A DNA stretch of 64,000 nt from Sulfurovum sp. XGS-02 (GTDB taxonomy: Bacteria; Campylobacterota; Campylobacteria; Campylobacterales; Sulfurovaceae), in contig NZ_CP093312.1 in assembly GCF_023213175.1 (NCBI RefSeq), positions 806,001 through 870,000 of the forward strand, in the 5' to 3' direction. A program made the translations under genes and the position numbers. Shown piece after piece: positions 1 through 64,000 of the stretch (positions are counted from its first letter, which is position 1; each line of letters begins with the position of its first letter). The notes beneath the pieces were generated by a model. It had not been told where the DNA came from. It was given only the letters and a program-made list of their open reading frames with translations, and ran no database searches.

Positions 1-438
1 TATTGTGCATGGAAAACGCAAAGAGAGGGTGTGACCTACCGTCTTCCTACCGAAGCTGAATGGGAATATGCCTGTCGGGCCGGAAGTACCGGTAAGTTTT
101 GTTTTGGGGATGATGAGGGTGAATTTGGTGCGTATGCCTGGTATGCGAACAACGCTGAAGGTGTGACCCATAATGTCGGTACCAAAAGACCCAATGCATG
201 GGGATTGTACGATATGCACGGAAATGTATGGGAGTGGTGTGCAGACTGGTACAGTGAAACCTATGACAATACACCTACGGACGGATCAGCCTATAAAGTA
301 CCCAATGAGAAGGGTAGAGTCCTGCGTGGAGGTTCCTGGAACGGGAGTGCTGAGAACAGCCGCTGTGCTTCACGTATCAATCTGGGTTCCGGCGGTCGCA
401 ACTATTTTATAGGATTTCGTGTACTGATAGAACTATAG
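1..438 (+). CDS. Formylglycine-generating-enzyme (SUMF1/FGE) domain protein, 5' end missing
   Basis: The reading frame is open from the first base, so this is the C-terminal 145 residues of a longer protein. Family landmarks are RLPTEAEWEYACRAG near the start of the visible part, then WGLYDMHGNVWEW, RGGSWNG, SRCASR and a closing GFRV. These match the FGE-sulfatase/SUMF1 fold. In true formylglycine-generating enzymes a pair of active-site cysteines lies between the GGS motif and the RCA(A)R motif. Here that segment (GGSWNGSAENSRCASR) has only the SRC cysteine, so this is more likely a non-catalytic FGE-like or ligand-binding protein than a sulfatase activator. The internal GTG at base 31 is not the real start, because homology continues upstream of it. 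The N-terminus, and any signal peptide or fused domain, lies outside the window. Confidence 0.85.
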   Translation, partial: YCAWKTQREGVTYRLPTEAEWEYACRAGSTGKFCFGDDEGEFGAYAWYANNAEGVTHNVGTKRPNAWGLYDMHGNVWEWCADWYSETYDNTPTDGSAYKVPNEKGRVLRGGSWNGSAENSRCASRINLGSGGRNYFIGFRVLIEL

Positions 439-516
439 TTTCGTTCTCTAATGCAACAATAATCAAATAATAAGAGTAAAATTATATTAATTAACAAATG
501 GTTAACATACATCCGT

Positions 517-522
517 TATAAT
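517..522 (+). promoter_or_regulatory. Putative -10 box for ccsBA
   Basis: A perfect TATAAT lies 33 bases upstream of the ccsBA start. There is no convincing -35 box at standard spacing, which is common in Campylobacterota. An AGGGG ribosome-binding site follows at 541-545, nine bases before the ATG. Confidence 0.45.
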
Positions 523-554
523 CCTTTTACTTAATTGACAAGGGGATATGAGAG

Positions 555-3500
555 ATGAAGTATATTTTTTCCATGAAGATGGCTGTGTTTGTGTTGTTTG
601 CTTTTGGTGCGCTGATCGGTATAGCAACATTTATTGAAAATGATTACGGCACGCAAACGGCTAAGGCGCTGATCTATAAAACGCAATGGTTCGAAGTCTT
701 CTTGGGCTATTTTATTGCTATCCTCATCTACAATATCATCAAATACAAAAGTTATAAAACAAAACCCGCTGTTTTTCTTTTTCACTTCTCTTTCCTCGTG
801 ATTGCACTGGGTGCAGTTGTCACACGTTACATAGGTTATGAAGGTATCATGCATATACGTGAAGGCGAATCAAGCCATACTATGGTTTCAGATGCAAAGG
901 TTCTGCAGCTTCATGCCACAGAGGGTAAGAAGAGCGCTACACTTGAAAAAGAGCTTTACTTCTCGACGATGACCGAGAATAGTGTAAACCAGAGTCTCAT
1001 GGTCGGAGATAAAGAAGTAAAAGTTGAACTGCTCAAGTATTTACCGACAGCACAGGAAAAAGCGGTGCCGTCTGAAAAAGGGAAAAAGCTTTTAGAACTG
1101 AAGATCTCAACAGGCCAAAAAGGTGAGATCTACTATATCGCCAAAGGCGAGAGAAAAGATTTCGGCGGTTTTTATCTGGGGTATGATATCGAGCCAACAA
1201 CCGATAAACCAACATTCCTTATCAAGGAAGATGGTGCAGGATATAAAGTTGAGTTCCCGTTTACACTCCAAACACTCAATATGAACGATAGAAGTTCAGG
1301 TGAATTAAAAGCAGGTGAAAATGAGTTCAAGAACAGAATGCTCTACCGATTTGGATCTAATGCGATAGTTTTAAAAGATGTACATGAAAAAGCGATCGTA
1401 AAGTTGGAGTCTCATGATCTTAAAACACAAAAAGGTCAGGCAGAGTATATGCAATGGAAAGTCAGTGTCGGAGATGACAGCAAGATCATTACCACACGCC
1501 CATATCAAGGAAAAATGGGAAAAATAAAGCAGATGGATCTCAATGGTGTACATATCGATATGCGTGTTGGAGCAAAATTGATCGACTTGCCGTTCTCTAT
1601 CAAGCTGGAGAACTTCGATCTAGAACGTTATCCGGGTTCTATGACGCCTGCATCATATTCAAGTGACGTCGTACTGATCGACAAAGAACAAAATATCAAT
1701 ATGCCCTATAAGATCTATATGAACCACGTGCTTGACCATAGAAACTACCGCTTCTTCCAGTCCTCCTATGACCAGGATGAAAAAGGTACCGTACTTTCGG
1801 TGAACCATGACCCAGGAACTCTGCCTACCTATATCGGATATATCTTACTCACGATCGGAATGATATGGTCACTCTTTACACCTAGCGGAAGATTTCAAAA
1901 GCTTCTTAAGGGAGCAAGAAAACTACAGACATCTGCAGCAGCAGTAGCTTTTGTGGCACTGTTGGCACTGAACCCGCAACAGCTGAATGCCGCATCACCG
2001 ACCATTGATGATGAGGTATTAAAAGCGATGAAGTCTTATGATATCGATCATGCAAAGAACTTTGGAAAAATTGCAGTACAGGACCACCAGGGACGTATGA
2101 AACCTATGGATACGGTCGCCCATGATGTGATCGCAAAGATCACAGGAAGGTCAGTGCTTTTTGATCTTGAACCTACACAAATGCTGCTGGGTATGATCAT
2201 GCAGCCGGATCTATACCAAAATGTGCCGATGATCAAGATCGGGCACAAAAAGATCGCGGTAACACTCGGGCTTCCTGAAGATACAAAATATGCAAGATTT
2301 ACAGATTTCTTCTCAGAGGATGATAACAGTTATAAGATCTTTTCCGCAGTCACGGAAGCCAGTCAAAAGAAGCCACTGGAAAAATCACAATATGATAAAG
2401 AACTCATCAAGATAGATGAAAGGGTCAATGTTGCCTTTATGGCATATCAGGGCTCACTTTTACGTATTTTCCCAAAACCAAACGATGCCAACAATAAATG
2501 GATGGCACCTCTGGATGCGATCAAGGCATTTCCTAAAGAGCAGGCTGATGCCGTGAGAATGAGTATCGCCGCCTATTTCCAAATGGTAGCACAGGGACTC
2601 AAAACAGGTGATTGGTCAAGAGCTGATCTTGCACTGACAGGGATACGCAAGTATCAGGAAAAATACGGATCTGAAGTGATACCAAGTAAAACGCATATTG
2701 ATATGGAGATCAAATACAATAAATTCGGTCTTTTTGGTAAACTTGTACCACTTTATCTTTTACTGGGTATCGTACTTCTGATCTTTGCATTCATCAATGT
2801 ACTTAAACCTGCATTCTCTATGAAATGGATCATGCGCGCAGCCTTGGCGATTCTTATCGTCGGGTTCGCCCTGCATATTGTCGGATTAGGTATCCGATGG
2901 TACATTTCAGGACATGCACCTTGGTCCAATGCCTATGAATCCATTGTATTTATCGCGGCTTCTACGGTGTTAGCAGGTATTATTCTAGCCAGACGTTCGC
3001 CGTTTGCTTTGGCCGGTACGGCTATCTTAGCAGGTGTGACCATGGGAGTAGCCCATATGAACTTCATCAACCCAGAGATCACCAATCTTGTACCGGTGCT
3101 TAAGTCCTATTGGCTCATGATACATGTTGCAACTATTATCTCGGGTGACGGTTTCTTCGGATTGGGTTCTATCTTGTCTCTTTTAGTACTGATACTCTAT
3201 ATCATGAGAGGTAAAAACGGGAATGAAAATATCGACCGTTCCATTAAAGAGTTGACAAACCTTTCTGAAATGGGACTGATCATAGGTCTTTTCCTATTGA
3301 CCATTGGTAACTTTCTTGGCGGTGTTTGGGCCAATGAGAGTTGGGGACGCTACTGGGGTTGGGATCCAAAAGAGACCTGGGCGGCAGTGACGATACTGAT
3401 CTATGCAACCGTACTGCATTTAAGATTTATCCCTGCACTGAAGTCAAACTTCATCTATAATGTAACGGCTACATGGGCATACTCTACCGTATTGATGACA

Positions 3501-3644
3501 TACTTTGGTGTAAACTATTATCTTTCAGGGTTACACTCCTATGCAGCAGGTGATCCGGTACCTATCCCTATGTGGGTCTATTATGCCGTTGCAGGATTGT
3601 TTGTATTGACAGTTCTGGCTGCAAGAAATAGAAAGTTAAGCTAA
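555..3644 (+). CDS. ccsBA: Fused cytochrome c biogenesis protein CcsBA (ResB-CcsA, system II)
   Basis: This is the system II heme exporter and cytochrome c synthase of the cytoplasmic membrane, which attaches heme to CXXCH apocytochromes. At 1029 residues it has the length of the fused CcsB-CcsA proteins typical of Campylobacterota. The N-terminal ResB half has transmembrane helices near residues 7-25, 48-66 and 76-98, a large periplasmic domain, and a fourth helix near 425-445. The C-terminal CcsA half has many helices from about residue 730. It carries the diagnostic heme-binding WWD region WGRYWGWDPKETWA near residues 930-943, plus conserved histidines in SYWLMIHVATI and SGLHSYAAGD. A long soluble linker (about 475-725) separates the halves. 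An AGGGG ribosome-binding site supports the ATG. It fits the several c-type cytochromes near 51.5-53.1 kb. Confidence 0.96.
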   Translation: MKYIFSMKMAVFVLFAFGALIGIATFIENDYGTQTAKALIYKTQWFEVFLGYFIAILIYNIIKYKSYKTKPAVFLFHFSFLVIALGAVVTRYIGYEGIMHIREGESSHTMVSDAKVLQLHATEGKKSATLEKELYFSTMTENSVNQSLMVGDKEVKVELLKYLPTAQEKAVPSEKGKKLLELKISTGQKGEIYYIAKGERKDFGGFYLGYDIEPTTDKPTFLIKEDGAGYKVEFPFTLQTLNMNDRSSGELKAGENEFKNRMLYRFGSNAIVLKDVHEKAIVKLESHDLKTQKGQAEYMQWKVSVGDDSKIITTRPYQGKMGKIKQMDLNGVHIDMRVGAKLIDLPFSIKLENFDLERYPGSMTPASYSSDVVLIDKEQNINMPYKIYMNHVLDHRNYRFFQSSYDQDEKGTVLSVNHDPGTLPTYIGYILLTIGMIWSLFTPSGRFQKLLKGARKLQTSAAAVAFVALLALNPQQLNAASPTIDDEVLKAMKSYDIDHAKNFGKIAVQDHQGRMKPMDTVAHDVIAKITGRSVLFDLEPTQMLLGMIMQPDLYQNVPMIKIGHKKIAVTLGLPEDTKYARFTDFFSEDDNSYKIFSAVTEASQKKPLEKSQYDKELIKIDERVNVAFMAYQGSLLRIFPKPNDANNKWMAPLDAIKAFPKEQADAVRMSIAAYFQMVAQGLKTGDWSRADLALTGIRKYQEKYGSEVIPSKTHIDMEIKYNKFGLFGKLVPLYLLLGIVLLIFAFINVLKPAFSMKWIMRAALAILIVGFALHIVGLGIRWYISGHAPWSNAYESIVFIAASTVLAGIILARRSPFALAGTAILAGVTMGVAHMNFINPEITNLVPVLKSYWLMIHVATIISGDGFFGLGSILSLLVLILYIMRGKNGNENIDRSIKELTNLSEMGLIIGLFLLTIGNFLGGVWANESWGRYWGWDPKETWAAVTILIYATVLHLRFIPALKSNFIYNVTATWAYSTVLMTYFGVNYYLSGLHSYAAGDPVPIPMWVYYAVAGLFVLTVLAARNRKLS

Positions 3645-3647
3645 CTT

Positions 3648-4064
3648 CTAACCATATAAGGTTACTACGATACGGCGGCTTCCGCCGTGATCTCTGTGCT
3701 CTCCCAAATAGATCCCCTGCCACGTACCAAGATTCATCCTGCCATTTGTGATAGGGATGGTCAATGCACTTCCAATCATGGAAGCTTTGATGTGTGCGGG
3801 CATATCATCCTCACCTTCGTACGTGTGTATGTAGTAGGGCTTGTCATCTGAAATATCACTATAAAAGTTCTCCATATCCTCACGTACGGTAGGGTCTGCA
3901 TTTTCATTGATACTCAGTGAAGCACTGGTATGTTTGATAAACAGATGTAAAAGGCCGGTCTCAATGGAGGGCATTGAACCTAGTGCTTTTTCTATCTCAG
4001 AGGTAATGAGATGGAAACCTCTGGACTTTGGTGATAGTGTGATTGTCTCTTGATATATAGCCAT
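3648..4064 (-). CDS. yjbQ: YjbQ family protein (UPF0047)
   Basis: The protein is 138 residues, the standard length of the YjbQ/UPF0047 family, and is a small single-domain enzyme-like protein. Recognisable family motifs are [20 protein letters not shown] (about 45-64) and the C-terminal run with [17 protein letters not shown] followed by EHRDHGG. Some members have weak thiamine-phosphate synthase activity in vitro, but the physiological role is unsettled, so I do not assign a reaction. The gene is convergent with ccsBA, with only three bases between the stops. No strong ribosome-binding site precedes the ATG, although the protein alignment begins there. Confidence 0.9.
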
Positions 4065-4195
4065 AGGGAAGTATACTATATATAACGCTTTTTTTATCCT
4101 TATACTATACCATGAAAGTATTACTGATACTTTTAAGAGTTATCTCTTCAGCTTTGTATTATATTTTATGACCTTATTTCATCAAAAGGAGAAGC

Positions 4196-4255
4196 ATGTT
4201 GGAAGAGTTTAAAAGGTTTTTATGCTCATACTTTTTAATCAAGTCAATTTTCTAA
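4196..4255 (+). pseudogene. Mini-ORF of 19 codons with strong RBS; possible remnant of a gene start (mscL-like?)
   Basis: A textbook AAAAGGAG ribosome-binding site stands a few bases before an ATG that opens only 19 codons (MLEEFKRFLCSYFLIKSIF). The first eight residues resemble the start of MscL mechanosensitive channels, which often begin M-x-x-E-F-K-x-F. The similarity ends there, and nothing downstream continues an MscL frame before the convergent Sel1 gene. It could be a decayed gene start, a leader peptide or chance. The surrounding 229-base intergenic stretch (4065-4293) holds nothing else I recognise. Confidence 0.25.
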
Positions 4256-4293
4256 GTTTGTTGACGGTTTGATATGGAACGACTAAGGTACTC

Positions 4294-6420
4294 TTATCGT
4301 ATGTTCAACTTCTTTTTGAGCTTTTCTAATCTTGCTTTACCATTACGATACCCTTGCGCTACAGATTTTTCATACCAGTAAAGTGCCTTTTTATAATTGA
4401 TTCCTACTCCCAATCCATATTCATAACGTGCACCTAGCATTCCTTGAGCTACACCCAGTCCACCGATTGCAGCTTTTTCACACCACTGAAAAGCTTTTTT
4501 TTCATCTTTTGGTATCTCTTTATTTGCATAATACAATTTGCTAATTTCATAATAAGAGTATACATCGTTTTGTGCAGCGGCCTTTTTAAACCAATACAAA
4601 GCTTTATGATGATTCCTTGGAGTCCCTTTACCTTGTTGATAAAACTTTCCTACTTTATATTGTGCTAGAATATGACCTCTATTTGCAGCATTCAAATAGT
4701 GTTTTAATGCTTTTTTCTCATCTCTTTGTATTCCATTTATACCGTATTCCAGACTTCTGGCAATTTGATATTGTTCACTCGCATCAATTTGTTTCGAAGT
4801 AACGGAGTTAAAGGATCGTGAGGCCCATTTCTCATTGTATTTAGAAACTTTATTGGTATTATGTATATTTTTCAAATAAGATATTCTATTTTTTGCAGCT
4901 TTATAACCCTGCTGATAAGCTTTTTCATACCAGTGAAGTGCTTTTTTATGATCAACATGAACCCCTTTGCCATTTTGATAGATATATCCTAATGTGTATT
5001 GTGAATAGGCATCACCTTTTTTGGCATTCTCAAGAAAGAGTGTGTACCCGTTTTTAAAGTCTTTTTCTCCTTCTCCAAAGACCATGAGATATGCTGCTTG
5101 TTTTTGGGCATCCTCATCTCCATTCTTAGCAAGATCCAGATATAGTTCAAGTGCTTTTTTCTTATCTTTTTGTTTAAGATATATGTGGGCAAGCTCTATT
5201 TTGGCGTTTTTACTATTTTGTTTGGAGGCATGTGTTAACCAATAGATAGACCTATTATCATCTTTACTAGAGATAGATCCCTTATAATAGATCTCTCCAA
5301 GATGAAGTTGGGAGAAAACATCTCCATTTTTAGCTGCCCTTTCATACCACTCTAAAGCTTTTTCTTTATCCTGTTCAGCACTATAACCTCTTTCATATAT
5401 CTGTCCAAGTGCGCGCTGTGCTTCAGAATTTCCAAAATATGCGGCCAAATGGTAACGCAGAGTATCAAATCTTGTAACATCTTCTACACGCATTTTTTGA
5501 GGTTGCGTAAAGAGTGTATAGAGAGCAAAAAGCATTATAGCAGTAAGTGCTCCAATCCTGAGTTTAAAAGAAATTAAATCTGTTTTTGGATTATTTGGAG
5601 CAATAGGTTCAACCCTTTCTACAGGTTCACTAAAAATATTATTGAGCAGTGTTTTGATCTCTTGAAGTGTTTTGGGTCTATTATTAGGATCAGTGGATAC
5701 CATACTATTGATAAGCTCACATAAAAGTATCGAGTAACTGCTATTTGGAGTGAGTAGCTTGATGGAGTTTTCTGTCACAGGAATATTTTTATTTACCATA
5801 GTGTACATCAACAATCCAAGCTCATATATGATCTGGGGAGCATCATCTTTTGAATAAAGTGCAAACTCATTATATCCGGCAAGCATTACTTTAAAATCTT
5901 TCGAGATATATAGCATATCCGCTCTTATGCGACGAATCATTATTCCATTATGTTGTAATGCCAGAAGCAGTTCTGTCAAAGATGCAGCAAACCTACAAAT
6001 TTGTTCTTCTGTATATGAAGAGGTGACATTATCCTGTAAGCTCTTTTGCAGTACTTCTCTCTCAATATAGTCTGAGACAGTATATACTGTTCCGTTAGCT
6101 TCAAAAATACCGGTTACGCGCGACATATATGGATGGCTAAAGTCTTTAAGTTTACTGGCAGTCTCTGTCCATATGGCTTTACGACTATTAAAGGATTTAT
6201 TTTTTGTTGGATGTACATAAACCATAAATGTATCATCTTCTTTCATAAATCGTTTGGCAATATCTTTTGGAAAAAATTCAGTTAAAAACATATGACGGTT
6301 TAATCGCATATCTTCGATATGGTATGTAATTGTATCGGCATTGCTTGCTACTACACTTTTTATCCAATAATGCCTAATTTGTGTACCTTTTGATAATGCA
6401 TACAGATCATCACTCATCAT
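4294..6420 (-). CDS. Membrane-anchored pseudokinase with C-terminal Sel1-like repeats
   Basis: This 708-residue protein has three parts. Residues 9-275 align in pattern with bacterial Ser/Thr kinase domains of the type that carry an IKEYFP motif: LSKGTQIRHYWI, TEFFPKDIAKR, then FSHPYMSRVTGIFEANGTVY. All three catalytic signatures are altered. The lysine of the VAIK motif is Thr47, the HRD-N loop reads IRRIRADM (162-169), and DFG reads AGY (181-183). The glycine-rich loop is also lost. A single transmembrane helix lies at about 285-305. From about 320 to the end there are many Sel1-like repeats of about 36 residues (A-x-x-W-Y-E-K-A type). This places a non-catalytic, probably ligand- or partner-sensing kinase fold in the cytoplasm and a repeat scaffold across the membrane. 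It is divergent from the orphan cluster at 6.5-7.9 kb. Two adjacent ATGs (6420 and 6417) follow an AGGA. Confidence 0.8.
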   Translation of the reverse strand: MMSDDLYALSKGTQIRHYWIKSVVASNADTITYHIEDMRLNRHMFLTEFFPKDIAKRFMKEDDTFMVYVHPTKNKSFNSRKAIWTETASKLKDFSHPYMSRVTGIFEANGTVYTVSDYIEREVLQKSLQDNVTSSYTEEQICRFAASLTELLLALQHNGIMIRRIRADMLYISKDFKVMLAGYNEFALYSKDDAPQIIYELGLLMYTMVNKNIPVTENSIKLLTPNSSYSILLCELINSMVSTDPNNRPKTLQEIKTLLNNIFSEPVERVEPIAPNNPKTDLISFKLRIGALTAIMLFALYTLFTQPQKMRVEDVTRFDTLRYHLAAYFGNSEAQRALGQIYERGYSAEQDKEKALEWYERAAKNGDVFSQLHLGEIYYKGSISSKDDNRSIYWLTHASKQNSKNAKIELAHIYLKQKDKKKALELYLDLAKNGDEDAQKQAAYLMVFGEGEKDFKNGYTLFLENAKKGDAYSQYTLGYIYQNGKGVHVDHKKALHWYEKAYQQGYKAAKNRISYLKNIHNTNKVSKYNEKWASRSFNSVTSKQIDASEQYQIARSLEYGINGIQRDEKKALKHYLNAANRGHILAQYKVGKFYQQGKGTPRNHHKALYWFKKAAAQNDVYSYYEISKLYYANKEIPKDEKKAFQWCEKAAIGGLGVAQGMLGARYEYGLGVGINYKKALYWYEKSVAQGYRNGKARLEKLKKKLNIR

Positions 6421-6529
6421 ATGTCCTTGAAAAAAAAGAAGTAAATATCATTTATTTTTTTACTTTTATATATAAAAAAAAATTATTATATAGGATTAGT
6501 ATATAAGGAAGCTTAATTAAATCTTAATA

Positions 6530-6739
6530 TTGATAGAATCGAAAAACCAAAAAAAGGGAACAAATGAAAAAGATAAAGTATTAGAAAAAGAGCTTAGAAA
6601 AATATTTGTTTATCTTGCAAGTACAGGTGAAGTAGATACTACGAAATCATTTGTCAGTAATGGAATTTGTAGCAAATATCAAGGTCTATGTACTCTTGCT
6701 ATGGTTGCTGCAAGACATGAGAAGCTTGATCCGGTATAA
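6530..6739 (+). CDS. Small hypothetical protein, TTG start
   Basis: A 69-residue ORF, very Lys/Glu-rich at the N-terminus (EKDKVLEKELRK), with two cysteines in GICSKYQGLC. There is no signal peptide or membrane segment. The frame can start only at a TTG (an ATG near 6564 is out of frame), and no convincing Shine-Dalgarno precedes it, so coding status is uncertain. I favour it because it leads a co-directional run of small ORFs with short spacers (26, 29 and 39 bases) and uses similar AT-rich codons. I do not recognise the family. Confidence 0.4.
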   Translation: MIESKNQKKGTNEKDKVLEKELRKIFVYLASTGEVDTTKSFVSNGICSKYQGLCTLAMVAARHEKLDPV

Positions 6740-6765
6740 AATATAATCAAGAAAGAGAATTAGGT

Positions 6766-7113
6766 ATGGCAACACTTGGAGATCATAGCATTTATGTCGA
6801 CCTAGATGAAACAGAAAAGTATATTCCATTTTTAGATTGGGTTAGTCCTTCTTTAATATGTGTATTCGGTGCAATTTTAGTTGTTTTTGGTTTATGGTTG
6901 TATTGGACTGTTTATTGGGATCTTAGAAATGCTCCTGCTTTTCATAAAAAACTGAAAGATCTCGAGATAAAAGAGAAAAACAAAGAAGAACTTGGTTTTG
7001 GTGATCGTGTTAACTTGAAGATACCACGTATTGCAACAATTGTATCAAAGATTTCTATGATAAGTGGGCTTATTGCTATTGTAATTGGCTGCATAAGTAA
7101 AATAGTGTTTTAA
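6766..7113 (+). CDS. Hypothetical membrane protein with two transmembrane segments
   Basis: A 115-residue protein not assigned to a family. Hydrophobic helices are visible at about residues 28-50 (PSLICVFGAILVVFGLWLYW) and 92-113 (ISMISGLIAIVIGCISKIVF). They are separated by a charged cytoplasmic or periplasmic loop rich in Lys and Glu. It sits in a four-gene run of short AT-rich ORFs facing away from the pseudokinase-Sel1 gene. A G-rich stretch before the ATG is a weak ribosome-binding site. It could be a partner of the following membrane proteins, but the sequence gives no direct functional clue. Confidence 0.6.
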   Translation: MATLGDHSIYVDLDETEKYIPFLDWVSPSLICVFGAILVVFGLWLYWTVYWDLRNAPAFHKKLKDLEIKEKNKEELGFGDRVNLKIPRIATIVSKISMISGLIAIVIGCISKIVF

Positions 7114-7142
7114 TAAATGATTGATTTAAAAGGAATAATTTT

Positions 7143-7586
7143 ATGAAAGAATGTCCAAGTTGTAATGAAAAAACAGTTCCAATTAAATGGTTGCTGTTGA
7201 ACAAGTCTGAAAATACAACCAAGTACTGTTTTCAGTGTCCAAGTTGTGATGTAAAACTTCGCAAACAAAAGTTTTTTATTTTAGAATTACTTACATCAGG
7301 TGCTTTGACGGAAGGAACTTTAGTCTTATTAATGGCTATTGTAGTGAATAGGTTTTTCAATGATTTCACATATTCAGTTTTAACTTCAATATTCTTCTTT
7401 TCAATTGTACATTTTAGTATTGAATACTTTGTCCCTTTGAAAATAGCAGATAAGAGTTATTGCATTGGAGGCATGACAAGGGTTGGTGCTTTTTTTGCTT
7501 TGATCTTTATAGGACTAATTGTTCTCATGACAATATATTGTTTAGTTATTCAACCATTTATACTACATCAGTCACCATGCAGTTGA
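7143..7586 (+). CDS. Zinc-ribbon-like membrane protein, hypothetical
   Basis: A 147-residue protein. The N-terminal 35 or so residues carry two CPSC pairs (CPSC at 4-7 and CPSC near 31-34, plus one extra Cys), a likely zinc ribbon. Three hydrophobic helices follow at about 52-68, 78-95 and 117-140. An AAAAGGAAT ribosome-binding site precedes the ATG. Zinc-ribbon plus membrane-helix proteins are common but functionally diverse, so no role is assigned. It shares low GC and direction with its neighbours and probably belongs to the same small transcription unit. Confidence 0.65.
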   Translation: MKECPSCNEKTVPIKWLLLNKSENTTKYCFQCPSCDVKLRKQKFFILELLTSGALTEGTLVLLMAIVVNRFFNDFTYSVLTSIFFFSIVHFSIEYFVPLKIADKSYCIGGMTRVGAFFALIFIGLIVLMTIYCLVIQPFILHQSPCS

Positions 7587-7625
7587 TGAATAATAAAACG
7601 TAGAAAATATAGAAAAAGGAAAGCA

Positions 7626-7916
7626 GTGAGCAAAACTTTAATTATTGTTGGATTGGGAATAGCGTATCTATCGTGGATCCAAAAAAAAGAAATAGAATAT
7701 ATTGAGAAAAAAAATCACGAAAATGCAATTGGTACAGAAAGTGTAATAAACAGAAGAAACAGAGTTAAAGATAAATTATTAAATAATGAAAAACTGACAG
7801 TATCTGAATGGTGTTTTTGGTATTCCTATACGATAATGTCTTCTGCTTTGAAATATGGTTTGTATGGTGGTCTTATCTTAAGTAGTATCGGGATTATATT
7901 GTTAATTATCAAATAA
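7626..7916 (+). CDS. Hypothetical small membrane protein, GTG start
   Basis: A 96-residue protein with an N-terminal hydrophobic stretch (TLIIVGLGIAYLSWI), a basic/acidic central region, and a second hydrophobic helix at about 75-94. A purine-rich GAAAAAGGAAAGC lies just upstream of the GTG and is a good Shine-Dalgarno. It is the last member of the orphan run 6530-7916 and is convergent with the DUF3050 gene. I do not recognise the family. Confidence 0.55.
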   Translation: MSKTLIIVGLGIAYLSWIQKKEIEYIEKKNHENAIGTESVINRRNRVKDKLLNNEKLTVSEWCFWYSYTIMSSALKYGLYGGLILSSIGIILLIIK

Positions 7917-7964
7917 GAGGTAATAAAACCTTATAAAATTATCTATTCTATAAGGTTTATGGTC

Positions 7965-8756
7965 TCAGGCTGATTGCTTTTTACCTTCTTCGATCGCCAA
8001 TAATACACCATCCCAAAACTTTATTCTGGCACTGATGGCATGAAGAGCAGCTTCTTCCGCTTCTATGATCTTTGCTTTATCTCCTTCACATAACAAGTCA
8101 AGCATACGTAAAGACATGGGCCCATGATGGTCTCCATCCAGTTCTATATGACGATCTAGATAATAATGAAAGACTTCTGCTTCCTCTCGTGATATTTTCA
8201 TTTTATCCAGCAGTGCACGGAACATTTCAGGGATGATGTGTTCTCTACCCAAAGCAAAGGCTGCGGCAATAACATGAGGCTTATCACTATGAACAAAGTC
8301 AAATGTTGTTTCCATAAATGCTTTCGCAGGAGAGGGGATTTGAACAGTGTTGAGTGCACTCTCCAAAGAGTCTGATGTCACTTTGTTTATAAACGTGTTA
8401 ATGAGTGCACTGCTTCCTTTTTTTACTTCCTCCATAGCTGTTCTGTAAAGGTCAAAATGACTGGTGTAAGTGGGAGTGCCATCTTCCAGAGGAAGACCTT
8501 CATCTGACTCTTCTTCCAGTACGATGTCATTGATGAAACGCTGTACTTGTGCATCACCGTGAGGAAGCCATGGGGTGCTTGCAGGTGCGATCTGGTTTTG
8601 CAGGTATTTCACCAAGGACATAAAATCCCAAACTGAGTAGATATGATGCTGCATAAAGATGGTGAGATCATCCATATCTGTTACTGCTGCATATACTGGG
8701 TGAGTTGCAAGCTCTTTTCTGAGGCGTTTTACATTGTCAAGTGGGAAAGTTGTCAT
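7965..8756 (-). CDS. DUF3050 family protein (heme-oxygenase-like fold predicted)
   Basis: The 263-residue product has the hallmarks of DUF3050: an N-terminal LATHPVYAAV, then MQHHIYSVWDFMSLVKYLQ (about 34-52), a central DFVHSDKPHV and FALGREHIIPEMF, and a C-terminal HYYLDRHIELDGDHHGP. The alpha-helical pattern with spaced His and Glu residues is typical of the heme-oxygenase/TenA-like superfamily, so a metal-binding oxygenase role is possible but not established. It is transcribed alone, with about 110 bases to the next gene on either strand. The ATG agrees with where family members begin. Confidence 0.85.
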   Translation of the reverse strand: MTTFPLDNVKRLRKELATHPVYAAVTDMDDLTIFMQHHIYSVWDFMSLVKYLQNQIAPASTPWLPHGDAQVQRFINDIVLEEESDEGLPLEDGTPTYTSHFDLYRTAMEEVKKGSSALINTFINKVTSDSLESALNTVQIPSPAKAFMETTFDFVHSDKPHVIAAAFALGREHIIPEMFRALLDKMKISREEAEVFHYYLDRHIELDGDHHGPMSLRMLDLLCEGDKAKIIEAEEAALHAISARIKFWDGVLLAIEEGKKQSA

Positions 8757-8868
8757 AGGGTATACTCTTTATTTTTTTAAAATAGTCTAACTAAAATAGT
8801 TAAATGATGCTAGTTTTGTCCCAAAGTAACAGTATATATGAAGCATATGCTACTTTAAGACCCGAAAA

Positions 8869-9510
8869 CTATTTAAGTATCCTCTTTATCGCTTCCGAAC
8901 AGGTAGTAAGGCCAACAGCGCCTGTTACTGCAACACAAGAACCTTTCTCTATGCATTTGGCTTGTTCAGGTGAAAAGACGACAGTAAAATTTCGGTCAAA
9001 TTTTGCTTTTTTGAGTTCGTTACGTATTTTTCTTGCGAGTGCATCACCATGGGTTTTCCAAATGGAAGTCACTTCGATCTTGTTGGTATCATAACGTTTG
9101 GCTGAACCCAGTGCCATGATGAGCTTTTTGTAACATTTTTTGGCTACTTCTATCTTCACTTTGGTCGTATCTGCAGCATCAATGACAATGTCATAAGGCT
9201 CAAAATCGAACTCTTTTACCCATGCCACGGTCATATGCTGGTGGATGGTCTTGATACCGGGGTAAAGATCTTTGAGACGGTCAACCTTGATCATTCCTAC
9301 TGCGTCTGAACCTATCTGCCTGTTCTGGTTGGTCTCATCATAGATATCATAGTCCAAGATGGTAATGTCACTTATACCTGAACGATAGAGGCAATCAAGC
9401 GCATAAGAACCTACACCACCAACACCTAGAATAAGGATCTTGGCTTCTTGTAACTTTTCAAAATTTTCATCTCCGAAGAGCATGCGGCAACGTTGGAATC
9501 TCATAGCCAT
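8869..9510 (-). CDS. tcdA: ThiF/HesA-family E1-like protein, probable tRNA threonylcarbamoyladenosine dehydratase TcdA
   Basis: The 213-residue protein begins with RFQRCRMLFGDENFEKL, the usual TcdA/CsdL opening. It then shows the nucleotide-binding GVGGVGSYALDCLYRSGI loop and the acidic ILDYDIYDETNQNRQI stretch of MoeB/ThiF enzymes, which adenylate carboxylates. TcdA cyclises t6A37 in ANN-decoding tRNAs to ct6A. The DAADTTKVK segment and the C-terminal GSCVAVTGAVGLTTCSEAIKRIL fit this subfamily. It is shorter than the E. coli enzyme (about 268). The start overlaps the end of surE by ten bases, so the two genes are probably co-translated. Confidence 0.8.
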   Translation of the reverse strand: MAMRFQRCRMLFGDENFEKLQEAKILILGVGGVGSYALDCLYRSGISDITILDYDIYDETNQNRQIGSDAVGMIKVDRLKDLYPGIKTIHQHMTVAWVKEFDFEPYDIVIDAADTTKVKIEVAKKCYKKLIMALGSAKRYDTNKIEVTSIWKTHGDALARKIRNELKKAKFDRNFTVVFSPEQAKCIEKGSCVAVTGAVGLTTCSEAIKRILK

Positions 9511-10280
9511 GCATCCAATGAGCTGATATCATCATAGCTTGTCATATCCAGTTGTACAGGTGTAATAGAAACATAACCATCGTTGATTGCTTCGAAATCT
9601 GTGAGATGACCTTGTGTCTCCATCCAGCCTAAAGCAGGCAGACCAATCCAGTAGTACTCTTTGCCCCGTGGATTATGATGTACTTCAGCATGGTGTGTAT
9701 AGAGACGGTTTCCTGCACGTGTCACTTTAAAACCGTTACACTCTGATGCGGCTATAGGCGGGATATTGATATTTAAAAATTTACGTGAAGGCAGTGGGAA
9801 CTCATTGGCAAATATTTTTTCTACAAGGGTGACGATGCTTTTTTGTGCCAGTTCATATCCGAACTCTTTGATACTCTCACCTTTGTTTTTATAGACCTGA
9901 GAGATGGCAATACCCGGAATACCTTGCAGAACAGCTTCCATTGCAGCAGATGCAGTCCCGGAGTAGGTGATATCTTCACCCATATTTGCACCTATATTGA
10001 TGCCTGAGATAACAATATCCGGTCGCTTCTCTTTAGTAAAAACCTTGTTGAGTGCCAGAAAAACACAATCGGTCGGTGTTCCGTCATCCAGTTTATAAAA
10101 ATCCTTTTCAATCTCTACGAAATTGAGAGGTTTGGTCAGTGTCAGAGAGTGCCCGCATGCTGACTTCTCTGTGGTTGGTGCGACAACACTGACATGCCCT
10201 AAAGGTTTAAGTGCTTCAACCAGTGCTTCCAGTCCTTCAGACTCGAATCCATCATCATTAGTGACTAATATTTGCTTCAT
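9501..10280 (-). CDS. surE: 5'-nucleotidase SurE
   Basis: The 259-residue protein opens with the metal-binding VTNDDGFESEGL, where the two aspartates are the SurE metal ligands. It continues with SGINIGANMGEDITYSGTASAAMEA, both diagnostic. SurE dephosphorylates nucleoside 5'- and 3'-monophosphates and is linked to stationary-phase survival. The length matches the family. It forms a two-gene unit with the overlapping tcdA-like gene and is divergent from greA across a 97-base spacer with a -10 box for each direction. Confidence 0.95.
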   Translation of the reverse strand: MKQILVTNDDGFESEGLEALVEALKPLGHVSVVAPTTEKSACGHSLTLTKPLNFVEIEKDFYKLDDGTPTDCVFLALNKVFTKEKRPDIVISGINIGANMGEDITYSGTASAAMEAVLQGIPGIAISQVYKNKGESIKEFGYELAQKSIVTLVEKIFANEFPLPSRKFLNINIPPIAASECNGFKVTRAGNRLYTHHAEVHHNPRGKEYYWIGLPALGWMETQGHLTDFEAINDGYVSITPVQLDMTSYDDISSLDAWL

Positions 10281-10311
10281 TCTACGTACTTTATTGGATT
10301 ATTTTAGCGCT

Positions 10312-10333
10312 ATTATAACCTTTTTGGTATAAT
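10312..10333. promoter_or_regulatory. Divergent -10 boxes for surE (minus) and greA (plus)
   Basis: The surE-greA spacer holds TATAAT on the minus strand (complement of 10312-10317) and TATAAT on the plus strand (10328-10333). They point in opposite directions toward the two genes. The -35 regions are weak. Their closeness means the two polymerases would compete. Confidence 0.5.
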
Positions 10334-10377
10334 ACCTACAATTTAGAAATGAATTCATTATGTAAAAAGGACCTATC

Positions 10378-10866
10378 GTGCAAAAAGAGCCGATGTTAAA
10401 AGTAACATACAACAAACTTTCAGAAGAACTTGAACACTTGAAATCTGTAGAGAGAGGTGCTATAGCCAAAGTGATAGATGAGGCAAGAGAACTCGGTGAT
10501 CTTAAGGAAAATGCAGAGTATCATGCAGCCAAGGATAAGCAAGGTTTGATGGAAGCACGTATTGCAGAATTGACAGATATCGTAGGCCGTGCACAGGTAG
10601 TAGACCCTTCTACATTACCTCATACTAGAGTGAGTTTCGGATCAACTGTAGAACTGACCGATCAAAATAGCGGTGAAGAGGTACACTATACTATCGTAGG
10701 GGGTACAGAATCAGATCCCTCCAAAGGGTTGATCTCTATTCAGTCTCCTATGGCCCGTGCATTGATAGGTAAAGAGGAGGGCGATGAAGTATCACTTGTA
10801 CTTCCTAGCGGTAAAAAGACATATGATATCGAAGAGATCTCTTATAAAGAGATCATACTCGATTAA
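10378..10866 (+). CDS. greA: Transcription elongation factor GreA
   Basis: This 162-residue protein has the full length of GreA. The N-terminal coiled-coil carries EARELGDLKENAEYHAAKD (about 39-57), with the acidic tip residues that stimulate RNA cleavage in backtracked RNA polymerase. The C-terminal FKBP-like domain includes SPMARALIGKEEGDEV. The start is GTG, preceded by AAAAGGA. The N-terminal MQKEPM is characteristic of epsilonproteobacterial GreA, which supports the GTG over the ATG five codons later. It probably leads a unit with argC, which follows after 11 bases. Confidence 0.96.
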   Translation: MQKEPMLKVTYNKLSEELEHLKSVERGAIAKVIDEARELGDLKENAEYHAAKDKQGLMEARIAELTDIVGRAQVVDPSTLPHTRVSFGSTVELTDQNSGEEVHYTIVGGTESDPSKGLISIQSPMARALIGKEEGDEVSLVLPSGKKTYDIEEISYKEIILD

Positions 10867-10877
10867 GAAGGTATAAG

Positions 10878-11885
10878 ATGGTAAAAGTAGGTGTTGTAGG
10901 AGCCAGTGGATACACAGGGCTTGAACTGGTAAAGATGTTGGTGAATCATGATGGTTTTCAGCTGACCTATCTTGCGACAACGCAGGGAGATACGATGATA
11001 GAAACACTGCATCCTTCTCTGGTCGATGTTATCAGCTTGCCTGTAGAAAAAGCAGATGCCGACTCTGTGGCTGAACGCTGTGAACTTGTCTTCCTGGCCC
11101 TTCCTCATAAAGCCTCTATGGGCTTCGCGAAAAAGCTTTTGGATAAAGGGATTAAAGTCGTTGACCTCTCAGCCGATTATCGTTTGGAACTTGATACGTA
11201 TGAAGCACACTATTGTTCACATGAGGATATAGGGCATTTGGATGATGCGACCTATGCACTGATCGAGTATTACAGAGAAGAGTTGAAAGAAACGAAACTT
11301 GCTGCAGGGCCTGGATGTTATCCTACGGCAACACTGCTGGGTATTTTACCGTTCATACCGTATCTTGATACCTCGGCACCTCTTTTTGTTGATGCAAAGT
11401 CGGGTGTGAGCGGTGCAGGTAAAACACTGAGCGAGACTGCACATTTTGTCACGATCAATGATAATATCTTTGCCTACAACCCGATCAAACACAGACATGC
11501 ACCCGAAATAGCAGAGAAGATAGAAAAAGTACACGGCGCTAAAATGAATGTCAATTTTGTGCCTCATCTTATCCCTGCGACACGGGGTGAACTGGTCTCT
11601 GTCTATGCAACCTTAAAAGAGGATATCGATCCGCTTGAAGTGTTGAAGAAACACTATGCGAACGATCCTTTTATCCGTATCAGAGAGACACCTGTCGATA
11701 TCAAAAGTACGGCAGGAACACACTTTTGTGATATCTTTGCAGCCAAAAACGGCAATGCACTTTTTGTCTCTTCTGCCATAGACAACCTCTTGCGTGGTGC
11801 AAGTTCTCAGGCACTTGTGGCTGCAAATTTGATGTGTGGGTATGATGAAGGTATGGGTATTCCAACGATCGCCTACATTCCATAA
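10878..11885 (+). CDS. argC: N-acetyl-gamma-glutamyl-phosphate reductase ArgC
   Basis: ArgC catalyses the NADPH-dependent reduction of N-acetylglutamyl-5-phosphate in arginine synthesis. The 335-residue protein shows the Rossmann loop GVVGASGYTGLELVKML, the catalytic cysteine in AAGPGCYPTATLLG (about 143-156), SGVSGAGKTLSE and the HRHAPEI histidine region. The length is normal. An AGAAGG ribosome-binding site precedes the ATG. It follows greA closely. No other arg genes are in the window. Confidence 0.96.
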   Translation: MVKVGVVGASGYTGLELVKMLVNHDGFQLTYLATTQGDTMIETLHPSLVDVISLPVEKADADSVAERCELVFLALPHKASMGFAKKLLDKGIKVVDLSADYRLELDTYEAHYCSHEDIGHLDDATYALIEYYREELKETKLAAGPGCYPTATLLGILPFIPYLDTSAPLFVDAKSGVSGAGKTLSETAHFVTINDNIFAYNPIKHRHAPEIAEKIEKVHGAKMNVNFVPHLIPATRGELVSVYATLKEDIDPLEVLKKHYANDPFIRIRETPVDIKSTAGTHFCDIFAAKNGNALFVSSAIDNLLRGASSQALVAANLMCGYDEGMGIPTIAYIP

Positions 11886-11978
11886 ATCTTGCTTGGTGAT
11901 ATTTTTTATTAAAAAAATGATGAGAGAAACAAAGCCTCAATGATGATAAGAGGTAATTTGAAAAATGGAAGGGTAGCA

Positions 11979-12662
11979 ATGCATATAATCAAGGAAAATG
12001 CCTTATTCATTGCTGACTCCCATTACCCCCATCACGGAGATGAATTTTTAGTTTTACTGAAGAAGCTGGAGAGTGGGGAACTACAAACCCCTCAGCTCTT
12101 TTTGATGGGTGACAACTTTGATCTACTCTTTGGACATAATGACTACATACAGACCTTTTCAAAAGAGGCTATAGCGCTTTTACGAATACTTTCACAAAAA
12201 CTTGATATCTACTACTTTGAAGGAAACCATGATTTCTGCCTCAAAGATGTGTTCCCCGATATCCATGTATACAGCAGAGATGAGCAGCCTGTCATGTTTC
12301 AGCTGGAAGAGAAAAATGTGGCGATCTCCCATGGTGACAAATATGCTACAGGATTGGGTTATGACCTCTACTGTAAAATATTACGAAACAAAAAGACACT
12401 GACATTCCTTAAACCTTTTGAAAAGGCTATCATCGATCATCGTATGAATAAGTTGTCAAAAAAACATATCTGTTTTACCTTTCACGGCTTTGAGAAAAGG
12501 GTGGAAGAGATACTGGAACACTATAGTGATGCGGACCTTGTAATAGAAGGCCACTTTCATCAGTGCAAAACACTAGGTAAATATATTTCTTTGCCCTCAT
12601 TGGCATGCCAGGGTATGGTAGGTATCATAGAAGAGGGTGAAATGCACTTTAAGACATTGTAA
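11979..12662 (+). CDS. Calcineurin-like phosphoesterase, LpxH-type UDP-2,3-diacylglucosamine hydrolase
   Basis: Binuclear metallophosphoesterase motifs appear in order: DSHYPHHGDEF, MGDNFDLLF, EGNHDFCL, ISHGDK and EGHFHQCK. This order fits the LpxH family of lipid A synthesis, which cleaves the pyrophosphate of UDP-diacylglucosamine at the inner membrane. LpxH enzymes usually start the first motif with DxH, as here. I take the ATG at 11979 rather than 11940 because GGAAGGG lies seven bases upstream and the homology begins with HIIKENALFIADSH. The stop overlaps the next ATG (TAATG), coupling it to the DedA/YqaA-like gene. Confidence 0.75.
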   Translation: MHIIKENALFIADSHYPHHGDEFLVLLKKLESGELQTPQLFLMGDNFDLLFGHNDYIQTFSKEAIALLRILSQKLDIYYFEGNHDFCLKDVFPDIHVYSRDEQPVMFQLEEKNVAISHGDKYATGLGYDLYCKILRNKKTLTFLKPFEKAIIDHRMNKLSKKHICFTFHGFEKRVEEILEHYSDADLVIEGHFHQCKTLGKYISLPSLACQGMVGIIEEGEMHFKTL

Positions 12663-13084
12663 TGGTTTATATCACACTTTTTGCGGTGGCGTTTCTCTCT
12701 GCCACACTGTTACCATTGGGAAGTGAAGGATTGCTTCTTTACGATATCTCTCAAAATTACTCACTGATACTCTTATGGATCTTTGCAACGCTGGGTAATA
12801 CATTGGGAGCGATGGTGAATTACTGGTTAGGTTTAAAAGGTGAAACTTACCTTGAAGAAAAAGGACACCTTTCAGCACAAAAGATGGAAAAAGCAAGAGG
12901 TTTTTTTGACAGGTATGGAGGTTGGACCCTCCTGTTGTCATGGGCTCCCATTATCGGGGATCCATTGACTTTTATAGCAGGAGTATTACGTTATAAATTT
13001 AAGTGGTTTGCGACTATTGTAGCGGTAGCTAAAGGAACACGTTATGCCATCGTCATCTTTTTAGCAAGCAGTCTGTCCGTATAG
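12662..13084 (+). CDS. YqaA/DedA-type small integral membrane protein
   Basis: The 140-residue protein resembles YqaA-family (SNARE-associated/VTT domain) proteins, with the typical run LPLGSEGLLL, then GNTLGAMVNYWLG, and a later SWAPIIGDPLTFIAG before a terminal hydrophobic helix. VTT-domain proteins are implicated in lipid scrambling or transport, but YqaA itself is uncharacterised. It is translationally coupled to the LpxH-like gene by a one-base TAATG overlap, consistent with an envelope role. Its 3' end overlaps the convergent DUF3817 gene by 43 bases. Confidence 0.8.
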   Translation: MVYITLFAVAFLSATLLPLGSEGLLLYDISQNYSLILLWIFATLGNTLGAMVNYWLGLKGETYLEEKGHLSAQKMEKARGFFDRYGGWTLLLSWAPIIGDPLTFIAGVLRYKFKWFATIVAVAKGTRYAIVIFLASSLSV

Positions 13085-13335
13085 AACGAACCAAATGGGA
13101 TCAGTGACAAGAATGAGTAGAGTCCTGTTGCCTTCAAACTAAAACCGGCTTCTCTCTTCGCTTCAATGATCTGGTAGATAAAAGCAAATACGAGCAGACC
13201 GTGCAGCATACCTACGATTTTAGTGGCTATAGGGTAGCCAAAACTATATTTCAAAGGCATAGCGATGAAGATCAGGATGATAAATGAGATTCCTTCTATT
13301 TTGTTGATCAAACGGAACTTTTGTAATTCAGACAT
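13042..13335 (-). CDS. DUF3817 family membrane protein
   Basis: This 97-residue protein has the DUF3817 pattern: an N-terminal RLINKIEGISFIILIFIAMPLKY helix, the GMLHGLLVFAFIYQI helix, and a third helix ending at SLIPFGSFYTDRLL. The function is unknown. A clear AGGAGA ribosome-binding site precedes the ATG. Its last 14 codons overlap the end of the convergent YqaA-like gene, so both C-termini are encoded by the same DNA. Confidence 0.85.
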   Translation of the reverse strand: MSELQKFRLINKIEGISFIILIFIAMPLKYSFGYPIATKIVGMLHGLLVFAFIYQIIEAKREAGFSLKATGLYSFLSLIPFGSFYTDRLLAKKMTMA

Positions 13336-13434
13336 ATAGTCTCCTAATTATGTTTTTTGTGAGTATATCAGAAGAAGTTTAACAATCATAGTTTTTAAGC
13401 TATAATGATTTATCGATATGAAAAGGAGATTAAG

Positions 13435-14115
13435 ATGCAAACTGAAACGTTAGATGACAAAAACATTCCGGAGTATGATTTTGATATCATAGAGATGATC
13501 AAAGCAGGTTTTAAACGTATAGAAGGTGTCAAGGGCATCTTTCTGGCTGCATTTGCTGTCTATGTGGTTGTCTCTGTGATCGTCCAGGTTATCTTAGGCA
13601 CTGTTTTCCCTTCTCCGCCACCTCCGGCTGAACCAAATTATCTGAACCAGATGATCGTGACTATTTTGAGTTATCCGGTACTTATGCCGCTTATTGTAGG
13701 TATTATCATGCTTGCTATCCACTACTCACGAGGAGAGCCTTTAGCGTTTCAATCTATATTTAATTACTATCATCTTACGGGTAGACTGTCATTAGCTGCA
13801 CTACTCATCTATATTATGACGGTGATAGGTTTTGTACTGCTTATTCTTCCGGGTATCTATTTGAGTATCGCCTATGTCTTTACTTTACCGCTTATAGCAG
13901 ATAAAGGAATGGATATCTGGGAAGCAATGGAGCTTTCCAGAAAAACGGTCACGAAACACTGGTTCAAGGTTTTTGGCCTCTTCTTTCTACTAAGTCTGAT
14001 TATGGCACTGGGAGCATTGGCACTGGGTATCGGCCTTATCTGGGCAGTGCCATTGTTATTTGTGACACTTTACGGATTGCTCTATCCGTTGATCTTTGAT
14101 GGTATCAATGTTTAA
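13435..14115 (+). CDS. Hypothetical multi-pass membrane protein, YciC/DUF975-like architecture
   Basis: A 226-residue protein with a soluble N-terminus (DDKNIPEYDFDIIEMIKAGFKR) and about five hydrophobic helices. It includes VIGFVLLILPGIYLSIAY, typical of membrane proteins with a glycerophosphoryl-diester-phosphodiesterase-type or YciC-like membrane domain (the PGIY-L-x-x-x-Y signature). I use the ATG at 13435 because AAAAGGAG lies six bases upstream. The earlier ATG at 13405 has no ribosome-binding site. No function is assigned. Confidence 0.7.
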   Translation: MQTETLDDKNIPEYDFDIIEMIKAGFKRIEGVKGIFLAAFAVYVVVSVIVQVILGTVFPSPPPPAEPNYLNQMIVTILSYPVLMPLIVGIIMLAIHYSRGEPLAFQSIFNYYHLTGRLSLAALLIYIMTVIGFVLLILPGIYLSIAYVFTLPLIADKGMDIWEAMELSRKTVTKHWFKVFGLFFLLSLIMALGALALGIGLIWAVPLLFVTLYGLLYPLIFDGINV

Positions 14116-14163
14116 ATAGAAGCAGAGGGTCTCCGGTCATACTGCGAGGCCTTTGAAGTGATG

Positions 14164-15081
14164 TTATCCTATCAAATCCGAACAGAGATCAAAACGGTTG
14201 TGTGTCATCAAGTGCACTTTTCCATGGATATCCATCATCTCATCAAAGATACGCTTCGAAAGGGCAAATCCTACTTCCTGCTCTTTTTCTTCTCCGTCCA
14301 TCGCTGCAAGGTTCATCTCATCTATAATGTCTTTAGGCACAGAGATACCAGGGACCTTGTCATCAATGAAGTTGGCTGTTTTTGCCCTTACGATAGGGAA
14401 CTGTCCTAGTACAAGCTGGGCTTCTTTTGCTGTATCACGTATACTCAGTGCTTTGGCCTCTTCAAAAAGCGCTAAGAGTTCTTTGGCATTTTCTAGAGTA
14501 TAGACCGGCTGGGTGATGATGGCGCGTGCACCGTAATTGAGTTTTTTGAGCATACGTTTTTTCAGGCTGTTCATATCTTTTGCAGTCGCATTGCTCACAG
14601 CAAATGGATAGATAGGTTTAGGTGCGGGATTTAACGGCTTATTGCTGTAGTCGACCCCTTTGTTGAGGTGGTAGATGATACTCAAAAGCAGGGTAGAATC
14701 ACGCTCCAGAACACCTTTAACCTCCGGTTGGTCTGAAAGCTTCGCCGGATCTCCGGTCAGTGCCAGTATACAGCGAAGGTCGAAGTCATTGGCTCCAAGA
14801 AGGCTTGATTGCAGTGAGAGCTTGTTTTTGTCTCTCATACTCATTGTCGCAATGACAGGCTTTCCAAATGTCTGCTGTACTTTGATGGCAGAGAGTACCC
14901 CTGACATTTTCAGTTTTGCCAAAGGGTTGTCCGTACATGAAAAACCTGTGACTTTGTTTTGTAGATCGTGTTTTTTAATGTCGGCTATGATGCCATCTAT
15001 GGAGGCTCCGTGAGGAGGGTTTATCTCCACCGTAATGAACTTCTTATCGTTACAAAGAATGTCGCAAAATTTTTCAAACAT
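14164..15081 (-). CDS. metF: Methylenetetrahydrofolate reductase MetF-like
   Basis: This 305-residue TIM-barrel flavoprotein reduces 5,10-methylene-THF to 5-methyl-THF for methionine synthesis. Visible family features are an N-terminal TVEINPPHGAS, GFSCTDNPLAKLKMS, then ILALTGDPAK, YPFAVSN, GARAIITQPVYTLENAKELL and the late VPGISVPKDIIDEM. The length is near the bacterial norm of about 290. It is divergent from serB, with about 120 AT-rich bases between them. A homocysteine-thiol-forming OAH sulfhydrylase-type gene occurs much later, at 60 kb. Confidence 0.9.
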   Translation of the reverse strand: MFEKFCDILCNDKKFITVEINPPHGASIDGIIADIKKHDLQNKVTGFSCTDNPLAKLKMSGVLSAIKVQQTFGKPVIATMSMRDKNKLSLQSSLLGANDFDLRCILALTGDPAKLSDQPEVKGVLERDSTLLLSIIYHLNKGVDYSNKPLNPAPKPIYPFAVSNATAKDMNSLKKRMLKKLNYGARAIITQPVYTLENAKELLALFEEAKALSIRDTAKEAQLVLGQFPIVRAKTANFIDDKVPGISVPKDIIDEMNLAAMDGEEKEQEVGFALSKRIFDEMMDIHGKVHLMTHNRFDLCSDLIG

Positions 15082-15114
15082 GAATATACTCTTTATAGTT
15101 ATAGTTTAATTAGT

Positions 15115-15120
15115 TATAAT
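15115..15120 (+). promoter_or_regulatory. Putative -10 box upstream of serB
   Basis: A TATAAT hexamer lies in the metF-serB divergent spacer, 80 bases upstream of serB. There is no clear -35 box. An AGGGATT ribosome-binding site follows close to the serB ATG. Confidence 0.35.
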
Positions 15121-15200
15121 TCTACCTAAATAATGCATAGAGGGTTATTACAGAATGACCAAAGCATAATATATTAACAAATATTAATTAGGGATTATAA

Positions 15201-15833
15201 ATGAGTAAACTGGCTGTATTTGATTTTGATTCAACACTGATGGATGGTGAGACCATTGATTTTCTTGCAGCGCCCCTTGGACTTGAAGCTCAGGTGGCAG
15301 CGATCACTGAAAGAGCCATGGCAGGTGAATTGGATTTCTATAAATCTCTTAGAGCAAGGGTAGCCCTGCTTGAAGGTTTGGAAGAGGAGAAAGTCAACAG
15401 TATCTGCGGTGATCTTCCTATGATGCCCGGTGCGCAAGAAGTAGTAACAGGGCTCAAAGAGAGAGGGTATACGGTGGTCTGTTTCTCAGGAGGGTTTAGA
15501 AATGCTACAAAGCCTGCATGTGAGAAACTGGGGGTGAATGCAGACTTTTCTAATTTTTTACATGCTGAAAATGGTGTACTTACCGGACAGGTAGGCGGAG
15601 AGATGATGTACAGCAATGCCAAGGGTGATATGATTACCCGTATGCAGGGACTGCTTGGTGTAGGACGTGAAGATACACTGGTTGTAGGTGATGGAGCAAA
15701 TGATCTCAGTATGTTCGCCCATGCAGATACACGTGTGGCATTTTGTGCAAAACCTATACTGAAAGAGGCAGCGACACATTGTGTGGATGAGAAAGACCTC
15801 ACTCAGATACTTCAGATAGTAGACTCGATCTAA
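15201..15833 (+). CDS. serB: Phosphoserine phosphatase SerB
   Basis: This HAD-superfamily phosphatase performs the last step of serine synthesis. At 210 residues it is full length for the single-domain form. Motif I is FDFDSTLMDGETIDFLA, with the nucleophile and acid aspartates. Motif II is VCFSGGFRNAT, and motif IV is VVGDGANDLSM. The stop overlaps the start of the downstream ABC exporter gene (TAATG), so the two are co-translated although their functions look unrelated. Confidence 0.93.
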   Translation: MSKLAVFDFDSTLMDGETIDFLAAPLGLEAQVAAITERAMAGELDFYKSLRARVALLEGLEEEKVNSICGDLPMMPGAQEVVTGLKERGYTVVCFSGGFRNATKPACEKLGVNADFSNFLHAENGVLTGQVGGEMMYSNAKGDMITRMQGLLGVGREDTLVVGDGANDLSMFAHADTRVAFCAKPILKEAATHCVDEKDLTQILQIVDSI

Positions 15834-17599
15834 TGCAAAACAACAGTTGCAGTATCAAAGGCATTGTACGACAACTGTTCGACTACAAAAAAGCTGTCCT
15901 CTTAGGCAATCTGCTTGCACTGCTCTCTACACTGCTTGTCGTTATTATCCCGCTTTTTATACCAATTCTTGTAGATGAGCTTTTACTGGGGCAGGATCAC
16001 GGGTTCATCAGCTGGATATCTGAATATCTCTTTACTTCGGACACCAAAGGGTATGTACTCTTTGTCTTGGCCCTTATTATCTTTCTTCGTGTTTCCAGCG
16101 TACTTCTGGGTATTATGCAAAGCAGGATCTTTACGATCATATCAAAAAACATTACTTACAAAATGAGAGAGTCCTTACTGAAGCATCTTAAAAATGTTTC
16201 ACTCAAAGAGTATGAGACAATGCGTGTCGGAGCGGTGACCTCCAAATTGGTGACAGATGTGGAGACGATAGACGGATTTGTCAGCAGTACCATTTCTAAA
16301 TTTATCATCGCCTCTTTTGTACTGCTTTTTTCCGCGGCGGTACTGCTGTGGATCCATTGGCAGCTTGCCTTGTTTATTTTGATCACCAATCCCATCGTGG
16401 TCTTTTTTACTGCCAAACTGGCTCGAAATATCGGTAAGCTCAAAAAAGAAGAAAACAAGGCGGTGGAACTCTTTCAGTCTGCGTTGAATGAAACGTTGGA
16501 ACTCTTTCATCAGATACGTGCGGCAAATAAAGAAGCATATTTCTTTGACAAGAGTGAAATGAAAGCTAGGGAACTCAAAGAGCATGCTATCGCATACGGT
16601 TATAAGAGTGAAGCGGCAATGAAATACTCCTATCTGGTCTTCCTAAGTGGGTATGAAGTTTTCAGGGCAGTCAGTATCCTGGCTGTGGCATACTCTGACC
16701 TCTCCGTGGGGTTGATGCTCGCTATTTTTTCATACCTGTGGGTAATGGTAACACCAACACAGGATATTATCAATTTTCAGTATGCACTTTCTACAGCCAA
16801 GGCCGCCTGTGCACGTATCAACAGTATCTATAAAATGGAACAAGAACCGCAAAGAGAAGAGTTGAAGGATCCTTTTGTTTCCCAACATGCCATTGATATA
16901 GAGGTGAAGGACCTTTCATTCTCCTATCAGAAGAACAAAAAAATATTAACTAATATAAACATGCATATCAAACAAGGTTCAAAGGTCGCCATAGTCGGTG
17001 CCAGCGGTTCCGGAAAGACAACACTCTCTAACATACTTGTCGGTTTTTATCCATTGGATGAGGGTGAGATCATCTATGGCAGTGTATCGAACAAAGCATT
17101 GAAACTTTCTACAATACGGGAAAATATTCATCTCATCTTGCAACATCCTAAACTCTTTAATGATACAATGTTGTTTAATCTAACGTTAGGCAAAGTATAT
17201 AGTGAGGATGCAGTGCAAAAAGCACTTGAGATCGCACAGCTTACAGATGTCATAGAACGTTTAGATCTGGGACTTGATACGCTGGTCGGGAAAGACGGTA
17301 TCAAGCTCAGTGGAGGGCAGCGACAAAGAGTGGCTATAGCAAGGATGATCCTGGCTGATCCCAAAGTGGTGATCTTTGATGAATCAACCTCGGCTTTAGA
17401 TGTGCATACAGAAATGAAACTGTTTGAAGCACTGCATGACTTTTTGTCTCAAAAGACGGTGATCACTATCGCACACAGACTCAGTACGATTAAAAGCGCA
17501 GAGTTCATTTATGTGTTGGAAGATGGTGAAGTGGTTGATAGTGGTACACCAAAAGCACTATTGGCAAAAGATGAGAGCTATTTTTCCAGCATGGTTTAA
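15833..17599 (+). CDS. ABC exporter, fused permease-ATPase (MsbA/lipid or drug exporter type)
   Basis: The 588-residue protein is a half transporter. The N-terminal ABC exporter membrane domain (about 1-310) has six helices. The ATPase domain follows, with Walker A GASGSGKTTLSN near 389-400, signature KLSGGQRQRVAIAR near 492, Walker B VVIFDES and switch IAHRLST. It would act as a homodimer at the inner membrane. The substrate cannot be told from sequence. Lipid or multidrug export is typical for this layout. It is coupled to serB by a one-base overlap, and uppP follows 12 bases later. Confidence 0.9.
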   Translation: MQNNSCSIKGIVRQLFDYKKAVLLGNLLALLSTLLVVIIPLFIPILVDELLLGQDHGFISWISEYLFTSDTKGYVLFVLALIIFLRVSSVLLGIMQSRIFTIISKNITYKMRESLLKHLKNVSLKEYETMRVGAVTSKLVTDVETIDGFVSSTISKFIIASFVLLFSAAVLLWIHWQLALFILITNPIVVFFTAKLARNIGKLKKEENKAVELFQSALNETLELFHQIRAANKEAYFFDKSEMKARELKEHAIAYGYKSEAAMKYSYLVFLSGYEVFRAVSILAVAYSDLSVGLMLAIFSYLWVMVTPTQDIINFQYALSTAKAACARINSIYKMEQEPQREELKDPFVSQHAIDIEVKDLSFSYQKNKKILTNINMHIKQGSKVAIVGASGSGKTTLSNILVGFYPLDEGEIIYGSVSNKALKLSTIRENIHLILQHPKLFNDTMLFNLTLGKVYSEDAVQKALEIAQLTDVIERLDLGLDTLVGKDGIKLSGGQRQRVAIARMILADPKVVIFDESTSALDVHTEMKLFEALHDFLSQKTVITIAHRLSTIKSAEFIYVLEDGEVVDSGTPKALLAKDESYFSSMV

Positions 17600-17611
17600 A
17601 AAAGGTATACA

Positions 17612-18376
17612 TTGGATATTTTTCAAGCGATAATCATAGGTATTATCGAAGGTTTTACAGAGTTTCTGCCTATTTCATCTACAGGGCATATGATCGTTGC
17701 CAGTAAGTTCCTGGGTGTTTCCCAGGATGCACTGACCAAAGCATATGAGGTCATTATCCAGTTTGCTGCCATTATGGCCGTGATGCTCATCTATAAAGAA
17801 AAAATCACTTTCAAGAAAATAGCACTTTGGCAAAAACTTTTTGTTGCTTTTTTACCTTTGGCCATCGTAGGCTACCTCTTCAAAGATCAGATCAAAACAC
17901 TTTTTACTGTTGAGGTTGTGGCATGGATGTTCATTATCGGTGGGCTTGTTTTTCTTCTGCTTGAGTATTTTTACAAAGAAAAAGAGTGGCATGTCTCAGA
18001 CGTGGAAGCGGTCAGTTACACACAGGCTCTCTGGATTGGTATTGCCCAGATATTTTCACTGATTCCAGGTACAAGCAGAGCAGGGGCCACCATTGTGGGC
18101 GGGTTGTTGGTAGGTATGGACAGAAAAGCATCTGCAGAGTTCTCTTTTTTACTTGCGATCCCTGTGATGGCAGCAGTGACAGGGTATGACTTGCTCAAAC
18201 ACTATCAGGATTTTGCAGATGCTAACTGGGGAGCATTTCTTGCAGGATTCATTACGGCGTTTATTGTAGCTTATTTGACGATCAAGCTTTTTCTGGCATT
18301 TATTCAACGTTTTACGTTTGTGGCGTTCGGTATCTATAGGATACTTTTTGGAGTCGTTTTATTGATATTCATTTAA
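17612..18376 (+). CDS. uppP: Undecaprenyl-diphosphatase UppP (BacA)
   Basis: This integral membrane enzyme recycles undecaprenyl pyrophosphate to the monophosphate for peptidoglycan and O-antigen synthesis. The 254-residue protein has both active-site motifs: [15 protein letters not shown] near 15-29 and the [10 protein letters not shown] motif near 154-163. It has about eight hydrophobic helices. The start is TTG, with an AAAAAAGG just upstream. No in-frame ATG precedes the first conserved motif. Confidence 0.95.
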
Positions 18377-18399
18377 AGTGAAAATATATCTGAATTTAT

Positions 18400-18428
18400 A
18401 GAACCTCCTGCGGGAGTTTCTCTTAAGT
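18400..18428 (+). terminator. Likely terminator after uppP
   Basis: A short GC stem, CTCC-TGCG-GGAG with flanking AA/TT pairing, is followed by TTTCTCTT. It sits between uppP and the helicase gene and fits an intrinsic terminator. A second small hairpin (ATGAGG-TATG-CCTCAT) lies just before the helicase ribosome-binding site. Confidence 0.5.
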
Positions 18429-18485
18429 TCAAAACAAGATCTTTTGGACATGAATGAGGTATGCCTCATATTTTAAAGGTAAATA

Positions 18486-19868
18486 ATGAAATTTAATGAA
18501 TTTGATTTTCATGCTGATCTGGCAAAAGGTGTGAAAATAGCAGGCTTTAAAGAGCCTAGCCCCATCCAGGAGATGGCTATCCCTATTATCACCAATGGTA
18601 GTGACATGGTAGGTCAGGCCCATACGGGTACAGGAAAGACAGCAGCGTTCGGTCTTCCTATTATGGATAAACTTGCTAAAGGCGAGATAGAAAGAGCATT
18701 GATCATCACCCCTACAAGAGAACTCGCAACACAGGTAGCCGACGAACTCTATCATTTGGGACGTTTTGCAGGTATCAGGACATTGACCGTGTATGGCGGT
18801 GTAGGGTATGGACGTCAGATAGCGCTTATACATAAAGGTGTACAGATCGTCGTAGCAACACCGGGAAGACTTAAAGATCTTTACAGAAAAGGCAAGATCG
18901 ATGTGTTGAACCCGGAGATCGTTGTACTGGATGAAGCAGATGAAATGCTCGATATGGGTTTCCTTGAAGAGATCAAAGAGATCTTTGAGTACATTCCTCA
19001 GAACAGACAAACACTGCTCTTCTCTGCAACGATGCCTGAACCGATCAAAGAGCTAGCAAACAATATTCTTTATCAACCGGAGTATATCTCTGTTGTAGGT
19101 GAGGAAGAGACGACAAATAACATCATTGAACAACGTTATTATGTGATCCATGAGCACCAGAGAGATGAAGCGATCGTAAAGCTGCTTGAAACTGAAAAGA
19201 CCAACAAATGTATCATCTTCTGCCGTATGAAAAGGGAAGTGGACAGGCTAACAGAGCATTTGCAGGCATTAGGATTCAATGCTAATGGTTTACATGGCGA
19301 CTTGGAACAGATGGATAGAGAAGTGGTCATTAAAGCCTATAGAAGAGGGGAAACGAAGATTATGGTGGCTACAGATGTCGCTGCACGTGGTCTGGATGTC
19401 AAAAACGTCACACATGTTTTTAATTATCACATTCCTTTCGACCCGCAAAGTTATGTCCATCGTATCGGTCGTACAGGACGTGCAGGAAGAAGTGGTCAGG
19501 CTATTACTTTGGTGACAACCGAAGAATTCAAAGAGCTTCAACGTATCCAAAAAGAAGTGGGTGCAGAGATGCGTTTGGCTACGATCCAGGGTGGCTCAGG
19601 ACTGGATGATGCAAGTTGCGAATATTTGGCTGAACAGATCAGAAATATCCAAGTACATGACGATGCAGCAGCGCTTTTGGAGTATATGGGAGAGATGGAT
19701 AAAGAGATACTTTTGGCAAAACTCATTTCACGTATCATTGAAGAGGAACAGCATAACATAGGAACCCAAATAGGTTTTGATCAAAATACTGTAGATGAGA
19801 TGATGCAGGGGTACGTAAAGGAACAAAAAGTTACGCGGAATAACAATCGTAGAAAAAAGAGAAGATAA
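18486..19868 (+). CDS. DEAD-box ATP-dependent RNA helicase
   Basis: The 460-residue protein has all core motifs: Q motif near FKEPSPIQEMAIP, motif I AHTGTGKT, PTRELA, TPGR, DEADEMLDMGF, SAT, and C-terminal ARGLD and HRIGRTGRAGR. The core is followed by a roughly 90-residue extension ending in a basic tail (NNNRRKKRR), typical of RNA-binding tails. It probably acts in ribosome assembly or mRNA turnover (CsdA/DeaD-like), but the paralogue is not certain. A second helicase is encoded at 38.6 kb. Confidence 0.93.
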   Translation: MKFNEFDFHADLAKGVKIAGFKEPSPIQEMAIPIITNGSDMVGQAHTGTGKTAAFGLPIMDKLAKGEIERALIITPTRELATQVADELYHLGRFAGIRTLTVYGGVGYGRQIALIHKGVQIVVATPGRLKDLYRKGKIDVLNPEIVVLDEADEMLDMGFLEEIKEIFEYIPQNRQTLLFSATMPEPIKELANNILYQPEYISVVGEEETTNNIIEQRYYVIHEHQRDEAIVKLLETEKTNKCIIFCRMKREVDRLTEHLQALGFNANGLHGDLEQMDREVVIKAYRRGETKIMVATDVAARGLDVKNVTHVFNYHIPFDPQSYVHRIGRTGRAGRSGQAITLVTTEEFKELQRIQKEVGAEMRLATIQGGSGLDDASCEYLAEQIRNIQVHDDAAALLEYMGEMDKEILLAKLISRIIEEEQHNIGTQIGFDQNTVDEMMQGYVKEQKVTRNNNRRKKRR

Positions 19869-19939
19869 TTCTTTTTTTTTACCTAATAACAAGCAAAACT
19901 GTTTTAAAATCTGTAAACTTATAAAGTGAGGTTAATCAC

Positions 19940-20185
19940 ATGGAAATAGATTTAGTAAGCGAAGGCTTAAAATTTATGGTACTGGGAATGCTGATCGTAT
20001 TCATCTTTCTAGTTATCCTGGTTCAGGTAATGAAGCTCCAAGCTAAAATTATCAGTAAATACTTTCCTGATAAAGTAGTTGAAGCAGCGCCTGTTTCAAC
20101 AAGCACTGCACAGGAAGCTGAAAAAGAAGCACATCATGTTGCAGCTATAGTTGCAGCAATCAAAGAATTTCGTAAACAATCATAA
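19940..20185 (+). CDS. oadG: Oxaloacetate decarboxylase gamma chain OadG-like
   Basis: This 81-residue protein has one N-terminal transmembrane helix (LKFMVLGMLIVFIFLVILVQVM) and a short hydrophilic tail rich in Ala and Glu (HHVAAIVAAIKEF). This is the size and layout of the gamma subunit that assembles the sodium-pumping decarboxylase. Assignment rests mainly on position: it lies 16 bases upstream of the alpha-subunit gene and is followed by beta, the classic gamma-alpha-beta order. Confidence 0.85.
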   Translation: MEIDLVSEGLKFMVLGMLIVFIFLVILVQVMKLQAKIISKYFPDKVVEAAPVSTSTAQEAEKEAHHVAAIVAAIKEFRKQS

Positions 20186-20201
20186 AAACAAGGTATCGTA
20201 A

Positions 20202-22007
20202 ATGGCTAAAAAATATATTGATGTAATGGATACGACTTTTAGAGACGGATTTCAGTCTGTCTTTGGCGGTCGTGTACTTATGGATGATTTCTTTCCTGCC
20301 GTAGAGGCAGCGAAGAATGCAGGTATTAATCACTTCGAATTTGGTGGAGGAGCAAGATTCCAATCACTCTTCTTCTACTTACAGGAAAACGCATTTGATA
20401 TGATGGACGGTTTCAGAGAGATCGTAGGACCGGATGCTAACCTTCAAGTACTTTCACGTGGTATCAACACAGTAATGCTTGATACTGGTAGCCGTGAAAT
20501 GATAGAACTCTTCGCAAAAATGTTCAAAAAGCATGGTACAACAACTGTACGTAACTTTGATGCACTGAATGATGTGAACAACCTTGCATTTTCTGCAGAA
20601 ATGATCAAAAAGCATGGTCTTGATCATGAAGTAGTGGTAACAATGATGGACCTTCCTCCAGGATGTAAAGGTGCACATGATGTCGCTTTTTATGAAAAAA
20701 CACTGAGAAATATCCTAGATTCTGGTATCTCTTTTGACAGCGTTTGTTTCAAAGATGCATCAGGAACAGCGAACCCTCATAAAGTCTATGAGACTATCAC
20801 AATGGCTAGAAAACTTCTTGGCGAGAGTGTACACTTAAGACTTCACACGCATGAAACTGCAGGTGTTTCTGTAGCATCATATCTTGCAGCGTTGGATGCA
20901 GGAGCGAATGGTATCGATATGGCAGCATCACCGGTAAGTGGTGGTACCAGCCAGCCGGATATCCTTACTATGCTTCATGCAACAAAAGGAACAGATTATA
21001 ACCTTGGTGATCTACAGCTTGATAAAGTGCTTAAGTATGAAGAGAGACTTAAAGAGTGTCTTTCAGACTACATGATTCCACCTGAAGCAACACAGGTATC
21101 ACCACTTATTCCATTCTCACCTATGCCTGGTGGTGCATTGACAGCAAACACGCAGATGATGAGAGATGCAGGTGATCTTGAAAAGTTCGATCAAGTGATC
21201 GCTGCGATGAAAGAGGTAGTAGAGCGTGGTGGTTACGGTACATCTGTAACACCGGTAAGTCAATTCTATTGGCAACAAGCCTACGCTAACGTGATGTTCG
21301 GACCATGGAAGCAGATCGCTCCGGGATATGGACGTATGGTTCTTGGATACTTTGGTAAAACACCGGTACAAGCAGATGAGGAGATCATCAAACTTGCATC
21401 TGATAAATTGGGTCTAGAACCAACGACAGAAAATCCTTTGGATATTGCAGATAGAGATGAATCAAAGTCTATCGCACACTGGACAAAAGTACTTGAAGAT
21501 GAAGGGTTGGCAACTACAGATGAAAACATCTTCATTGCTGGTGCATGTGCTGAAAAAGGTATTGCGTTCTTGAAGGGTGAAAGTCCTCTCATGGTAAGAA
21601 AAGGTGAAGAAAATAATTGTAATGGAGAAAAAGAGATGGCAGGAAATTATACAGTAGTAGTAGACGGTAAACAATATAGCGTACAAGTAGCAGAGGGTGA
21701 GGGAGATATCCAAATTGCACCTGCAGCACCTACAGCACAAGTTAATGCAGTAGCAGAAGCTTCAACACCGGCATTGGTACCGGGTGCAGCCGGAAGTGTG
21801 GAAATACACTCACAAACACCGGGTAACGTCTGGAAGATCGTGAAAAATCCGGGTGATACTGTTGCTGAAGGTGATGTGATCATGATACTTGAAGCGATGA
21901 AGATGGAAATCGATATCGCTGCACCGCAAGCGGGTAAAATCGCCTCAATCAATGTCAATGTCAACGATGCAGTCGCAGACGGACAACTTCTAGCCACGAT
22001 GGAGTAG
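20202..22007 (+). CDS. oadA: Oxaloacetate decarboxylase alpha / pyruvate carboxylase subunit B (carboxyltransferase plus biotin carrier)
   Basis: The 601-residue protein begins with [12 protein letters not shown], the DRE-TIM carboxyltransferase metal site, and continues with [20 protein letters not shown] and [11 protein letters not shown] PycB/OadA conserved domain follows to about 465. A linker rich in Ala and Pro then leads to a C-terminal biotinyl domain with the lysine of [11 protein letters not shown]. The subunit carries CO2 on biotin between oxaloacetate and the partner. It sits between the gamma and beta genes of the sodium pump, yet a free biotin carboxylase (pycA, 30.4 kb) is also present, so it could serve in both complexes. 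An in-frame ATG at 21636 has its own GGAG. Confidence 0.93.
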
Positions 22008-22012
22008 TCGGT

Positions 22013-23338
22013 ATGAAGCTCAAACATCTTTTACTTTCGATGATGTTCGCTTTTACAGCACTCACATCAACAGTGCAAGCCAGTGTGCATGAAGCACCTG
22101 CTGCACCTGCACAAGAAGAACAGGCCTATGAACCTAAATCTATCACGCAACTTCTTGTAAGCTTTTTTGAAACTACAGGTCTTAATGCAATGGTTAACCC
22201 TGAAGAGGGTGTCAAGAATGGTCATGGTGAAGAGATGAGTTTATTTGCCCAAAGTTGGGGTAAACTTATTATGTTTATTATTATCTTTTTACTTTTCTAT
22301 TTAGCTATTGCTAAAGGGTTTGAACCACTTCTTCTTTTACCTATCGCTTTCGGCGGACTTCTAGCCAATATACCTATTGCCAATATGACCGGTGATCACG
22401 GAATGCTCGGTATTATCTACAATATGGGTATTGCCAACGAATTCTTCCCTCTGTTGATCTTTATGGGTGTTGGAGCGATGACAGACTTCGGACCACTTCT
22501 TTCTAACCCTAAAACAGCACTTCTAGGTGGAGCTGCACAGTTTGGTATCTTTGGTTCATTGGTCGGTGCTGCTGCACTTTCTCAGTATACTGGGATGGTA
22601 GACTTCACACTTAAGCAATCTGCAGCGATCAGTATCATTGGTGGAGCAGATGGTCCTACATCGATCTTTATCGCATCGGCATTGGCACCGGAACTTCTTG
22701 GAGCTATCGCAGTTGCAGCCTATTCATACATGGCATTGGTTCCAGTGATCCAGCCACCGATAATGAGAGCTTTAACAACAAAAGAAGAGCGTCAGATCGT
22801 TATGAAGACAACAAGAAAAGTGAATAGACTTGAAAAACTTATTTTCCCTCTGATCGTTATTATGATGATCGCACTTATCCTACCGGATGCTGCACCGCTT
22901 ATGGGTTCTTTTGCACTTGGTAACTTTGCAAAAGAGTCAGGTGTGGTTGACAGACTTTCTAATGAGATGCAAAATTCACTCATTAACATTGTTACGATCT
23001 TCCTTGGTCTTGGTGTTGGTTCAAAGCTGGCTTCAGATTCATTCCTGGTAGCTGAGACAATGGGTATTATGATCATTGGTCTTCTTGCCTTTGCAGCGGG
23101 TACTGCAGCAGGTGTACTTATGGGTAAGATCATGAACAAGTTCTCTAAAGAACCTATCAACCCACTTATCGGTGCAGCGGGGGTTTCTGCAGTACCGATG
23201 GCAGCAAGGGTTGTCAGTAAAGTTGGTTCTGAAGAAAAACCGGGTAATATTCTGCTTATGCATGCTATGGGTCCAAATGTTGCCGGTGTTATCGGTTCAG
23301 CCGTAGCAGCCGGTGTACTACTCTCTATTTTTAAATAA
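22013..23338 (+). CDS. oadB: Oxaloacetate decarboxylase beta chain OadB (sodium-pumping)
   Basis: This is the membrane subunit that decarboxylates carboxybiotin and pumps sodium ions. The 441-residue protein has the typical helices and signature stretches: [48 protein letters not shown] (the conserved DGPT aspartate) and [18 protein letters not shown]. Unusually, the first 24 residues ([21 protein letters not shown]) look like a cleavable signal peptide. They are followed by a roughly 50-residue polar region before the first conserved helix. It begins five bases after oadA. Confidence 0.95.
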
Positions 23339-23341
23339 AAT

Positions 23342-23507
23342 AGCATCAGGTACTATGCTTCCTCGTTTGAGGAAGTATAAGTGAGGAAATAGTCTCTATT
23401 TGCTCACTTATGCTTTAGCATGATAAACATAAAAAGCGGTACCGCTTGAACACTCTGCCGAAGAGAGTGATCAGCATGAGCGTAGCAAAAACGGACTATG
23501 TCCGTTT
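23342..23507. repeat. Array of six to seven hairpins between oadB and pckA
   Basis: Consecutive inverted repeats fill the intergenic space. An 11-bp stem around CTTCCTC-GTTT-GAGGAAG spans 23354-23379. ATAAGTGAG/CTCACTTAT with an inner AAATAG/CTATTT spans 23377-23411. ATGC-TTTA-GCAT spans 23410-23421. The perfect palindrome AAGCGGTACCGCTT spans 23434-23447. CACTCT/AGAGTG spans 23451-23469, and AAACGGAC/GTCCGTTT spans 23489-23507. Some probably terminate oadB transcription, and the last ones would lie in the pckA leader. No tRNA or known riboswitch fits. Confidence 0.6.
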
Positions 23508-23542
23508 ACATTAAAATAAAAAAAGAAAGAAATAGGATACTT

Positions 23543-25132
23543 ATGAGTACTAAAACGCCCAACGGACTTGATAAACTAGGATTGAAAGATATTAAAGATG
23601 TCTATTACAATTTAAGTTATGACGAGTTGCAAGCGCACGAAGTAAGCAGAGGAGAGTGTAAGATCTCAACATCAGGTACAGCAATGTGTGATACAGGAAT
23701 CTTCACAGGACGTAGTCCAAAAGACAAATATTTCGTTGATCAGGCACCTTCAAACGAACATATCGCTTGGGGTGATATCAATGCGAAAATAGATAAAGAG
23801 ATCTATGATGAACTTCTTGATCTTACATTAACTCAACTTTCCGGTAAGAACATTTATGTAACAGATGTTTATGCAGGAGCAAGTGCAGCAAGTAAGCGTT
23901 CTGTACGTTTTGTGACAGAAGTAGCATGGCAGGCACACTTTGTTAAAAATATGTTCATTCGTCCTACAGAGTCTGAACTTGAAAGATTTGAACCGGATTT
24001 CACTGTCTATAATGCATGTAAAGCTGTGGATGAAAAATACAAAGAACACGGATTGAACTCTGATGTTTTTGTTGTATTTAATGTAGAAGACAATGTAGCT
24101 ATCATCGGTGGTACCTGGTACGGTGGTGAGATGAAAAAAGGTATCTTCTCTATGATGAACTACTGGTTGCCGCTTGAGGGTAAACTCTCTATGCACTGTT
24201 CTGCCAATGTAGGTAAAGAGGGCGATGTCTGTCTATTCTTTGGACTTTCCGGTACAGGGAAGACGACACTTTCAACAGATCCTCAAAGGGCACTGATCGG
24301 TGATGATGAACATGGTTGGGATAATCATGGTGTCTTTAACTTCGAAGGTGGATGTTACGCAAAAGTGATCAACCTTGATGAAAAATCCGAACCTGAGATC
24401 TATGGTGCGATCGTGAAAGATGCACTTTTGGAGAATGTTGTTGCAGATGAGAATGGTGTGGTTGATTATACGGATGGTTCTAAAACAGAGAATACACGTG
24501 TTTCATATCCTATAGAACATATTGAGAATCATAAAAAAGATCTTCAGGCAGGTCATCCAAACAATATTATCTTCCTTTCAGCAGATGCATTTGGTGTCTT
24601 GCCTCCGGTAAGTAAGCTTACCAAAGAGCAGGCGATGTACTATTTCCTCAGTGGATATACAGCGAAAGTGGCCGGAACAGAGAGAGGTATTACGGAGCCT
24701 GTAGCAACCTTCTCTGCATGTTTTGGTGAAGCATTTTTGCCACTGCACCCAACTGTCTATGCAAAACTTCTTGGTGAGAAGATCGATGAGCATGGTGTTA
24801 ACGTATACCTGGTGAATACTGGTTGGACAGGTGGTCCTTATGGTACAGGTAAGCGTATGAGTATCAAGAACACAAGAGCTTGTATCGATGGTATCTTGAG
24901 CGGTGCTATTTTGGATACAGAGTTCGAGACATTGGATACTTTCAATCTTTCTATCCCTAAAACACTAGAGGGTGTAGATACGGCTGTACTTAACCCGAGA
25001 AATACATGGGAAGATAAAGCGGAGTATGACGCTATGTTGGCGAAACTCGCCGGTATGTTCCAGGAGAACTTCCACCGTTATGACGGAAATGGTGACGAGT
25101 TCGACTTCGCATCTGCAGGTCCTCAACTATAA
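23543..25132 (+). CDS. pckA: Phosphoenolpyruvate carboxykinase (ATP)
   Basis: This cytoplasmic enzyme interconverts oxaloacetate plus ATP with PEP, CO2 and ADP. The ATP-type kinase-1a loop [14 protein letters not shown], the preceding [15 protein letters not shown] and the later [17 protein letters not shown] are all intact. I choose the ATG at 23543, since AATAGGA lies nine bases upstream and the protein then begins [14 protein letters not shown] as in relatives. The upstream ATG at 23498 would start inside the last leader hairpin. The length of 529 residues is normal for this class. Placement with oadGAB, icd and pycA fits a carbon-fixation/anaplerotic node. Confidence 0.97.
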
Positions 25133-25139
25133 GATTATA

Positions 25140-25166
25140 GACTCACACTAATCACTTGTGTGAGTC
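25140..25166 (+). terminator. Terminator hairpin after pckA
   Basis: A perfect 9-bp inverted repeat GACTCACAC/GTGTGAGTC with a 9-base loop lies eight bases after the pckA stop. A U-rich tail is weak (ATAATTAA). Confidence 0.6.
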
Positions 25167-25225
25167 ATAATTAACCCCCTCTTACATCACTCAATTTTCA
25201 ATCCTTTATAAAACACGCGTCAGTT

Positions 25226-25288
25226 CCTTTTAATATCTCTTTAGAGATACCGCTATACTACTACTTTATAACTATTTTGTGGGGATAA
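25226..25288 (+). pseudogene. Relic of the sbtA 3' end (last 20 codons and stop)
   Basis: Read in frame, this stretch encodes PFNISLEIPLYYYFITILWG and a TAA. The true sbtA gene ends PFNISLGIPLYYYFITILWG and TAA, immediately before its own sbtB. Only a handful of base changes separate the two. Weaker similarity continues back to about 25216. No other part of sbtA is found here, so this is the cut-off tail of a duplicated sbtA-sbtB segment. Confidence 0.85.
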
Positions 25289-25290
25289 AC

Positions 25291-25605
25291 ATGAAAAAAA
25301 TGAAAAAAGTCGAAGTCATCATCGAATCTATTTATACAAATAGATTATTAGAGATATTTAAAGAAGCTGATGTGACAGGTTATACCATTATCAGAGATAT
25401 TGAAGGGTATGGAAGTCACGGATTAAAAACTGCCGATGAAGCGAATGATCTTCTTAGCAATAATTATATCTTTACCGTATGCCGAGAGGAAAAATTTGAA
25501 AGAATGATAGAAAAAATCAGAGCTTTCATAGATAGATATGGCGGGAAATGTATCATTAGCGACTCTCTCGTGCTATTACATTCAAAAGATTCACAACAAG
25601 TATGA
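25291..25605 (+). CDS. sbtB: PII-like protein SbtB, copy 1 (detached from a transporter)
   Basis: This 104-residue protein of the PII/SbtB type begins KKVEVIIESIYTNRLLEIF. It has a short loop around GYGSHGLKTADEANDLL and a C-terminal RYGGKCIISDSLVLL strand. SbtB proteins bind adenyl nucleotides and control the bicarbonate transporter SbtA. Here the adjoining sbtA is only a 20-codon relic. Compared with copy 2 it differs at only two residues in the first 95 or so (Tyr for Cys in EGxGSH; Arg for Glu in VCxEEKF), plus a different C-terminal tail (SKDSQQV). The ATG follows GGGG by six bases. A GTG at 25279 is an unlikely start because it lies in the relic. Confidence 0.85.
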   Translation: MKKMKKVEVIIESIYTNRLLEIFKEADVTGYTIIRDIEGYGSHGLKTADEANDLLSNNYIFTVCREEKFERMIEKIRAFIDRYGGKCIISDSLVLLHSKDSQQV

Positions 25606-25620
25606 GTCACTCTTTGTAAA

Positions 25621-26499
25621 TTAAAATTTTATTGACAAATAAAAACTGATCGCAAATTCCTCATCTTGATTAAGATAATGGTTTTTGTGATAGACAGCAT
25701 AAGGTGGTTTTGTTGTTGTCTGATACTCACTTTTTGGCAACCACTCATGATATACCCAGTGGATCAACTTCAATAGATCTCCTCTTTTTCCTTCAAAATC
25801 AAACTTGGCATAAACACCCCCAGAGATATTAAAACTTGGAAGACGTTGATCTTTCAATTCCTTTTCGTCATTTGGTACTATGCATGCTACATAATGACAC
25901 TCATCCAATGGTGTGATGGTCGGATTATCGTGGAAAAGTGATATCTCTGTATAGTCCTTCAACTCATTCTGGTAAACCCAAGTTTGAATTTTTTGCCAAG
26001 TGAGTTTTGACTTGTCGTAAGCATAGCCTCTGTGACGAATATAATAGGCACTCATTTGAGGCATCTTTATAATTTGAGGTTGTATGACTTCAAAACTGGC
26101 TGTGGAGGCTTGTGCTTTTGGTGATTGCAAGAGAATTTTATGCGAATAGTCTTTATATCCACCCTTTCTCCACTTGTTAGGTGTCATGGAAAAACGTTCT
26201 TTAAATGCACGAATAAAAGAGGTTTGAGAGCTGTAGCCACACTCATTGGCTACCTCTGAAATAGTCGAATATTTATTTGTTAACAAAAGATTAGAAGCCT
26301 TTTGAAGACGAATATATTTAATACTTTCATAGATGTTCCGCCCAAACACTTCTTTAAAGATCTTATGCATATAAAATTTATTGATTTTAAAATGATCTGC
26401 AAGTTCATCAATGTTGATATCTGTCTCTATATGCTTATAGAAGTAAAACATTAAGTCATTTGAGATTTTTATTTTTTTATCTAAAGTTTCTTGTTTCAT
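25621..26499 (-). CDS. AraC-family regulator with GyrI-like effector-binding domain
   Basis: The 292-residue protein has an N-terminal double helix-turn-helix (about 8-110), containing LADHFKINKFYMHKIFKEVFG and the second HTH SEVANECGYSSQTSFIRAFKERF, followed by PNKWRKGG. Residues 130-292 form a GyrI-like/Rob-type ligand domain (EVIQPQIIKMPQMSAYYIRHRG). This order (HTH first) is that of Rob-like regulators. It is divergent from icd, and a paired GATAA element lies 5-50 bases upstream of its own start. The same element lies upstream of pycA. It is therefore a candidate regulator of icd, pycA and itself. Its effector is unknown. Confidence 0.88.
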   Translation of the reverse strand: MKQETLDKKIKISNDLMFYFYKHIETDINIDELADHFKINKFYMHKIFKEVFGRNIYESIKYIRLQKASNLLLTNKYSTISEVANECGYSSQTSFIRAFKERFSMTPNKWRKGGYKDYSHKILLQSPKAQASTASFEVIQPQIIKMPQMSAYYIRHRGYAYDKSKLTWQKIQTWVYQNELKDYTEISLFHDNPTITPLDECHYVACIVPNDEKELKDQRLPSFNISGGVYAKFDFEGKRGDLLKLIHWVYHEWLPKSEYQTTTKPPYAVYHKNHYLNQDEEFAISFYLSIKF

Positions 26500-26503
26500 A
26501 ACA

Positions 26504-26550
26504 TTATAATACCAATATTGGATAAAAATAATATTAAATATGGATAACTT
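26504..26550. promoter_or_regulatory. Paired GATAA direct-repeat element, araC-icd intergenic
   Basis: ACCAATATTGGATAA and AAATATGGATAAC carry GGATAA at 26520-26525 and 26542-26547, exactly 22 bases apart (about two helical turns). A near copy with the same spacing is upstream of pycA (30317-30360). AraC-family proteins typically bind two direct half-sites on one face of the helix. The first half also contains the palindrome CCAATATTGG. Confidence 0.55.
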
Positions 26551-26613
26551 ATAAGATAAAAAAAGATAATTAAAGAAACAATATTAGTGAAGAATTTAGT
26601 CCATAAAATTAAT

Positions 26614-26619
26614 TATAAT
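26614..26619 (+). promoter_or_regulatory. Putative -10 box of icd with structured leader
   Basis: TATAAT here would start transcription about 120 bases before the icd ATG. The leader then contains a perfect 10-bp inverted repeat ATTTTTCTGA/TCAGAAAAAT (26627-26636 with 26651-26660) and a small CTGTA-AATA-TACAG hairpin (26687-26700). Confidence 0.4.
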
Positions 26620-26744
26620 GCTTGAAATTTTTCTGATGGAAAAAATTAGTTCAGAAAAATCTAGAAGAATTAGATTGAGGTGGAAGCTGTAAATATACAG
26701 TTTCTAAGACAGTTTATATTTAATTGATAATAATAGGAATAAAA

Positions 26745-28928
26745 ATGGCAAACTTACCAAAAATCATATGGTCAAAAATCGATGAGGCGCCGGCACTGGC
26801 TACGTATTCATTACTACCAATTGTCAATGCTTTCACTAAAGAAGCGGGTGTTGAAGTTGTAGAGAGTGATATCTCACTTGCAGGAAGAGTACTTGCAGCT
26901 ATGGGTCTTCAAGAAGATGAACTCTCTAAATTAGGTGAAGTAGTACTTCAACCAGACGGGAACGTAATTAAACTTCCAAACATCTCTGCATCAGTAGGAC
27001 AGCTTAAAGATTGTATCGCTGAGCTTCAAGGACAAGGATATGATATCCCTAACTACCCTGAAAACCCAGTGAATTCTGAAGAAGAAGCGATCCAAGCAAA
27101 ATACAATGTATGTCTCGGTTCAGCAGTTAACCCAGTACTTAGAGAAGGTAACTCAGACAGAAGAGCTGCAAAAGCGGTTAAGAGATTTGCACAAAACAAC
27201 CCACATAGACTTAAAGCAGTAGATGAGAACTGTCAAGCATACGTTGCACACATGGGTGGAAAAGGTGACTTCTTTGGTCATGAAAAATCTGTAACATCTA
27301 CAGCAGACCAAAAAGTGACTATCGCACTTAATGGTAAAGAGCTTACTTCTATCGATGCATTGGCAGGTGAAGTACTTGATGGTACATTTATGTCTGTTGC
27401 TGCTCTTAGAGCATTCTATAAACAAACGATCGAAGATGCAAAAGCAAAAGGACTTATCTGGTCACTTCACTTGAAAGCTACAATGATGAAGATTTCTGAC
27501 CCGATTATGTTCGGTCACGCATTTGAGATCTTCTTCGCAGACGTATTCGCTAAATATGCAGATACTTTCAAAGAAGTAGGTGTAAACCCTAACATGGGTA
27601 TGAGTGACCTTGAGAAAAAAATCGCTGGTCACGCACAAGAAGCTGAGATCAAAGCAGCATTCCAAGCAGTAGTTGATTCTGATGCTCCAAAAATTGCAAT
27701 GGTTGACTCTGATAAAGGTGAAACTAACTTCAACGCTTCTAACGATGTAATTATCGATGCTTCTATGCCAGTAGTGGTAAGAGAAGGTGGTAAGCAGTGG
27801 GATAGAACTGGTGCAGCTGGTGAAACTGTTGCTGTAGTTCCTGATTCAACTTACGCAATGTTCCACGAAGAGATGGTAGCTGATATCGTTGCTAACGGTC
27901 AGTATGATGTATCTACAATGGGTGCAATGCAAAACATCGGTCTTATGGCTCAAAAAGCAGAAGAGTACGGTTCTCACCCAACAACTTTCGAACTGGCTGA
28001 AGCTGGTACTGTAACAGTTACAGGTTCTGTAGATGGCGAAATGATGAGCTTTGAGTGTGAGGCTGGAGATATCTGGAGACTTGCTAGAACAAAAGATATA
28101 CCGATTAGAGACTGGGTAAGATTGACTGTTGAAAGAACTAGAATCGAAGGTATCCCTGCAGTATTCTGGTTAGATGAGAACAGAGCACACGATGCAGAGC
28201 TTATCAAAAAAGTAAACGCGTATCTTAAAGATTACGATACTGATGGTCTGGATATCAGATTCATGAAAGTAACTGATGCAACTAGATTTACAAATGCTGA
28301 GATCAGAAAAGGTAACAACGTGATCGCGGTAACTGGTAACGTACTAAGAGACCACTTGACTGATATGTACCCGATCCTTGAGCTTGGTACTTCAGCGAAG
28401 ATGCTTTCTATCGTTCCATTGATCGCCGGTGGTGGATTGTTTGAAACTGGTGCAGGTGGATCTGCTCCTAAGCACGTAGACCAGTTTAACGAAACAGGTC
28501 ACTTAAGATGGGATTCACTTGGTGAGTTCTTGGCATTGGCTGAGTCACTAAGAATGATCGGTCAAAAACATGAGGATGCTAAACTAGCTGCTATGACTGC
28601 CGGTCTTGATGCTGCGAACCAAGGATACCTTGATAACAACAAAGCACCAGGAAGAAAAGTGGGTCAGCCAGATAACAAAGCATCTCACTTCTACTTGGCT
28701 CAGTACTGGGCAGAGGCACTTGCAAACGGTGAGAATGCAGAGTTAGCTGCGAAGTTTGCTCCGGTTGCTAAAGCACTCAAAGAGAACGAAGAGAAGATCA
28801 TGGAAGAGCTTCTTGCAGTTGAAGGTCAACCACAAGATGTTGGTGGTTACTTCCACCCGAACGATGAGCTTGCTGCGAAAGCAATGAGACCATCTGCTAC
28901 ATTGAATGCGATCATTGATGCTATCTAA
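26745..28928 (+). CDS. icd: Monomeric NADP-dependent isocitrate dehydrogenase
   Basis: The 727-residue size and the N-terminal KIIWSKIDEAPALATYSLLP identify the monomeric (IDH-II) class, unlike the dimeric enzyme of E. coli. Further landmarks are NPVLREGNSDRRAA, SDKGETNFNASNDVIIDASMP, the GSAPKHV region and HLRWDSLGEFLALAESL. The enzyme interconverts isocitrate with 2-oxoglutarate and CO2, and in reductive-TCA bacteria it can run as a carboxylase. The ATG at 26745 follows AATAGGAATA. The upstream ATG at 26724 has no ribosome-binding site. Codon use is regular, as expected of a highly expressed gene. Confidence 0.97.
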   Translation: MANLPKIIWSKIDEAPALATYSLLPIVNAFTKEAGVEVVESDISLAGRVLAAMGLQEDELSKLGEVVLQPDGNVIKLPNISASVGQLKDCIAELQGQGYDIPNYPENPVNSEEEAIQAKYNVCLGSAVNPVLREGNSDRRAAKAVKRFAQNNPHRLKAVDENCQAYVAHMGGKGDFFGHEKSVTSTADQKVTIALNGKELTSIDALAGEVLDGTFMSVAALRAFYKQTIEDAKAKGLIWSLHLKATMMKISDPIMFGHAFEIFFADVFAKYADTFKEVGVNPNMGMSDLEKKIAGHAQEAEIKAAFQAVVDSDAPKIAMVDSDKGETNFNASNDVIIDASMPVVVREGGKQWDRTGAAGETVAVVPDSTYAMFHEEMVADIVANGQYDVSTMGAMQNIGLMAQKAEEYGSHPTTFELAEAGTVTVTGSVDGEMMSFECEAGDIWRLARTKDIPIRDWVRLTVERTRIEGIPAVFWLDENRAHDAELIKKVNAYLKDYDTDGLDIRFMKVTDATRFTNAEIRKGNNVIAVTGNVLRDHLTDMYPILELGTSAKMLSIVPLIAGGGLFETGAGGSAPKHVDQFNETGHLRWDSLGEFLALAESLRMIGQKHEDAKLAAMTAGLDAANQGYLDNNKAPGRKVGQPDNKASHFYLAQYWAEALANGENAELAAKFAPVAKALKENEEKIMEELLAVEGQPQDVGGYFHPNDELAAKAMRPSATLNAIIDAI

Positions 28929-28942
28929 GTAGCACTTCACTG

Positions 28943-28969
28943 AGTATTGCACCATATCGGTGCAATACT
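28943..28969 (+). terminator. Terminator hairpin after icd
   Basis: A perfect 11-bp stem AGTATTGCACC/GGTGCAATACT with a 5-base loop lies in the 71-base gap between icd and sbtA. There is no long U run, so attenuation or partial termination is also possible. Confidence 0.6.
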
Positions 28970-28999
28970 TGCTATCAAAACGTTTTTAGGAGATTCTTT

Positions 29000-29974
29000 A
29001 TGAATTTAGATCTAATACTTCAAAATATTCTAAACCCACCCATACTTTTCTTTTTGCTCGGTATGTTAGCTGTTTTTTTCAAATCAGAATTATCGATTCC
29101 GCAGCCTTTACCCAAACTTTTTTCACTCTATCTTTTAATAGCGATCGGGCTTCATGGAGGATATGAACTTTCTCATAGTGGTTTAAATACCTACATATTT
29201 ACTGCACTTTCCTTAGCCATTCTCATGGCGATCATCGTACCGATCTATAGCTATTTTATTTTACGTATGAAATTGGATAACTATAATGCGATTGCTATCG
29301 CTGCCACCTATGGATCGATCAGTGCGGTAACGTTCATTACTGGTATCACCTATCTTCAAACCATTGGCGTTGAATATGGGGGCTATATGGTAGCAGGAAT
29401 GGCACTTATGGAGTCTCCGGCTATTGTAGTAGGACTTGTCTTTGCTACACTGTTTGCTAGAGGTTCTGAAGATAAAAAAGAGACAGATTGGAAAGAGATC
29501 TTTAGAGAGGCATTTTTAAATCCATCCGTCTATTTATTGGTCGGTGCTTTGATCATTGGTATTGCAACTGGAGAAAAAGGCTGGAATTCCATGGAACCAT
29601 TGTTCGGGACTCTGTTTAAAGGAATGCTTGCATTTTTCCTTCTTGATATGGGATTGGTTGCAGCAAAAAGAATTTATGAGTTAAAAAAAGTTGGACTATT
29701 TTTAATTATGTTTGCAATCGCTATGCCTATATTTAATGCATCCGTTGCTATTCTATTAGGGTACTTCTTTGAACTGTCACAAGGAGATACATTATTGCTG
29801 TCATTACTTGCGGGAAGTGCTTCTTATATTGCAGTGCCTGCGGCTATGAGGTTATCTGTACCTGAAGCCAATCCTGGGCTTTATCTGCCACTCAGTCTAG
29901 CGGTCACTTTCCCTTTTAACATCTCTTTAGGGATACCGCTATACTACTACTTTATTACTATTTTGTGGGGTTAA
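29000..29974 (+). CDS. sbtA: SbtA-type sodium-dependent bicarbonate transporter
   Basis: This 324-residue membrane protein has about ten helices. It opens LILQNILNPPILFFLLGMLAVFFKSEL and has the SbtA-family segments YGSISAVTFITGITYLQ, AGMALMESPAIVVGLV, and a mirrored second half ending GSASYIAVPAAMRLSVPEANPG. SbtA imports bicarbonate with sodium ions at the inner membrane. The gene is followed after two bases by sbtB, its PII-like regulator. An AGGAG ribosome-binding site stands just before the ATG. Placement between icd and pycA suggests supply of inorganic carbon to carboxylases. Confidence 0.9.
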   Translation: MNLDLILQNILNPPILFFLLGMLAVFFKSELSIPQPLPKLFSLYLLIAIGLHGGYELSHSGLNTYIFTALSLAILMAIIVPIYSYFILRMKLDNYNAIAIAATYGSISAVTFITGITYLQTIGVEYGGYMVAGMALMESPAIVVGLVFATLFARGSEDKKETDWKEIFREAFLNPSVYLLVGALIIGIATGEKGWNSMEPLFGTLFKGMLAFFLLDMGLVAAKRIYELKKVGLFLIMFAIAMPIFNASVAILLGYFFELSQGDTLLLSLLAGSASYIAVPAAMRLSVPEANPGLYLPLSLAVTFPFNISLGIPLYYYFITILWG

Positions 29975-29976
29975 AA

Positions 29977-30279
29977 ATGAAAAAAATGAAAAAAGTTGAA
30001 GTCATCATCGAATCTATTTATACAAATAGATTATTAGAGATATTTAAAGAAGCTGATGTGACAGGTTATACCATTATCAGAGATATTGAGGGGTGCGGAA
30101 GTCACGGATTAAAAACTGCCGATGAAGCGAATGATCTCCTGAGCAATAATTATATCTTTACTGTGTGTGAAGAGGAAAAATTTGAAAGAATGATAGAAAA
30201 AATCAGAGCTTTCATAGATAGATATGGTGGAAAATGTATCATTAGCGACTCCCTTGTTTTATTGCATGAAAAAAAGTAA
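29977..30279 (+). CDS. sbtB: PII-like protein SbtB, copy 2 (paired with sbtA)
   Basis: This 100-residue protein is almost identical to copy 1 at 25.3 kb (two substitutions before the C-terminal tail, which here is HEKK). It starts two bases after the sbtA stop, the usual sbtA-sbtB arrangement, so it is likely the functional partner of the transporter, controlling it in response to adenyl nucleotides. The GTG at 29965 is discounted because it lies inside the sbtA stop region; GTGGGG serves as the ribosome-binding site for the ATG. Confidence 0.88.
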   Translation: MKKMKKVEVIIESIYTNRLLEIFKEADVTGYTIIRDIEGCGSHGLKTADEANDLLSNNYIFTVCEEEKFERMIEKIRAFIDRYGGKCIISDSLVLLHEKK

Positions 30280-30316
30280 AGAAACTTTGGGAGATTATTC
30301 TGAAGATTTTTAACAC

Positions 30317-30360
30317 AATAATACCAATATTAGATAATAATAATATCAAAAATAGATAAT
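30317..30360 (+). promoter_or_regulatory. Paired GATAA direct-repeat element upstream of pycA
   Basis: ATAATACCAATATTAGATAA is followed by AAAATAGATAAT. AGATAA occurs at 30332-30337 and 30354-30359, again 22 bases apart. Over about 46 bases most positions match the araC-icd element. A plausible -10 (TATAAA, 30411-30416) places the pair roughly 60-100 bases upstream of the start of transcription, an activator position. Confidence 0.55.
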
Positions 30361-30436
30361 TTATTGAGCAAAAATAGTGTAGATATAAAATCTAAAAACC
30401 TTTAAAATACTATAAACTAAAATTGAAGGAATTCAA

Positions 30437-31891
30437 ATGAGTAGAAAGATAACAAAAATCTTAATAGCCAATCGTGGTGAAATTGCATTGCGTATCATAA
30501 GAGCATGTAAAGAGTTGGATATTACGAGTGTAGTGATACACTCTGATGCTGACAGTGAAGGCTCATGGGTACAGAAAGCAGATAAAAGTGTCCTATTAGA
30601 GGGACACCCTGTGCAAGTTTATTTGGATTATGAAAATATCATTAAGGTCGCCAAAGAGTTAAAGTGTAGTGCTATCCATCCAGGGTATGGTTTTTTGTCT
30701 GAAAGTGCCGACTTTGCAAGAGCTTGTGACGAGAACGGTATTATATTTATCGGGCCAAAAGCAGAGCACATTGAACTTTTTGGAGATAAAATTACTTCTA
30801 AAAATGCGATGAAGGAGATAGGGGTACCTGTGCTTGAAGGTACAACTACACCTATCACAGATAAGAAAGAAGCAGAAAAAATTTCTCAAGAGATAGGTTT
30901 CCCGGTTATCATTAAAGCAGCATTTGGTGGTGGTGGTCGAGGAATGCGTGTAGTGCATGAAGCAAAACAGTTCGATTCACTCTTTGATGCAGCAACAAGT
31001 GAGGCTAAAAAATTCTTTGGGAACGGTGATGTCTTTATAGAAAAATTTGTAAGCAATCCACGACATATTGAAGTGCAGGTCATTGCAGATAAGTATGGGA
31101 ACGTGGTCCATTTGGGCGAAAGAGACTGTTCAATTCAGAGACGTCATCAGAAAGTAATTGAAATTGCACCATCTCCAAGCCTTAATGATGCGACGAGAAA
31201 AGAGCTCTATCGTATTGCTATCAGAGCAATGAACCGTTTAGGGTATGAGAATGTCGGGACGATCGAATTTTTGTTAGATGCGAATGATAATATCTACTTC
31301 ATAGAGATGAATACACGTCTTCAGGTTGAACACCCTGTTACAGAGATCATAACGGGTGTGGATATCGTACAAAGAATGATCCAAATTGCAGAGGGTGATA
31401 AGCTTCACTTCTTACAAGAAGAGATCGTGTTTAGAGGATATGCTATTGAGTTCAGGATCAATGCAGAGGATCCGCTCAACAATTTTATGCCATCATTTGG
31501 AACGATTGAAAAGTATTTAACCCCAGGTGGACCAGGCGTAAGGCTCGATACAAGCGTCTATGGCGGGTACTCTATACCTACCAATTATGATTCTATGATA
31601 GGAAAACTAATCGTGTGGGCATTGGACTGGGAAGGTGTCGTTAAAAAAGCTAAAAGAGCTTTAGATGAATACTACATAGAAGGTCTTACAACCAACATTC
31701 CATTCCATAAAGAGATAGTGTGTGATGAGAGTTTCCAAAAAGGTATCTTTGATACAGGATTCTTGGATAAACGTGTAGAACAATTTGCACTGCTTAATAC
31801 CATCGCACCTACCGAAGATAAACGTATCAGTTCATTTTTCTCAAAATTGATGCAAAAAGGTTTAACTTCGAAAAAAGGTGACTTTATTTAG
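30437..31891 (+). CDS. pycA: Biotin carboxylase subunit (pyruvate carboxylase subunit A / AccC type)
   Basis: The 484-residue ATP-grasp enzyme carboxylates biotin with bicarbonate and ATP. Motifs are an N-terminal KILIANRGEIALRIIRACKE, the ATP-binding AAFGGGGRGMRVV, GERDCSIQRRHQKVIE and FIEMNTRLQVEHPVTE. It lies apart from any accB/accD gene but near oadA, and it follows sbtAB, so pyruvate carboxylase subunit A is favoured over acetyl-CoA carboxylase AccC. The C-terminus extends about 30 residues beyond the minimal domain. An AAGGAA ribosome-binding site precedes the ATG. Control by the AraC/GyrI regulator is inferred from the shared upstream element. Confidence 0.92.
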   Translation: MSRKITKILIANRGEIALRIIRACKELDITSVVIHSDADSEGSWVQKADKSVLLEGHPVQVYLDYENIIKVAKELKCSAIHPGYGFLSESADFARACDENGIIFIGPKAEHIELFGDKITSKNAMKEIGVPVLEGTTTPITDKKEAEKISQEIGFPVIIKAAFGGGGRGMRVVHEAKQFDSLFDAATSEAKKFFGNGDVFIEKFVSNPRHIEVQVIADKYGNVVHLGERDCSIQRRHQKVIEIAPSPSLNDATRKELYRIAIRAMNRLGYENVGTIEFLLDANDNIYFIEMNTRLQVEHPVTEIITGVDIVQRMIQIAEGDKLHFLQEEIVFRGYAIEFRINAEDPLNNFMPSFGTIEKYLTPGGPGVRLDTSVYGGYSIPTNYDSMIGKLIVWALDWEGVVKKAKRALDEYYIEGLTTNIPFHKEIVCDESFQKGIFDTGFLDKRVEQFALLNTIAPTEDKRISSFFSKLMQKGLTSKKGDFI

Positions 31892-31950
31892 TTTCATTTT
31901 GTTACAAAGTAATTCTATTAATAATTCATATTAAAAAAATGGATACCTCT

Positions 31951-31993
31951 GTCGTATTTTTTGTGTTGTTTTAATACACATACAAAATATGAC
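31951..31993 (+). terminator. Long hairpin after pycA
   Basis: GTCGTATTTT pairs with AAAATATGAC (one G-T wobble), enclosing a second stem TGTGT/ACACA around TTTTAAT. It lies about 60 bases after pycA in a 235-base AT-rich gap, otherwise without recognised content, that leads to the exporter operon. It could be a terminator or an operator. Confidence 0.45.
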
Positions 31994-32126
31994 GAGTGTG
32001 ACACTTGAGTTATCATTGTAATGTATTGATATTCTTTACATATACTTTATACACTTTATTATATGATTACTTTAGTTTTTTGATCAAACATTTGTTGAAC
32101 AGGCTTGTAATTATGAAGGACTATGT

Positions 32127-33086
32127 ATGAAACTGAATGATATTGTTGTGAATTATGTAAAAAAAATCATTAAAGAAGATCGAAAAAACATTTTTCATTT
32201 ATTCTATTATTCTATCCTTGATGCTATTCTTGTTCTGTCTATTCCCCTCGCATCTGCAATTATCATCAACAGTGTATTGGCACATGCCTCACTCTCTGTA
32301 GTGATCTTGGGATCGATCGTCCTTGTATTATTTCTATTTATTACCGTTTTACAATTGCTTAAAGGGTATATTGTTGAAAAATTCCAACAGAAGGTTTTTC
32401 TTCAAGAAGGTATAGAGGTTGCAACAAAAGCATTACATCTAAAGCATGACGATCATGAGGATGAAATTCAACATAGAAAATTAATGAACTACTTTTTTGA
32501 TATCACTTCGATCCAAAAGTTCTTTCCTATTCTTCTGCTTGATGGCTTGGGACTTGTGATCAAGATCGTTGTGAGTCTTCTTTTGTTACTTGCCTTTGAT
32601 CCGATTCTATTTGCCGCGGGGGCACTCTTTTTTTCTATCTATATCATTCTGTTGTTTCTCCTCGGTCACAATGCAGCACAAAGTGCATTAGACCGTTCGG
32701 ATGCAAAACACAGTACCATCTATTTTTTACAGCATATCAATGAAGAGAAGGGTAGTGAAAAAGAAACGCTTACCAAGTTCAATAGCTATTTAAGCAAGTA
32801 TGTACAGGCTAGGAAAAAGTTATTTCAAATCATTGTCAGACAGTTGGGATTTACCTATTTTGCAGAAGGATTTATTTTTAGTATGTTCTTGATTATTGGA
32901 GGTTATCTTGTGATTAACGGAAGTTTGCCTCTTGGAGAATTTGTTGCCGCTGAAATTATTGTAACATCTATTACGTATGCATTAAAAGGATTTGCAAAAC
33001 AGCTTGATTATATTTATGATATGATCGAAGGACTCTATAAAGTTAATAAGTTGTCAGTAGGCCTGGAGGATAAGAGAGATGGATAG
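32127..33086 (+). CDS. ABC exporter transmembrane domain protein without an ATPase domain
   Basis: The 319-residue protein looks like the membrane half of a type I secretion ABC transporter. Hydrophobic helices lie at about 28-50, 58-80, 140-162, 165-185 and 245-270. The soluble stretches resemble ABC exporter coupling segments. The frame stops at residue 319, exactly where the nucleotide-binding domain would begin. No Walker A, signature or Walker B sequence occurs downstream. Instead the next ORF, overlapping by eight bases, is an HlyD-type protein. Either an ATPase is supplied from elsewhere or the protein works without ATP hydrolysis. Confidence 0.8.
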   Translation: MKLNDIVVNYVKKIIKEDRKNIFHLFYYSILDAILVLSIPLASAIIINSVLAHASLSVVILGSIVLVLFLFITVLQLLKGYIVEKFQQKVFLQEGIEVATKALHLKHDDHEDEIQHRKLMNYFFDITSIQKFFPILLLDGLGLVIKIVVSLLLLLAFDPILFAAGALFFSIYIILLFLLGHNAAQSALDRSDAKHSTIYFLQHINEEKGSEKETLTKFNSYLSKYVQARKKLFQIIVRQLGFTYFAEGFIFSMFLIIGGYLVINGSLPLGEFVAAEIIVTSITYALKGFAKQLDYIYDMIEGLYKVNKLSVGLEDKRDG

Positions 33087-34350
33087 GTTTGAATTTGATG
33101 CATTGAAACTTACTGAGACCAACCCTTTTGTGAATCGTATCGGGCGTTTTACTTTTTTTCTAATACTTTTCTTCATAGCCATTCTTTTTTTACCCTGGAG
33201 ACAAACCGTTCAGGGTGAAGGTATACTGATCGCGTATGATCCCACGCAGAGAATACAATCTATCTCTGCACCTATTGATGGCTTTATCGATTCTTTTTAT
33301 GTTTCAGAGAATGAACATGTAGAGAAGGGTATGAAACTTTTCAATATGATCGACCCCGATAAAGAGTATAAAACGCGTGTGTATAAAATGAAAGAGGATT
33401 TCGAACAGCAACATCAAAATATTGAAAATGAACTCATTGTCCTCAAACAAAAAGATACCAGTCTTTTGAATCAGAAAAAAATACGTATGGAGCTTTATGA
33501 CAAACGATATGTTCAGGCAGAAGAGCAGCTCAAAAGTCTGCAGCTCAAATATCAAGCGGAGAAGAAAAACTATGAAGTCCTATTCAATCATTTTACCAGG
33601 ATCAAGCAACTCTATCTTCAAAAAATAGAATCAAAAAAGAATTATGAGAAAAGTGAGAACCAATATATTAATGCGAAAACAAAATTAGAGAAGATTGAAA
33701 TTGATATAGAGGTCCAGAAGCGTAATCTATCGATTATTCAACAAGAAAAACAACACTTTTTAGAAGAAATTGAAAATCAGATAAGAACACTTGAAAACAA
33801 TATGTTAGGCGTGGAAACACGCTTGAATATCTTGAAAAGAGACTATGAAAAACACCTTACAGAGATAGCAAGATATGAAACATCATCCGTTATTTCACAA
33901 AAAGATGGTTTTGTCATGCGGATCTTGCAAAATGACAAGAATACGTATATTAAAAAAGGCCAGCCTATCATACGTTTTTCTCCCGATGTAAATACCAGTG
34001 TGCTTTTGTTAAAGGTCTCGGACTTCAATATGCCTTTAATGAAAGAGGGACTGCCTGTAAGAATCAGATTCCATGGATGGCCTGTGTTATATATCCCGGG
34101 ATGGCCGGTGATAAGATTTGGTACCTTTGGAGGTATTGTGAAGAGAGTAGATCCGATCTTACATGAGAAAGGTGCCTACTATGCCTATGTGGTTGAAGAT
34201 CCGAATGAACCATGGCCTTCTCATGAAAAACTTCGTATGGGAACCAATGCAACCGCATGGGTAGCCTTGTCACGTGTACCGATCTGGTATGAACTGTGGC
34301 GCTTAATGAATGCATTCCCTGCGAACATGGTCACACCGGAGAAAAAATAA
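33079..34350 (+). CDS. HlyD-family membrane fusion protein
   Basis: The 423-residue adaptor has one N-terminal transmembrane helix (FTFFLILFFIAILFLPW), a biotinyl/lipoyl-like segment (ISAPIDGFIDSFYVSENEHVEKG), and a long alpha-helical coiled coil (about 105-255) rich in Lys, Glu and Gln. A returning lipoyl/beta-barrel part (SQKDGFVMRILQNDKNTYIKKGQP) completes the fold. It would link the inner-membrane partner to an outer-membrane TolC protein. It overlaps the upstream ABC membrane gene by eight bases, and its stop overlaps the start of the TolC gene. Confidence 0.88.
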   Translation: MDRFEFDALKLTETNPFVNRIGRFTFFLILFFIAILFLPWRQTVQGEGILIAYDPTQRIQSISAPIDGFIDSFYVSENEHVEKGMKLFNMIDPDKEYKTRVYKMKEDFEQQHQNIENELIVLKQKDTSLLNQKKIRMELYDKRYVQAEEQLKSLQLKYQAEKKNYEVLFNHFTRIKQLYLQKIESKKNYEKSENQYINAKTKLEKIEIDIEVQKRNLSIIQQEKQHFLEEIENQIRTLENNMLGVETRLNILKRDYEKHLTEIARYETSSVISQKDGFVMRILQNDKNTYIKKGQPIIRFSPDVNTSVLLLKVSDFNMPLMKEGLPVRIRFHGWPVLYIPGWPVIRFGTFGGIVKRVDPILHEKGAYYAYVVEDPNEPWPSHEKLRMGTNATAWVALSRVPIWYELWRLMNAFPANMVTPEKK

Positions 34351-35711
34351 TGAAAAAAACACTTTTAGGATACTGTATCTATCTTTGTATTTTTTCACAT
34401 GATGCTCTCTCTAAAGAAATTTTTACCGTGGAGCATATGAAACAGTATCTGACAAAAGAAAACCCCTATATTTACACTGCAGTAGGACAACAATATATAG
34501 ATGAAGCACGTATCCGATCTGCAGAGGGAGACTTTGATACGAGACTCTCTGTAGCGTATGATCAAAAAGAGTACCCAATAAGTACAGGTGAGTTTTCTGA
34601 TATATCTTTGAACAAGCCAACAGAAAACGGTACCGAATTTATTGTAGGGTATAGAAAAGCCGAAGGAATTCAAGAGTATAACAATATCAAAACGGGTAAT
34701 GAAGGAGAATTGCGCTTGGGAGTGAAAGTACCTGTATTTTCACTCTTGAACAATATGAATGAACGAAAATATACACTTGATTCTGCCAAAATAAATGCTA
34801 CCAGGTCGGCATTTGAATCACAAAACAATCTAAGAAACCTCTATACGCATATTGTCACTTCATATTATCAGCTTCTCTACTATAGTGAGGTTCTAAAGCT
34901 TGAGAAAAGACTATTGCATAAAGCGACAAAAAGAGATCGTTTTATTGAGAAAAGAGTAAGGTCAGGCGATCTGGCAGATGTTGCATTGCTCGAATCAAAA
35001 CAGCAGATCATCAATCGTGAACAGAGGGTTCTGAGAACAAAAAACAGTTATATCCAGGCATTACAGACATTTTTAAAATATATGAACCTCTCTAAAAAAG
35101 AGTTTGATGGGAAATATGCTCTGCCATCACTAAAGATACTCAAGAAGGAAAAGATCATTTTCCACAATGTGATAAGTCAAGCATTAAAGCGTAGACCGGA
35201 CCTCAAAGCCTTGGAGTCCCAACGCACTAAACTGGACCTGGATACAGCCTATAATAGTGTATCAGCGTATCCTAAGTTAAATCTTTTTGCCTACGGTGTG
35301 CATGATATCCAATATGGAGAGGGTATAAAGGTCGGACTGCAATTTGATATACCATTAGAGAGACGATCTTATAAGGGAAAGAGGGTCGAGATCCAAAAAG
35401 GTATGAGTCAGATTGAAGAAGAAAAAAATAGATTACTGTTAGAGTTGAAAACAAATCTCAGTAATTTAATGTATGCGTTGGATATTGTCAATCAAAATAT
35501 AGAATTAGGGGAGAAAGAAACAAAGATCGTTGAATCGCTTGAAGAGGCTGAAAATAAAAAATACGAAGTGGGTTCAAGTGACCTGTTTCAGATCAATCAA
35601 CGTGAGATCAGGACATTGGAAGTGAAGAAAAAGCAACTGGAATACCATCTCAATGCTCTAGTGATACAACAGGAGATAAAAAAAGAGATGGGAGAAGGCA
35701 TGACACTCTAA
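34350..35711 (+). CDS. TolC-family outer membrane channel
   Basis: The 453-residue protein begins with a signal peptide (KKTLLGYCIYLCIFSHDALS). It continues with two outer-membrane-efflux-protein repeats rich in long helices, containing the typical RRPDLKALESQRTKLDLD and a later YEVGSSDLFQINQREIRTLE. I choose the ATG at 34350, which overlaps the HlyD stop as TAATG. Together with the two preceding genes it forms a complete envelope-spanning export path apart from the missing ATPase domain. Confidence 0.88.
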   Translation: MKKTLLGYCIYLCIFSHDALSKEIFTVEHMKQYLTKENPYIYTAVGQQYIDEARIRSAEGDFDTRLSVAYDQKEYPISTGEFSDISLNKPTENGTEFIVGYRKAEGIQEYNNIKTGNEGELRLGVKVPVFSLLNNMNERKYTLDSAKINATRSAFESQNNLRNLYTHIVTSYYQLLYYSEVLKLEKRLLHKATKRDRFIEKRVRSGDLADVALLESKQQIINREQRVLRTKNSYIQALQTFLKYMNLSKKEFDGKYALPSLKILKKEKIIFHNVISQALKRRPDLKALESQRTKLDLDTAYNSVSAYPKLNLFAYGVHDIQYGEGIKVGLQFDIPLERRSYKGKRVEIQKGMSQIEEEKNRLLLELKTNLSNLMYALDIVNQNIELGEKETKIVESLEEAENKKYEVGSSDLFQINQREIRTLEVKKKQLEYHLNALVIQQEIKKEMGEGMTL

Positions 35712-35717
35712 ACGTGT

Positions 35718-35746
35718 GATGTACTTTTTTACATGTTTTTAAACGG
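35718..35746 (+). terminator. Terminator after the exporter operon
   Basis: A small hairpin ATGTA-CTTTTT-TACAT followed by GTTTTT lies just after the TolC gene stop, consistent with an intrinsic terminator. Confidence 0.5.
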
Positions 35747-35849
35747 ATTCAATACACCGCTGTTCTCTCTTAATATTAGAATATCTTCACTCTTATATAA
35801 TCTTAAGTTATTTATATTATAATTCAAGAAATATCTCAAAGGAATGATT

Positions 35850-36029
35850 ATGGATATAAATAAATGGAGAGCCACATGTAGACCTATCAGGATTGTGGTA
35901 GGTTTGGCGCTTATCGGTTACGGTGCATACTCAGGAAATGCATGGTTCTATCTTGGTGTGGTTCCGCTTATTGCAGGGCTTACAAACTTTTGTCCGGCAT
36001 GTATCGCCACCAAAAAGTGTGATATCTAG
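35850..36029 (+). CDS. DUF2892/YgaP-type small membrane protein
   Basis: This 59-residue protein has two hydrophobic segments (RIVVGLALIGYGAYSG and WFYLGVVPLIAGLTNF) and a Cys motif CPACIATKKC at the C-terminus. This is the inner-membrane DUF2892 domain often attached to or beside rhodanese domains. An AAAGGA ribosome-binding site is best spaced for the ATG at 35850, rather than the one six bases upstream. The role is unknown; the cysteines hint at sulfur or metal handling. Confidence 0.75.
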   Translation: MDINKWRATCRPIRIVVGLALIGYGAYSGNAWFYLGVVPLIAGLTNFCPACIATKKCDI

Positions 36030-36036
36030 GCAAAAT

Positions 36037-36067
36037 AAAACAGATAAGGTCACTCCTCATCTGTTTT
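36037..36067 (+). terminator. Terminator hairpin after the DUF2892 gene
   Basis: A perfect 9-bp stem AAAACAGAT/ATCTGTTTT spans a 13-base loop and ends in a T run, a good intrinsic terminator that could work on either strand. Confidence 0.65.
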
Positions 36068-36172
36068 ACACTTACTTTTAATGCTATTACATTAGCACTC
36101 TTTTCATAATTCAACCATTCATATATTTAATAAAGTATAATTTCACAATACAACGCTTCAAAGGTACAGGCT

Positions 36173-37501
36173 ATGGATACACTTACTCAATATTTAAATG
36201 ATCATCCTCATGATGAACTGCATCCTTCAGAGATAGCGAATATTCTTAAAGATCTTAATGAAAAAAGTTTTCATGAAGCCCTGCACGCCATACCTAGAGA
36301 GCTTATTGCGGATGTTGCATTGGAACTTCCGGACAGGTATTTTGAAGATATTGTTGAGTCTTTTACGACAAAAGAGATTGCTGATTCGGTCGCTGAACTT
36401 GAAAGTGATGACCAGACAGACTTTATGCAGGAGCTTGAAGAGGTCGATAAAGGTATGGCCAAAGCGGTATTCAGCCAATTGGATGAAGATGACCAGGCAG
36501 ATATCTTAAAGCTCAAGCAGTATGATGAGGATATAGCAGGTGCCTATATGCAAGTAGAAGTATATACAGCTAACTTGCATGACACTGTACATGATGTGAT
36601 CAGACAATTTGCGAAACTAAGACGCAATGATGAACTGGAAAATGTGAACTATCTTTTTGTAACGGATGAAAAACATCACTTACGTTATGGTATAGGTTTA
36701 GACCATCTTCTGGTCTTTAATTTTGATCAAACTCTGGAAGAGAATATTAACGAAAACCCTGAAAAATATAAACCTGTTATGGGGTATGACTCTGATGATA
36801 TCGGTGATATCGTACAGAAGTTTCAAGAGTATGATCTATCGTCGATGCCTATTATTGATGAGAATGGTATACTTCTTGGGCGTATCACTTCAGATGATAT
36901 CTATGATATTATCAATGAGCAGGCGACAGATCAGATGTACCACTTGGCAGGGGTGAATGATGATGCGGAAGAGGATGAAGATATCTTTAAAGCAGGTAAA
37001 TCACGTGCTGTTTGGTTGGGTGTGAACCTGATCACAGCCATTACCGCCTCTTTGGTGATAGGTCTTTTTGAAGATACCCTTCAAAGCATTGTCGCTTTGG
37101 CCATTTTGATGCCTATCGTGGCTTCCATGGGTGGAAATGCAGGGACACAGAGCCTTACGGTTGTTGTTCGTCAGCTCGCACTTGGTGACATTGCACAGCA
37201 TGATGCATTTCGTACGATAAAGAAAGAAATCATACTCTCACTTGCAAATGGTTTCCTTTTTGCTATAATCATGGGTATAATAGCCTCAATATGGTTTGAT
37301 AAAGGGATGCTTGGTATTGTTATTGCACTCTCTATGGTCATCAATCTATTGAGCGCAGGTTTCTTTGGTGCCATGGTTCCATTGTTACTGAAAAAAATGG
37401 AAGTTGATCCGGCCATTGGAAGTACTGTGGTACTGACAACGGTAACGGATGTTGTAGGCTTCTTTTCATTCTTGGGTCTTGCGACCCTGATATTATTATA
37501 A
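36173..37501 (+). CDS. mgtE: Magnesium transporter MgtE
   Basis: The 442-residue protein has the standard three parts. An N-terminal acidic superhelical domain (1 to about 125) is rich in LPDRYFEDIVES-type repeats. Two CBS domains follow (about 130-260; e.g. DLSSMPIIDENGILLGRITSDDI). Five membrane helices (about 275-440) include the pore signature region MPIVASMGGNAGTQSLTVVV. It conducts magnesium ions across the inner membrane, gated by magnesium binding to the cytosolic part. It is followed by a CNNM-type transporter gene 16 bases later, so both probably serve divalent cation balance. Confidence 0.95.
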   Translation: MDTLTQYLNDHPHDELHPSEIANILKDLNEKSFHEALHAIPRELIADVALELPDRYFEDIVESFTTKEIADSVAELESDDQTDFMQELEEVDKGMAKAVFSQLDEDDQADILKLKQYDEDIAGAYMQVEVYTANLHDTVHDVIRQFAKLRRNDELENVNYLFVTDEKHHLRYGIGLDHLLVFNFDQTLEENINENPEKYKPVMGYDSDDIGDIVQKFQEYDLSSMPIIDENGILLGRITSDDIYDIINEQATDQMYHLAGVNDDAEEDEDIFKAGKSRAVWLGVNLITAITASLVIGLFEDTLQSIVALAILMPIVASMGGNAGTQSLTVVVRQLALGDIAQHDAFRTIKKEIILSLANGFLFAIIMGIIASIWFDKGMLGIVIALSMVINLLSAGFFGAMVPLLLKKMEVDPAIGSTVVLTTVTDVVGFFSFLGLATLILL

Positions 37502-37517
37502 AGGTAAATTTACTTAT

Positions 37518-38570
37518 ATGGATTTGTTAATTCTCTATTTCTTTTTGGCTGTGCTGATATCGTTCATCTGTTCGATCTTGGAATCAGTCCTACTCTCTGT
37601 CAATATGGCATATATTTCGGTTCTTGAAAAAGAGCGGCCTATGGCAGGGGCACTTTTAAAGGCCCATAAGATTGGTATCAATAAGTCGATCGCCTCTATT
37701 TTGATCCTCAATACCATTGCCAATACGCTCGGGGCTGCTGCAGTGGGAGCACAGGCAGAGAGTATCTATGGTACAGGCGCTGTTTTTTATGTTTCTATCA
37801 TTTTAACGTTTGCTATTTTATTCCTCTCTGAGATCATCCCCAAAACGATCGGGGCGGTTTATTGGAAACAATTGGCACCGGTCGCTGCGTATGTGATACG
37901 TTTTTTTATCTGGCTTACGTATCCGATTATCCTGATGACACTCTTTGTGACAAACCGTATCAGCAAATCGGAGGATACGATGAGTTTGACAAAGGAAGAG
38001 CTCATCGAGAGCACTTTGTTGAGTGAAGATGAGGGGTTACTTGGAGAGAAAGAGTCAGATGTGATTGAAAATATCCTTTTGCTTGACAAGATAAGGACCA
38101 AGGAGATCCTTACTCCAAGAACCGTTGTTTTTGCACTCAATGGTGACCGAAGTATCAAAGATATCATTGAAAATGAACCGGCAATATTTAAGTTTTCAAG
38201 AATACCGGTGTATGATGAGAGCATTGAAAATATTACCGGTATTGTGATGACCAAAAAGATCTTTAAACAGGCACTGAAAGATGACAATGTCTCACTGCAT
38301 ACAGTGAAAAAAGATATATTTAAAATCAGTGAGAACCTGCCTGTCTCTAAAGCACTGGATCTTTTCATCAAGAAAAAAGAGCATATGTTCCTGGTCGTCG
38401 ACGGTTATGATCAAACCGAAGGGATCGTGACACTTGAAGATTGTGTTGAGACGATACTGGGTGTTGAGATCGTTGATGAGAGTGACAGTGATGCTGATAT
38501 GAGAGAAGTGGCAAAACAGAAGATGCGTCTCAAGCGTAGGTTAGAGAGTATTTCTAACGAAGAAGAGTAA
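37518..38570 (+). CDS. CNNM/CorC-type transporter (DUF21 plus CBS pair)
   Basis: The 350-residue protein has an N-terminal DUF21 domain with four helices (to about 155), including LNTIANTLGAAAVGA and LFLSEIIPKTIGA. A pair of CBS domains follows (ILTPRTVVFALNG and EGIVTLEDCVETILGVEIVDE). It then ends with a short charged tail and lacks the extra CorC_HlyC domain of longer relatives. The family handles magnesium or cobalt efflux, or sodium-coupled transport. Its position between mgtE and a helicase gene, with eight bases to the next start, indicates one transcription unit. Confidence 0.88.
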   Translation: MDLLILYFFLAVLISFICSILESVLLSVNMAYISVLEKERPMAGALLKAHKIGINKSIASILILNTIANTLGAAAVGAQAESIYGTGAVFYVSIILTFAILFLSEIIPKTIGAVYWKQLAPVAAYVIRFFIWLTYPIILMTLFVTNRISKSEDTMSLTKEELIESTLLSEDEGLLGEKESDVIENILLLDKIRTKEILTPRTVVFALNGDRSIKDIIENEPAIFKFSRIPVYDESIENITGIVMTKKIFKQALKDDNVSLHTVKKDIFKISENLPVSKALDLFIKKKEHMFLVVDGYDQTEGIVTLEDCVETILGVEIVDESDSDADMREVAKQKMRLKRRLESISNEEE

Positions 38571-38578
38571 GGCTTACT

Positions 38579-39916
38579 GTGTCATTGGCTACACTTGGAT
38601 TATCTCCAGAGATATTAAAAGCACTGATTGAAAAAGGGTATGAGTCTGCCACGCCTATCCAGAAAGCACTGATACCCGCTATGTTCACGGGTCGGGACAT
38701 TATGGCCGGTGCACAGACAGGTACAGGAAAGACTGCAGGATTTTCTCTCCCTATACTCCAAGAACTCAGTAAAAATTTTCTTGAAGGACAACATTATCCT
38801 AAAGCAGTGATTTTGGTACCTACAAGGGAACTGGCCAAGCAGGTACATGCAAGTATAGAAGCGTATGGCAAGTATCTTCCTCTGAAAAGTATGGTACTTT
38901 ATGGCGGTGCAAACTTGACATCACAGGCGAACAGGCTTAAAGCAGGGGTAGATATCATTGTCGCTACAAGCGGACGTCTCCTGGAACACATAGGGCAAAA
39001 AAATATCAACCTGGAAAGTGTTGCCTATCTCGTGTTGGATGAAGCAGATACGATCCTGGATATGGGCTTTGTGCATGAGGTGAGCAAGATACTTCAGCAC
39101 CTTCCGGATAAGCGGCAGAATGTACTGATATCCGCAACACTCTCCGGGTCTGTAAAAAGACTCGCAGAACAGATACTCCAAAAGCCCAAACTCATAGAAG
39201 TGGACAGTATGGGAACTTCTGCCCATACGGTAGAGCAGATTGTCTATCCTGTTGAGAAAGAGAAGAAAACCGAGCTGCTCTCCTACCTCATAGGTTCACG
39301 AAATTATAAGCAGGTACTTGTCTTCACACGTAAAAAAGAAGTAGCTGATGAAGTGGGCAAAGAGTTGAATCTTTCAGGGCTCACAACAGCGGTGATCCAT
39401 GGTGGTAAAAGTTCCGGGGAGAGAGCTAGAGCACTTGAAGGCTTTAAAGAGGGAAAAGTTCGTGTACTTGTTGCGACGGATATCGCAGCACGGGGACTGG
39501 ATATCCCAGCCTTAGGTGTGGTCATGAACTATGATATCCCTCATGTCACAGGAGACTACATACACCGCATAGGGCGTACGGGAAGGGCAGGGGCGAAAGG
39601 ATTGGCTATTACGCTTATCTCACCTCTGGAAACAGTGGCACTGAAAGAGGTAGAGCGTCTTATGGGCAAGCGTATTCCCCAGGAGAAACTCGATGGGTAT
39701 GCCCCTAAAGAAATACCTAAACAAAAAGGTGCACGTAAAAACCCCAATGAACATAAAAAGACAGATGGGGCTTTTGGTAAAAAGAAAAATAAAACAGCGG
39801 CCGCACCTAAGAGTAAAAAACGTAAAACCACCAAACGTGACGGCTTTAAAGCATTTGATGCTGCGAAACCGAAGACGGATAAGAAGGATAAAAAACGCAG
39901 AAGAGGCAGGAAATAA
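38579..39916 (+). CDS. DEAD-box RNA helicase with lysine-rich tail (RhlE-like)
   Basis: The 445-residue protein carries AQTGTGKTAGFSLPI, PTRELAKQV, DEADTILDMGF, SATLSG, ATDIAARGLDIP and HRIGRTGRAG. The last 75 residues are very basic, with repeated KK/KR clusters, typical of RhlE-type RNA-binding tails. The start is GTG (38579), eight bases after the preceding stop. It is more compact than the helicase at 18.5 kb, and the two share only the common core. Confidence 0.92.
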   Translation: MSLATLGLSPEILKALIEKGYESATPIQKALIPAMFTGRDIMAGAQTGTGKTAGFSLPILQELSKNFLEGQHYPKAVILVPTRELAKQVHASIEAYGKYLPLKSMVLYGGANLTSQANRLKAGVDIIVATSGRLLEHIGQKNINLESVAYLVLDEADTILDMGFVHEVSKILQHLPDKRQNVLISATLSGSVKRLAEQILQKPKLIEVDSMGTSAHTVEQIVYPVEKEKKTELLSYLIGSRNYKQVLVFTRKKEVADEVGKELNLSGLTTAVIHGGKSSGERARALEGFKEGKVRVLVATDIAARGLDIPALGVVMNYDIPHVTGDYIHRIGRTGRAGAKGLAITLISPLETVALKEVERLMGKRIPQEKLDGYAPKEIPKQKGARKNPNEHKKTDGAFGKKKNKTAAAPKSKKRKTTKRDGFKAFDAAKPKTDKKDKKRRRGRK

Positions 39917-39924
39917 TTTCCTGT

Positions 39925-39956
39925 TAAGTGGGTTTTACCAGGGGGTAAGCCACTTA
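39925..39956. terminator. Bidirectional terminator between convergent genes
   Basis: TAAGTGG pairs with CCACTTA, and an inner TTACC pairs with GGTAA around AGGG. It fills the 40-base space between the helicase stop and the stop of the convergent small gene, so it can serve both. Confidence 0.65.
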
Positions 39957-40298
39957 TTAAGCTCTGACATCATTTAAAAATGCCAGGGTGAGCGTATTTT
40001 TACCTTCGATGCGTTTTTTCTTGACAGTCAGTTTTACACTGTGGAAAAGAAAAAGTTCACCTGCATAGTTGATTCCCAACACGAAAGTATATTCTCCAAA
40101 AATAAATTTTTTCATCCCTTTTGCTTCAGGTTTTTTGGTAGGATTCTTGATATAGAAACAGACTTCATTAGGAAAATCGCTTGTACGTTTATCATCATCG
40201 TTCAAAATTACTTCACCTAACTCAGAGGTTACTTGAACAGAGAGCTTCGAATCGAGCTCATGTGCTCTTATCGTATAATCACCAAATGTAAATAGCAT
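39957..40298 (-). CDS. Conserved-looking hypothetical protein, 113 residues
   Basis: A soluble-looking protein predicted mostly beta (FTFGDYTIRAHELDSKLSVQVTS...), without signal peptide, helices or cysteine motifs beyond one Cys in VCFYIKN. Alternating hydrophobic and charged residues suggest a small beta-sandwich or barrel. I do not recognise a family. It stands alone, convergent with the helicase gene and 130 bases from truD. Confidence 0.65.
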   Translation of the reverse strand: MLFTFGDYTIRAHELDSKLSVQVTSELGEVILNDDDKRTSDFPNEVCFYIKNPTKKPEAKGMKKFIFGEYTFVLGINYAGELFLFHSVKLTVKKKRIEGKNTLTLAFLNDVRA

Positions 40299-40429
40299 TC
40301 ATATATCCTTGTTTATTAGATGAAATATTATATCTTTTATTACATGGTTTTATATAGATTTTTGTATAAATAATACGCAAATTGACGATACCATGTAACC
40401 TTCTGGAATCTGTTTTATGATTTTATCGT

Positions 40430-41521
40430 TTATATTTCCTTCAAAGAAAATTTCCCAATCTCTTCTAAAAATGTAGTAGCATACGAACCCTTGGGAAGAT
40501 AAAATTCAACAGTAAGTTTTTTGGTATTGCTGTCATATTCTGTTTCGACATTCTTAGGCCATATCCATGCAAAACGCCTATCCCCTTTCAGCGAGTTCAA
40601 TTCCGTATCATCATAGGATTCTTCGAGATGATAGGCATCACTTTTGGCTCTGAGTGCATTGGCACCGCATAGCAGTCCGGTAGGGGAGATCTTCTTTTGT
40701 TCGAAGGCTTGAGCGCTTTGCAGCATATCTTTGATATAATCCATTTTCCCGTAAGGATAGGGCATGATGATATCACCGATAAAGAGTTTGAAAAACTGAG
40801 GCTGTTTGGCCAAGATTTTCACCAGTTCCAGCGGATATTTGAGTTTTTTAGCTGCTTCTCCTGTTTTATTGTCCCTAATGATGGCAGAGAGTTTTACTCT
40901 CGAAGCAAGCCATTGGTTGTAAAGGTAGCTCTGGTAGGCTGAAACAAGCAGTTTTTCTTTGCTTCCTTTCAGACGTTTCCCTGAATGGGCTATCTCTTTT
41001 CCCTGCAGATAGGAACGGCTGTCTTCTCCAAAACGTTGGTAACCATAATAGTTCGGTATGCCGTCAACCTGCATTTTTTTTGCAGTGGTATTGAAAAATT
41101 TTGCTTCGTTTTCAGCAACTTTATGCAAGACAATGGAAAAACGATTGCCTTTGAGGTGTCCTATTTTGATAGGCGCTTTGTTGTAGGTACGTTCCAGTAT
41201 TTCGATCTTCTCTGTAGTAAGGTTCTTGTTCAGTTCTTTTTCGTACTTTTTTGGAAGTGAAATGTACTGTATGGTAGTGGCATTTTTATCTTTAAGACCT
41301 GCATAGCCGATGTCACGTTCCTGCAGGCCGGTTGCCTTGGCAAGGACCGTAACCAGTTTCCATGTGCTCATATCGGTTTTTTTGATCTTGAGTATGAGGT
41401 AATTCCCTGTACCGCTGAAAGCGTAAAGAGGTATCTCTTCAACAAAAAATCGCTCAACTGTCTGTTTAAAGTCGAACTTTAGCGGGGTATGGTTATAGGC
41501 ATAGGTCTTTATGTGATTCAT
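40430..41521 (-). CDS. truD: tRNA pseudouridine(13) synthase TruD
   Basis: This 363-residue protein is of the TruD family. The active-site motif AGLKDKNATTIQYI (about 75-88) contains the catalytic aspartate. The N-terminal FFVEEIPLYAFSGTGNYLILKIKK and the later KGNRFSIVLH, NYYGYQRFG and LVSAYQSYLYNQWLASR are also family landmarks. TruD makes pseudouridine at position 13 of tRNA-Glu. The insertion domain in the middle is shorter or more divergent than in E. coli. It is divergent from the yjgN-like gene. Confidence 0.93.
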   Translation of the reverse strand: MNHIKTYAYNHTPLKFDFKQTVERFFVEEIPLYAFSGTGNYLILKIKKTDMSTWKLVTVLAKATGLQERDIGYAGLKDKNATTIQYISLPKKYEKELNKNLTTEKIEILERTYNKAPIKIGHLKGNRFSIVLHKVAENEAKFFNTTAKKMQVDGIPNYYGYQRFGEDSRSYLQGKEIAHSGKRLKGSKEKLLVSAYQSYLYNQWLASRVKLSAIIRDNKTGEAAKKLKYPLELVKILAKQPQFFKLFIGDIIMPYPYGKMDYIKDMLQSAQAFEQKKISPTGLLCGANALRAKSDAYHLEESYDDTELNSLKGDRRFAWIWPKNVETEYDSNTKKLTVEFYLPKGSYATTFLEEIGKFSLKEI

Positions 41522-41603
41522 GACGAGATTATACCGAAATAATGATGTAAGCTGGAGATATGATCATGAATTGAAAGGTTTATTGGGACTTTTTTATATT
41601 TGA

Positions 41604-41630
41604 ATCATATATTATAACTTAATATATGAT
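41604..41630. promoter_or_regulatory. Perfect 10-bp inverted repeat upstream of yjgN-M48
   Basis: ATCATATATT and AATATATGAT flank a 7-base centre, in the truD-yjgN divergent spacer about 35 bases upstream of the yjgN start. The size and symmetry suit a dimeric repressor operator. The AT-richness lowers significance. Confidence 0.4.
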
Positions 41631-41664
41631 AGACTTATGGATAAAATTTTTGGGAGGATGAATG

Positions 41665-42834
41665 ATGAAATCATTAAAATTTGAGGGGAGCGGTAGAGAG
41701 TATTTCAAAATATGGATCGTGAATGTACTCTTGACGATAGTGACATTAGGATTCTACTATCCATGGGCAAAAGTGCGTAATCGTCGTTATTTTTATGCCA
41801 ATTCTATACTGGATGGCAGAAACTTTGAGTATCATGCAACAGGAAAACAACTTTTTATAGGTTTTTTGGTGGCAATGAGCCTTTTTATTGCCTATGTGGT
41901 GATCCAGCAGCTTTCAACTATAGGGAGTGTTATCTTGATTGGTGCTTTGTTTATAGCGGTACCTTGGCTCATATGGAGAAGTATGATGTTCAATATGCGT
42001 ATGACAAGTTTTTCAAATGTACGTTTTGGTTTTGTAGGTAAACTTCGTGATTCGTATATGAACTTCTTTGTCTATCCTGCTCTTTTAATGATCGGGTATG
42101 TTGTATTGGCGATCGGTGTGGAGGTATTGATGCCTATCTTAGGTATGGGATTGACGTCTCTGATCTCAATGATTGTATTTTTAACCTTTATTGTGTTTGC
42201 TGTCTCTTTTATCAAAAAGAAAAATACTGAATATTTCATCAACCTCTCACGTTATGGACAGGGGATCTTTCAAACAAATGTCAAGACAAAAGAGTTTATG
42301 AACATTATGGTCAAAACGGTAGGTATAGCACTATTGACCATGCTTATTACAGCATTGATCATAGGTGCTTTGGTGTATGCAACCGTAGGACTTGAAACAC
42401 TTGTTTCTATTCAGGAAGCAGCTAATGATCCTCAAATGATGCAGGCACAGATGGCTGCAATTTTGCCTATTGTAGGGTTGGCTTACTTAGGGATGATACT
42501 TGCATCTATGTTCATTATGGCATATGCTATGACAAGACAACGTACCTATGTCTATCAAAATACTACTTTAGATGATGAAATCTCTTTTGGTTCTACACTC
42601 AAAGCAAAACAACTCGCATGGGTAATGATGACAAACTTTTTGGCTGTTATCGCAACATTAGGACTTGCTATGCCATGGGCAAAAGTAAGGGTTGCAAGGG
42701 TCATGTTGGAAAATACACAAGTGCATACTGGTGCAGGGTTTGATCAATATATGACACAAAAACAAAATGAATCGTCATCATTGGGAGAACAGATAGGTGA
42801 TGCCTTTGATGTAGATGTAGGACTAGGTTTTTAA
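41665..42834 (+). CDS. yjgN: YjgN family (DUF898) membrane protein
   Basis: The roughly 389-residue protein has the DUF898 duplicated pattern. FEGSGREYFKIWIVNVLLTIVTLGFYYPWAKVRNRRYFY at the N-terminus recurs near the C-terminus as NFLAVIATLGLAMPWAKVRVARVML. Multiple membrane helices lie between. The function is unknown. GGGAGGATG is a strong ribosome-binding site; two adjacent ATGs are possible. It is followed after four bases by an M48 peptidase gene, a pairing seen repeatedly for this family. Confidence 0.88.
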   Translation: MKSLKFEGSGREYFKIWIVNVLLTIVTLGFYYPWAKVRNRRYFYANSILDGRNFEYHATGKQLFIGFLVAMSLFIAYVVIQQLSTIGSVILIGALFIAVPWLIWRSMMFNMRMTSFSNVRFGFVGKLRDSYMNFFVYPALLMIGYVVLAIGVEVLMPILGMGLTSLISMIVFLTFIVFAVSFIKKKNTEYFINLSRYGQGIFQTNVKTKEFMNIMVKTVGIALLTMLITALIIGALVYATVGLETLVSIQEAANDPQMMQAQMAAILPIVGLAYLGMILASMFIMAYAMTRQRTYVYQNTTLDDEISFGSTLKAKQLAWVMMTNFLAVIATLGLAMPWAKVRVARVMLENTQVHTGAGFDQYMTQKQNESSSLGEQIGDAFDVDVGLGF

Positions 42835-42838
42835 AGAT

Positions 42839-43948
42839 ATGATACAGGGCAAGTGGTATGCACAAGGAAGTGCAGCATCTTTGGATGCGACACTTGCTGC
42901 AACATCAGAACATACTTATGTGATCAAGATAGAAAATGGCACTTTATACGAAGGTAAGTTGTCTGCATTACATGTAGGCAATAGACTGGGAAACACAGAA
43001 CGAAAGATCACCCTTGAAGATGGCTCCATCTTCGCTACAAAAGAAAATGACTTTATTGATCATACATTTAAAAAACATTTGTTAGGCAATCGCTTGATCC
43101 ATACGCTGGAGTCAAAGATGAGATGGGTGTTTGTTGCACTTGTGATCACAGTATTTACTACCTTTGGATTTTTTAAATGGGGTGTACCGTGGAGCAGTAC
43201 AAAGATAGCACATCTGCTGCCGCATGAAACCAATGAACTTATTGCTTCGCATACGTTAGATTTTCTTGATAAGTATATCTTTCAAAAGAGTCAGATCCCG
43301 CAATCTAAAATGGAAGAGATACGCCAACATTTTACATCTAAATTAGTTCCATTAAATGAAGACAAAGAGATACATTACAGACTGCATTTTCGTTTATGGA
43401 GTGATGGGAACTTAAGTATACCCAATGCATTGGCATTGCCTTCGGGAGATATTATTTTAACAGATAAATTTGTAGAACTATCAAAGACTCAAGATGAAAT
43501 TGATTCTGTACTATTGCATGAGATGGGGCATGTGGTACATCGTCATACTTTAGAGACGGTGATCGAAAGTACATTTATCACCGTGACTACAATGATGATA
43601 GTGGGAGATAGTAACGGATTGGCAGATATGGGCGTAGGGCTAGGTTCCCTTCTTGTAAGCAGCAGTTATTCGCGTGGCCATGAATCTGAAGCAGATCACT
43701 ATGCATTTGAGCAGATGCTTACGGCCAAGATAGACCCGATAGCATTTTCAGATATTATGAATCGTATGACGTCATATATGGAGATATCAGGTAAAAATGA
43801 TAAGAACAGCGAAGTGTCCAATGAGGATGTTTTGGATTATTTATCTTCCCACCCTACGACCAAAGAGCGTGTCAAGATAGCACAACAGTACAGTCAATGT
43901 TTCAAAAAAGGTTTGACTAGCTGTGAAATAGTCTTAGAGTCACAATAA
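42839..43948 (+). CDS. M48-family membrane-associated metallopeptidase
   Basis: The 369-residue protein has an N-terminal soluble region (about 1-95) and a transmembrane helix near 98-115 (WVFVALVITVFTTFGFFKW). An M48 peptidase domain follows with the zinc-binding LLHEMGHVVHRH (HExxH) and the downstream SRGHESEADHYAFE glutamate ligand region. It resembles HtpX/Oma1/BepA-type quality-control proteases. It is four bases after yjgN, implying a joint envelope-stress or membrane-protein role. One odd point is that the N-terminal part looks like a separate small beta-rich module. Confidence 0.88.
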   Translation: MIQGKWYAQGSAASLDATLAATSEHTYVIKIENGTLYEGKLSALHVGNRLGNTERKITLEDGSIFATKENDFIDHTFKKHLLGNRLIHTLESKMRWVFVALVITVFTTFGFFKWGVPWSSTKIAHLLPHETNELIASHTLDFLDKYIFQKSQIPQSKMEEIRQHFTSKLVPLNEDKEIHYRLHFRLWSDGNLSIPNALALPSGDIILTDKFVELSKTQDEIDSVLLHEMGHVVHRHTLETVIESTFITVTTMMIVGDSNGLADMGVGLGSLLVSSSYSRGHESEADHYAFEQMLTAKIDPIAFSDIMNRMTSYMEISGKNDKNSEVSNEDVLDYLSSHPTTKERVKIAQQYSQCFKKGLTSCEIVLESQ

Positions 43949-43951
43949 AAT

Positions 43952-44737
43952 TTAACCGCATTTCCCGGGCGCACATTTCATACCGTTAAATTGTCCTGTC
44001 AATGTGCCATCAGTACTTCCTTCATGCATTTTATCCATTCTCTCTTTCATCATTTGTGGATGTGCAATGAAATTGTAACCTTTATAAAGGGTGATCCCTC
44101 CATAGAGAATGACAAGAAGAGACGCCAACTTCATCATGGTACCTCGGAGGGATCCTTTTTGCAGGATCTTTGTGAGGAAGCCTAAAAAGAAAAGTGCGGG
44201 GATAGTAGCCAATCCAAAGGTCGCCATCACCAAGGCCCCGGAAAGAGGATCAGCAGTACTTGCCGCAAAAATAGCAAAAGAGTAGACAAGTCCGCAAGGG
44301 ATGATACCATTGAGCAAACCTAAAAGATAAAAGCTTAGATACGATTTGTCCGACATGAGTGCTCTAAAGCTCTTTTGATACCAGGCATATTTGGAAACGG
44401 ACCATTCAGCGGAGTTTAGGAATTTGAGGTTTCCTATAAGAGAGAGACCTGCGAGTATCATCAGTATACCCGTGATGAGAAAAAGTATCCCTTTGGTTGT
44501 AGGCGTAAAGGCGACCACTTGACCCACATAACCAAATATTGCACCTAAAATGGCATAGGTCGTAACACGTCCAAAGTTATAGGCCAAGTGTGAAGCTGTC
44601 TGTTGCAGATAACTTGTTCTTTGATCTATTTTTGTAGAAGAGTACGCAACGACGATCCCGCCGCACATACCAATACAATGTCCAACACTTCCTAAAAAAG
44701 CGGTTGTTAAGATAATAATTAAATCTATATTGCCCAT
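43952..44737 (-). CDS. SafE/DsbD_2-type membrane protein with C-terminal MKCAPGKCG motif
   Basis: A 261-residue inner-membrane protein with six helices. Its signature segments (SVGHCIGMCGGIVVAYS, YNFGRVTTYAILGAIFG, LNGIIPCGLVYSFAI) match the sulfite-exporter TauE/SafE and DsbD_2 group found near cytochrome oxidase and copper genes. The last 45 residues are rich in Met, His and Lys and end with MKCAPGKCG. The same motif type occurs twice in the lipoprotein at 53.3 kb next to a Cus-like pump. A role in copper or thiol handling is likely, but I do not assign a substrate. Confidence 0.82.
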   Translation of the reverse strand: MGNIDLIIILTTAFLGSVGHCIGMCGGIVVAYSSTKIDQRTSYLQQTASHLAYNFGRVTTYAILGAIFGYVGQVVAFTPTTKGILFLITGILMILAGLSLIGNLKFLNSAEWSVSKYAWYQKSFRALMSDKSYLSFYLLGLLNGIIPCGLVYSFAIFAASTADPLSGALVMATFGLATIPALFFLGFLTKILQKGSLRGTMMKLASLLVILYGGITLYKGYNFIAHPQMMKERMDKMHEGSTDGTLTGQFNGMKCAPGKCG

Positions 44738-44820
44738 TGAGACAGCCTCTTTTGTAAATAGTGATAAAACTATAGTATTATTTTGTTAAAATAATGTTAA
44801 TAAATCATAAGGGCCGTATT

Positions 44821-45258
44821 GTGTTTAAATTTTTAAAACGTAATATCATAAAAATGTTTAGAGAATTACTTGTCTACCATCATAGTTCTTTAGAGTATAG
44901 AGCGAAGATCCTCACCCTTATGGTTTCAGCAAATGGCGAGATCTGTGAATGCGAAAAACAAAAACTTAAAGAGATAGCACACAGCATTTATAGTGATAAT
45001 CAGGAGAGAGCAGAACTTCTCATCGATACGGTCAATGAATACCATACCAAGATCATAACCAATAATGGACTGGATTTTGAGCATCTTATTATGTTGGTTG
45101 AAAATGAGACCAGAGAGGTACCTCGTTTTACATCAAAGATAGACATCGGGCTTCTAATGCAGCTGCATGAATGTATGGACAGTGAAGAGGATACTCTGTT
45201 CCAGCAGCGTATTGTAGAATTTTTACAGGGTCTTAAGGACGAATATGGAGTGGTATAG
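44821..45258 (+). CDS. Small TerB-like helical protein, GTG start
   Basis: An all-helical protein of about 145 residues. The segment AKILTLMVSANGEICECEKQKLKEIA resembles the TerB/tellurite-resistance domain core (metal-binding D/N-G-x-I-x-x-x-E type loop). The GTG at 44821 has AAGGG six bases upstream, unlike the ATG at 44794, so I use the GTG. The final 14 bases overlap the acylphosphatase start. The function is not known. Conservative calls would leave it as hypothetical. Confidence 0.6.
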   Translation: MFKFLKRNIIKMFRELLVYHHSSLEYRAKILTLMVSANGEICECEKQKLKEIAHSIYSDNQERAELLIDTVNEYHTKIITNNGLDFEHLIMLVENETREVPRFTSKIDIGLLMQLHECMDSEEDTLFQQRIVEFLQGLKDEYGVV

Positions 45259-45520
45259 ATTTATTATATTTGGTAAAGTACAAGGTGTATTTTATCGCAA
45301 GTTTGTTTCTCATGCTATGATGAAGAAACAATATAAGGGATACATACAGAATCTTAATGATGGTACAGTTGAAGTAGTGGCTGAAGTATTTGATGATGAT
45401 TTCGATACGTTTTTGGCCATTTTGAATGAAGGATCACCATCGAGTTTAGTAGAGGATATCCGATATGAGATCATTCATGATGCAGAATTTACAACCGATG
45501 GTTTTGAAATACGATATTAG
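45245..45520 (+). CDS. acyP: Acylphosphatase
   Basis: The 91-residue protein has the catalytic arginine in IFGKVQGVFYRKF and the catalytic asparagine in GYIQNLNDGTVEVVAE. It has the alpha/beta acylphosphatase length. It hydrolyses carboxyl-phosphate bonds in the cytoplasm. Its start lies inside the end of the TerB-like gene, so they are translated together. Confidence 0.92.
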   Translation: MEWYRFIIFGKVQGVFYRKFVSHAMMKKQYKGYIQNLNDGTVEVVAEVFDDDFDTFLAILNEGSPSSLVEDIRYEIIHDAEFTTDGFEIRY

Positions 45521-45532
45521 GAGGTTCTTAGT

Positions 45533-45730
45533 ATGAGTAGTGGATGGACATGTCAATATATGGGAACAAATGGAGAAGAGAAAGAGTGGTGTATCAAACT
45601 TTCTCATAAGTGTGATCCTGGATGTAAAGGATGTGTCATTTATAATCAAGTGACATTTTCTGAGCCTAATATCTCTGAAGAACAGCAGCGTAAGGTTAAA
45701 AAACGTAGTGATAATCCTTTAAAAGGATAG
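45533..45730 (+). CDS. Cysteine-rich small protein
   Basis: A 65-residue protein with six cysteines. They occur as an early WTCQYM, then EWC and the cluster KCDPGCKGCVIY. The CDPGCKGC stretch could bind a metal or form disulfides. There is no signal peptide. An AGGAGG ribosome-binding site precedes the ATG, 12 bases after the acylphosphatase stop. The C-terminus is basic. I do not recognise a family. Confidence 0.7.
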   Translation: MSSGWTCQYMGTNGEEKEWCIKLSHKCDPGCKGCVIYNQVTFSEPNISEEQQRKVKKRSDNPLKG

Positions 45731-45998
45731 AGATTCGAAATTGAATCATCTTGATAGTATAAACAAACACAGTAGGCTTCTTTAATACTTCCTATTCATT
45801 TTTCTGTAGACCAAACAGTGCTTGCTCCCAAAGTAATAAGCATGGTAAATCAAGACACAATTTTATTCATTGGCATAATATTAGATTATTTTCAGAGGCG
45901 AACTAGGAGTGTTGATGAGAAGAAGTACTGTTTTTAAGTTCTAAACAAAGAAATCAATCATAGTATGCTTTCCCGCAAGCTAAAGCTTGGGGATGATC
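45731..45998. other. Intergenic region, nothing recognised
   Basis: This AT-rich stretch separates the cysteine-rich protein gene and the heptad-repeat genes. It contains small hairpins only: GATTC-GAAATT-GAATC near 45731, and CAAGCT-AA-AGCTTG near 45976-45989, which could terminate the minus-strand gene. No ORF, tRNA or repeat is apparent. Confidence 0.4.
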
Positions 45999-47162
45999 TT
46001 AAAGAGCTCTAGAGACAATAATGGCTATAGCCATCTCTTGTGCCGCGAGGATGGAGTTTCGCGTTGCAAAAAGGTTCGCACTTTGAAACTGCTGTGTGGT
46101 GATAAAGGTATCAGCCACCATTCCGATATTGTCGGCCATGGCCAGGATGGTATCGCCCATCTCTCCGATCCGATCTGCCATGATTCCAATATCGGCTGAA
46201 AGCTGAAGCATACTGTTGAGCGAGTCTTGGAGTGTCACTGTCGATGTTGACGGTTCTAGCCCTTGGATCGCAATAACATAGCCATCAACCGCCGTTGCGA
46301 TAAAGGTTAGCATAGTCGACATATCATAAAGCTGCATCATCGACATATCATCGATATAAAGTGTGCCGTTTGCCGCATCACTCTTGATCGCGCTGCTGAG
46401 TGCAGTGACCTGTTGAAGAAAGTTTTTGACGTCATCTTCGACACCTTGTAACTGGTATCTCATCGTCCATGGGTTGAGCATGACTGAGTGCATACGTGAA
46501 GAGAGCTCCATACCATCAGAGATAATCGCATTGTATTCAAGTTCACGTGTGCTCGTCTCAATGACCGAGACCAGTGTTAATGCATTGGTCTGTGTCTGTA
46601 GCAGTGTATCGATACTGGTGGTCATGTTTGCGCTCTGTATCTCTTGAGTCATGATGATGCGATCAGCCATGATGTCGATATTGTCTGCCATGACAAGAAT
46701 CTTGTCTGACATTTCTCCAATTCTGTCTGCCATCGTACCGATATCATCTGAGAGCTGCAGCATAGAGGTAATGCCGTCTTTGATAGTTAGTTCCGAGGCT
46801 GTATTGTCAAGCTGCTGCAGGTCAAGTGAGAGTCGCAGTGATTCATTGGCCAGGCTTAGGTTTGTTGCTGAAAGTTGTTCAAGAGCATTGAGACTATCGG
46901 CATCGATCTGTAACGGGGCAGAGAGGTTTTCATCTACAGCAGTGATGGCATTGACCATATCGCGTGCCTTCTGGTTCATTTGTACCAACGGTGCACAGAC
47001 TGAAGAGGCATTGAGCTCAAGTGTGCTCAATTCACTTCTAAACGTTTCAGACTGAAGAACAAGACCTTGCAGGTCATCATTCAAGGCTGCGCCTGCCGGC
47101 ATACCCATAAAAAGCATAAAAACAGTAGCAGTGCCAATAAAGTTGTTCCATAGTTGTTTCAT
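45999..47162 (-). CDS. Exported heptad-repeat protein A (tandem paralogue)
   Basis: The 387-residue protein has a signal peptide (FIGTATVFMLFMGMPAGA). It contains a module of about 70 residues twice (about 128-200 and 312-384). Each copy opens with MLQLS-D-I and continues as M-A-D-x-I-type seven-residue repeats: MADRIGE, MSDKILV, MADNIDI, MADRIIM, and MADRIGE, MGDTILA, MADNIGM. An IQSAN/FQSAN motif then closes the helix. The amphipathic spacing suggests long helical bundles or coiled coils. A single Cys lies near residue 56. The start at 47162 is favoured by GGAGAACCGG just upstream. It lies directly downstream of the second paralogue and I do not recognise the family. Confidence 0.75.
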   Translation of the reverse strand: MKQLWNNFIGTATVFMLFMGMPAGAALNDDLQGLVLQSETFRSELSTLELNASSVCAPLVQMNQKARDMVNAITAVDENLSAPLQIDADSLNALEQLSATNLSLANESLRLSLDLQQLDNTASELTIKDGITSMLQLSDDIGTMADRIGEMSDKILVMADNIDIMADRIIMTQEIQSANMTTSIDTLLQTQTNALTLVSVIETSTRELEYNAIISDGMELSSRMHSVMLNPWTMRYQLQGVEDDVKNFLQQVTALSSAIKSDAANGTLYIDDMSMMQLYDMSTMLTFIATAVDGYVIAIQGLEPSTSTVTLQDSLNSMLQLSADIGIMADRIGEMGDTILAMADNIGMVADTFITTQQFQSANLFATRNSILAAQEMAIAIIVSRAL

Positions 47163-47178
47163 CCGGTTCTCCTTTTTC

Positions 47179-48330
47179 TTACAGTCCGTAGGACTCAATA
47201 GTATTGATCGTGATATTTTGCGCAGTGGTCAGGGAATCAACAGTATAAGCCATGTTTGATGCCTGTATTCCTTCTACCTCGACGATCCGATTGCTCATTA
47301 CACCAATGTTGTCGGCCATGACAATGATCTTGGCACTCATCTCCATGATACGGTCACTCATGATTCTAATATCCTGTACCAGCTCCAGCATGGAATTCGT
47401 GGCATCAGAAAGGATAGGTGTACTCGTTAACGGAGCAAGGAGCTGTACGGTTCGGGCAAAATTCTCGGTACTCTGAGCCAGAGCCCTGTGAATCTCTGAG
47501 AGATCGCTGAAATAGGTTAGTGTATCACCATTGATATAGTGTGAAGCCATTGCACTGTTGATACTGACGAATGTATAGAGGCTAACGACTTTTCCCATCA
47601 ATTGTGCAGATTGTGCTTGTAGCTGGTTCAATTCATCTGCCATATTCAAGTTGGTAAGTATAGTTGTCTGCATATCAGAATCCAGCGTATCGCCGTCTGA
47701 TTGGATCTGATCAAGTGTAAGATTGTATACTACGGACGAAAGAGAGCTGGTAAGTGCACCTATATTCTCCTGAGTCGTCAGCAGAGAAGCTTGAATGAAC
47801 TGCATATTTGTGCTTTGCAGTGTCATAGTAAAGACGATTTTATCCGCCATCGAACCTATATTGTCGGCCATGATTAGGATACGATTGGCCATCTCAAGGA
47901 TACGGTCGGCCATCGTACCGATGTCGTCGGAAAGACGTAATACAGCACTGAGACCGGCCCTGTATTCGAAAATATCGGCAACCGATTCGATACTATTGAG
48001 CTCCAATGCTATGCGCATACTCTCTTGGGCCATAGATCTGCTGATGTTACTGAGATCATCAAGTGATGTCAGATCTCCCTGTGTCAGGCTCAGAGGTGAA
48101 GAGAGCTGAGCATAGACCATCTCGATACTTTCGATATATGTTTCAATAGAGGTGTTAAGGGTACCCAGCTGGGAACAGTCATCCCCCTGATCAAAACTGA
48201 ATGAAGAGAGATTAGAATCAAGAGAATTCCCCTGGTTGACAAGACTCTGCATATCAGTCGAAAATGCCGCATGTGCATTCACCATAAACACTATAAGCAA
48301 CAATGATGATGCTAAATATTTTTTTAACAT
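47179..48330 (-). CDS. Exported heptad-repeat protein B (tandem paralogue)
   Basis: The 383-residue protein has a signal peptide (YLASSLLLIVFMVNAHA) and the same plan as protein A. The 70-residue module occurs twice, with seven-residue repeats: MADRILE, MANRILI, MADNIGS, MADKIVF, then MSDRIME, MSAKIIV, MADNIGV, MSNRIVE. Each copy closes with LQSTNM or IQASNM and TTQEN or TAQNI. The regions between copies also align with protein A, including an SPLSL or APLQI segment. The two genes are 16 bases apart and clearly arose by tandem duplication. Location would be periplasmic or surface. The function is unknown. Confidence 0.75.
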   Translation of the reverse strand: MLKKYLASSLLLIVFMVNAHAAFSTDMQSLVNQGNSLDSNLSSFSFDQGDDCSQLGTLNTSIETYIESIEMVYAQLSSPLSLTQGDLTSLDDLSNISRSMAQESMRIALELNSIESVADIFEYRAGLSAVLRLSDDIGTMADRILEMANRILIMADNIGSMADKIVFTMTLQSTNMQFIQASLLTTQENIGALTSSLSSVVYNLTLDQIQSDGDTLDSDMQTTILTNLNMADELNQLQAQSAQLMGKVVSLYTFVSINSAMASHYINGDTLTYFSDLSEIHRALAQSTENFARTVQLLAPLTSTPILSDATNSMLELVQDIRIMSDRIMEMSAKIIVMADNIGVMSNRIVEVEGIQASNMAYTVDSLTTAQNITINTIESYGL

Positions 48331-48347
48331 AATGGTTTCCCCTATTT

Positions 48348-48373
48348 AATAATAATTTGTAATCATTATTATT
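48348..48373 (-). promoter_or_regulatory. 9-bp inverted repeat at the promoter of the heptad-repeat genes (Fur-like?)
   Basis: AATAATAAT and ATTATTATT flank TTGTAATC, just downstream of a minus-strand TATAAT (complement of 48381-48386). It would overlap the transcription start and the first bases of the mRNA. The half-sites resemble Fur boxes (AATAAT/ATTATT), but the AT-rich context makes this tentative. The rest of the 297-base spacer up to msrA shows only small hairpins, such as CTCCCTGCAGGGAG at 48613-48626. Confidence 0.35.
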
Positions 48374-48627
48374 TTAATTTATTATAAAAAAGTTTGGAAT
48401 TATACATTCCATAGATTAAAGGAATATAAAATATATCGATGGTTCCCCCTTGGGTACATTATGAATGTATGTTTGTTTAAGAAGAGTATCGGCGATATTT
48501 GAACATTTTGTTTGATTGTCATGGATATGTCTTATAAAACCACAAAATCCATTTTATTTGATAGAGAGATGAATAGAAGCAGGGGAGTTACTACTTGAGA
48601 TATTAGAGTTTTCTCCCTGCAGGGAGT

Positions 48628-49152
48628 TTACCTTACCTCTTTACCAAACTTCGCTTTGAGTTTCTGTAGTTTTGGAGGGATGACTGCCATACAGTAGCCC
48701 TGCATAGGATTTTGCTGGTAGTAGTCCTGATGGTAGGCTTCAGCTTTATAGTAGTTCTCGAGCGGTTCGATTTTCGTGACGATAGGATCGTTCCAGTCTG
48801 CCTGTGCCGCTTCCATAGTCGCTTCAGCAGCCTCTTTCGTCCCTTTATCGGTATAGAGGATGGTCGATCTGTACTGGGTGCCTCTGTCTGCACCTTGCCG
48901 GTTGAGTGTGGTAGGGTCATGTATCACAAAAAAGATCTTGAGTAACGTCTCTACAGTGATAATACTGTCATCATAGGTGATCTTGATTACCTCTGCGTAT
49001 CCTGTGTCACCTGTACAGATATCTCTGTACGTTGGATTGGGAGTATGTCCGTTAGCGTACCCGCTCTCCACATCACTCACACCTTTAAGTAATTCAAATA
49101 CGGCTTCAGTGCACCAGAAACATCCACCGCCCACTATAAGTTCTCGTTGCAT
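48628..49152 (-). CDS. msrA: Peptide methionine (S)-sulfoxide reductase MsrA
   Basis: The 174-residue protein has the catalytic cysteine in VGGGCFWCTEAVFE and the MsrA segments GYANGHTPNPTY, VEVIKITYDD-like DDSIITVETLLKIFF, and RQGADRGTQYRS. MsrA repairs oxidised methionine in proteins. It has no signal peptide, so it is cytoplasmic. It is divergent from the thioredoxin gene, which could supply its electrons. Confidence 0.96.
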   Translation of the reverse strand: MQRELIVGGGCFWCTEAVFELLKGVSDVESGYANGHTPNPTYRDICTGDTGYAEVIKITYDDSIITVETLLKIFFVIHDPTTLNRQGADRGTQYRSTILYTDKGTKEAAEATMEAAQADWNDPIVTKIEPLENYYKAEAYHQDYYQQNPMQGYCMAVIPPKLQKLKAKFGKEVR

Positions 49153-49277
49153 TATCTATCCTTTTATTTCAGCAAAGCACGATGCATATCGTGTAATGTG
49201 CCTATTTTATTTATATTTATTTTATTCGCTATAATACCTAAGAAATTAAAAACTAATCTAAATAGGGAGTTTTTCTT

Positions 49278-49706
49278 ATGAACGTGAATGTTGTATGTCC
49301 CCATTGTTTGAAGGTGAACCGAATACCTAAGAAGGCATCATACAGTAAAGCAAACTGTGGCGGATGTAAGCACTCTTTGCTAAAGAGTGCACCTATTTCT
49401 GTAGATGCTGATAAGCTGGGTACCTTTATAGCCAATGCTGATGTCCCGGTCGTGGTTGATTTTTGGGCCCCTTGGTGTGGTCCCTGTGTGCAGATGGCTC
49501 CAGCTTTTGAAGAAGTCGCCTTGGCCATGCCGCTTCAGGCTCAGTTCCTCAAAGTCAATACCGATGAACAGCAGACTTTGGGTGCGCAGTACGGTATACA
49601 GAGCATACCTACGCTCATCGTGTTTAAAAATGGTAAAGAAGTGGACAGGCTCAGTGGTGCTTTAGATGCCGGTAGATTACAAAACTGGGTAAGGCAGTAT
49701 CTTTAA
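49278..49706 (+). CDS. trxC: Thioredoxin 2 (TrxC-type with zinc-binding N-terminus)
   Basis: The 142-residue protein has an N-terminal zinc motif CPHC (about 9-12) and a second CGGC (about 33-36), then a thioredoxin domain with the redox motif FWAPWCGPCVQMAP. This is the Trx2/TrxC layout. It is a cytosolic disulfide reductase. It is followed directly (TAA then ATG with no gap) by a response regulator gene, and msrA is divergent from it. Confidence 0.94.
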   Translation: MNVNVVCPHCLKVNRIPKKASYSKANCGGCKHSLLKSAPISVDADKLGTFIANADVPVVVDFWAPWCGPCVQMAPAFEEVALAMPLQAQFLKVNTDEQQTLGAQYGIQSIPTLIVFKNGKEVDRLSGALDAGRLQNWVRQYL

Positions 49707-50378
49707 ATGAGTAAAATATTATTACTGGAAGATGACGCCAACCTGAATGAAACGGTCACAGAGTTTCTAGAAGAGAAGGGTCATGACGTGGTCAGTGTCT
49801 ATGATGGACATGAGGCACAGGAAAAATTGTATGAGAGTAAATATGATCTGCTTCTTTTGGATGTCAATACGCCGGGTATGAATGGCTTTGACCTTTTAAA
49901 AGAAGCCAGAGAGAGTGATGTGGTGGCACCGGCTATTTTTATCACTTCTTTAGACTCGGTGGATGATCTGGAAAAAGGTTTTGAGAGCGGATGCGATGAC
50001 TATATACGTAAACCTTTTGCACTCAAGGAACTGCAGATACGTGTGGAGACACTGCTTAAACGTGCTTTCTATCATGAGTCCAAAGAGTTGATAAAGATTT
50101 CAAAAGAGATCGCCTATGACATCAAAAACAATGAACTGATCATCAGTGGTAAAACGGTATCTTTGGGTCATAAAGAGTCTATGCTCCTTAAACTCTTTAT
50201 GAAAAATGAAGATGAGGTCATTGTTCATGAACGTATTTATGAACATTTATGGGACTTTGATGAAGAGCCTAGTGATACGGCACTCCGTACTTACATTAAA
50301 AATCTTCGTAAAATCATAGGTAAGGAAAGAATTGTTAGTATTAAAAAACAAGGCTACAAATTCACTGCTGAGAAGTGA
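49707..50378 (+). CDS. OmpR-family response regulator
   Basis: The 223-residue protein has a receiver domain with acidic EDDAN near 8-11, the phospho-accepting aspartate in LLLLDVNTPGMNGFD and the lysine of YIRKPFA. A winged-helix DNA-binding domain (about 125-220) ends VSIKKQGYKFTAE. It regulates transcription with the kinase encoded next. The gene abuts thioredoxin and overlaps the kinase start, so all three are probably in one unit. Confidence 0.93.
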   Translation: MSKILLLEDDANLNETVTEFLEEKGHDVVSVYDGHEAQEKLYESKYDLLLLDVNTPGMNGFDLLKEARESDVVAPAIFITSLDSVDDLEKGFESGCDDYIRKPFALKELQIRVETLLKRAFYHESKELIKISKEIAYDIKNNELIISGKTVSLGHKESMLLKLFMKNEDEVIVHERIYEHLWDFDEEPSDTALRTYIKNLRKIIGKERIVSIKKQGYKFTAEK

Positions 50379-51522
50379 GAAAAAGTCTCTTTTAAGGTTT
50401 TTGACACTCTATGTAGCTATGGTCATATTTCTGATCACGCTGCTTTCACGGTTTTATTACCAAAGTCAGGAAAAACTGATACTCTCTGATCATCGGGCGA
50501 TGATGACCAAATATGCCTATATCCAAACAAGAAGACTTAAAGTGCTGCACCATTTTTTTCCGGAAAGAACAGAATACCCTCGAGATCCCCGTTTCAAATC
50601 AGCGATTTATGACCTGGAGCATATGAAAATTTTTTCATTGCTGGAAGATGAAAATGTACGGTTTGATGCTGAAGAGATATACATTACGAATAGTCATATA
50701 CATTTAGTGAAAATGCTGGATGAATTTTATTTGGGGACCAAATACCTTATTATAGAAATAGAAGACAGTGGTGCATGGAGAGGTGAGATATGGAAAAATA
50801 TCATCACTTACGGCATTGCCGGATTCATCTTTTTTATGCTGTTCGGACTCTATCTTGCCAAACTGTTTTTAAAGCCGATGCGAGATTCCATTGTATTGTT
50901 AGACAGGTTTATTAAAGATACAACGCATGAACTTAATACACCGCTCTCTGCTATACTGGCAAACATAGAGATGATGGATACCGACGTGATGGTAGAGAAA
51001 AATAAGACAAAACTGGCACGCATAAACATTGCAGCAAAAACGGTTTCTGTACTCTACAAGGATCTCACCTATCTTATGTTGGAAGAAGATAAGGAGAACC
51101 ATGATGAAGAGATTGATATCAGAGAACTCATCTATAACAGGGTAGAGTATTTCTCTGTGCTGGCACAGTCAAAACATATAGCGTATGATCTGGATCTGGA
51201 AGAGGCAACGATTATGATGGATAGACGTAAAATTACCAGAGTAATAGATAACCTGATATCCAATGCGATCAAATATAACAAACGTAACGGTACTATAGGT
51301 ATAAGATCAAGAGAAGGCTTTTTGGTGATCTGGGATACAGGTATAGGTATTAATGAAGAAAAAATACCTTTTATTTTTGATCGTTATATGAGATTTAATA
51401 AGAGTGAAGGTGGTTTCGGTATCGGTCTTAGTATCGTTAAAAAAATAGTGGATGAATATGATATCTCCATAGAAGTAGTGTCAAAAGAAGGAGAGGGTAC
51501 AAAAATGGTGTTACGATGGTAA
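50332..51522 (+). CDS. Membrane sensor histidine kinase
   Basis: The roughly 396-residue kinase has a transmembrane helix near 24-42, a periplasmic sensor of about 120 residues, a second helix near 162-185, and a HisKA domain with the phospho-accepting His in KDTTHELNTPLSAILA. The HATPase domain has NLISNAIKYN, IWDTGIGI and GGFGIGLSIVKKIV. The TTG at 50332 has AAGGA five bases upstream and lies inside the regulator gene; a later TTG at 50401 is possible. Its neighbours are cytochrome-like genes, so redox or metal sensing is a reasonable guess only. Confidence 0.85.
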   Translation: MLVLKNKATNSLLRSEKKSLLRFLTLYVAMVIFLITLLSRFYYQSQEKLILSDHRAMMTKYAYIQTRRLKVLHHFFPERTEYPRDPRFKSAIYDLEHMKIFSLLEDENVRFDAEEIYITNSHIHLVKMLDEFYLGTKYLIIEIEDSGAWRGEIWKNIITYGIAGFIFFMLFGLYLAKLFLKPMRDSIVLLDRFIKDTTHELNTPLSAILANIEMMDTDVMVEKNKTKLARINIAAKTVSVLYKDLTYLMLEEDKENHDEEIDIRELIYNRVEYFSVLAQSKHIAYDLDLEEATIMMDRRKITRVIDNLISNAIKYNKRNGTIGIRSREGFLVIWDTGIGINEEKIPFIFDRYMRFNKSEGGFGIGLSIVKKIVDEYDISIEVVSKEGEGTKMVLRW

Positions 51523-51848
51523 AGGCTATTATTTTATGTTTCGTTTTAGTATCAGGGGTGTACGCGCAGGATGCCTATGAACGTCATTGTGTGGAGTGTC
51601 ATAGAGATCTACCCACATCACTCCAGCGTATGTTTATGCGCTACCTGATTGTCTATAGTGGTGAAGAAAATGTGAAAGCAGGGATGAAACACTATTTGAA
51701 ACATCCCTTAAAAGAGATCTCTGTGATGTCTGATCTCTTCATTGATACGTATGGTATTAAAGAGAAAAGTAAATTGAGCGATAGTGAAATTGATGAGGCT
51801 TTGGATATCTATTGGGATAAGTTCAAGGTCTTTAATAAGCTGAAGTAG
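51516..51848 (+). CDS. Small c-type cytochrome-like protein with CVECH motif
   Basis: The 110-residue protein has a signal peptide (AIILCFVLVSGVYAQ) and one heme c attachment motif, CVECH in YERHCVECHRDL. The rest is helical without an obvious methionine ligand motif (one candidate in ISVMSD). It overlaps the kinase gene by seven bases, so it is part of that unit and could be a sensor partner. Its last codons are repeated downstream as non-coding sequence. Confidence 0.8.
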   Translation: MVKAIILCFVLVSGVYAQDAYERHCVECHRDLPTSLQRMFMRYLIVYSGEENVKAGMKHYLKHPLKEISVMSDLFIDTYGIKEKSKLSDSEIDEALDIYWDKFKVFNKLK

Positions 51849-51920
51849 TTACACATTGATAAAGCTTTAGAGGTATATTTGGAATAGGTTTAAGGTTTTT
51901 AATAAGTTGAAGTAGTTACA
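51789..51920 (+). repeat. 66-bp degenerate tandem duplication at the 3' end of the cytochrome gene
   Basis: Unit 1 (51789-51854) ends the cytochrome gene (IDEALDIYWDKFKVFNKLK and stop). Unit 2 (51855-51920) repeats it with scattered changes and in-frame stops, ending in the same AAGTTGAAGTAGTTACA stretch. The 66-base length keeps the frame, so this looks like a duplicated gene end that has decayed. Confidence 0.8.
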
Positions 51921-51964
51921 ATAACTTTGGATAAGGTTATATTATAAATTAAAGGAAGAATGAA

Positions 51965-52288
51965 ATGAAAAGAATAGTCACTGTACTCAGTCTTGTTGCG
52001 TTTGCAATGGTTAGTACGCCTACAGTCGCATCTGCGAGTGTAAAAAAAGGTCAAAAAATATACAAAAAGAAAGTGAGAAAATACTGTGGATTCTCGGGTG
52101 TGAGATTTGCAAGACACCATAATCAGGATGAGTGGGAAGCGATATATGATGATGGTGAATTCCAAGCAGAAACGAAAAGAATTTGTCCCAAATTACCTTT
52201 AAAGAAAATTAAAAAATCATGGTGGAAACATCTATATGAATTTACGTATGAATATGGTGAAGGCGGATCGCACGTTCCAAAGTGTTAA
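51965..52288 (+). CDS. Exported cytochrome-c-like protein lacking a heme motif (copy 1)
   Basis: The 107-residue protein has a signal peptide and then KKGQKIYKKK, the usual N-terminal pattern of small cytochromes c. Where CXXCH should follow it reads KYCGFSGVRFARHH, with no CXXCH. It then has QDEWEAI, a second Cys in RICPK and a final Cys. The neighbouring ORF is a clear paralogue with the same Cys positions (KAPCGFNG, KLCPK, PSC). It is therefore a family that kept the cytochrome fold or localisation but not covalent heme. The role is unknown; disulfide or metal binding is possible. Confidence 0.7.
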   Translation: MKRIVTVLSLVAFAMVSTPTVASASVKKGQKIYKKKVRKYCGFSGVRFARHHNQDEWEAIYDDGEFQAETKRICPKLPLKKIKKSWWKHLYEFTYEYGEGGSHVPKC

Positions 52289-52304
52289 ACACATGTAACT
52301 TCTT

Positions 52305-52329
52305 GAAGCAGTTGTGAACCTTCTGCTTC
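52305..52329 (+). terminator. Terminator between the two heme-less cytochrome-like genes
   Basis: A perfect 7-bp stem GAAGCAG/CTGCTTC is followed by TTCTTTT, consistent with an intrinsic terminator. Confidence 0.6.
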
Positions 52330-52404
52330 TTCTTTTACACACTTCACAATATTTTCACAATTACATGCTATCATACTTTCATCTAATAACAAAAAGGATT
52401 ACAT

Positions 52405-52722
52405 ATGAAGACTACAACAAAATTAGCAATTGCTGCTTTACTTGGTATGACATTACTTTCAACAACTGCATCTGCAGATGTGAAAAAAGGTCAAAAAATC
52501 TATCTTAAGAAGTTGAAAGCTCCTTGTGGATTTAATGGTGTTAAATTTGCACAGTCCCATACGCAAGATGAGTGGGAAGCGATTCAGGAAGCTGGTAAAT
52601 TTGAGGATGAGATTAAAAAACTTTGTCCGAAAGTAAAAAAATTCAAAGCAAAATATATTCCAGATGTATATGATTTTGCATATGAATATGCAAGCGATTC
52701 AGGTAACGTACCGTCTTGTTAA
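52405..52722 (+). CDS. Exported cytochrome-c-like protein lacking a heme motif (copy 2)
   Basis: A 105-residue paralogue of the preceding gene. It has a signal peptide ending in SADV, then KKGQKIYLKKLKAPCGFNG without CXXCH, then TQDEWEAI, KKLCPKVK and a terminal PSC. The three cysteines are in the same places as in copy 1. An AAAAAGGA ribosome-binding site precedes the ATG. Copy 2 has its own short promoter region, being separated from copy 1 by a terminator. Confidence 0.7.
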   Translation: MKTTTKLAIAALLGMTLLSTTASADVKKGQKIYLKKLKAPCGFNGVKFAQSHTQDEWEAIQEAGKFEDEIKKLCPKVKKFKAKYIPDVYDFAYEYASDSGNVPSC

Positions 52723-52815
52723 GGTATGTATCCTAAATTAAACTTGAGGTGGAGGATCTGCTTTTAGCAGCTCTTCTTAATACTAAATAAATAAATTTAA
52801 CTTAAAGGGAATAAA

Positions 52816-53112
52816 ATGAAAAAATTTGCAATCGCAATGTTACTTACTGGATCTACACTACTTATGGCTGACGGTGCAGCTGCTTACGCTAAATGTGTTG
52901 GTTGTCATGGTGCAAACGGAGAAAAAGCTGCTCTAGGTAAATCTGCTATTATCAAAGGTCAAGATGCTGCTAAAACAGTTGAACAACTTAACGGTTATAA
53001 AGCTGGTACACTTAACCAATATGGAATGGGTGGTCTAATGAAAGGTCAAGTAGCTTCTATGGATGACGCTACTATCCAAGCTGTTGCAGATTACATTGCA
53101 GCAATGAAATAA
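52816..53112 (+). CDS. Class I cytochrome c (c553 type)
   Basis: This 98-residue periplasmic protein has a signal peptide (MLLTGSTLLMADGAAA) and the heme motif KCVGCHGANGE (CVGCH). It also has a methionine-rich segment YGMGGLMKGQVASM and a C-terminal helix VADYIAAM. It is a small soluble electron carrier. An AAAGGGAA ribosome-binding site precedes the ATG. CcsBA at the start of the window is the likely maturation enzyme. Confidence 0.93.
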   Translation: MKKFAIAMLLTGSTLLMADGAAAYAKCVGCHGANGEKAALGKSAIIKGQDAAKTVEQLNGYKAGTLNQYGMGGLMKGQVASMDDATIQAVADYIAAMK

Positions 53113-53135
53113 TCAGTTTTTCAAACTTTAAGTTC

Positions 53136-53161
53136 ATTCAAAGGCCGTTTGGCTTTTGAAT
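53136..53161 (+). terminator. Terminator after the cytochrome c gene
   Basis: An 11-bp stem ATTCAAAGGCC/GGCTTTTGAAT with one wobble pair and a GTTT loop follows the cytochrome c stop by 23 bases. Confidence 0.6.
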
Positions 53162-53246
53162 AGAGCTGTACTCTTTCCTCTTTATTAATTCATCTATTTT
53201 TTTATCTTCTTACTGTAATAGAGATCAAATAAGCATTTGCGTATGA

Positions 53247-53621
53247 TTACATACTGCTTCCGCATTTTCCTGTTTCACATTTCATTGGTGGGATCTCTTT
53301 TTTGGGTGCTTTTACGGTATTGTCTGCTGCACATTTTGTGCTCAGTCTACCGGTCTCTTGGACACGAACACAATCATATACCTCTTTCGTACTTAAGGCT
53401 TTGAGTACACATTCCCGTCTGTTGTCCTCTTTTTCAAGCTGGTTTAAAATGTTCATTTTCTTTTTCACGAGTAGAGTAGAACCATCAACCATACTTGCAC
53501 CACATTTCCCTGGACCACACTTCATACCATCTTCTGTTAAGTCACTGGTTTTATCTTTATCGGTACACCCTGACAACAGTGATAGGGTTAAAAGCAGTGT
53601 GATCATTAGCTTTGATTTCAT
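53247..53621 (-). CDS. Lipoprotein with two MKCxxGKCG motifs, co-translated with an RND pump
   Basis: A 124-residue lipoprotein: the signal peptide SLLSGC gives a lipidation cysteine near residue 19. Motif copies are MKCGPGKCGASM (about 33-44) and MKCETGKCGSSM at the very end (about 113-124). Between them is a charged helical region with further cysteines. The start overlaps the CusA-like stop by four bases (ATGA), so it is translated with the pump. Together with the identical motif type in the SafE-like protein at 44 kb, a role in binding copper or silver is plausible but unproven. Confidence 0.75.
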   Translation of the reverse strand: MKSKLMITLLLTLSLLSGCTDKDKTSDLTEDGMKCGPGKCGASMVDGSTLLVKKKMNILNQLEKEDNRRECVLKALSTKEVYDCVRVQETGRLSTKCAADNTVKAPKKEIPPMKCETGKCGSSM

Positions 53622-56600
53622 TCATTCTCCTTGGATTGTTTTAATTGATATTTTTCATACATTTCATAAAAAATCGGAATAAGAAAGAGACTGAGTATAG
53701 CGGAACTGACAAGCCCTCCTATCATCGGTGCAGCTATACGCTGCATGACTTCACTTCCTATACCCGAAGTGTACATGATAGGCAGAAGTCCTGTCAAGAT
53801 GGCAAATACTGTCATGAGTTTGGGTCTTACTCTTTGAACGGCACCTTCATAAATAGCATCGGAGAGGTGTTGTCTATTAAATCTGGACCCCATTTTTTTA
53901 TGCATCGCTTCAACACTTTCTTGTAGATAGACGATCATAACTATGGCTGTTTCAGCGGCAATCCCAAGAAGTGCCAGGAAACCGACTATCACTGCAATAC
54001 TCATATTAAACTGTAAGACATATAAGTACACTATACCGCCGAGTAGAGCAAAGGGAAGGGTGAAAAATACAATAAGGGTAGGTACGAACTCTCCCAGTGC
54101 AAAATAGATTAGGATTAATATCAACAAGAGTACAATAGGCACTATCCATTTTATTTTTTGCATGGCTGAGTGAAGGTATTCTGATTGTCCTTCCCATTCC
54201 AGGTAATATCCGGGAGGGAGTTGTATATCTTTTAAGATTTTAACGGCTTCTTCTTTGTATTTGACGGCACTCACGCCTGGTTGTGGCGTAATATAGATAA
54301 AGGTGACCGGTGTTGCCATCTCACTTTTGATCACAGAAGCACTCTCCTTATATTCTACTGTGGTAAAGGTGGAGAGCGGTACAAATCCGAGCGGTGTTTT
54401 GACCTGTATATTGCGTATATCATCAAGGTTTCGACGCTCTTCCTCTTCAAATCGCAGTGCGATAGGGTAACGTTCCAAACCTTTATACATAGTAGTGATC
54501 TTTTTCCCACCTATCGCTGCAGAAGTATATGCTTCGATCAGTGATTTGGAAATGTTATAACGCTGTAACGCCTCGGCATCTATGTTGATGTCGATGAAAT
54601 ACCCTGCACTTGCCTGGTCAGAGAAAACAGACTGTGTTCCTTTCAGTTCACGAAGTCTTGACTCGATCTGCATGGCTACTGATTGCAGCCCTTGTGCATC
54701 TTTTCCATAAAGTTTGATACCCAGAGGCGTTCTTATACCTGAGAGCAACATATCAATACGGCCGCGTATAGGGTAGGTCCAGGAGTTCACAAGCCCAGGT
54801 ACCTGTAGTGCTTCTTCCATCTCCGCCATCAGTTTTTCATAGGTCATACCATCACGCCATTGTGACTTGGGTTTAAAAGTAATGATGGTTTCGATCATAC
54901 CAAGTGGAGCAGGGTCAGTGGCTGAATTGGCACGTCCTCCCTTACCGAACACTGTCTCTACTTCAGGAAAACTTTTAATGATCTGATCGGTTTTCTGTGT
55001 CAGTGCTTTGCTCTGATCCACGGAGATACCATAAGGTGTCACAGGCATATACATCACGGTTTGCTCATTGAGCATAGGCATGAATTCCCAGTTTAACTTT
55101 TTGTAAAGAGGCAGTGCAAATAGAAGTCCGCCAACAGCAAGAAAAATAACAATGTATTTGAGTTTTAAAGCATGGACCAAAAGTGGATGATAAAGCCAAA
55201 TAAAAAAACGGTTCAGCGGGTTCTTTGATTCGGGAATGATCCTCCCTTTGATGAAGTATATCATGAGTACAGGTACCAGTGTGACTGAGAGTATCGCTCC
55301 TGCAGTCATGGCAAAGGTTTTGGTAAAAGCAAGGGGGTTAAAGAGTAAGCCTTCTTGCCCCGAAAGTGCAAAGATCGGTAAAAAAGAGACAACTACAAGT
55401 GCCAGGGCAAAAAAGATAGGACGTCCCACAAGTTGAGAAGAGTGAATGATGGTTTTGATCCGTTCATCACGCTTTAGAGGTTCACCGTTCTCTTCGGTTT
55501 TTTTATGTATGGCCTTATGTGTATTCTCTATCATCACGATAGAAGCATCTACCATAGCACCGATAGCGATAGCGATACCTCCCAGACTCATAATATTTGA
55601 GTCTATACCAAAGATCTTCATCAGTAAAAAAGGGAGGGCAATGGTCAAGGGGAGCACGATAAGCATGATAAGTATGGAGCGAAAGTGCATCAAGAACAGA
55701 CCAATGACCAGGATCACAATGATACTCTCTTCAAATAGCGTCGTTTGAAGTGTTTTGATCGCTGATCCTATCAGTCCTGAACGGTCATAGGTCGTGATAA
55801 CATCCACATCTTCTATTTTGAGTTCTTGCATTTTGGACTTGATGCGTTTGATGACAGAGTAGACATCTTCCCCATATCGCACCATGACGATACCGCCTAC
55901 CACTTCTCCCTCTCCATTGAGGTCTGCCAGACCACGTCTGGCACTCGGTACCATCTCTACACGTCCCAATTGGGAGAGCGTCAGAGGTACACTGTTCTTG
56001 GTCGTGACGACAAGTTGTCGTATCTCATCCAGATCTTTGATATACCCTTTGGCCTGTACCATCCACTCATAACCGTTTTGAATGACGATCCGTCCACCGG
56101 TGTCATTATTGTTCTCTTTGAGTGCTTGAGAGATATCTTTGATAGAAAGATCGTACTGGACGAGTGCATCATTGTTCAGGGTAATTTGATAGGTGGGAAT
56201 AAACCCGCCTATACTGGCCACTTCACTCACACCATCTACACCCATCAGTGCATATTTGTAGTAATAGTCTTGAATCGTTCGCAGCTCATCAAGGCTCTTG
56301 GTTTGAGAGGTTAGGGCATATTCATAGACCCATCCGACTCCTGAAGCATCAGGCCCCAGTGTCACTTCCATCGTATCCGGAAGCTGACTTTGTATGGATG
56401 CCAGTTGTTCCAAAACACGGCTTCTGGCCCAATAGAGGTCTGTACCTTCTTTAAAAATAATGTAGATCAGAGCATTTTCATAGGTTGAAAAACCACGCAC
56501 GGTTTCAATATCCGAGATAGCAAGAAATTGTGAAACCAACGGATAGGTTCCCTGATCTTCTATGATCTCGGGGCTTTGGCCTTTCCATGTGACTTGTACG

Positions 56601-56743
56601 ATGACCTGTGGAGGAGAAAGGTCCGGCAGGGCATCCAGGGGAGTGTTCTTCATGGCCCAAATAGAACCTATGATGAGAAAGAGGGTGGTCATAAGGACAA
56701 GAAAACGATTTTTAGCCGAAAATACGATGAGTCGTTCTATCAT
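53618..56743 (-). CDS. cusA: CusA/CzcA-type heavy-metal RND efflux pump
   Basis: The 1041-residue inner-membrane pump has 12 helices and two large periplasmic loops. The HME-RND signature is present: an N-terminal RLIVFSAKNRFLVLMTTLFL, DPAPLGMIETIITFKPKSQW, RIDMLLSGIRTPLGIKLYG and GAMVDASIVMIENTHK. The conserved acidic residue in the fourth helix fits a proton-driven transporter. The metal (copper/silver versus zinc/cobalt/cadmium) cannot be set confidently from what I can see. Copper/silver is favoured by the Met-rich, CusB-like adaptor and the Cys-motif lipoprotein. The gene overlaps its neighbours on both sides. Confidence 0.9.
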   Translation of the reverse strand: MIERLIVFSAKNRFLVLMTTLFLIIGSIWAMKNTPLDALPDLSPPQVIVQVTWKGQSPEIIEDQGTYPLVSQFLAISDIETVRGFSTYENALIYIIFKEGTDLYWARSRVLEQLASIQSQLPDTMEVTLGPDASGVGWVYEYALTSQTKSLDELRTIQDYYYKYALMGVDGVSEVASIGGFIPTYQITLNNDALVQYDLSIKDISQALKENNNDTGGRIVIQNGYEWMVQAKGYIKDLDEIRQLVVTTKNSVPLTLSQLGRVEMVPSARRGLADLNGEGEVVGGIVMVRYGEDVYSVIKRIKSKMQELKIEDVDVITTYDRSGLIGSAIKTLQTTLFEESIIVILVIGLFLMHFRSILIMLIVLPLTIALPFLLMKIFGIDSNIMSLGGIAIAIGAMVDASIVMIENTHKAIHKKTEENGEPLKRDERIKTIIHSSQLVGRPIFFALALVVVSFLPIFALSGQEGLLFNPLAFTKTFAMTAGAILSVTLVPVLMIYFIKGRIIPESKNPLNRFFIWLYHPLLVHALKLKYIVIFLAVGGLLFALPLYKKLNWEFMPMLNEQTVMYMPVTPYGISVDQSKALTQKTDQIIKSFPEVETVFGKGGRANSATDPAPLGMIETIITFKPKSQWRDGMTYEKLMAEMEEALQVPGLVNSWTYPIRGRIDMLLSGIRTPLGIKLYGKDAQGLQSVAMQIESRLRELKGTQSVFSDQASAGYFIDINIDAEALQRYNISKSLIEAYTSAAIGGKKITTMYKGLERYPIALRFEEEERRNLDDIRNIQVKTPLGFVPLSTFTTVEYKESASVIKSEMATPVTFIYITPQPGVSAVKYKEEAVKILKDIQLPPGYYLEWEGQSEYLHSAMQKIKWIVPIVLLLILILIYFALGEFVPTLIVFFTLPFALLGGIVYLYVLQFNMSIAVIVGFLALLGIAAETAIVMIVYLQESVEAMHKKMGSRFNRQHLSDAIYEGAVQRVRPKLMTVFAILTGLLPIMYTSGIGSEVMQRIAAPMIGGLVSSAILSLFLIPIFYEMYEKYQLKQSKENE

Positions 56744-57768
56744 TAATAGATCCCGTTTATCTGAGCATCGGAGTCCATCATGAAGAGCGCATTGTCTACC
56801 AACGTATCTCCCTCATTCAGTCCTTTTATGATCTCATAATGTTTTGCGTCCAGAGGTTTTACCTGAATGACCATAGGTTCATACTCTCCTTTGAATTCCG
56901 TTGCAAGAAAAGCATACCACAGTCCATTTTTACGTATCGCTGCAGTTCGAGGTATGACAAGACGACTTTTTGTATCGGCTGATGCATAGACTTTTGCATA
57001 CATTCCCGGTTTTAATAACATGTCATCATTATCAAGTTGAAGTCTTAACGTAGCGGTTGCCTCTTTAGGGTCCAGTTCCGGGTAAAGAAGATTTTTTTGT
57101 GCTGTATATGTTTTGGAAATACCTTTGGCTTTGACACTGAAATGTGTAAGAAGAGGTAGATTTTCGATCTCATCCTGGTAGAGCTTGACCTCTACCCATA
57201 CTTTGTCCAGGTTTACGATCTGAAAGAGCTTTTTTTGAGGGCTGAAAGATGCACCTTCATTAATGTTTTTTTCAAATATCCACCCCGACTGCGGTGCATA
57301 GATGGTGGTGAACGTATCGACCTTACGTTTAGTGTCGATGCGTTTGATCTCTTCATCATGTACACCTAAGAGGCGCAGTTTGGTTTTCGCACTCTGAAGC
57401 ATTTGGGGAGAAGGGTGCTTTTCATTGAACTCCAAGGAGTGTAAGTAGTCCTGTTTGGACTTGTAGACTTCCGGAGAGTAGACATGGGCTAAGGCATCAC
57501 CTTTTTCTACTTTTTTATAGAGTGTATCAGCAAAAAGTTTTGTGATATAGCCTGAAAACCATGCATGTATATCGATCTTTCGTGAATCTTCAGCAACGAT
57601 ATATCCGTAGTTTATTTGTTCTTTGGCGGATGTTATCTTTTTTACTTTTACAGTCTTTACACTAAAAAGCTGTTCTATGGTGGGGAAAGAGCTATTGTGT
57701 TCCTGAGAGAGTGACAACACCGGGATCAGTAAAAATGTGAGGATTGTTTTCATATGTATGGATACCAT
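56743..57768 (-). CDS. cusB: CusB/CzcB-type periplasmic adaptor
   Basis: The 341-residue membrane fusion protein has an N-terminal signal (TILTFLLIPVLSLSQ), then lipoyl, hairpin and beta-barrel segments: GYIVAEDSRKIDIHAWFSGYITKL, KGDALAHVYSPEVYKSKQDYL, APQSGWIFEKNINEGASF, and LLKPGMYAKVYA. The start shares a base with the stop of the TolC-type gene, and the stop overlaps the CusA start. AGGTG upstream supports the ATG at 57768, although an internal ATG 15 bases in is possible. Confidence 0.88.
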   Translation of the reverse strand: MVSIHMKTILTFLLIPVLSLSQEHNSSFPTIEQLFSVKTVKVKKITSAKEQINYGYIVAEDSRKIDIHAWFSGYITKLFADTLYKKVEKGDALAHVYSPEVYKSKQDYLHSLEFNEKHPSPQMLQSAKTKLRLLGVHDEEIKRIDTKRKVDTFTTIYAPQSGWIFEKNINEGASFSPQKKLFQIVNLDKVWVEVKLYQDEIENLPLLTHFSVKAKGISKTYTAQKNLLYPELDPKEATATLRLQLDNDDMLLKPGMYAKVYASADTKSRLVIPRTAAIRKNGLWYAFLATEFKGEYEPMVIQVKPLDAKHYEIIKGLNEGDTLVDNALFMMDSDAQINGIY

Positions 57769-58961
57769 TATATTTCACCTATAAGAGATTTGAGTTGTGT
57801 CTGTGTTCGAAGGTATTCGCCTTTGATGGAGATGCGCTGTTCTTCCAGATCGAGTTTTTGTTCGAGAAGATTGGTGTAAGCAAAAAGGTCACCTCCGCTT
57901 TGAATGCCCGATTGACTCAGTTCGATCATATGTTCAAGCTGAGGCAGGCTCTCATTTTGGATAATGTGATAAACCTGGTAGGCTTCAGTGAGTTTGGCAT
58001 ACATCACAGTAATTTCACTCTCCAAAGAAGATCTGTAGTCTAAAGAGGCACTTGCTGCGGCAAGGGCTTCTTTACGTGCTGCTTCTGCCTGATGTTTTTC
58101 TGAACCATATAAAGGCAGAGAGATCCCCACTGTTACAGAGGCATAATCAGGAAATTCCTGACGGTTGTAATAGCCTACATTTACATAAGGGTCCGGTGTC
58201 ATACTCAGCTCCTGTATGACTTTGTTCGCATCAGCGATATTTTTCTCAGAGAGTTTCATATGGTAGTTTAGATTGTTCTGTGACTTGGAAAGATAGCTTT
58301 CCAATGGTCCGGGAGGTTTTATTTCGAATGGATCAGATATCTTGGAGACCTCTCCTTGTACAAGGTATTTGAGTTTAGCCTGTTGGTTCTTCAAGATCAT
58401 TTTATAGCGTTCATGTTTGATCTTTATTTTAGTAAGCATTAAATTTGCAGCCATCATGCTTGTGTGACTTTTATTCTCAGTAGATGCATAGGAGGTATAG
58501 AGATCTATATTTTGTTTGGCTACAGCGTTATACCGATTGACAATACGGATACGTGCTTCAAGTTCTTTCATGGTATAGGCTGTTATACGTATCTCTTTAG
58601 CCAGTGTGATCTTGGCTGCTTCATAGGAGTCCAATATAAGACTTTTTTGTGCTTTTGTAAAGCTTGTTCGAGCATCGAGTTTACCGAACCAAGGAAATTT
58701 TTGTTTCACATTAATTGCATTGAACTGCATAGGTTCAAGGCCACGGCCAGAGGGATTATCAAACTGTATGTCATTGATGGTCAAAGAGATATCCGGATTA
58801 GAGAAGTTCTGACTCTCTTCTATACGTGCATCCATTGCAGAGAGACGGTGCTGGATGGTCTGAAGTGAAGGGTGCTTTTTGAGTGATTGATCGATAAGTT
58901 GTTGAATACTTTCTGCCTGTAGCACACCTACAGTACATAAAGTAAAAAGAATGATACGCAT
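57768..58961 (-). CDS. cusC: CusC/TolC-type outer membrane channel
   Basis: The 397-residue outer-membrane efflux protein has a signal peptide (IILFTLCTVGVLQA). It then has long helices with the usual SLKKHPSLQTI start, FSNPDISLTINDI, KFPWFGKLDART and a mirrored second repeat. It is the first gene of a compact minus-strand operon (cusC-cusB-cusA-lipoprotein), in which every junction overlaps by one to four bases. The upstream 140 bases to the divergent 59.1-kb promoter contain nothing else recognised. Confidence 0.87.
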   Translation of the reverse strand: MRIILFTLCTVGVLQAESIQQLIDQSLKKHPSLQTIQHRLSAMDARIEESQNFSNPDISLTINDIQFDNPSGRGLEPMQFNAINVKQKFPWFGKLDARTSFTKAQKSLILDSYEAAKITLAKEIRITAYTMKELEARIRIVNRYNAVAKQNIDLYTSYASTENKSHTSMMAANLMLTKIKIKHERYKMILKNQQAKLKYLVQGEVSKISDPFEIKPPGPLESYLSKSQNNLNYHMKLSEKNIADANKVIQELSMTPDPYVNVGYYNRQEFPDYASVTVGISLPLYGSEKHQAEAARKEALAAASASLDYRSSLESEITVMYAKLTEAYQVYHIIQNESLPQLEHMIELSQSGIQSGGDLFAYTNLLEQKLDLEEQRISIKGEYLRTQTQLKSLIGEI

Positions 58962-59111
58962 TGTTTCTCCCGGGTTTTTTTGCTGTCCTAATTAAGATTA
59001 GATGTATTTTATCGTATTTCTGTGTACCCGGTGTGCAAAGGTTTGAACAATATAAAATCATATGCAATAAATGAGTTTAGATATAAAAAACAATAAAACC
59101 TATAGATTTAC

Positions 59112-59140
59112 TTGACATTAAAAAAAGATTTGGTTACTAT
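59112..59140 (+). promoter_or_regulatory. Consensus sigma-70 promoter of the DUF4395-rrf2-metY-like unit
   Basis: TTGACA (59112-59117), a 17-base spacer and TACTAT (59135-59140) give a near-consensus promoter, the strongest I found in the window. Initiation would be near 59147, giving a leader of about 200 bases. Confidence 0.7.
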
Positions 59141-59151
59141 ACACTTATAAA

Positions 59152-59300
59152 ATGAAATTAGCACTTGTAAAAACCCTAGATATTTACATAAGACAAGGGT
59201 ATTGCACATTTTTTAGTTATTTTAGTCTCCCCTATAGTCAAACTGAGAAAAATGTCAATGCTGTAAATTACTCTAGGGTCTTTAGAGGTGCTGATGATAT
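59152..59300 (+). ncRNA. Long palindromic leader, candidate structured RNA or foldback element
   Basis: Paired segments nest in order. 59157-59166 pairs with 59286-59295, 59168-59171 with 59281-59284, 59173-59180 (ACCCTAGA) with 59272-59279 (TCTAGGGT), and 59182-59188 with 59262-59268. Inside, 59201-59204 plus 59206-59213 pair with 59248-59259 around one bulged C. That is over 40 base pairs with few interruptions, starting about five bases after the predicted transcription start. CCCT in the apical loop could pair with AGGG in the unpaired 59189-59200 strand. I match it to no known riboswitch. It may also be a degenerate mobile foldback. Confidence 0.55.
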
Positions 59301-59347
59301 AGCTAAGGCACTTACCTTAAAATGCTACTTCAATGAAAGGAAAGAAT

Positions 59348-59806
59348 ATGTCTCCAAGTTGTCCGATATCCACAAGAAGAGTTGACGCTAATATGGTAAG
59401 AATTATCTCTTTTCAGGTAGCACTTTTTACGCTTATATTTTTGATCTCACAAGAGAGTGCCTTTGCATGGGTCATACTGTTTGATTTTTTGATGCGAGCA
59501 TTACGTTTATCAAGCTTCAGTCCATTTGAGCTCATGGGTAAGTTCGTACTCAGAGGGTGGGGTGTTGCACCTAAACTTTGTGATGAATCACCAAAAAGGT
59601 TCGCTCTGTATCTTGGTCTAGTCACTTCGTTGTTCATTGTCGTCTTTTATTTTGCCGGTTTTACACTATTTGCTACTGTGGTAGCAGTTATTTTATTAAT
59701 TTGTGCATTACTTGAGACAGTATTCGATTTTTGTATAGGATGTAAGCTATACTATGCAATACAAATCGGTAAAGGTCTCTTAGGAAATGATAGGAATATC
59801 CAGTAA
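59348..59806 (+). CDS. DUF4395 family membrane protein
   Basis: The 152-residue protein has a cysteine near the start (SPSCPISTRRVD), four hydrophobic helices, and the family pattern DFLMRALRLSSFSPFELMGKFV with a second Cys region DFCIGCKLYY near the C-terminus. The function is unknown; the family often neighbours sulfur or thiol genes. The ATG at 59348 has AAAGGAA upstream; the alternative ATG at 59333 is less well placed. Its end overlaps the Rrf2 gene by 20 bases. Confidence 0.85.
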   Translation: MSPSCPISTRRVDANMVRIISFQVALFTLIFLISQESAFAWVILFDFLMRALRLSSFSPFELMGKFVLRGWGVAPKLCDESPKRFALYLGLVTSLFIVVFYFAGFTLFATVVAVILLICALLETVFDFCIGCKLYYAIQIGKGLLGNDRNIQ

Positions 59807-60200
59807 AACAATTTATGCGATCGCTGCACTTCAGGAGTTGGGCTCCATTCCCGACGATAAAGTCCTTAAGATAAAAGAGATAGCTGCCAATGCAGCTATC
59901 CCGCAAAACTTTTTGGAACAAATACTTTTAGAACTTAAAAAGCAGGGGCTTCTTACCAGCATTAAAGGTGCACATGGCGGGTACAAACTTGCAAAAAGCC
60001 TCAAAGATATCACACTTAAAGATGTGGTGCTTATCCTGGAGTCAGATATATTTGCCGATAATTACCAAACGGAGAGTCAGGCACTTAAACTTTTTTGGGA
60101 TGACATTAAACAAAAAGTCTCATCGGTGTTCGAGATCCCATTGTCTGAACTGAAGAACTATCAACTTAAAGCCAACCAAATATTAAATTACTCTATATAG
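59787..60200 (+). CDS. Rrf2-family regulator without iron-sulfur cysteines (CymR-like)
   Basis: The 137-residue winged-helix protein shows the Rrf2 pattern SSKTIYAIAALQEL, KEIAANAAIPQNFLEQILLELKKQGLL and GAHGGYKLAKSLKDITL. It contains no cysteine, so it cannot hold the Fe-S cluster of IscR or NsrR. Cluster-free Rrf2 proteins include CymR, which controls cysteine metabolism. It is overlapped by DUF4395 and followed by a sulfhydrylase-type gene nine bases later, which supports a sulfur amino acid role. Confidence 0.88.
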   Translation: MIGISSKTIYAIAALQELGSIPDDKVLKIKEIAANAAIPQNFLEQILLELKKQGLLTSIKGAHGGYKLAKSLKDITLKDVVLILESDIFADNYQTESQALKLFWDDIKQKVSSVFEIPLSELKNYQLKANQILNYSI

Positions 60201-60208
60201 GAATAAAG

Positions 60209-61468
60209 ATGAACAATACCACTGATTTTGACTATTTCAATACGCTGCTTGTACAAAGTGTAGGTTCTAAGGTAGGGCCTATTGCACCTACGATCACTCC
60301 GTCGGCTGCTTATGGTTATGAAAATGCTGAAGAAGCAGAAGGCATCTTTGCTGCACAGGTCAATAAACCGCTCTATGCAAGGGTAGGAAATCCGACTAAT
60401 GCTAAACTGGAAGCTATAGTAGCGAAGATGGAAGGCGGATTCGGTGCCATTGCTACTTCTTCAGGTATGGGGGCTATTTCGATGGTATGCAGTGCTTTTT
60501 TATCTGCTGGGGATGAATTGCTTTGTATCGGTGGTTTCTTTGGGGGTACCTATTCACTTGTGAATGAAACGTTGGCACGTTTTGGTGTGAGGAACAGTTT
60601 TTGTACCGTAGATGATTTTGAACATATAGAAGCAACACTTCAGCGTGGTATCAAGATGGTTCTTTTTGAGTCTGTAGGGAATCCAAGCCTTACACTGCCT
60701 GATATACAGCGTATTATTGATCTTTGTAACAAGTATGAAACACTGGTCATGATAGACAATACCGCGACACCGCTTTTGGTAAGACCACTCGAGATGGGTG
60801 CAGATATCTCTGTGCACTCTTCAACCAAAAATATGTCCGGGCACTCAGCTGCACTTGGTGGGATCGCTGTTTTCAGAGCGGTAAAAGAGGAGGGTGAAAA
60901 ATTATTGAACCCAAAATATGCCGATGTACATAAAATCGTGAAAAAGATGGGAGAAAAAGCATTTATACCTATCTGTAAAAAACGTGCCATTCGTGATTTC
61001 GGCATGACTGCCAATGCCTTTGGTTCATTTATGACCATGGTAGGGCTGGAAACACTCTCACTCAGGGTAGAGAGGATCAATAAAAGTGTTGAAACCGTTG
61101 CCGCCCTGCTTGATGAGAAACTGCCAGATGGGGTAAGTGTGAATCACCCATCATTGGTAACAAGCCCTGATCACGCAAGATATAAGTCGGACTTTGCACA
61201 GGGGTGTGGTCCTTTACTCACTATAGACTGTGGGACAAAAGAGAAGGCGTTTACTTTCCTCAACAAACTGAACCATGTGATACAAACAGCAAACATCGGG
61301 GACAATCGAACACTTGCACTGCATATGACCAGTACCATTTATAGTGATTTCAATGAAGAAACCCGTAAATTCCTGGGTGTACATGAAGGGTTGATCCGTG
61401 TCTCCATAGGTTTGGAAGATCCTAAGGTCATTGCAGAGGACTTTTTACAAGCTGCGAATGCATTGTAA
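60209..61468 (+). CDS. PLP-dependent Cys/Met metabolism enzyme (O-acetylhomoserine sulfhydrylase or methionine gamma-lyase type)
   Basis: The 419-residue protein is of the trans-sulfuration fold. Motifs are PLYARVGNPTNAKLE, ATSSGMGAISMV, the TVDDFEHIEATL region, and the PLP lysine in SVHSSTKNMSGHSAALGG. The exact reaction (OAH sulfhydrylase, cystathionine gamma-synthase or methionine gamma-lyase) cannot be separated by motif alone. The neighbouring Rrf2 gene and the sulfur context favour homocysteine synthesis from O-acetylhomoserine and sulfide, suited to a sulfur-oxidising organism. Confidence 0.85.
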   Translation: MNNTTDFDYFNTLLVQSVGSKVGPIAPTITPSAAYGYENAEEAEGIFAAQVNKPLYARVGNPTNAKLEAIVAKMEGGFGAIATSSGMGAISMVCSAFLSAGDELLCIGGFFGGTYSLVNETLARFGVRNSFCTVDDFEHIEATLQRGIKMVLFESVGNPSLTLPDIQRIIDLCNKYETLVMIDNTATPLLVRPLEMGADISVHSSTKNMSGHSAALGGIAVFRAVKEEGEKLLNPKYADVHKIVKKMGEKAFIPICKKRAIRDFGMTANAFGSFMTMVGLETLSLRVERINKSVETVAALLDEKLPDGVSVNHPSLVTSPDHARYKSDFAQGCGPLLTIDCGTKEKAFTFLNKLNHVIQTANIGDNRTLALHMTSTIYSDFNEETRKFLGVHEGLIRVSIGLEDPKVIAEDFLQAANAL

Positions 61469-61477
61469 GTTGTTATC

Positions 61478-62695
61478 GTGAGATATACATTTTTGCGTTT
61501 CTCTCTTTTCATTATGTTTATGTTGGTTTCTCTCGAAGCCAACAGTGAACAATCAGGACTTACCTATCTCAACAGTATAAGAGAAAAGAGCGGTCTTATC
61601 AAACTCAAAAGTAATAAAGCTTTACAAAATGCGGCTGCTTCTCATGCCCGCTATCTCATACAGAATCAAAGAAATGGACATTACGAAACAAAAGGAAACG
61701 AGGCTTATACAGGAAGTACACCTTCAGATCGTGTAATACAAGCAGGATACCCTTCCACTTTTGTGATGGAAAATGTCTCTATCAATACCCTAGGTCAGAA
61801 AAAATCCATAGACAATCTTTTTTCTGCTATTTACCATCGTTTAGTCTTTTTGAATTTTGATACGGATGAGATAGGGTATGGTTCTTCTTCTACGAAGAAA
61901 AAAAGACAGGTAAAACAAGCATATGTCTATAATATGGGTACGTCAGGTATTGCAGCACTTTGTCAAAAATCTTTTACTTTGACCAATGGTACCTATTATA
62001 TGAGAGATAATTGTAAGCAAAGTACCAAGATGGTACCCCAGTCACTTTTTGAAGCAGCAAAAGATAAAGTACGAAGTAAAAACAGAGAGATAATACTCTA
62101 TCCATATGCGGAACAAACTGACATTTGGCCTGCATTTTACAATGAGTCCCCGGATCCTCTGCCTGGTTATAAGGTGAGTGGTTTTCCTATTTCTGTACAG
62201 TTCAATCCTGCAAATTATAGCCACGTCAGATTGAAAGATTTTCGTTTATATGATGCGAATGGAAAAGAGATCAAAGAGACCAAGATCCTGCAACACAACA
62301 GCGATCCTAACCATATTTTAAGTGAATTGGAATTCGTACTTATGCCACTGAAAAGGCTCGAGTTCAACACAAGATACAGTGCCGTATTTGAAGGTGTTGC
62401 TGATGGGACTAAAGTAAAAAAACAGTGGAGATTCAGAACAGCAAAACCTGAAGAAAAAATATACAGGGTGAGTGAGAATAGGACAACATTGGCTGTCAAG
62501 GCAGGTTCAACCGCTCTCCTCTATATGGTACCCGTCTCAAGGAAAGATATCTTACACAGCTATCGCTCTAGGGGAGGTATCAAAGCCTCATTTATGGATC
62601 AAAATACGTTAAGAGTAACGTTCCCGAAGAGACGCTCTTCAGGAAGGGTCAGTCTGGATTTTGGCAAGCAAAAAGTTTTCTTTGACGTAGAGTAG
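61478..62695 (+). CDS. Exported CAP/SCP-domain protein
   Basis: The 405-residue protein has a signal peptide (FSLFIMFMLVSLEANS), a CAP domain from about 25-165 (NSIREKSGL, the His of ASHARYLIQNQRNGHYE, VMENVSINT and the later His in AIYHRLVFLNFD) and a C-terminal beta-rich, possibly Ig-like region (about 215-405). CAP proteins are extracellular or periplasmic; their bacterial role is poorly known. The start is GTG. No strong ribosome-binding site is seen. It lies just after the sulfhydrylase-type gene and is convergent with sppA. Confidence 0.83.
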   Translation: MRYTFLRFSLFIMFMLVSLEANSEQSGLTYLNSIREKSGLIKLKSNKALQNAAASHARYLIQNQRNGHYETKGNEAYTGSTPSDRVIQAGYPSTFVMENVSINTLGQKKSIDNLFSAIYHRLVFLNFDTDEIGYGSSSTKKKRQVKQAYVYNMGTSGIAALCQKSFTLTNGTYYMRDNCKQSTKMVPQSLFEAAKDKVRSKNREIILYPYAEQTDIWPAFYNESPDPLPGYKVSGFPISVQFNPANYSHVRLKDFRLYDANGKEIKETKILQHNSDPNHILSELEFVLMPLKRLEFNTRYSAVFEGVADGTKVKKQWRFRTAKPEEKIYRVSENRTTLAVKAGSTALLYMVPVSRKDILHSYRSRGGIKASFMDQNTLRVTFPKRRSSGRVSLDFGKQKVFFDVE

Positions 62696-63550
62696 TCAGA
62701 AGGAAGCTTTTAGACCGTAAAAATAGTTTTGTAACTGCATCATACCTTTGGTGGCAAACTGTTCCATAAAGCTTTCGAGTTTATCTTTTTCTTTCCATCT
62801 TGGATCGGTGACGTTCGCAAGTTTTTCCACTTCTGCTTTGGCCTGGATTTTCACTCCAACATGGTCTATGAGTCCTACATCTTTAGCTCGTTTTGCTGAA
62901 AATATATGTGCATCTGCATAGGCTTTAGCATGCTTTACATCCAAGCCCCTCGCATCGGCTACATCCTGAATGAAAAGCTCATAGGTATCTTTGGTAAGCC
63001 TTTCGAGTTCAGCACGTTCTTCAGCTGTCCATTCTCTTGTCGGCGTACCCGCTTCTTTGTAGGTACCTTCTTTGACTATTTGTGTTTTCACACCGACAGT
63101 ATCCATCAGTTCCTTTATATTTGCACTCTCCATGATCACACCGATAGATCCCACGATGGAACCCGGATTGGCAATTATGGTATTTGCATAGATAGAAGCA
63201 TAGTAACTTCCGCTTGTCATCATACCGGAAGCATAAGCAACCACAGGTTTATGCTCCTTTAACGCTTTGATCGCATAGGCGATCTCAATCGAAGGCGGCA
63301 CCGCACCTCCGGGTGAATTTACGTTAAGCAGTACCCCTTTGATCTTAGGGTCTTTTTGTATCTCTTCTATCTCTTTGAGTATCATATCCGCATCCATGAT
63401 GGGACCAGAAAGTTGAATCTCCTGTAGATTGGCAGGCTTTAATTCGGTCGTTGAAGAGGGCATAAACACAAGCAACACAATGAGTAAAAAAAGCATTCCT
63501 AAAAAGTGTTGTCCGATCCATTTGATCACTTTTCCTATAGCACTAAACAT
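62696..63550 (-). CDS. sppA: Signal peptide peptidase SppA
   Basis: The 284-residue single-domain (36K-type) serine protease has an N-terminal membrane anchor (GMLFLLIVLLVFMPSS) and the SppA core LLNVNSPGGAVPPSIEIAYAI. The catalytic serine is in VAYASGMMTSGSYYAS, and it has GSIGVIMES. It degrades remnant signal peptides at the cytoplasmic membrane. It overlaps the following (upstream on this strand) amidohydrolase gene by eight bases, so the two are co-transcribed. Confidence 0.95.
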   Translation of the reverse strand: MFSAIGKVIKWIGQHFLGMLFLLIVLLVFMPSSTTELKPANLQEIQLSGPIMDADMILKEIEEIQKDPKIKGVLLNVNSPGGAVPPSIEIAYAIKALKEHKPVVAYASGMMTSGSYYASIYANTIIANPGSIVGSIGVIMESANIKELMDTVGVKTQIVKEGTYKEAGTPTREWTAEERAELERLTKDTYELFIQDVADARGLDVKHAKAYADAHIFSAKRAKDVGLIDHVGVKIQAKAEVEKLANVTDPRWKEKDKLESFMEQFATKGMMQLQNYFYGLKASF

Positions 63551-64000
63551 ATTTTTCTCCTTCTATATAAACTTCTGAAACCTCTTTTGTATGCAAGATA
63601 CTCCACAGTGCCAACTCTTCTGTTCTTTGAGGTGCTTCAGGCAGAGTAACGACTGCAAAGTCCGCAAGTTTGTCGACTTCTATTTTACCACAGTTCAGAC
63701 CTAAGATATCAGCAGCATCTCCTGTCACTGCACGCAGCAGTTTTTCGGAAAGTTCTTGGAGCGGTATGTCGTTGTGCAGCATGACTGCAGCTTTGAGTTC
63801 ATCGAAGATATTCAGTGAATCGTTGGAACTTAACCCGTCTGTAGCAACACTGAAAGGGAGGGATAGTGCTTCAATGGCTAGTCTGCCGCATCCCAGATAC
63901 CTGTTAGAGCGAGGACAATGGGCAATGGAGTGTCCCTTCTCGGCCAAATAGTTTAACTCCTCTTTTGTTGCCTGTACACAGTGTGCAAAATGTGTCGGAT
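63543..64000 (-). CDS. Amidohydrolase, probable aminofutalosine deaminase (MqnX-type), N-terminus outside window
   Basis: The frame continues to the window edge on the minus strand, so this is the C-terminal 152 residues. The metal-site histidine sequence THFAHCVQATKEE and GHSIAHCPRSNRYLG are followed by ATDGLSSNDSLNIFDEL, all hallmarks of the TIM-barrel amidohydrolase/chlorohydrolase group. In Campylobacterota this group includes the aminofutalosine deaminase of the alternative menaquinone pathway, which I infer from lineage only. The TTG at 63947 is not a start, because homology continues upstream of it. Confidence 0.8.
   Translation of the reverse strand, partial: PTHFAHCVQATKEELNYLAEKGHSIAHCPRSNRYLGCGRLAIEALSLPFSVATDGLSSNDSLNIFDELKAAVMLHNDIPLQELSEKLLRAVTGDAADILGLNCGKIEVDKLADFAVVTLPEAPQRTEELALWSILHTKEVSEVYIEGEKYV

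Follow-up and report, generated by a model that had tools for sequence, protein, structure and literature searches.

The window, by which we mean the whole 64,000-nucleotide stretch of Sulfurovum sp. XGS-02 DNA that was analysed, carries on its forward strand a gene for a DUF4395 membrane protein (59348-59806, +; Pfam PF14340, 98.5 bits), followed by a gene for an Rrf2-family regulator (59787-60200, +) and by metY, an O-acetylhomoserine sulfhydrylase-like gene (60209-61468, +; Cys_Met_Meta_PP, 293.7 bits). The closest equivalog model for the regulator is CymR, although its 79.4 bits fall below the NCBIfam cut-off of 195 bits, and the best NCBIfam model for metY, OAH_OAS_sulfhy, likewise scores 288 bits, under its cut-off of 495. 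The Rrf2 protein sequence is without any cysteine, and should therefore not carry an Fe-S cluster. Divergent from the operon promoter, on the minus strand at 53618-58961, is an apparent RND-type efflux operon whose members, judged from their ORF sequences, are a 1041-aa pump, a 341-aa adaptor and a 397-aa outer-membrane-type protein. A second, weakly DUF4395-like stretch (26-33%) was seen on the opposite strand just 5' of the leader described below in two related loci (L048, 1178-903; L086, 1158-814), and similar opposite-strand stretches occur in L060, L068, L088, L089 and L091.

A sigma-70-type promoter, TTGACA-17-TACTAT, lies at 59112-59140 (+), as the consensus promoter that the earlier note had seen ahead of the leader, and was found by a scan and is conserved in orthologues. 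As shuffling this AT-rich stretch makes such sites no less frequent, its support comes from conservation; orthologues keep the same -35/-10 pair, with its -10 box 7-28 nt, mostly 15-18 nt, 5' of the leader stem. The promoter region also holds a conserved box, AAACCTATAGATTTACTTGACA (59097-59117, +), made up of the near-palindrome AAAYCTATAGATTT and the -35 element, which is kept in orthologous loci both with and without the leader and is probably an Rrf2 site. The CTATAGATTTACTTGACA box has one further exact copy in the genome (G000:C1:351417-351434; locus L166, 1501-3018), the next-best matches having three mismatches and being on a par with the control. This second copy precedes a second DUF4395 gene (DUF4395b) and cysK, encoding cysteine synthase, a pair that is a candidate second member of the Rrf2 regulon, and no leader is present at that site. 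The arrangement suggests that one regulator may serve both the metY and cysK branches while an added RNA layer would act on metY alone, and since the box is shared and the leader is not, it would point to a methionine-branch signal for the leader.

Between the promoter and the first gene lies the leader RNA itself, at 59158-59293 (+; covariance-model match of 112 bits, E 2e-22 over the sequences searched). The original description of this stretch as a self-pairing foldback was accurate, as every arm named is present: RNAfold gives 59140-59347 a free energy of -56.8 kcal/mol compared with -36.1 +/- 4.1 for shuffles (z = -5.0), and none of 200 dinucleotide shuffles folds as well. As also anticipated, the leader ends 5' of the DUF4395 ribosome-binding site (start codon, 59348-59350); among orthologues the spacer from leader to start codon varies from 16 to 123 nt. 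In the outer stem, AGCACTT (59160-59166) pairs with AGGTGCT (59286-59292), prolonged by ATT/GAT, after which TAAA pairs with TTTA and ACCCTAGA (59173-59180) with TCTAGGGT (59272-59279), the left and right arms together spanning 59160-59180 and 59272-59292 (both +). P3 follows, ATTTACA (59182-59188, +) being paired with TGTAAAT (59262-59268), and then, at about 59190-59199 (+), an unpaired 5' bulge that reads AAGACAAGG / AAGACAAGGG here and has no bases opposite. The P4/P5 stems and the apical loop occupy 59198-59261 (+), the inner stem being interrupted and the loop containing the motif AGUCUCCCC (59224-59232, +). Individual folds of homologues recover the same architecture of a long outer helix (P1/P2), P3, the one-sided bulge GGACAAGG, P4/P5 and a large apical loop. 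A 77-codon open frame (59152-59385, +) crosses the leader and continues, in a different reading frame, past the start of DUF4395, probably by chance.

The unpaired bulge, GGACAAGGG in most leaders and near invariant, is among the most conserved positions of the RNA together with the loop, (UU/UA)GUCUCCCC and AUUGUU. It had been proposed that this strand is unpaired and positioned to pair with CCCU in the apical loop: it is indeed unpaired, but the better-supported partner is GUCU (59225-59228 here; GUUC in one clade), with which GGAC of the bulge can pair, and this pairing is itself weakly to moderately supported. Changes at GGAC/GUCU are one-sided only, and the apical loop is ~20-25 bp away from the bulge, leaving a pseudoknot geometrically strained; we would put forward a bulge-loop pseudoknot only as a weak hypothesis. 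Four loci (L018, L019, L042 and L174) have lost the bulge motif and kept the loop, and L012, L018, L042 and L174 count among the reduced forms of the leader. In the clade to which the window belongs, AGAC is found and the loop is shortened. Three other ideas about these motifs were rejected. A co-transcriptional nested GGAC:GUCU hairpin has a probability above 0.5 in the partial transcripts of only 5 of 42 leaders; a CsrA site (ACAAGGG) is contradicted by the alignment, the window's clade having AGACAAGGG, without GGA; and the inner motif is not a mobile module used elsewhere, as GGACAAGG-N20-45-GTCTCCC occurs away from the locus at the control rate only.

The leader was found once in the 2.19-Mb genome, by DNA search and by covariance-model search (E 1.8e-21). 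The only other match of the model there is the leader's own antisense strand, at 43 bits, and the genome has no further match to the repeat arm within three mismatches, so the palindrome, whose dispersal the earlier note had named as a sign of a foldback element, is not dispersed. A DUF4395 protein query yielded 41 orthologous loci, nearly all titled Sulfurovum, of which 36 have the leader or a reduced form of it 5' of DUF4395, while the other five (L013, L016, L024, L026 and L035) have none and retain the promoter box. When a covariance model built from 31 orthologous loci (R1) was run on 78 genomes of the genus, a strong leader (>= 84 bits) was present in 43, in one copy each and always at the DUF4395-rrf2-metY operon, in a consistent position between the promoter and the same genes; leader antisense strands aside, the remaining matches reached no more than ~52 bits. 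The strong leader accompanies rrf2, being present in 43 of the 57 genomes with an rrf2 orthologue and in none of the 21 without. The other 14 rrf2 genomes comprise six with a reduced or decaying leader (G404, G416, G428, G424, G447 and G204), seven with none and one, G434, in which a contig end interrupts the locus. In 397 genomes of the phylum from outside the genus, a many-genome search, whose stricter filters could miss weak leaders, yielded nothing but short or palindromic matches that proved to be MITEs. In G397, with a strong leader, and G447, with a weak and reduced one, the leader stands directly 5' of rrf2 and no DUF4395 was found in the locus, from which it follows that the RNA tracks rrf2-metY. 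Two of the individual loci differ in other ways: in that of G397 (L095, 1708-2247) just 34 metY residues match behind rrf2, and metY may be broken or replaced, and in that of G204 (L178), in which DUF4395 was not found, a decaying leader 5' of rrf2 at 1525 has its left arm and GUAGUCUCC loop left and its right arm gone.

The proposal that a leader RNA heads this sulfur-related rrf2 operon is supported by strong compensatory covariation in homologues. Across 42 distinct leaders aligned to the model, standard pairs fill 96.8% of the proposed pair cells, and two-sided compensatory changes occur in 19 of 28 pairs (92 cells), including all four modelled pairs of P3. The base of P4 covaries as well, as do both outer-stem arms, whose columns are ungapped in nearly all rows. 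In P2, for example, CUGGC/ACCCAGG in one leader corresponds to CUAGA/UCUAGG in another, and in P4 GAUACCC/GGGUAUC corresponds to GCAUU/AAUGU. Controls in which the partner was slid by 1-3 columns were 37-49% paired with 8-25 two-sided cells, column shuffles never attained the observed values, and the covariation picture was the same on a MAFFT alignment made independently of the model. Relatedness is not fully removed by this alignment control, yet with so large an effect and so many independent pair types we regard the compensatory conservation, as read from these alignments, as safe.

The same alignment indicates which molecule has been under selection. G-U cells outnumber A-C cells by 111:9, and by 47:9 after the two pairs in which G-U is the norm are dropped; as a palindrome kept at the DNA level would not show this skew, the selected molecule is the sense RNA. 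The palindromic arms could in principle have been kept as a DNA foldback, either a cruciform or a protein-binding site, and never as an RNA, but with only the sense strand kept pairable and covariance-model scores of about 28-51 bits for the antisense against 84-145 bits for the sense strand, we consider this extremely improbable. Nor do we think it at all likely that the leader is a neutral MITE relic whose conservation reflects nothing more than its place within a constrained promoter region. Such a relic would account for the homology of both arms to a terminal inverted repeat and for the loss or decay of the leader in some lineages; it is largely refuted by the covariation, with compensatory changes in 19 pairs and the G-U over A-C bias, and it sits poorly with the near-invariant unpaired motifs, with the persistence of the leader even where the DUF4395 proteins of different loci have diverged by up to ~45%, and with the leader-less loci, where the promoter stands directly 5' of the gene.

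The origin of the outer stem came to light because weak covariance-model matches at other sites turned out to be MITE palindromes. Four of these matches (L049-L052) are palindromes ending in GGGCACCTCTAAAAACTCTAG. Of the 78 genus genomes, 26 contain this end according to a pattern search in which the reversed control pattern had no matches, and so do 19 of 299 genomes of the order, from at least 12 genera. Most pairs of ends are exactly 266 bp apart, and there are shorter, internally deleted relatives of ~50-188 bp (185, 166, 129 and 50-59 bp). These 266-bp elements, with the terminal repeat GGGCACCTCTAAAAACCCTAG, are a MITE family that extends across Campylobacterales (L098-L123, L128-L140 and many further genomes of the order). 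Their interiors hold none of the leader motifs. In G446 one MITE end lies ~160 bp past a transposase gene (DDE_Tnp_1, DDE_Tnp_1_6), which we take to resemble the IS1182 family; a single end is visible on the contig.

Both arms of the leader are homologous to this terminal repeat, the reverse complement of the right arm being three mismatches off GGGCACCTCTAAAAACYCTAG. With a weight matrix built from 38 MITE ends and a control of 381,700 windows, the left arm scores above the control maximum in 35 of the 42 leaders and the right arm in 37. The MITEs were found via the leader model, which brings some ascertainment, and even so the match between arm and repeat is far too long for chance. The leader thus shares the terminal inverted repeats of a MITE but not its multiple dispersed copies, there being one copy in the genome; its flanks have diverged too far for a target-site duplication to be informative. 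The idea in the earlier note that a degraded foldback element might be at hand was accordingly right about origin, the outer arms being homologous to MITE terminal inverted repeats, and wrong about the present state, because the leader has kept its sequence and fold and is no degraded junk. A tree built from the three operon proteins (a quick FastTree of the concatenation in which some nodes are weakly supported) has the leader on all major branches and the leader-less loci nested in leader-bearing clades, which implies at least four losses. The most economical history would have the element inserted once, in the Sulfurovum ancestor, between promoter and gene.

No Rfam family reaches threshold in the window, and a permissive Rfam search (E up to 10) of eleven sequences returned six chance-level matches, all far under gathering scores; known Rfam leaders match neither the window nor the orthologous loci. 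The 6S RNA model RF00013 has no match in the genome, which is a weak negative alone as the model recovers 6S in just 5 of 14 control genomes, and the position at the head of an operon also speaks against 6S. Could the leader be a small RNA in its own right that uses the operon promoter by coincidence? A strong promoter directly 5' and a self-contained fold would suit such an RNA, but the leader is found solely directly 5' of the DUF4395-rrf2-metY operon and has no terminator behind it, so that the transcript should continue into the operon, and we judge the idea highly improbable. The scan found no terminator-like site anywhere in the leader region. Sequestration of the ribosome site by the CUCCCC loop is unsupported as well, the pairing energy between loop and ribosome site being no better for a leader's own gene than for other genomes' genes (permutation p = 0.28) or with shuffled loops. 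The leader therefore shows neither of the two classical riboswitch expression platforms that were looked for, terminator or SD sequestration.

Taken together, we favor, at a probability of roughly 0.6, a MITE-derived, conserved, cis-acting leader RNA of ~140 nt that acts on DUF4395-rrf2-metY alone, most likely as a sensor-like device tuning rrf2-metY. In the Sulfurovum ancestor, a MITE-type element would have inserted behind an Rrf2-controlled promoter and ahead of the first gene, and its two terminal inverted repeats would have become the outer stem. The leader would begin ~10 nt into the DUF4395-rrf2-metY mRNA and act after initiation and on no other operon; most likely a ligand or protein would recognise its bulge GGACAAGG and its apical loop, GUCUCCCC...AUUGUU, and so tune rrf2-metY expression through a platform as yet unrecognised. 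The analysis shows where the leader lies, its structure and covariation, selection on the sense strand, its restriction to one locus, the homology to terminal inverted repeats and its repeated loss; from these patterns we infer the transcription of the leader, its regulatory effect and the direction of that effect, and any link to the methionine branch. Several lineages have dropped the leader and kept the operon, and thus it is not essential.

Another role, which we regard as unlikely but worth keeping in mind, is that of a processing or stability hairpin, in which the 5' stem would be a target of RNase III or another RNase, or a shield against it, and would set mRNA lifetime with no ligand involved. 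The near-continuous outer helix at the 5' end and the MITE origin would fit, and Correia elements in mRNA are reported to be bound and cleaved by RNase III (PMC10969869, PMC2649163). What such a hairpin leaves unexplained is the near-invariant unpaired bulge and apical loop, as well as the outer-stem mismatches (G-G, A-C) retained in many lineages. Because RNase-controlled mRNA lifetime needs no conserved unpaired sequence, the conserved bulge and loop favor a sensor or protein-binding element. It is tempting to go further and to imagine a transposon-derived riboswitch, in which the MITE repeats are the scaffold and the interior evolved a ligand-sensing bulge and loop, giving metY a separate signal. 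If this were true, the methionine branch (metY) would be signalled apart from the cysteine branch (cysK), which has the same promoter box and no leader. Metabolite riboswitches are often at several loci, however, and the presence of the leader at one locus only counts against the favored, sensor-like reading as well; the riboswitch in this specific form seems to us rather doubtful.

To our knowledge, the origins of bacterial structured leader RNAs are mostly unknown. Here the scaffold stem can be followed back to a MITE family that relatives still possess, namely to its terminal repeats, and compensatory evolution of the RNA is seen across the genus at a single locus. The locus also suggests an uncharacterised sulfur regulon, Rrf2 with DUF4395, metY and cysK, in Sulfurovum, whose members are abundant marine sulfur oxidisers. 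In the open-access literature we found no account of this leader RNA, and none of any leader derived from a MITE and conserved by compensatory change. The leader is a new leader-RNA family of a known general kind, with an origin that is unusual and traceable.

Several known systems come close to it in one respect or another. Like SAM and SAH riboswitches, it is a structured leader 5' of a methionine-pathway gene; unlike them, it has no Rfam match, a hairpin-like single architecture and no recognised aptamer or expression platform. The 266-bp Campylobacterales MITE has a terminal inverted repeat that matches both leader arms, but its interior is unrelated, and it is multi-copy and dispersed in other genomes and absent from that of Sulfurovum sp. 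XGS-02. The Correia elements (CREE/NEMIS) of Neisseria are MITEs, 100-157 bp long, that fold in mRNA through pairing of their ends into a stem which RNase III binds or cuts (PMC2649163, PMC10969869). As in the leader, MITE-derived paired ends form a stem between promoter and gene, but Correia elements are multi-copy, mobile and dispersed, whereas the leader is single-copy and fixed at one operon, shows compensatory evolution and has conserved unpaired motifs of its own. The BOX, RUP and SPRITE repeats of Streptococcus pneumoniae, which are likewise small and end up as structured segments of mRNAs, differ from it in being dispersed and multi-copy, and the T-box riboswitches at trp adjoin a BOX element and are not built from it (PMC3049150). 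In the case of 'mobile attenuators', parts of insertion sequences have been proposed to be exapted 5' of cellular genes (PMC2965389), but these are intrinsic terminators and the leader has no terminator. That MITEs in mRNAs affect stability is already known (PMC10969869, PMC2649163). As the formation of riboswitches from MITEs is listed only as conceivable in a 2024 review of prokaryotic MITEs (PMC10969869), the leader offers a concrete and testable case of the passage from mobile element to regulatory RNA.
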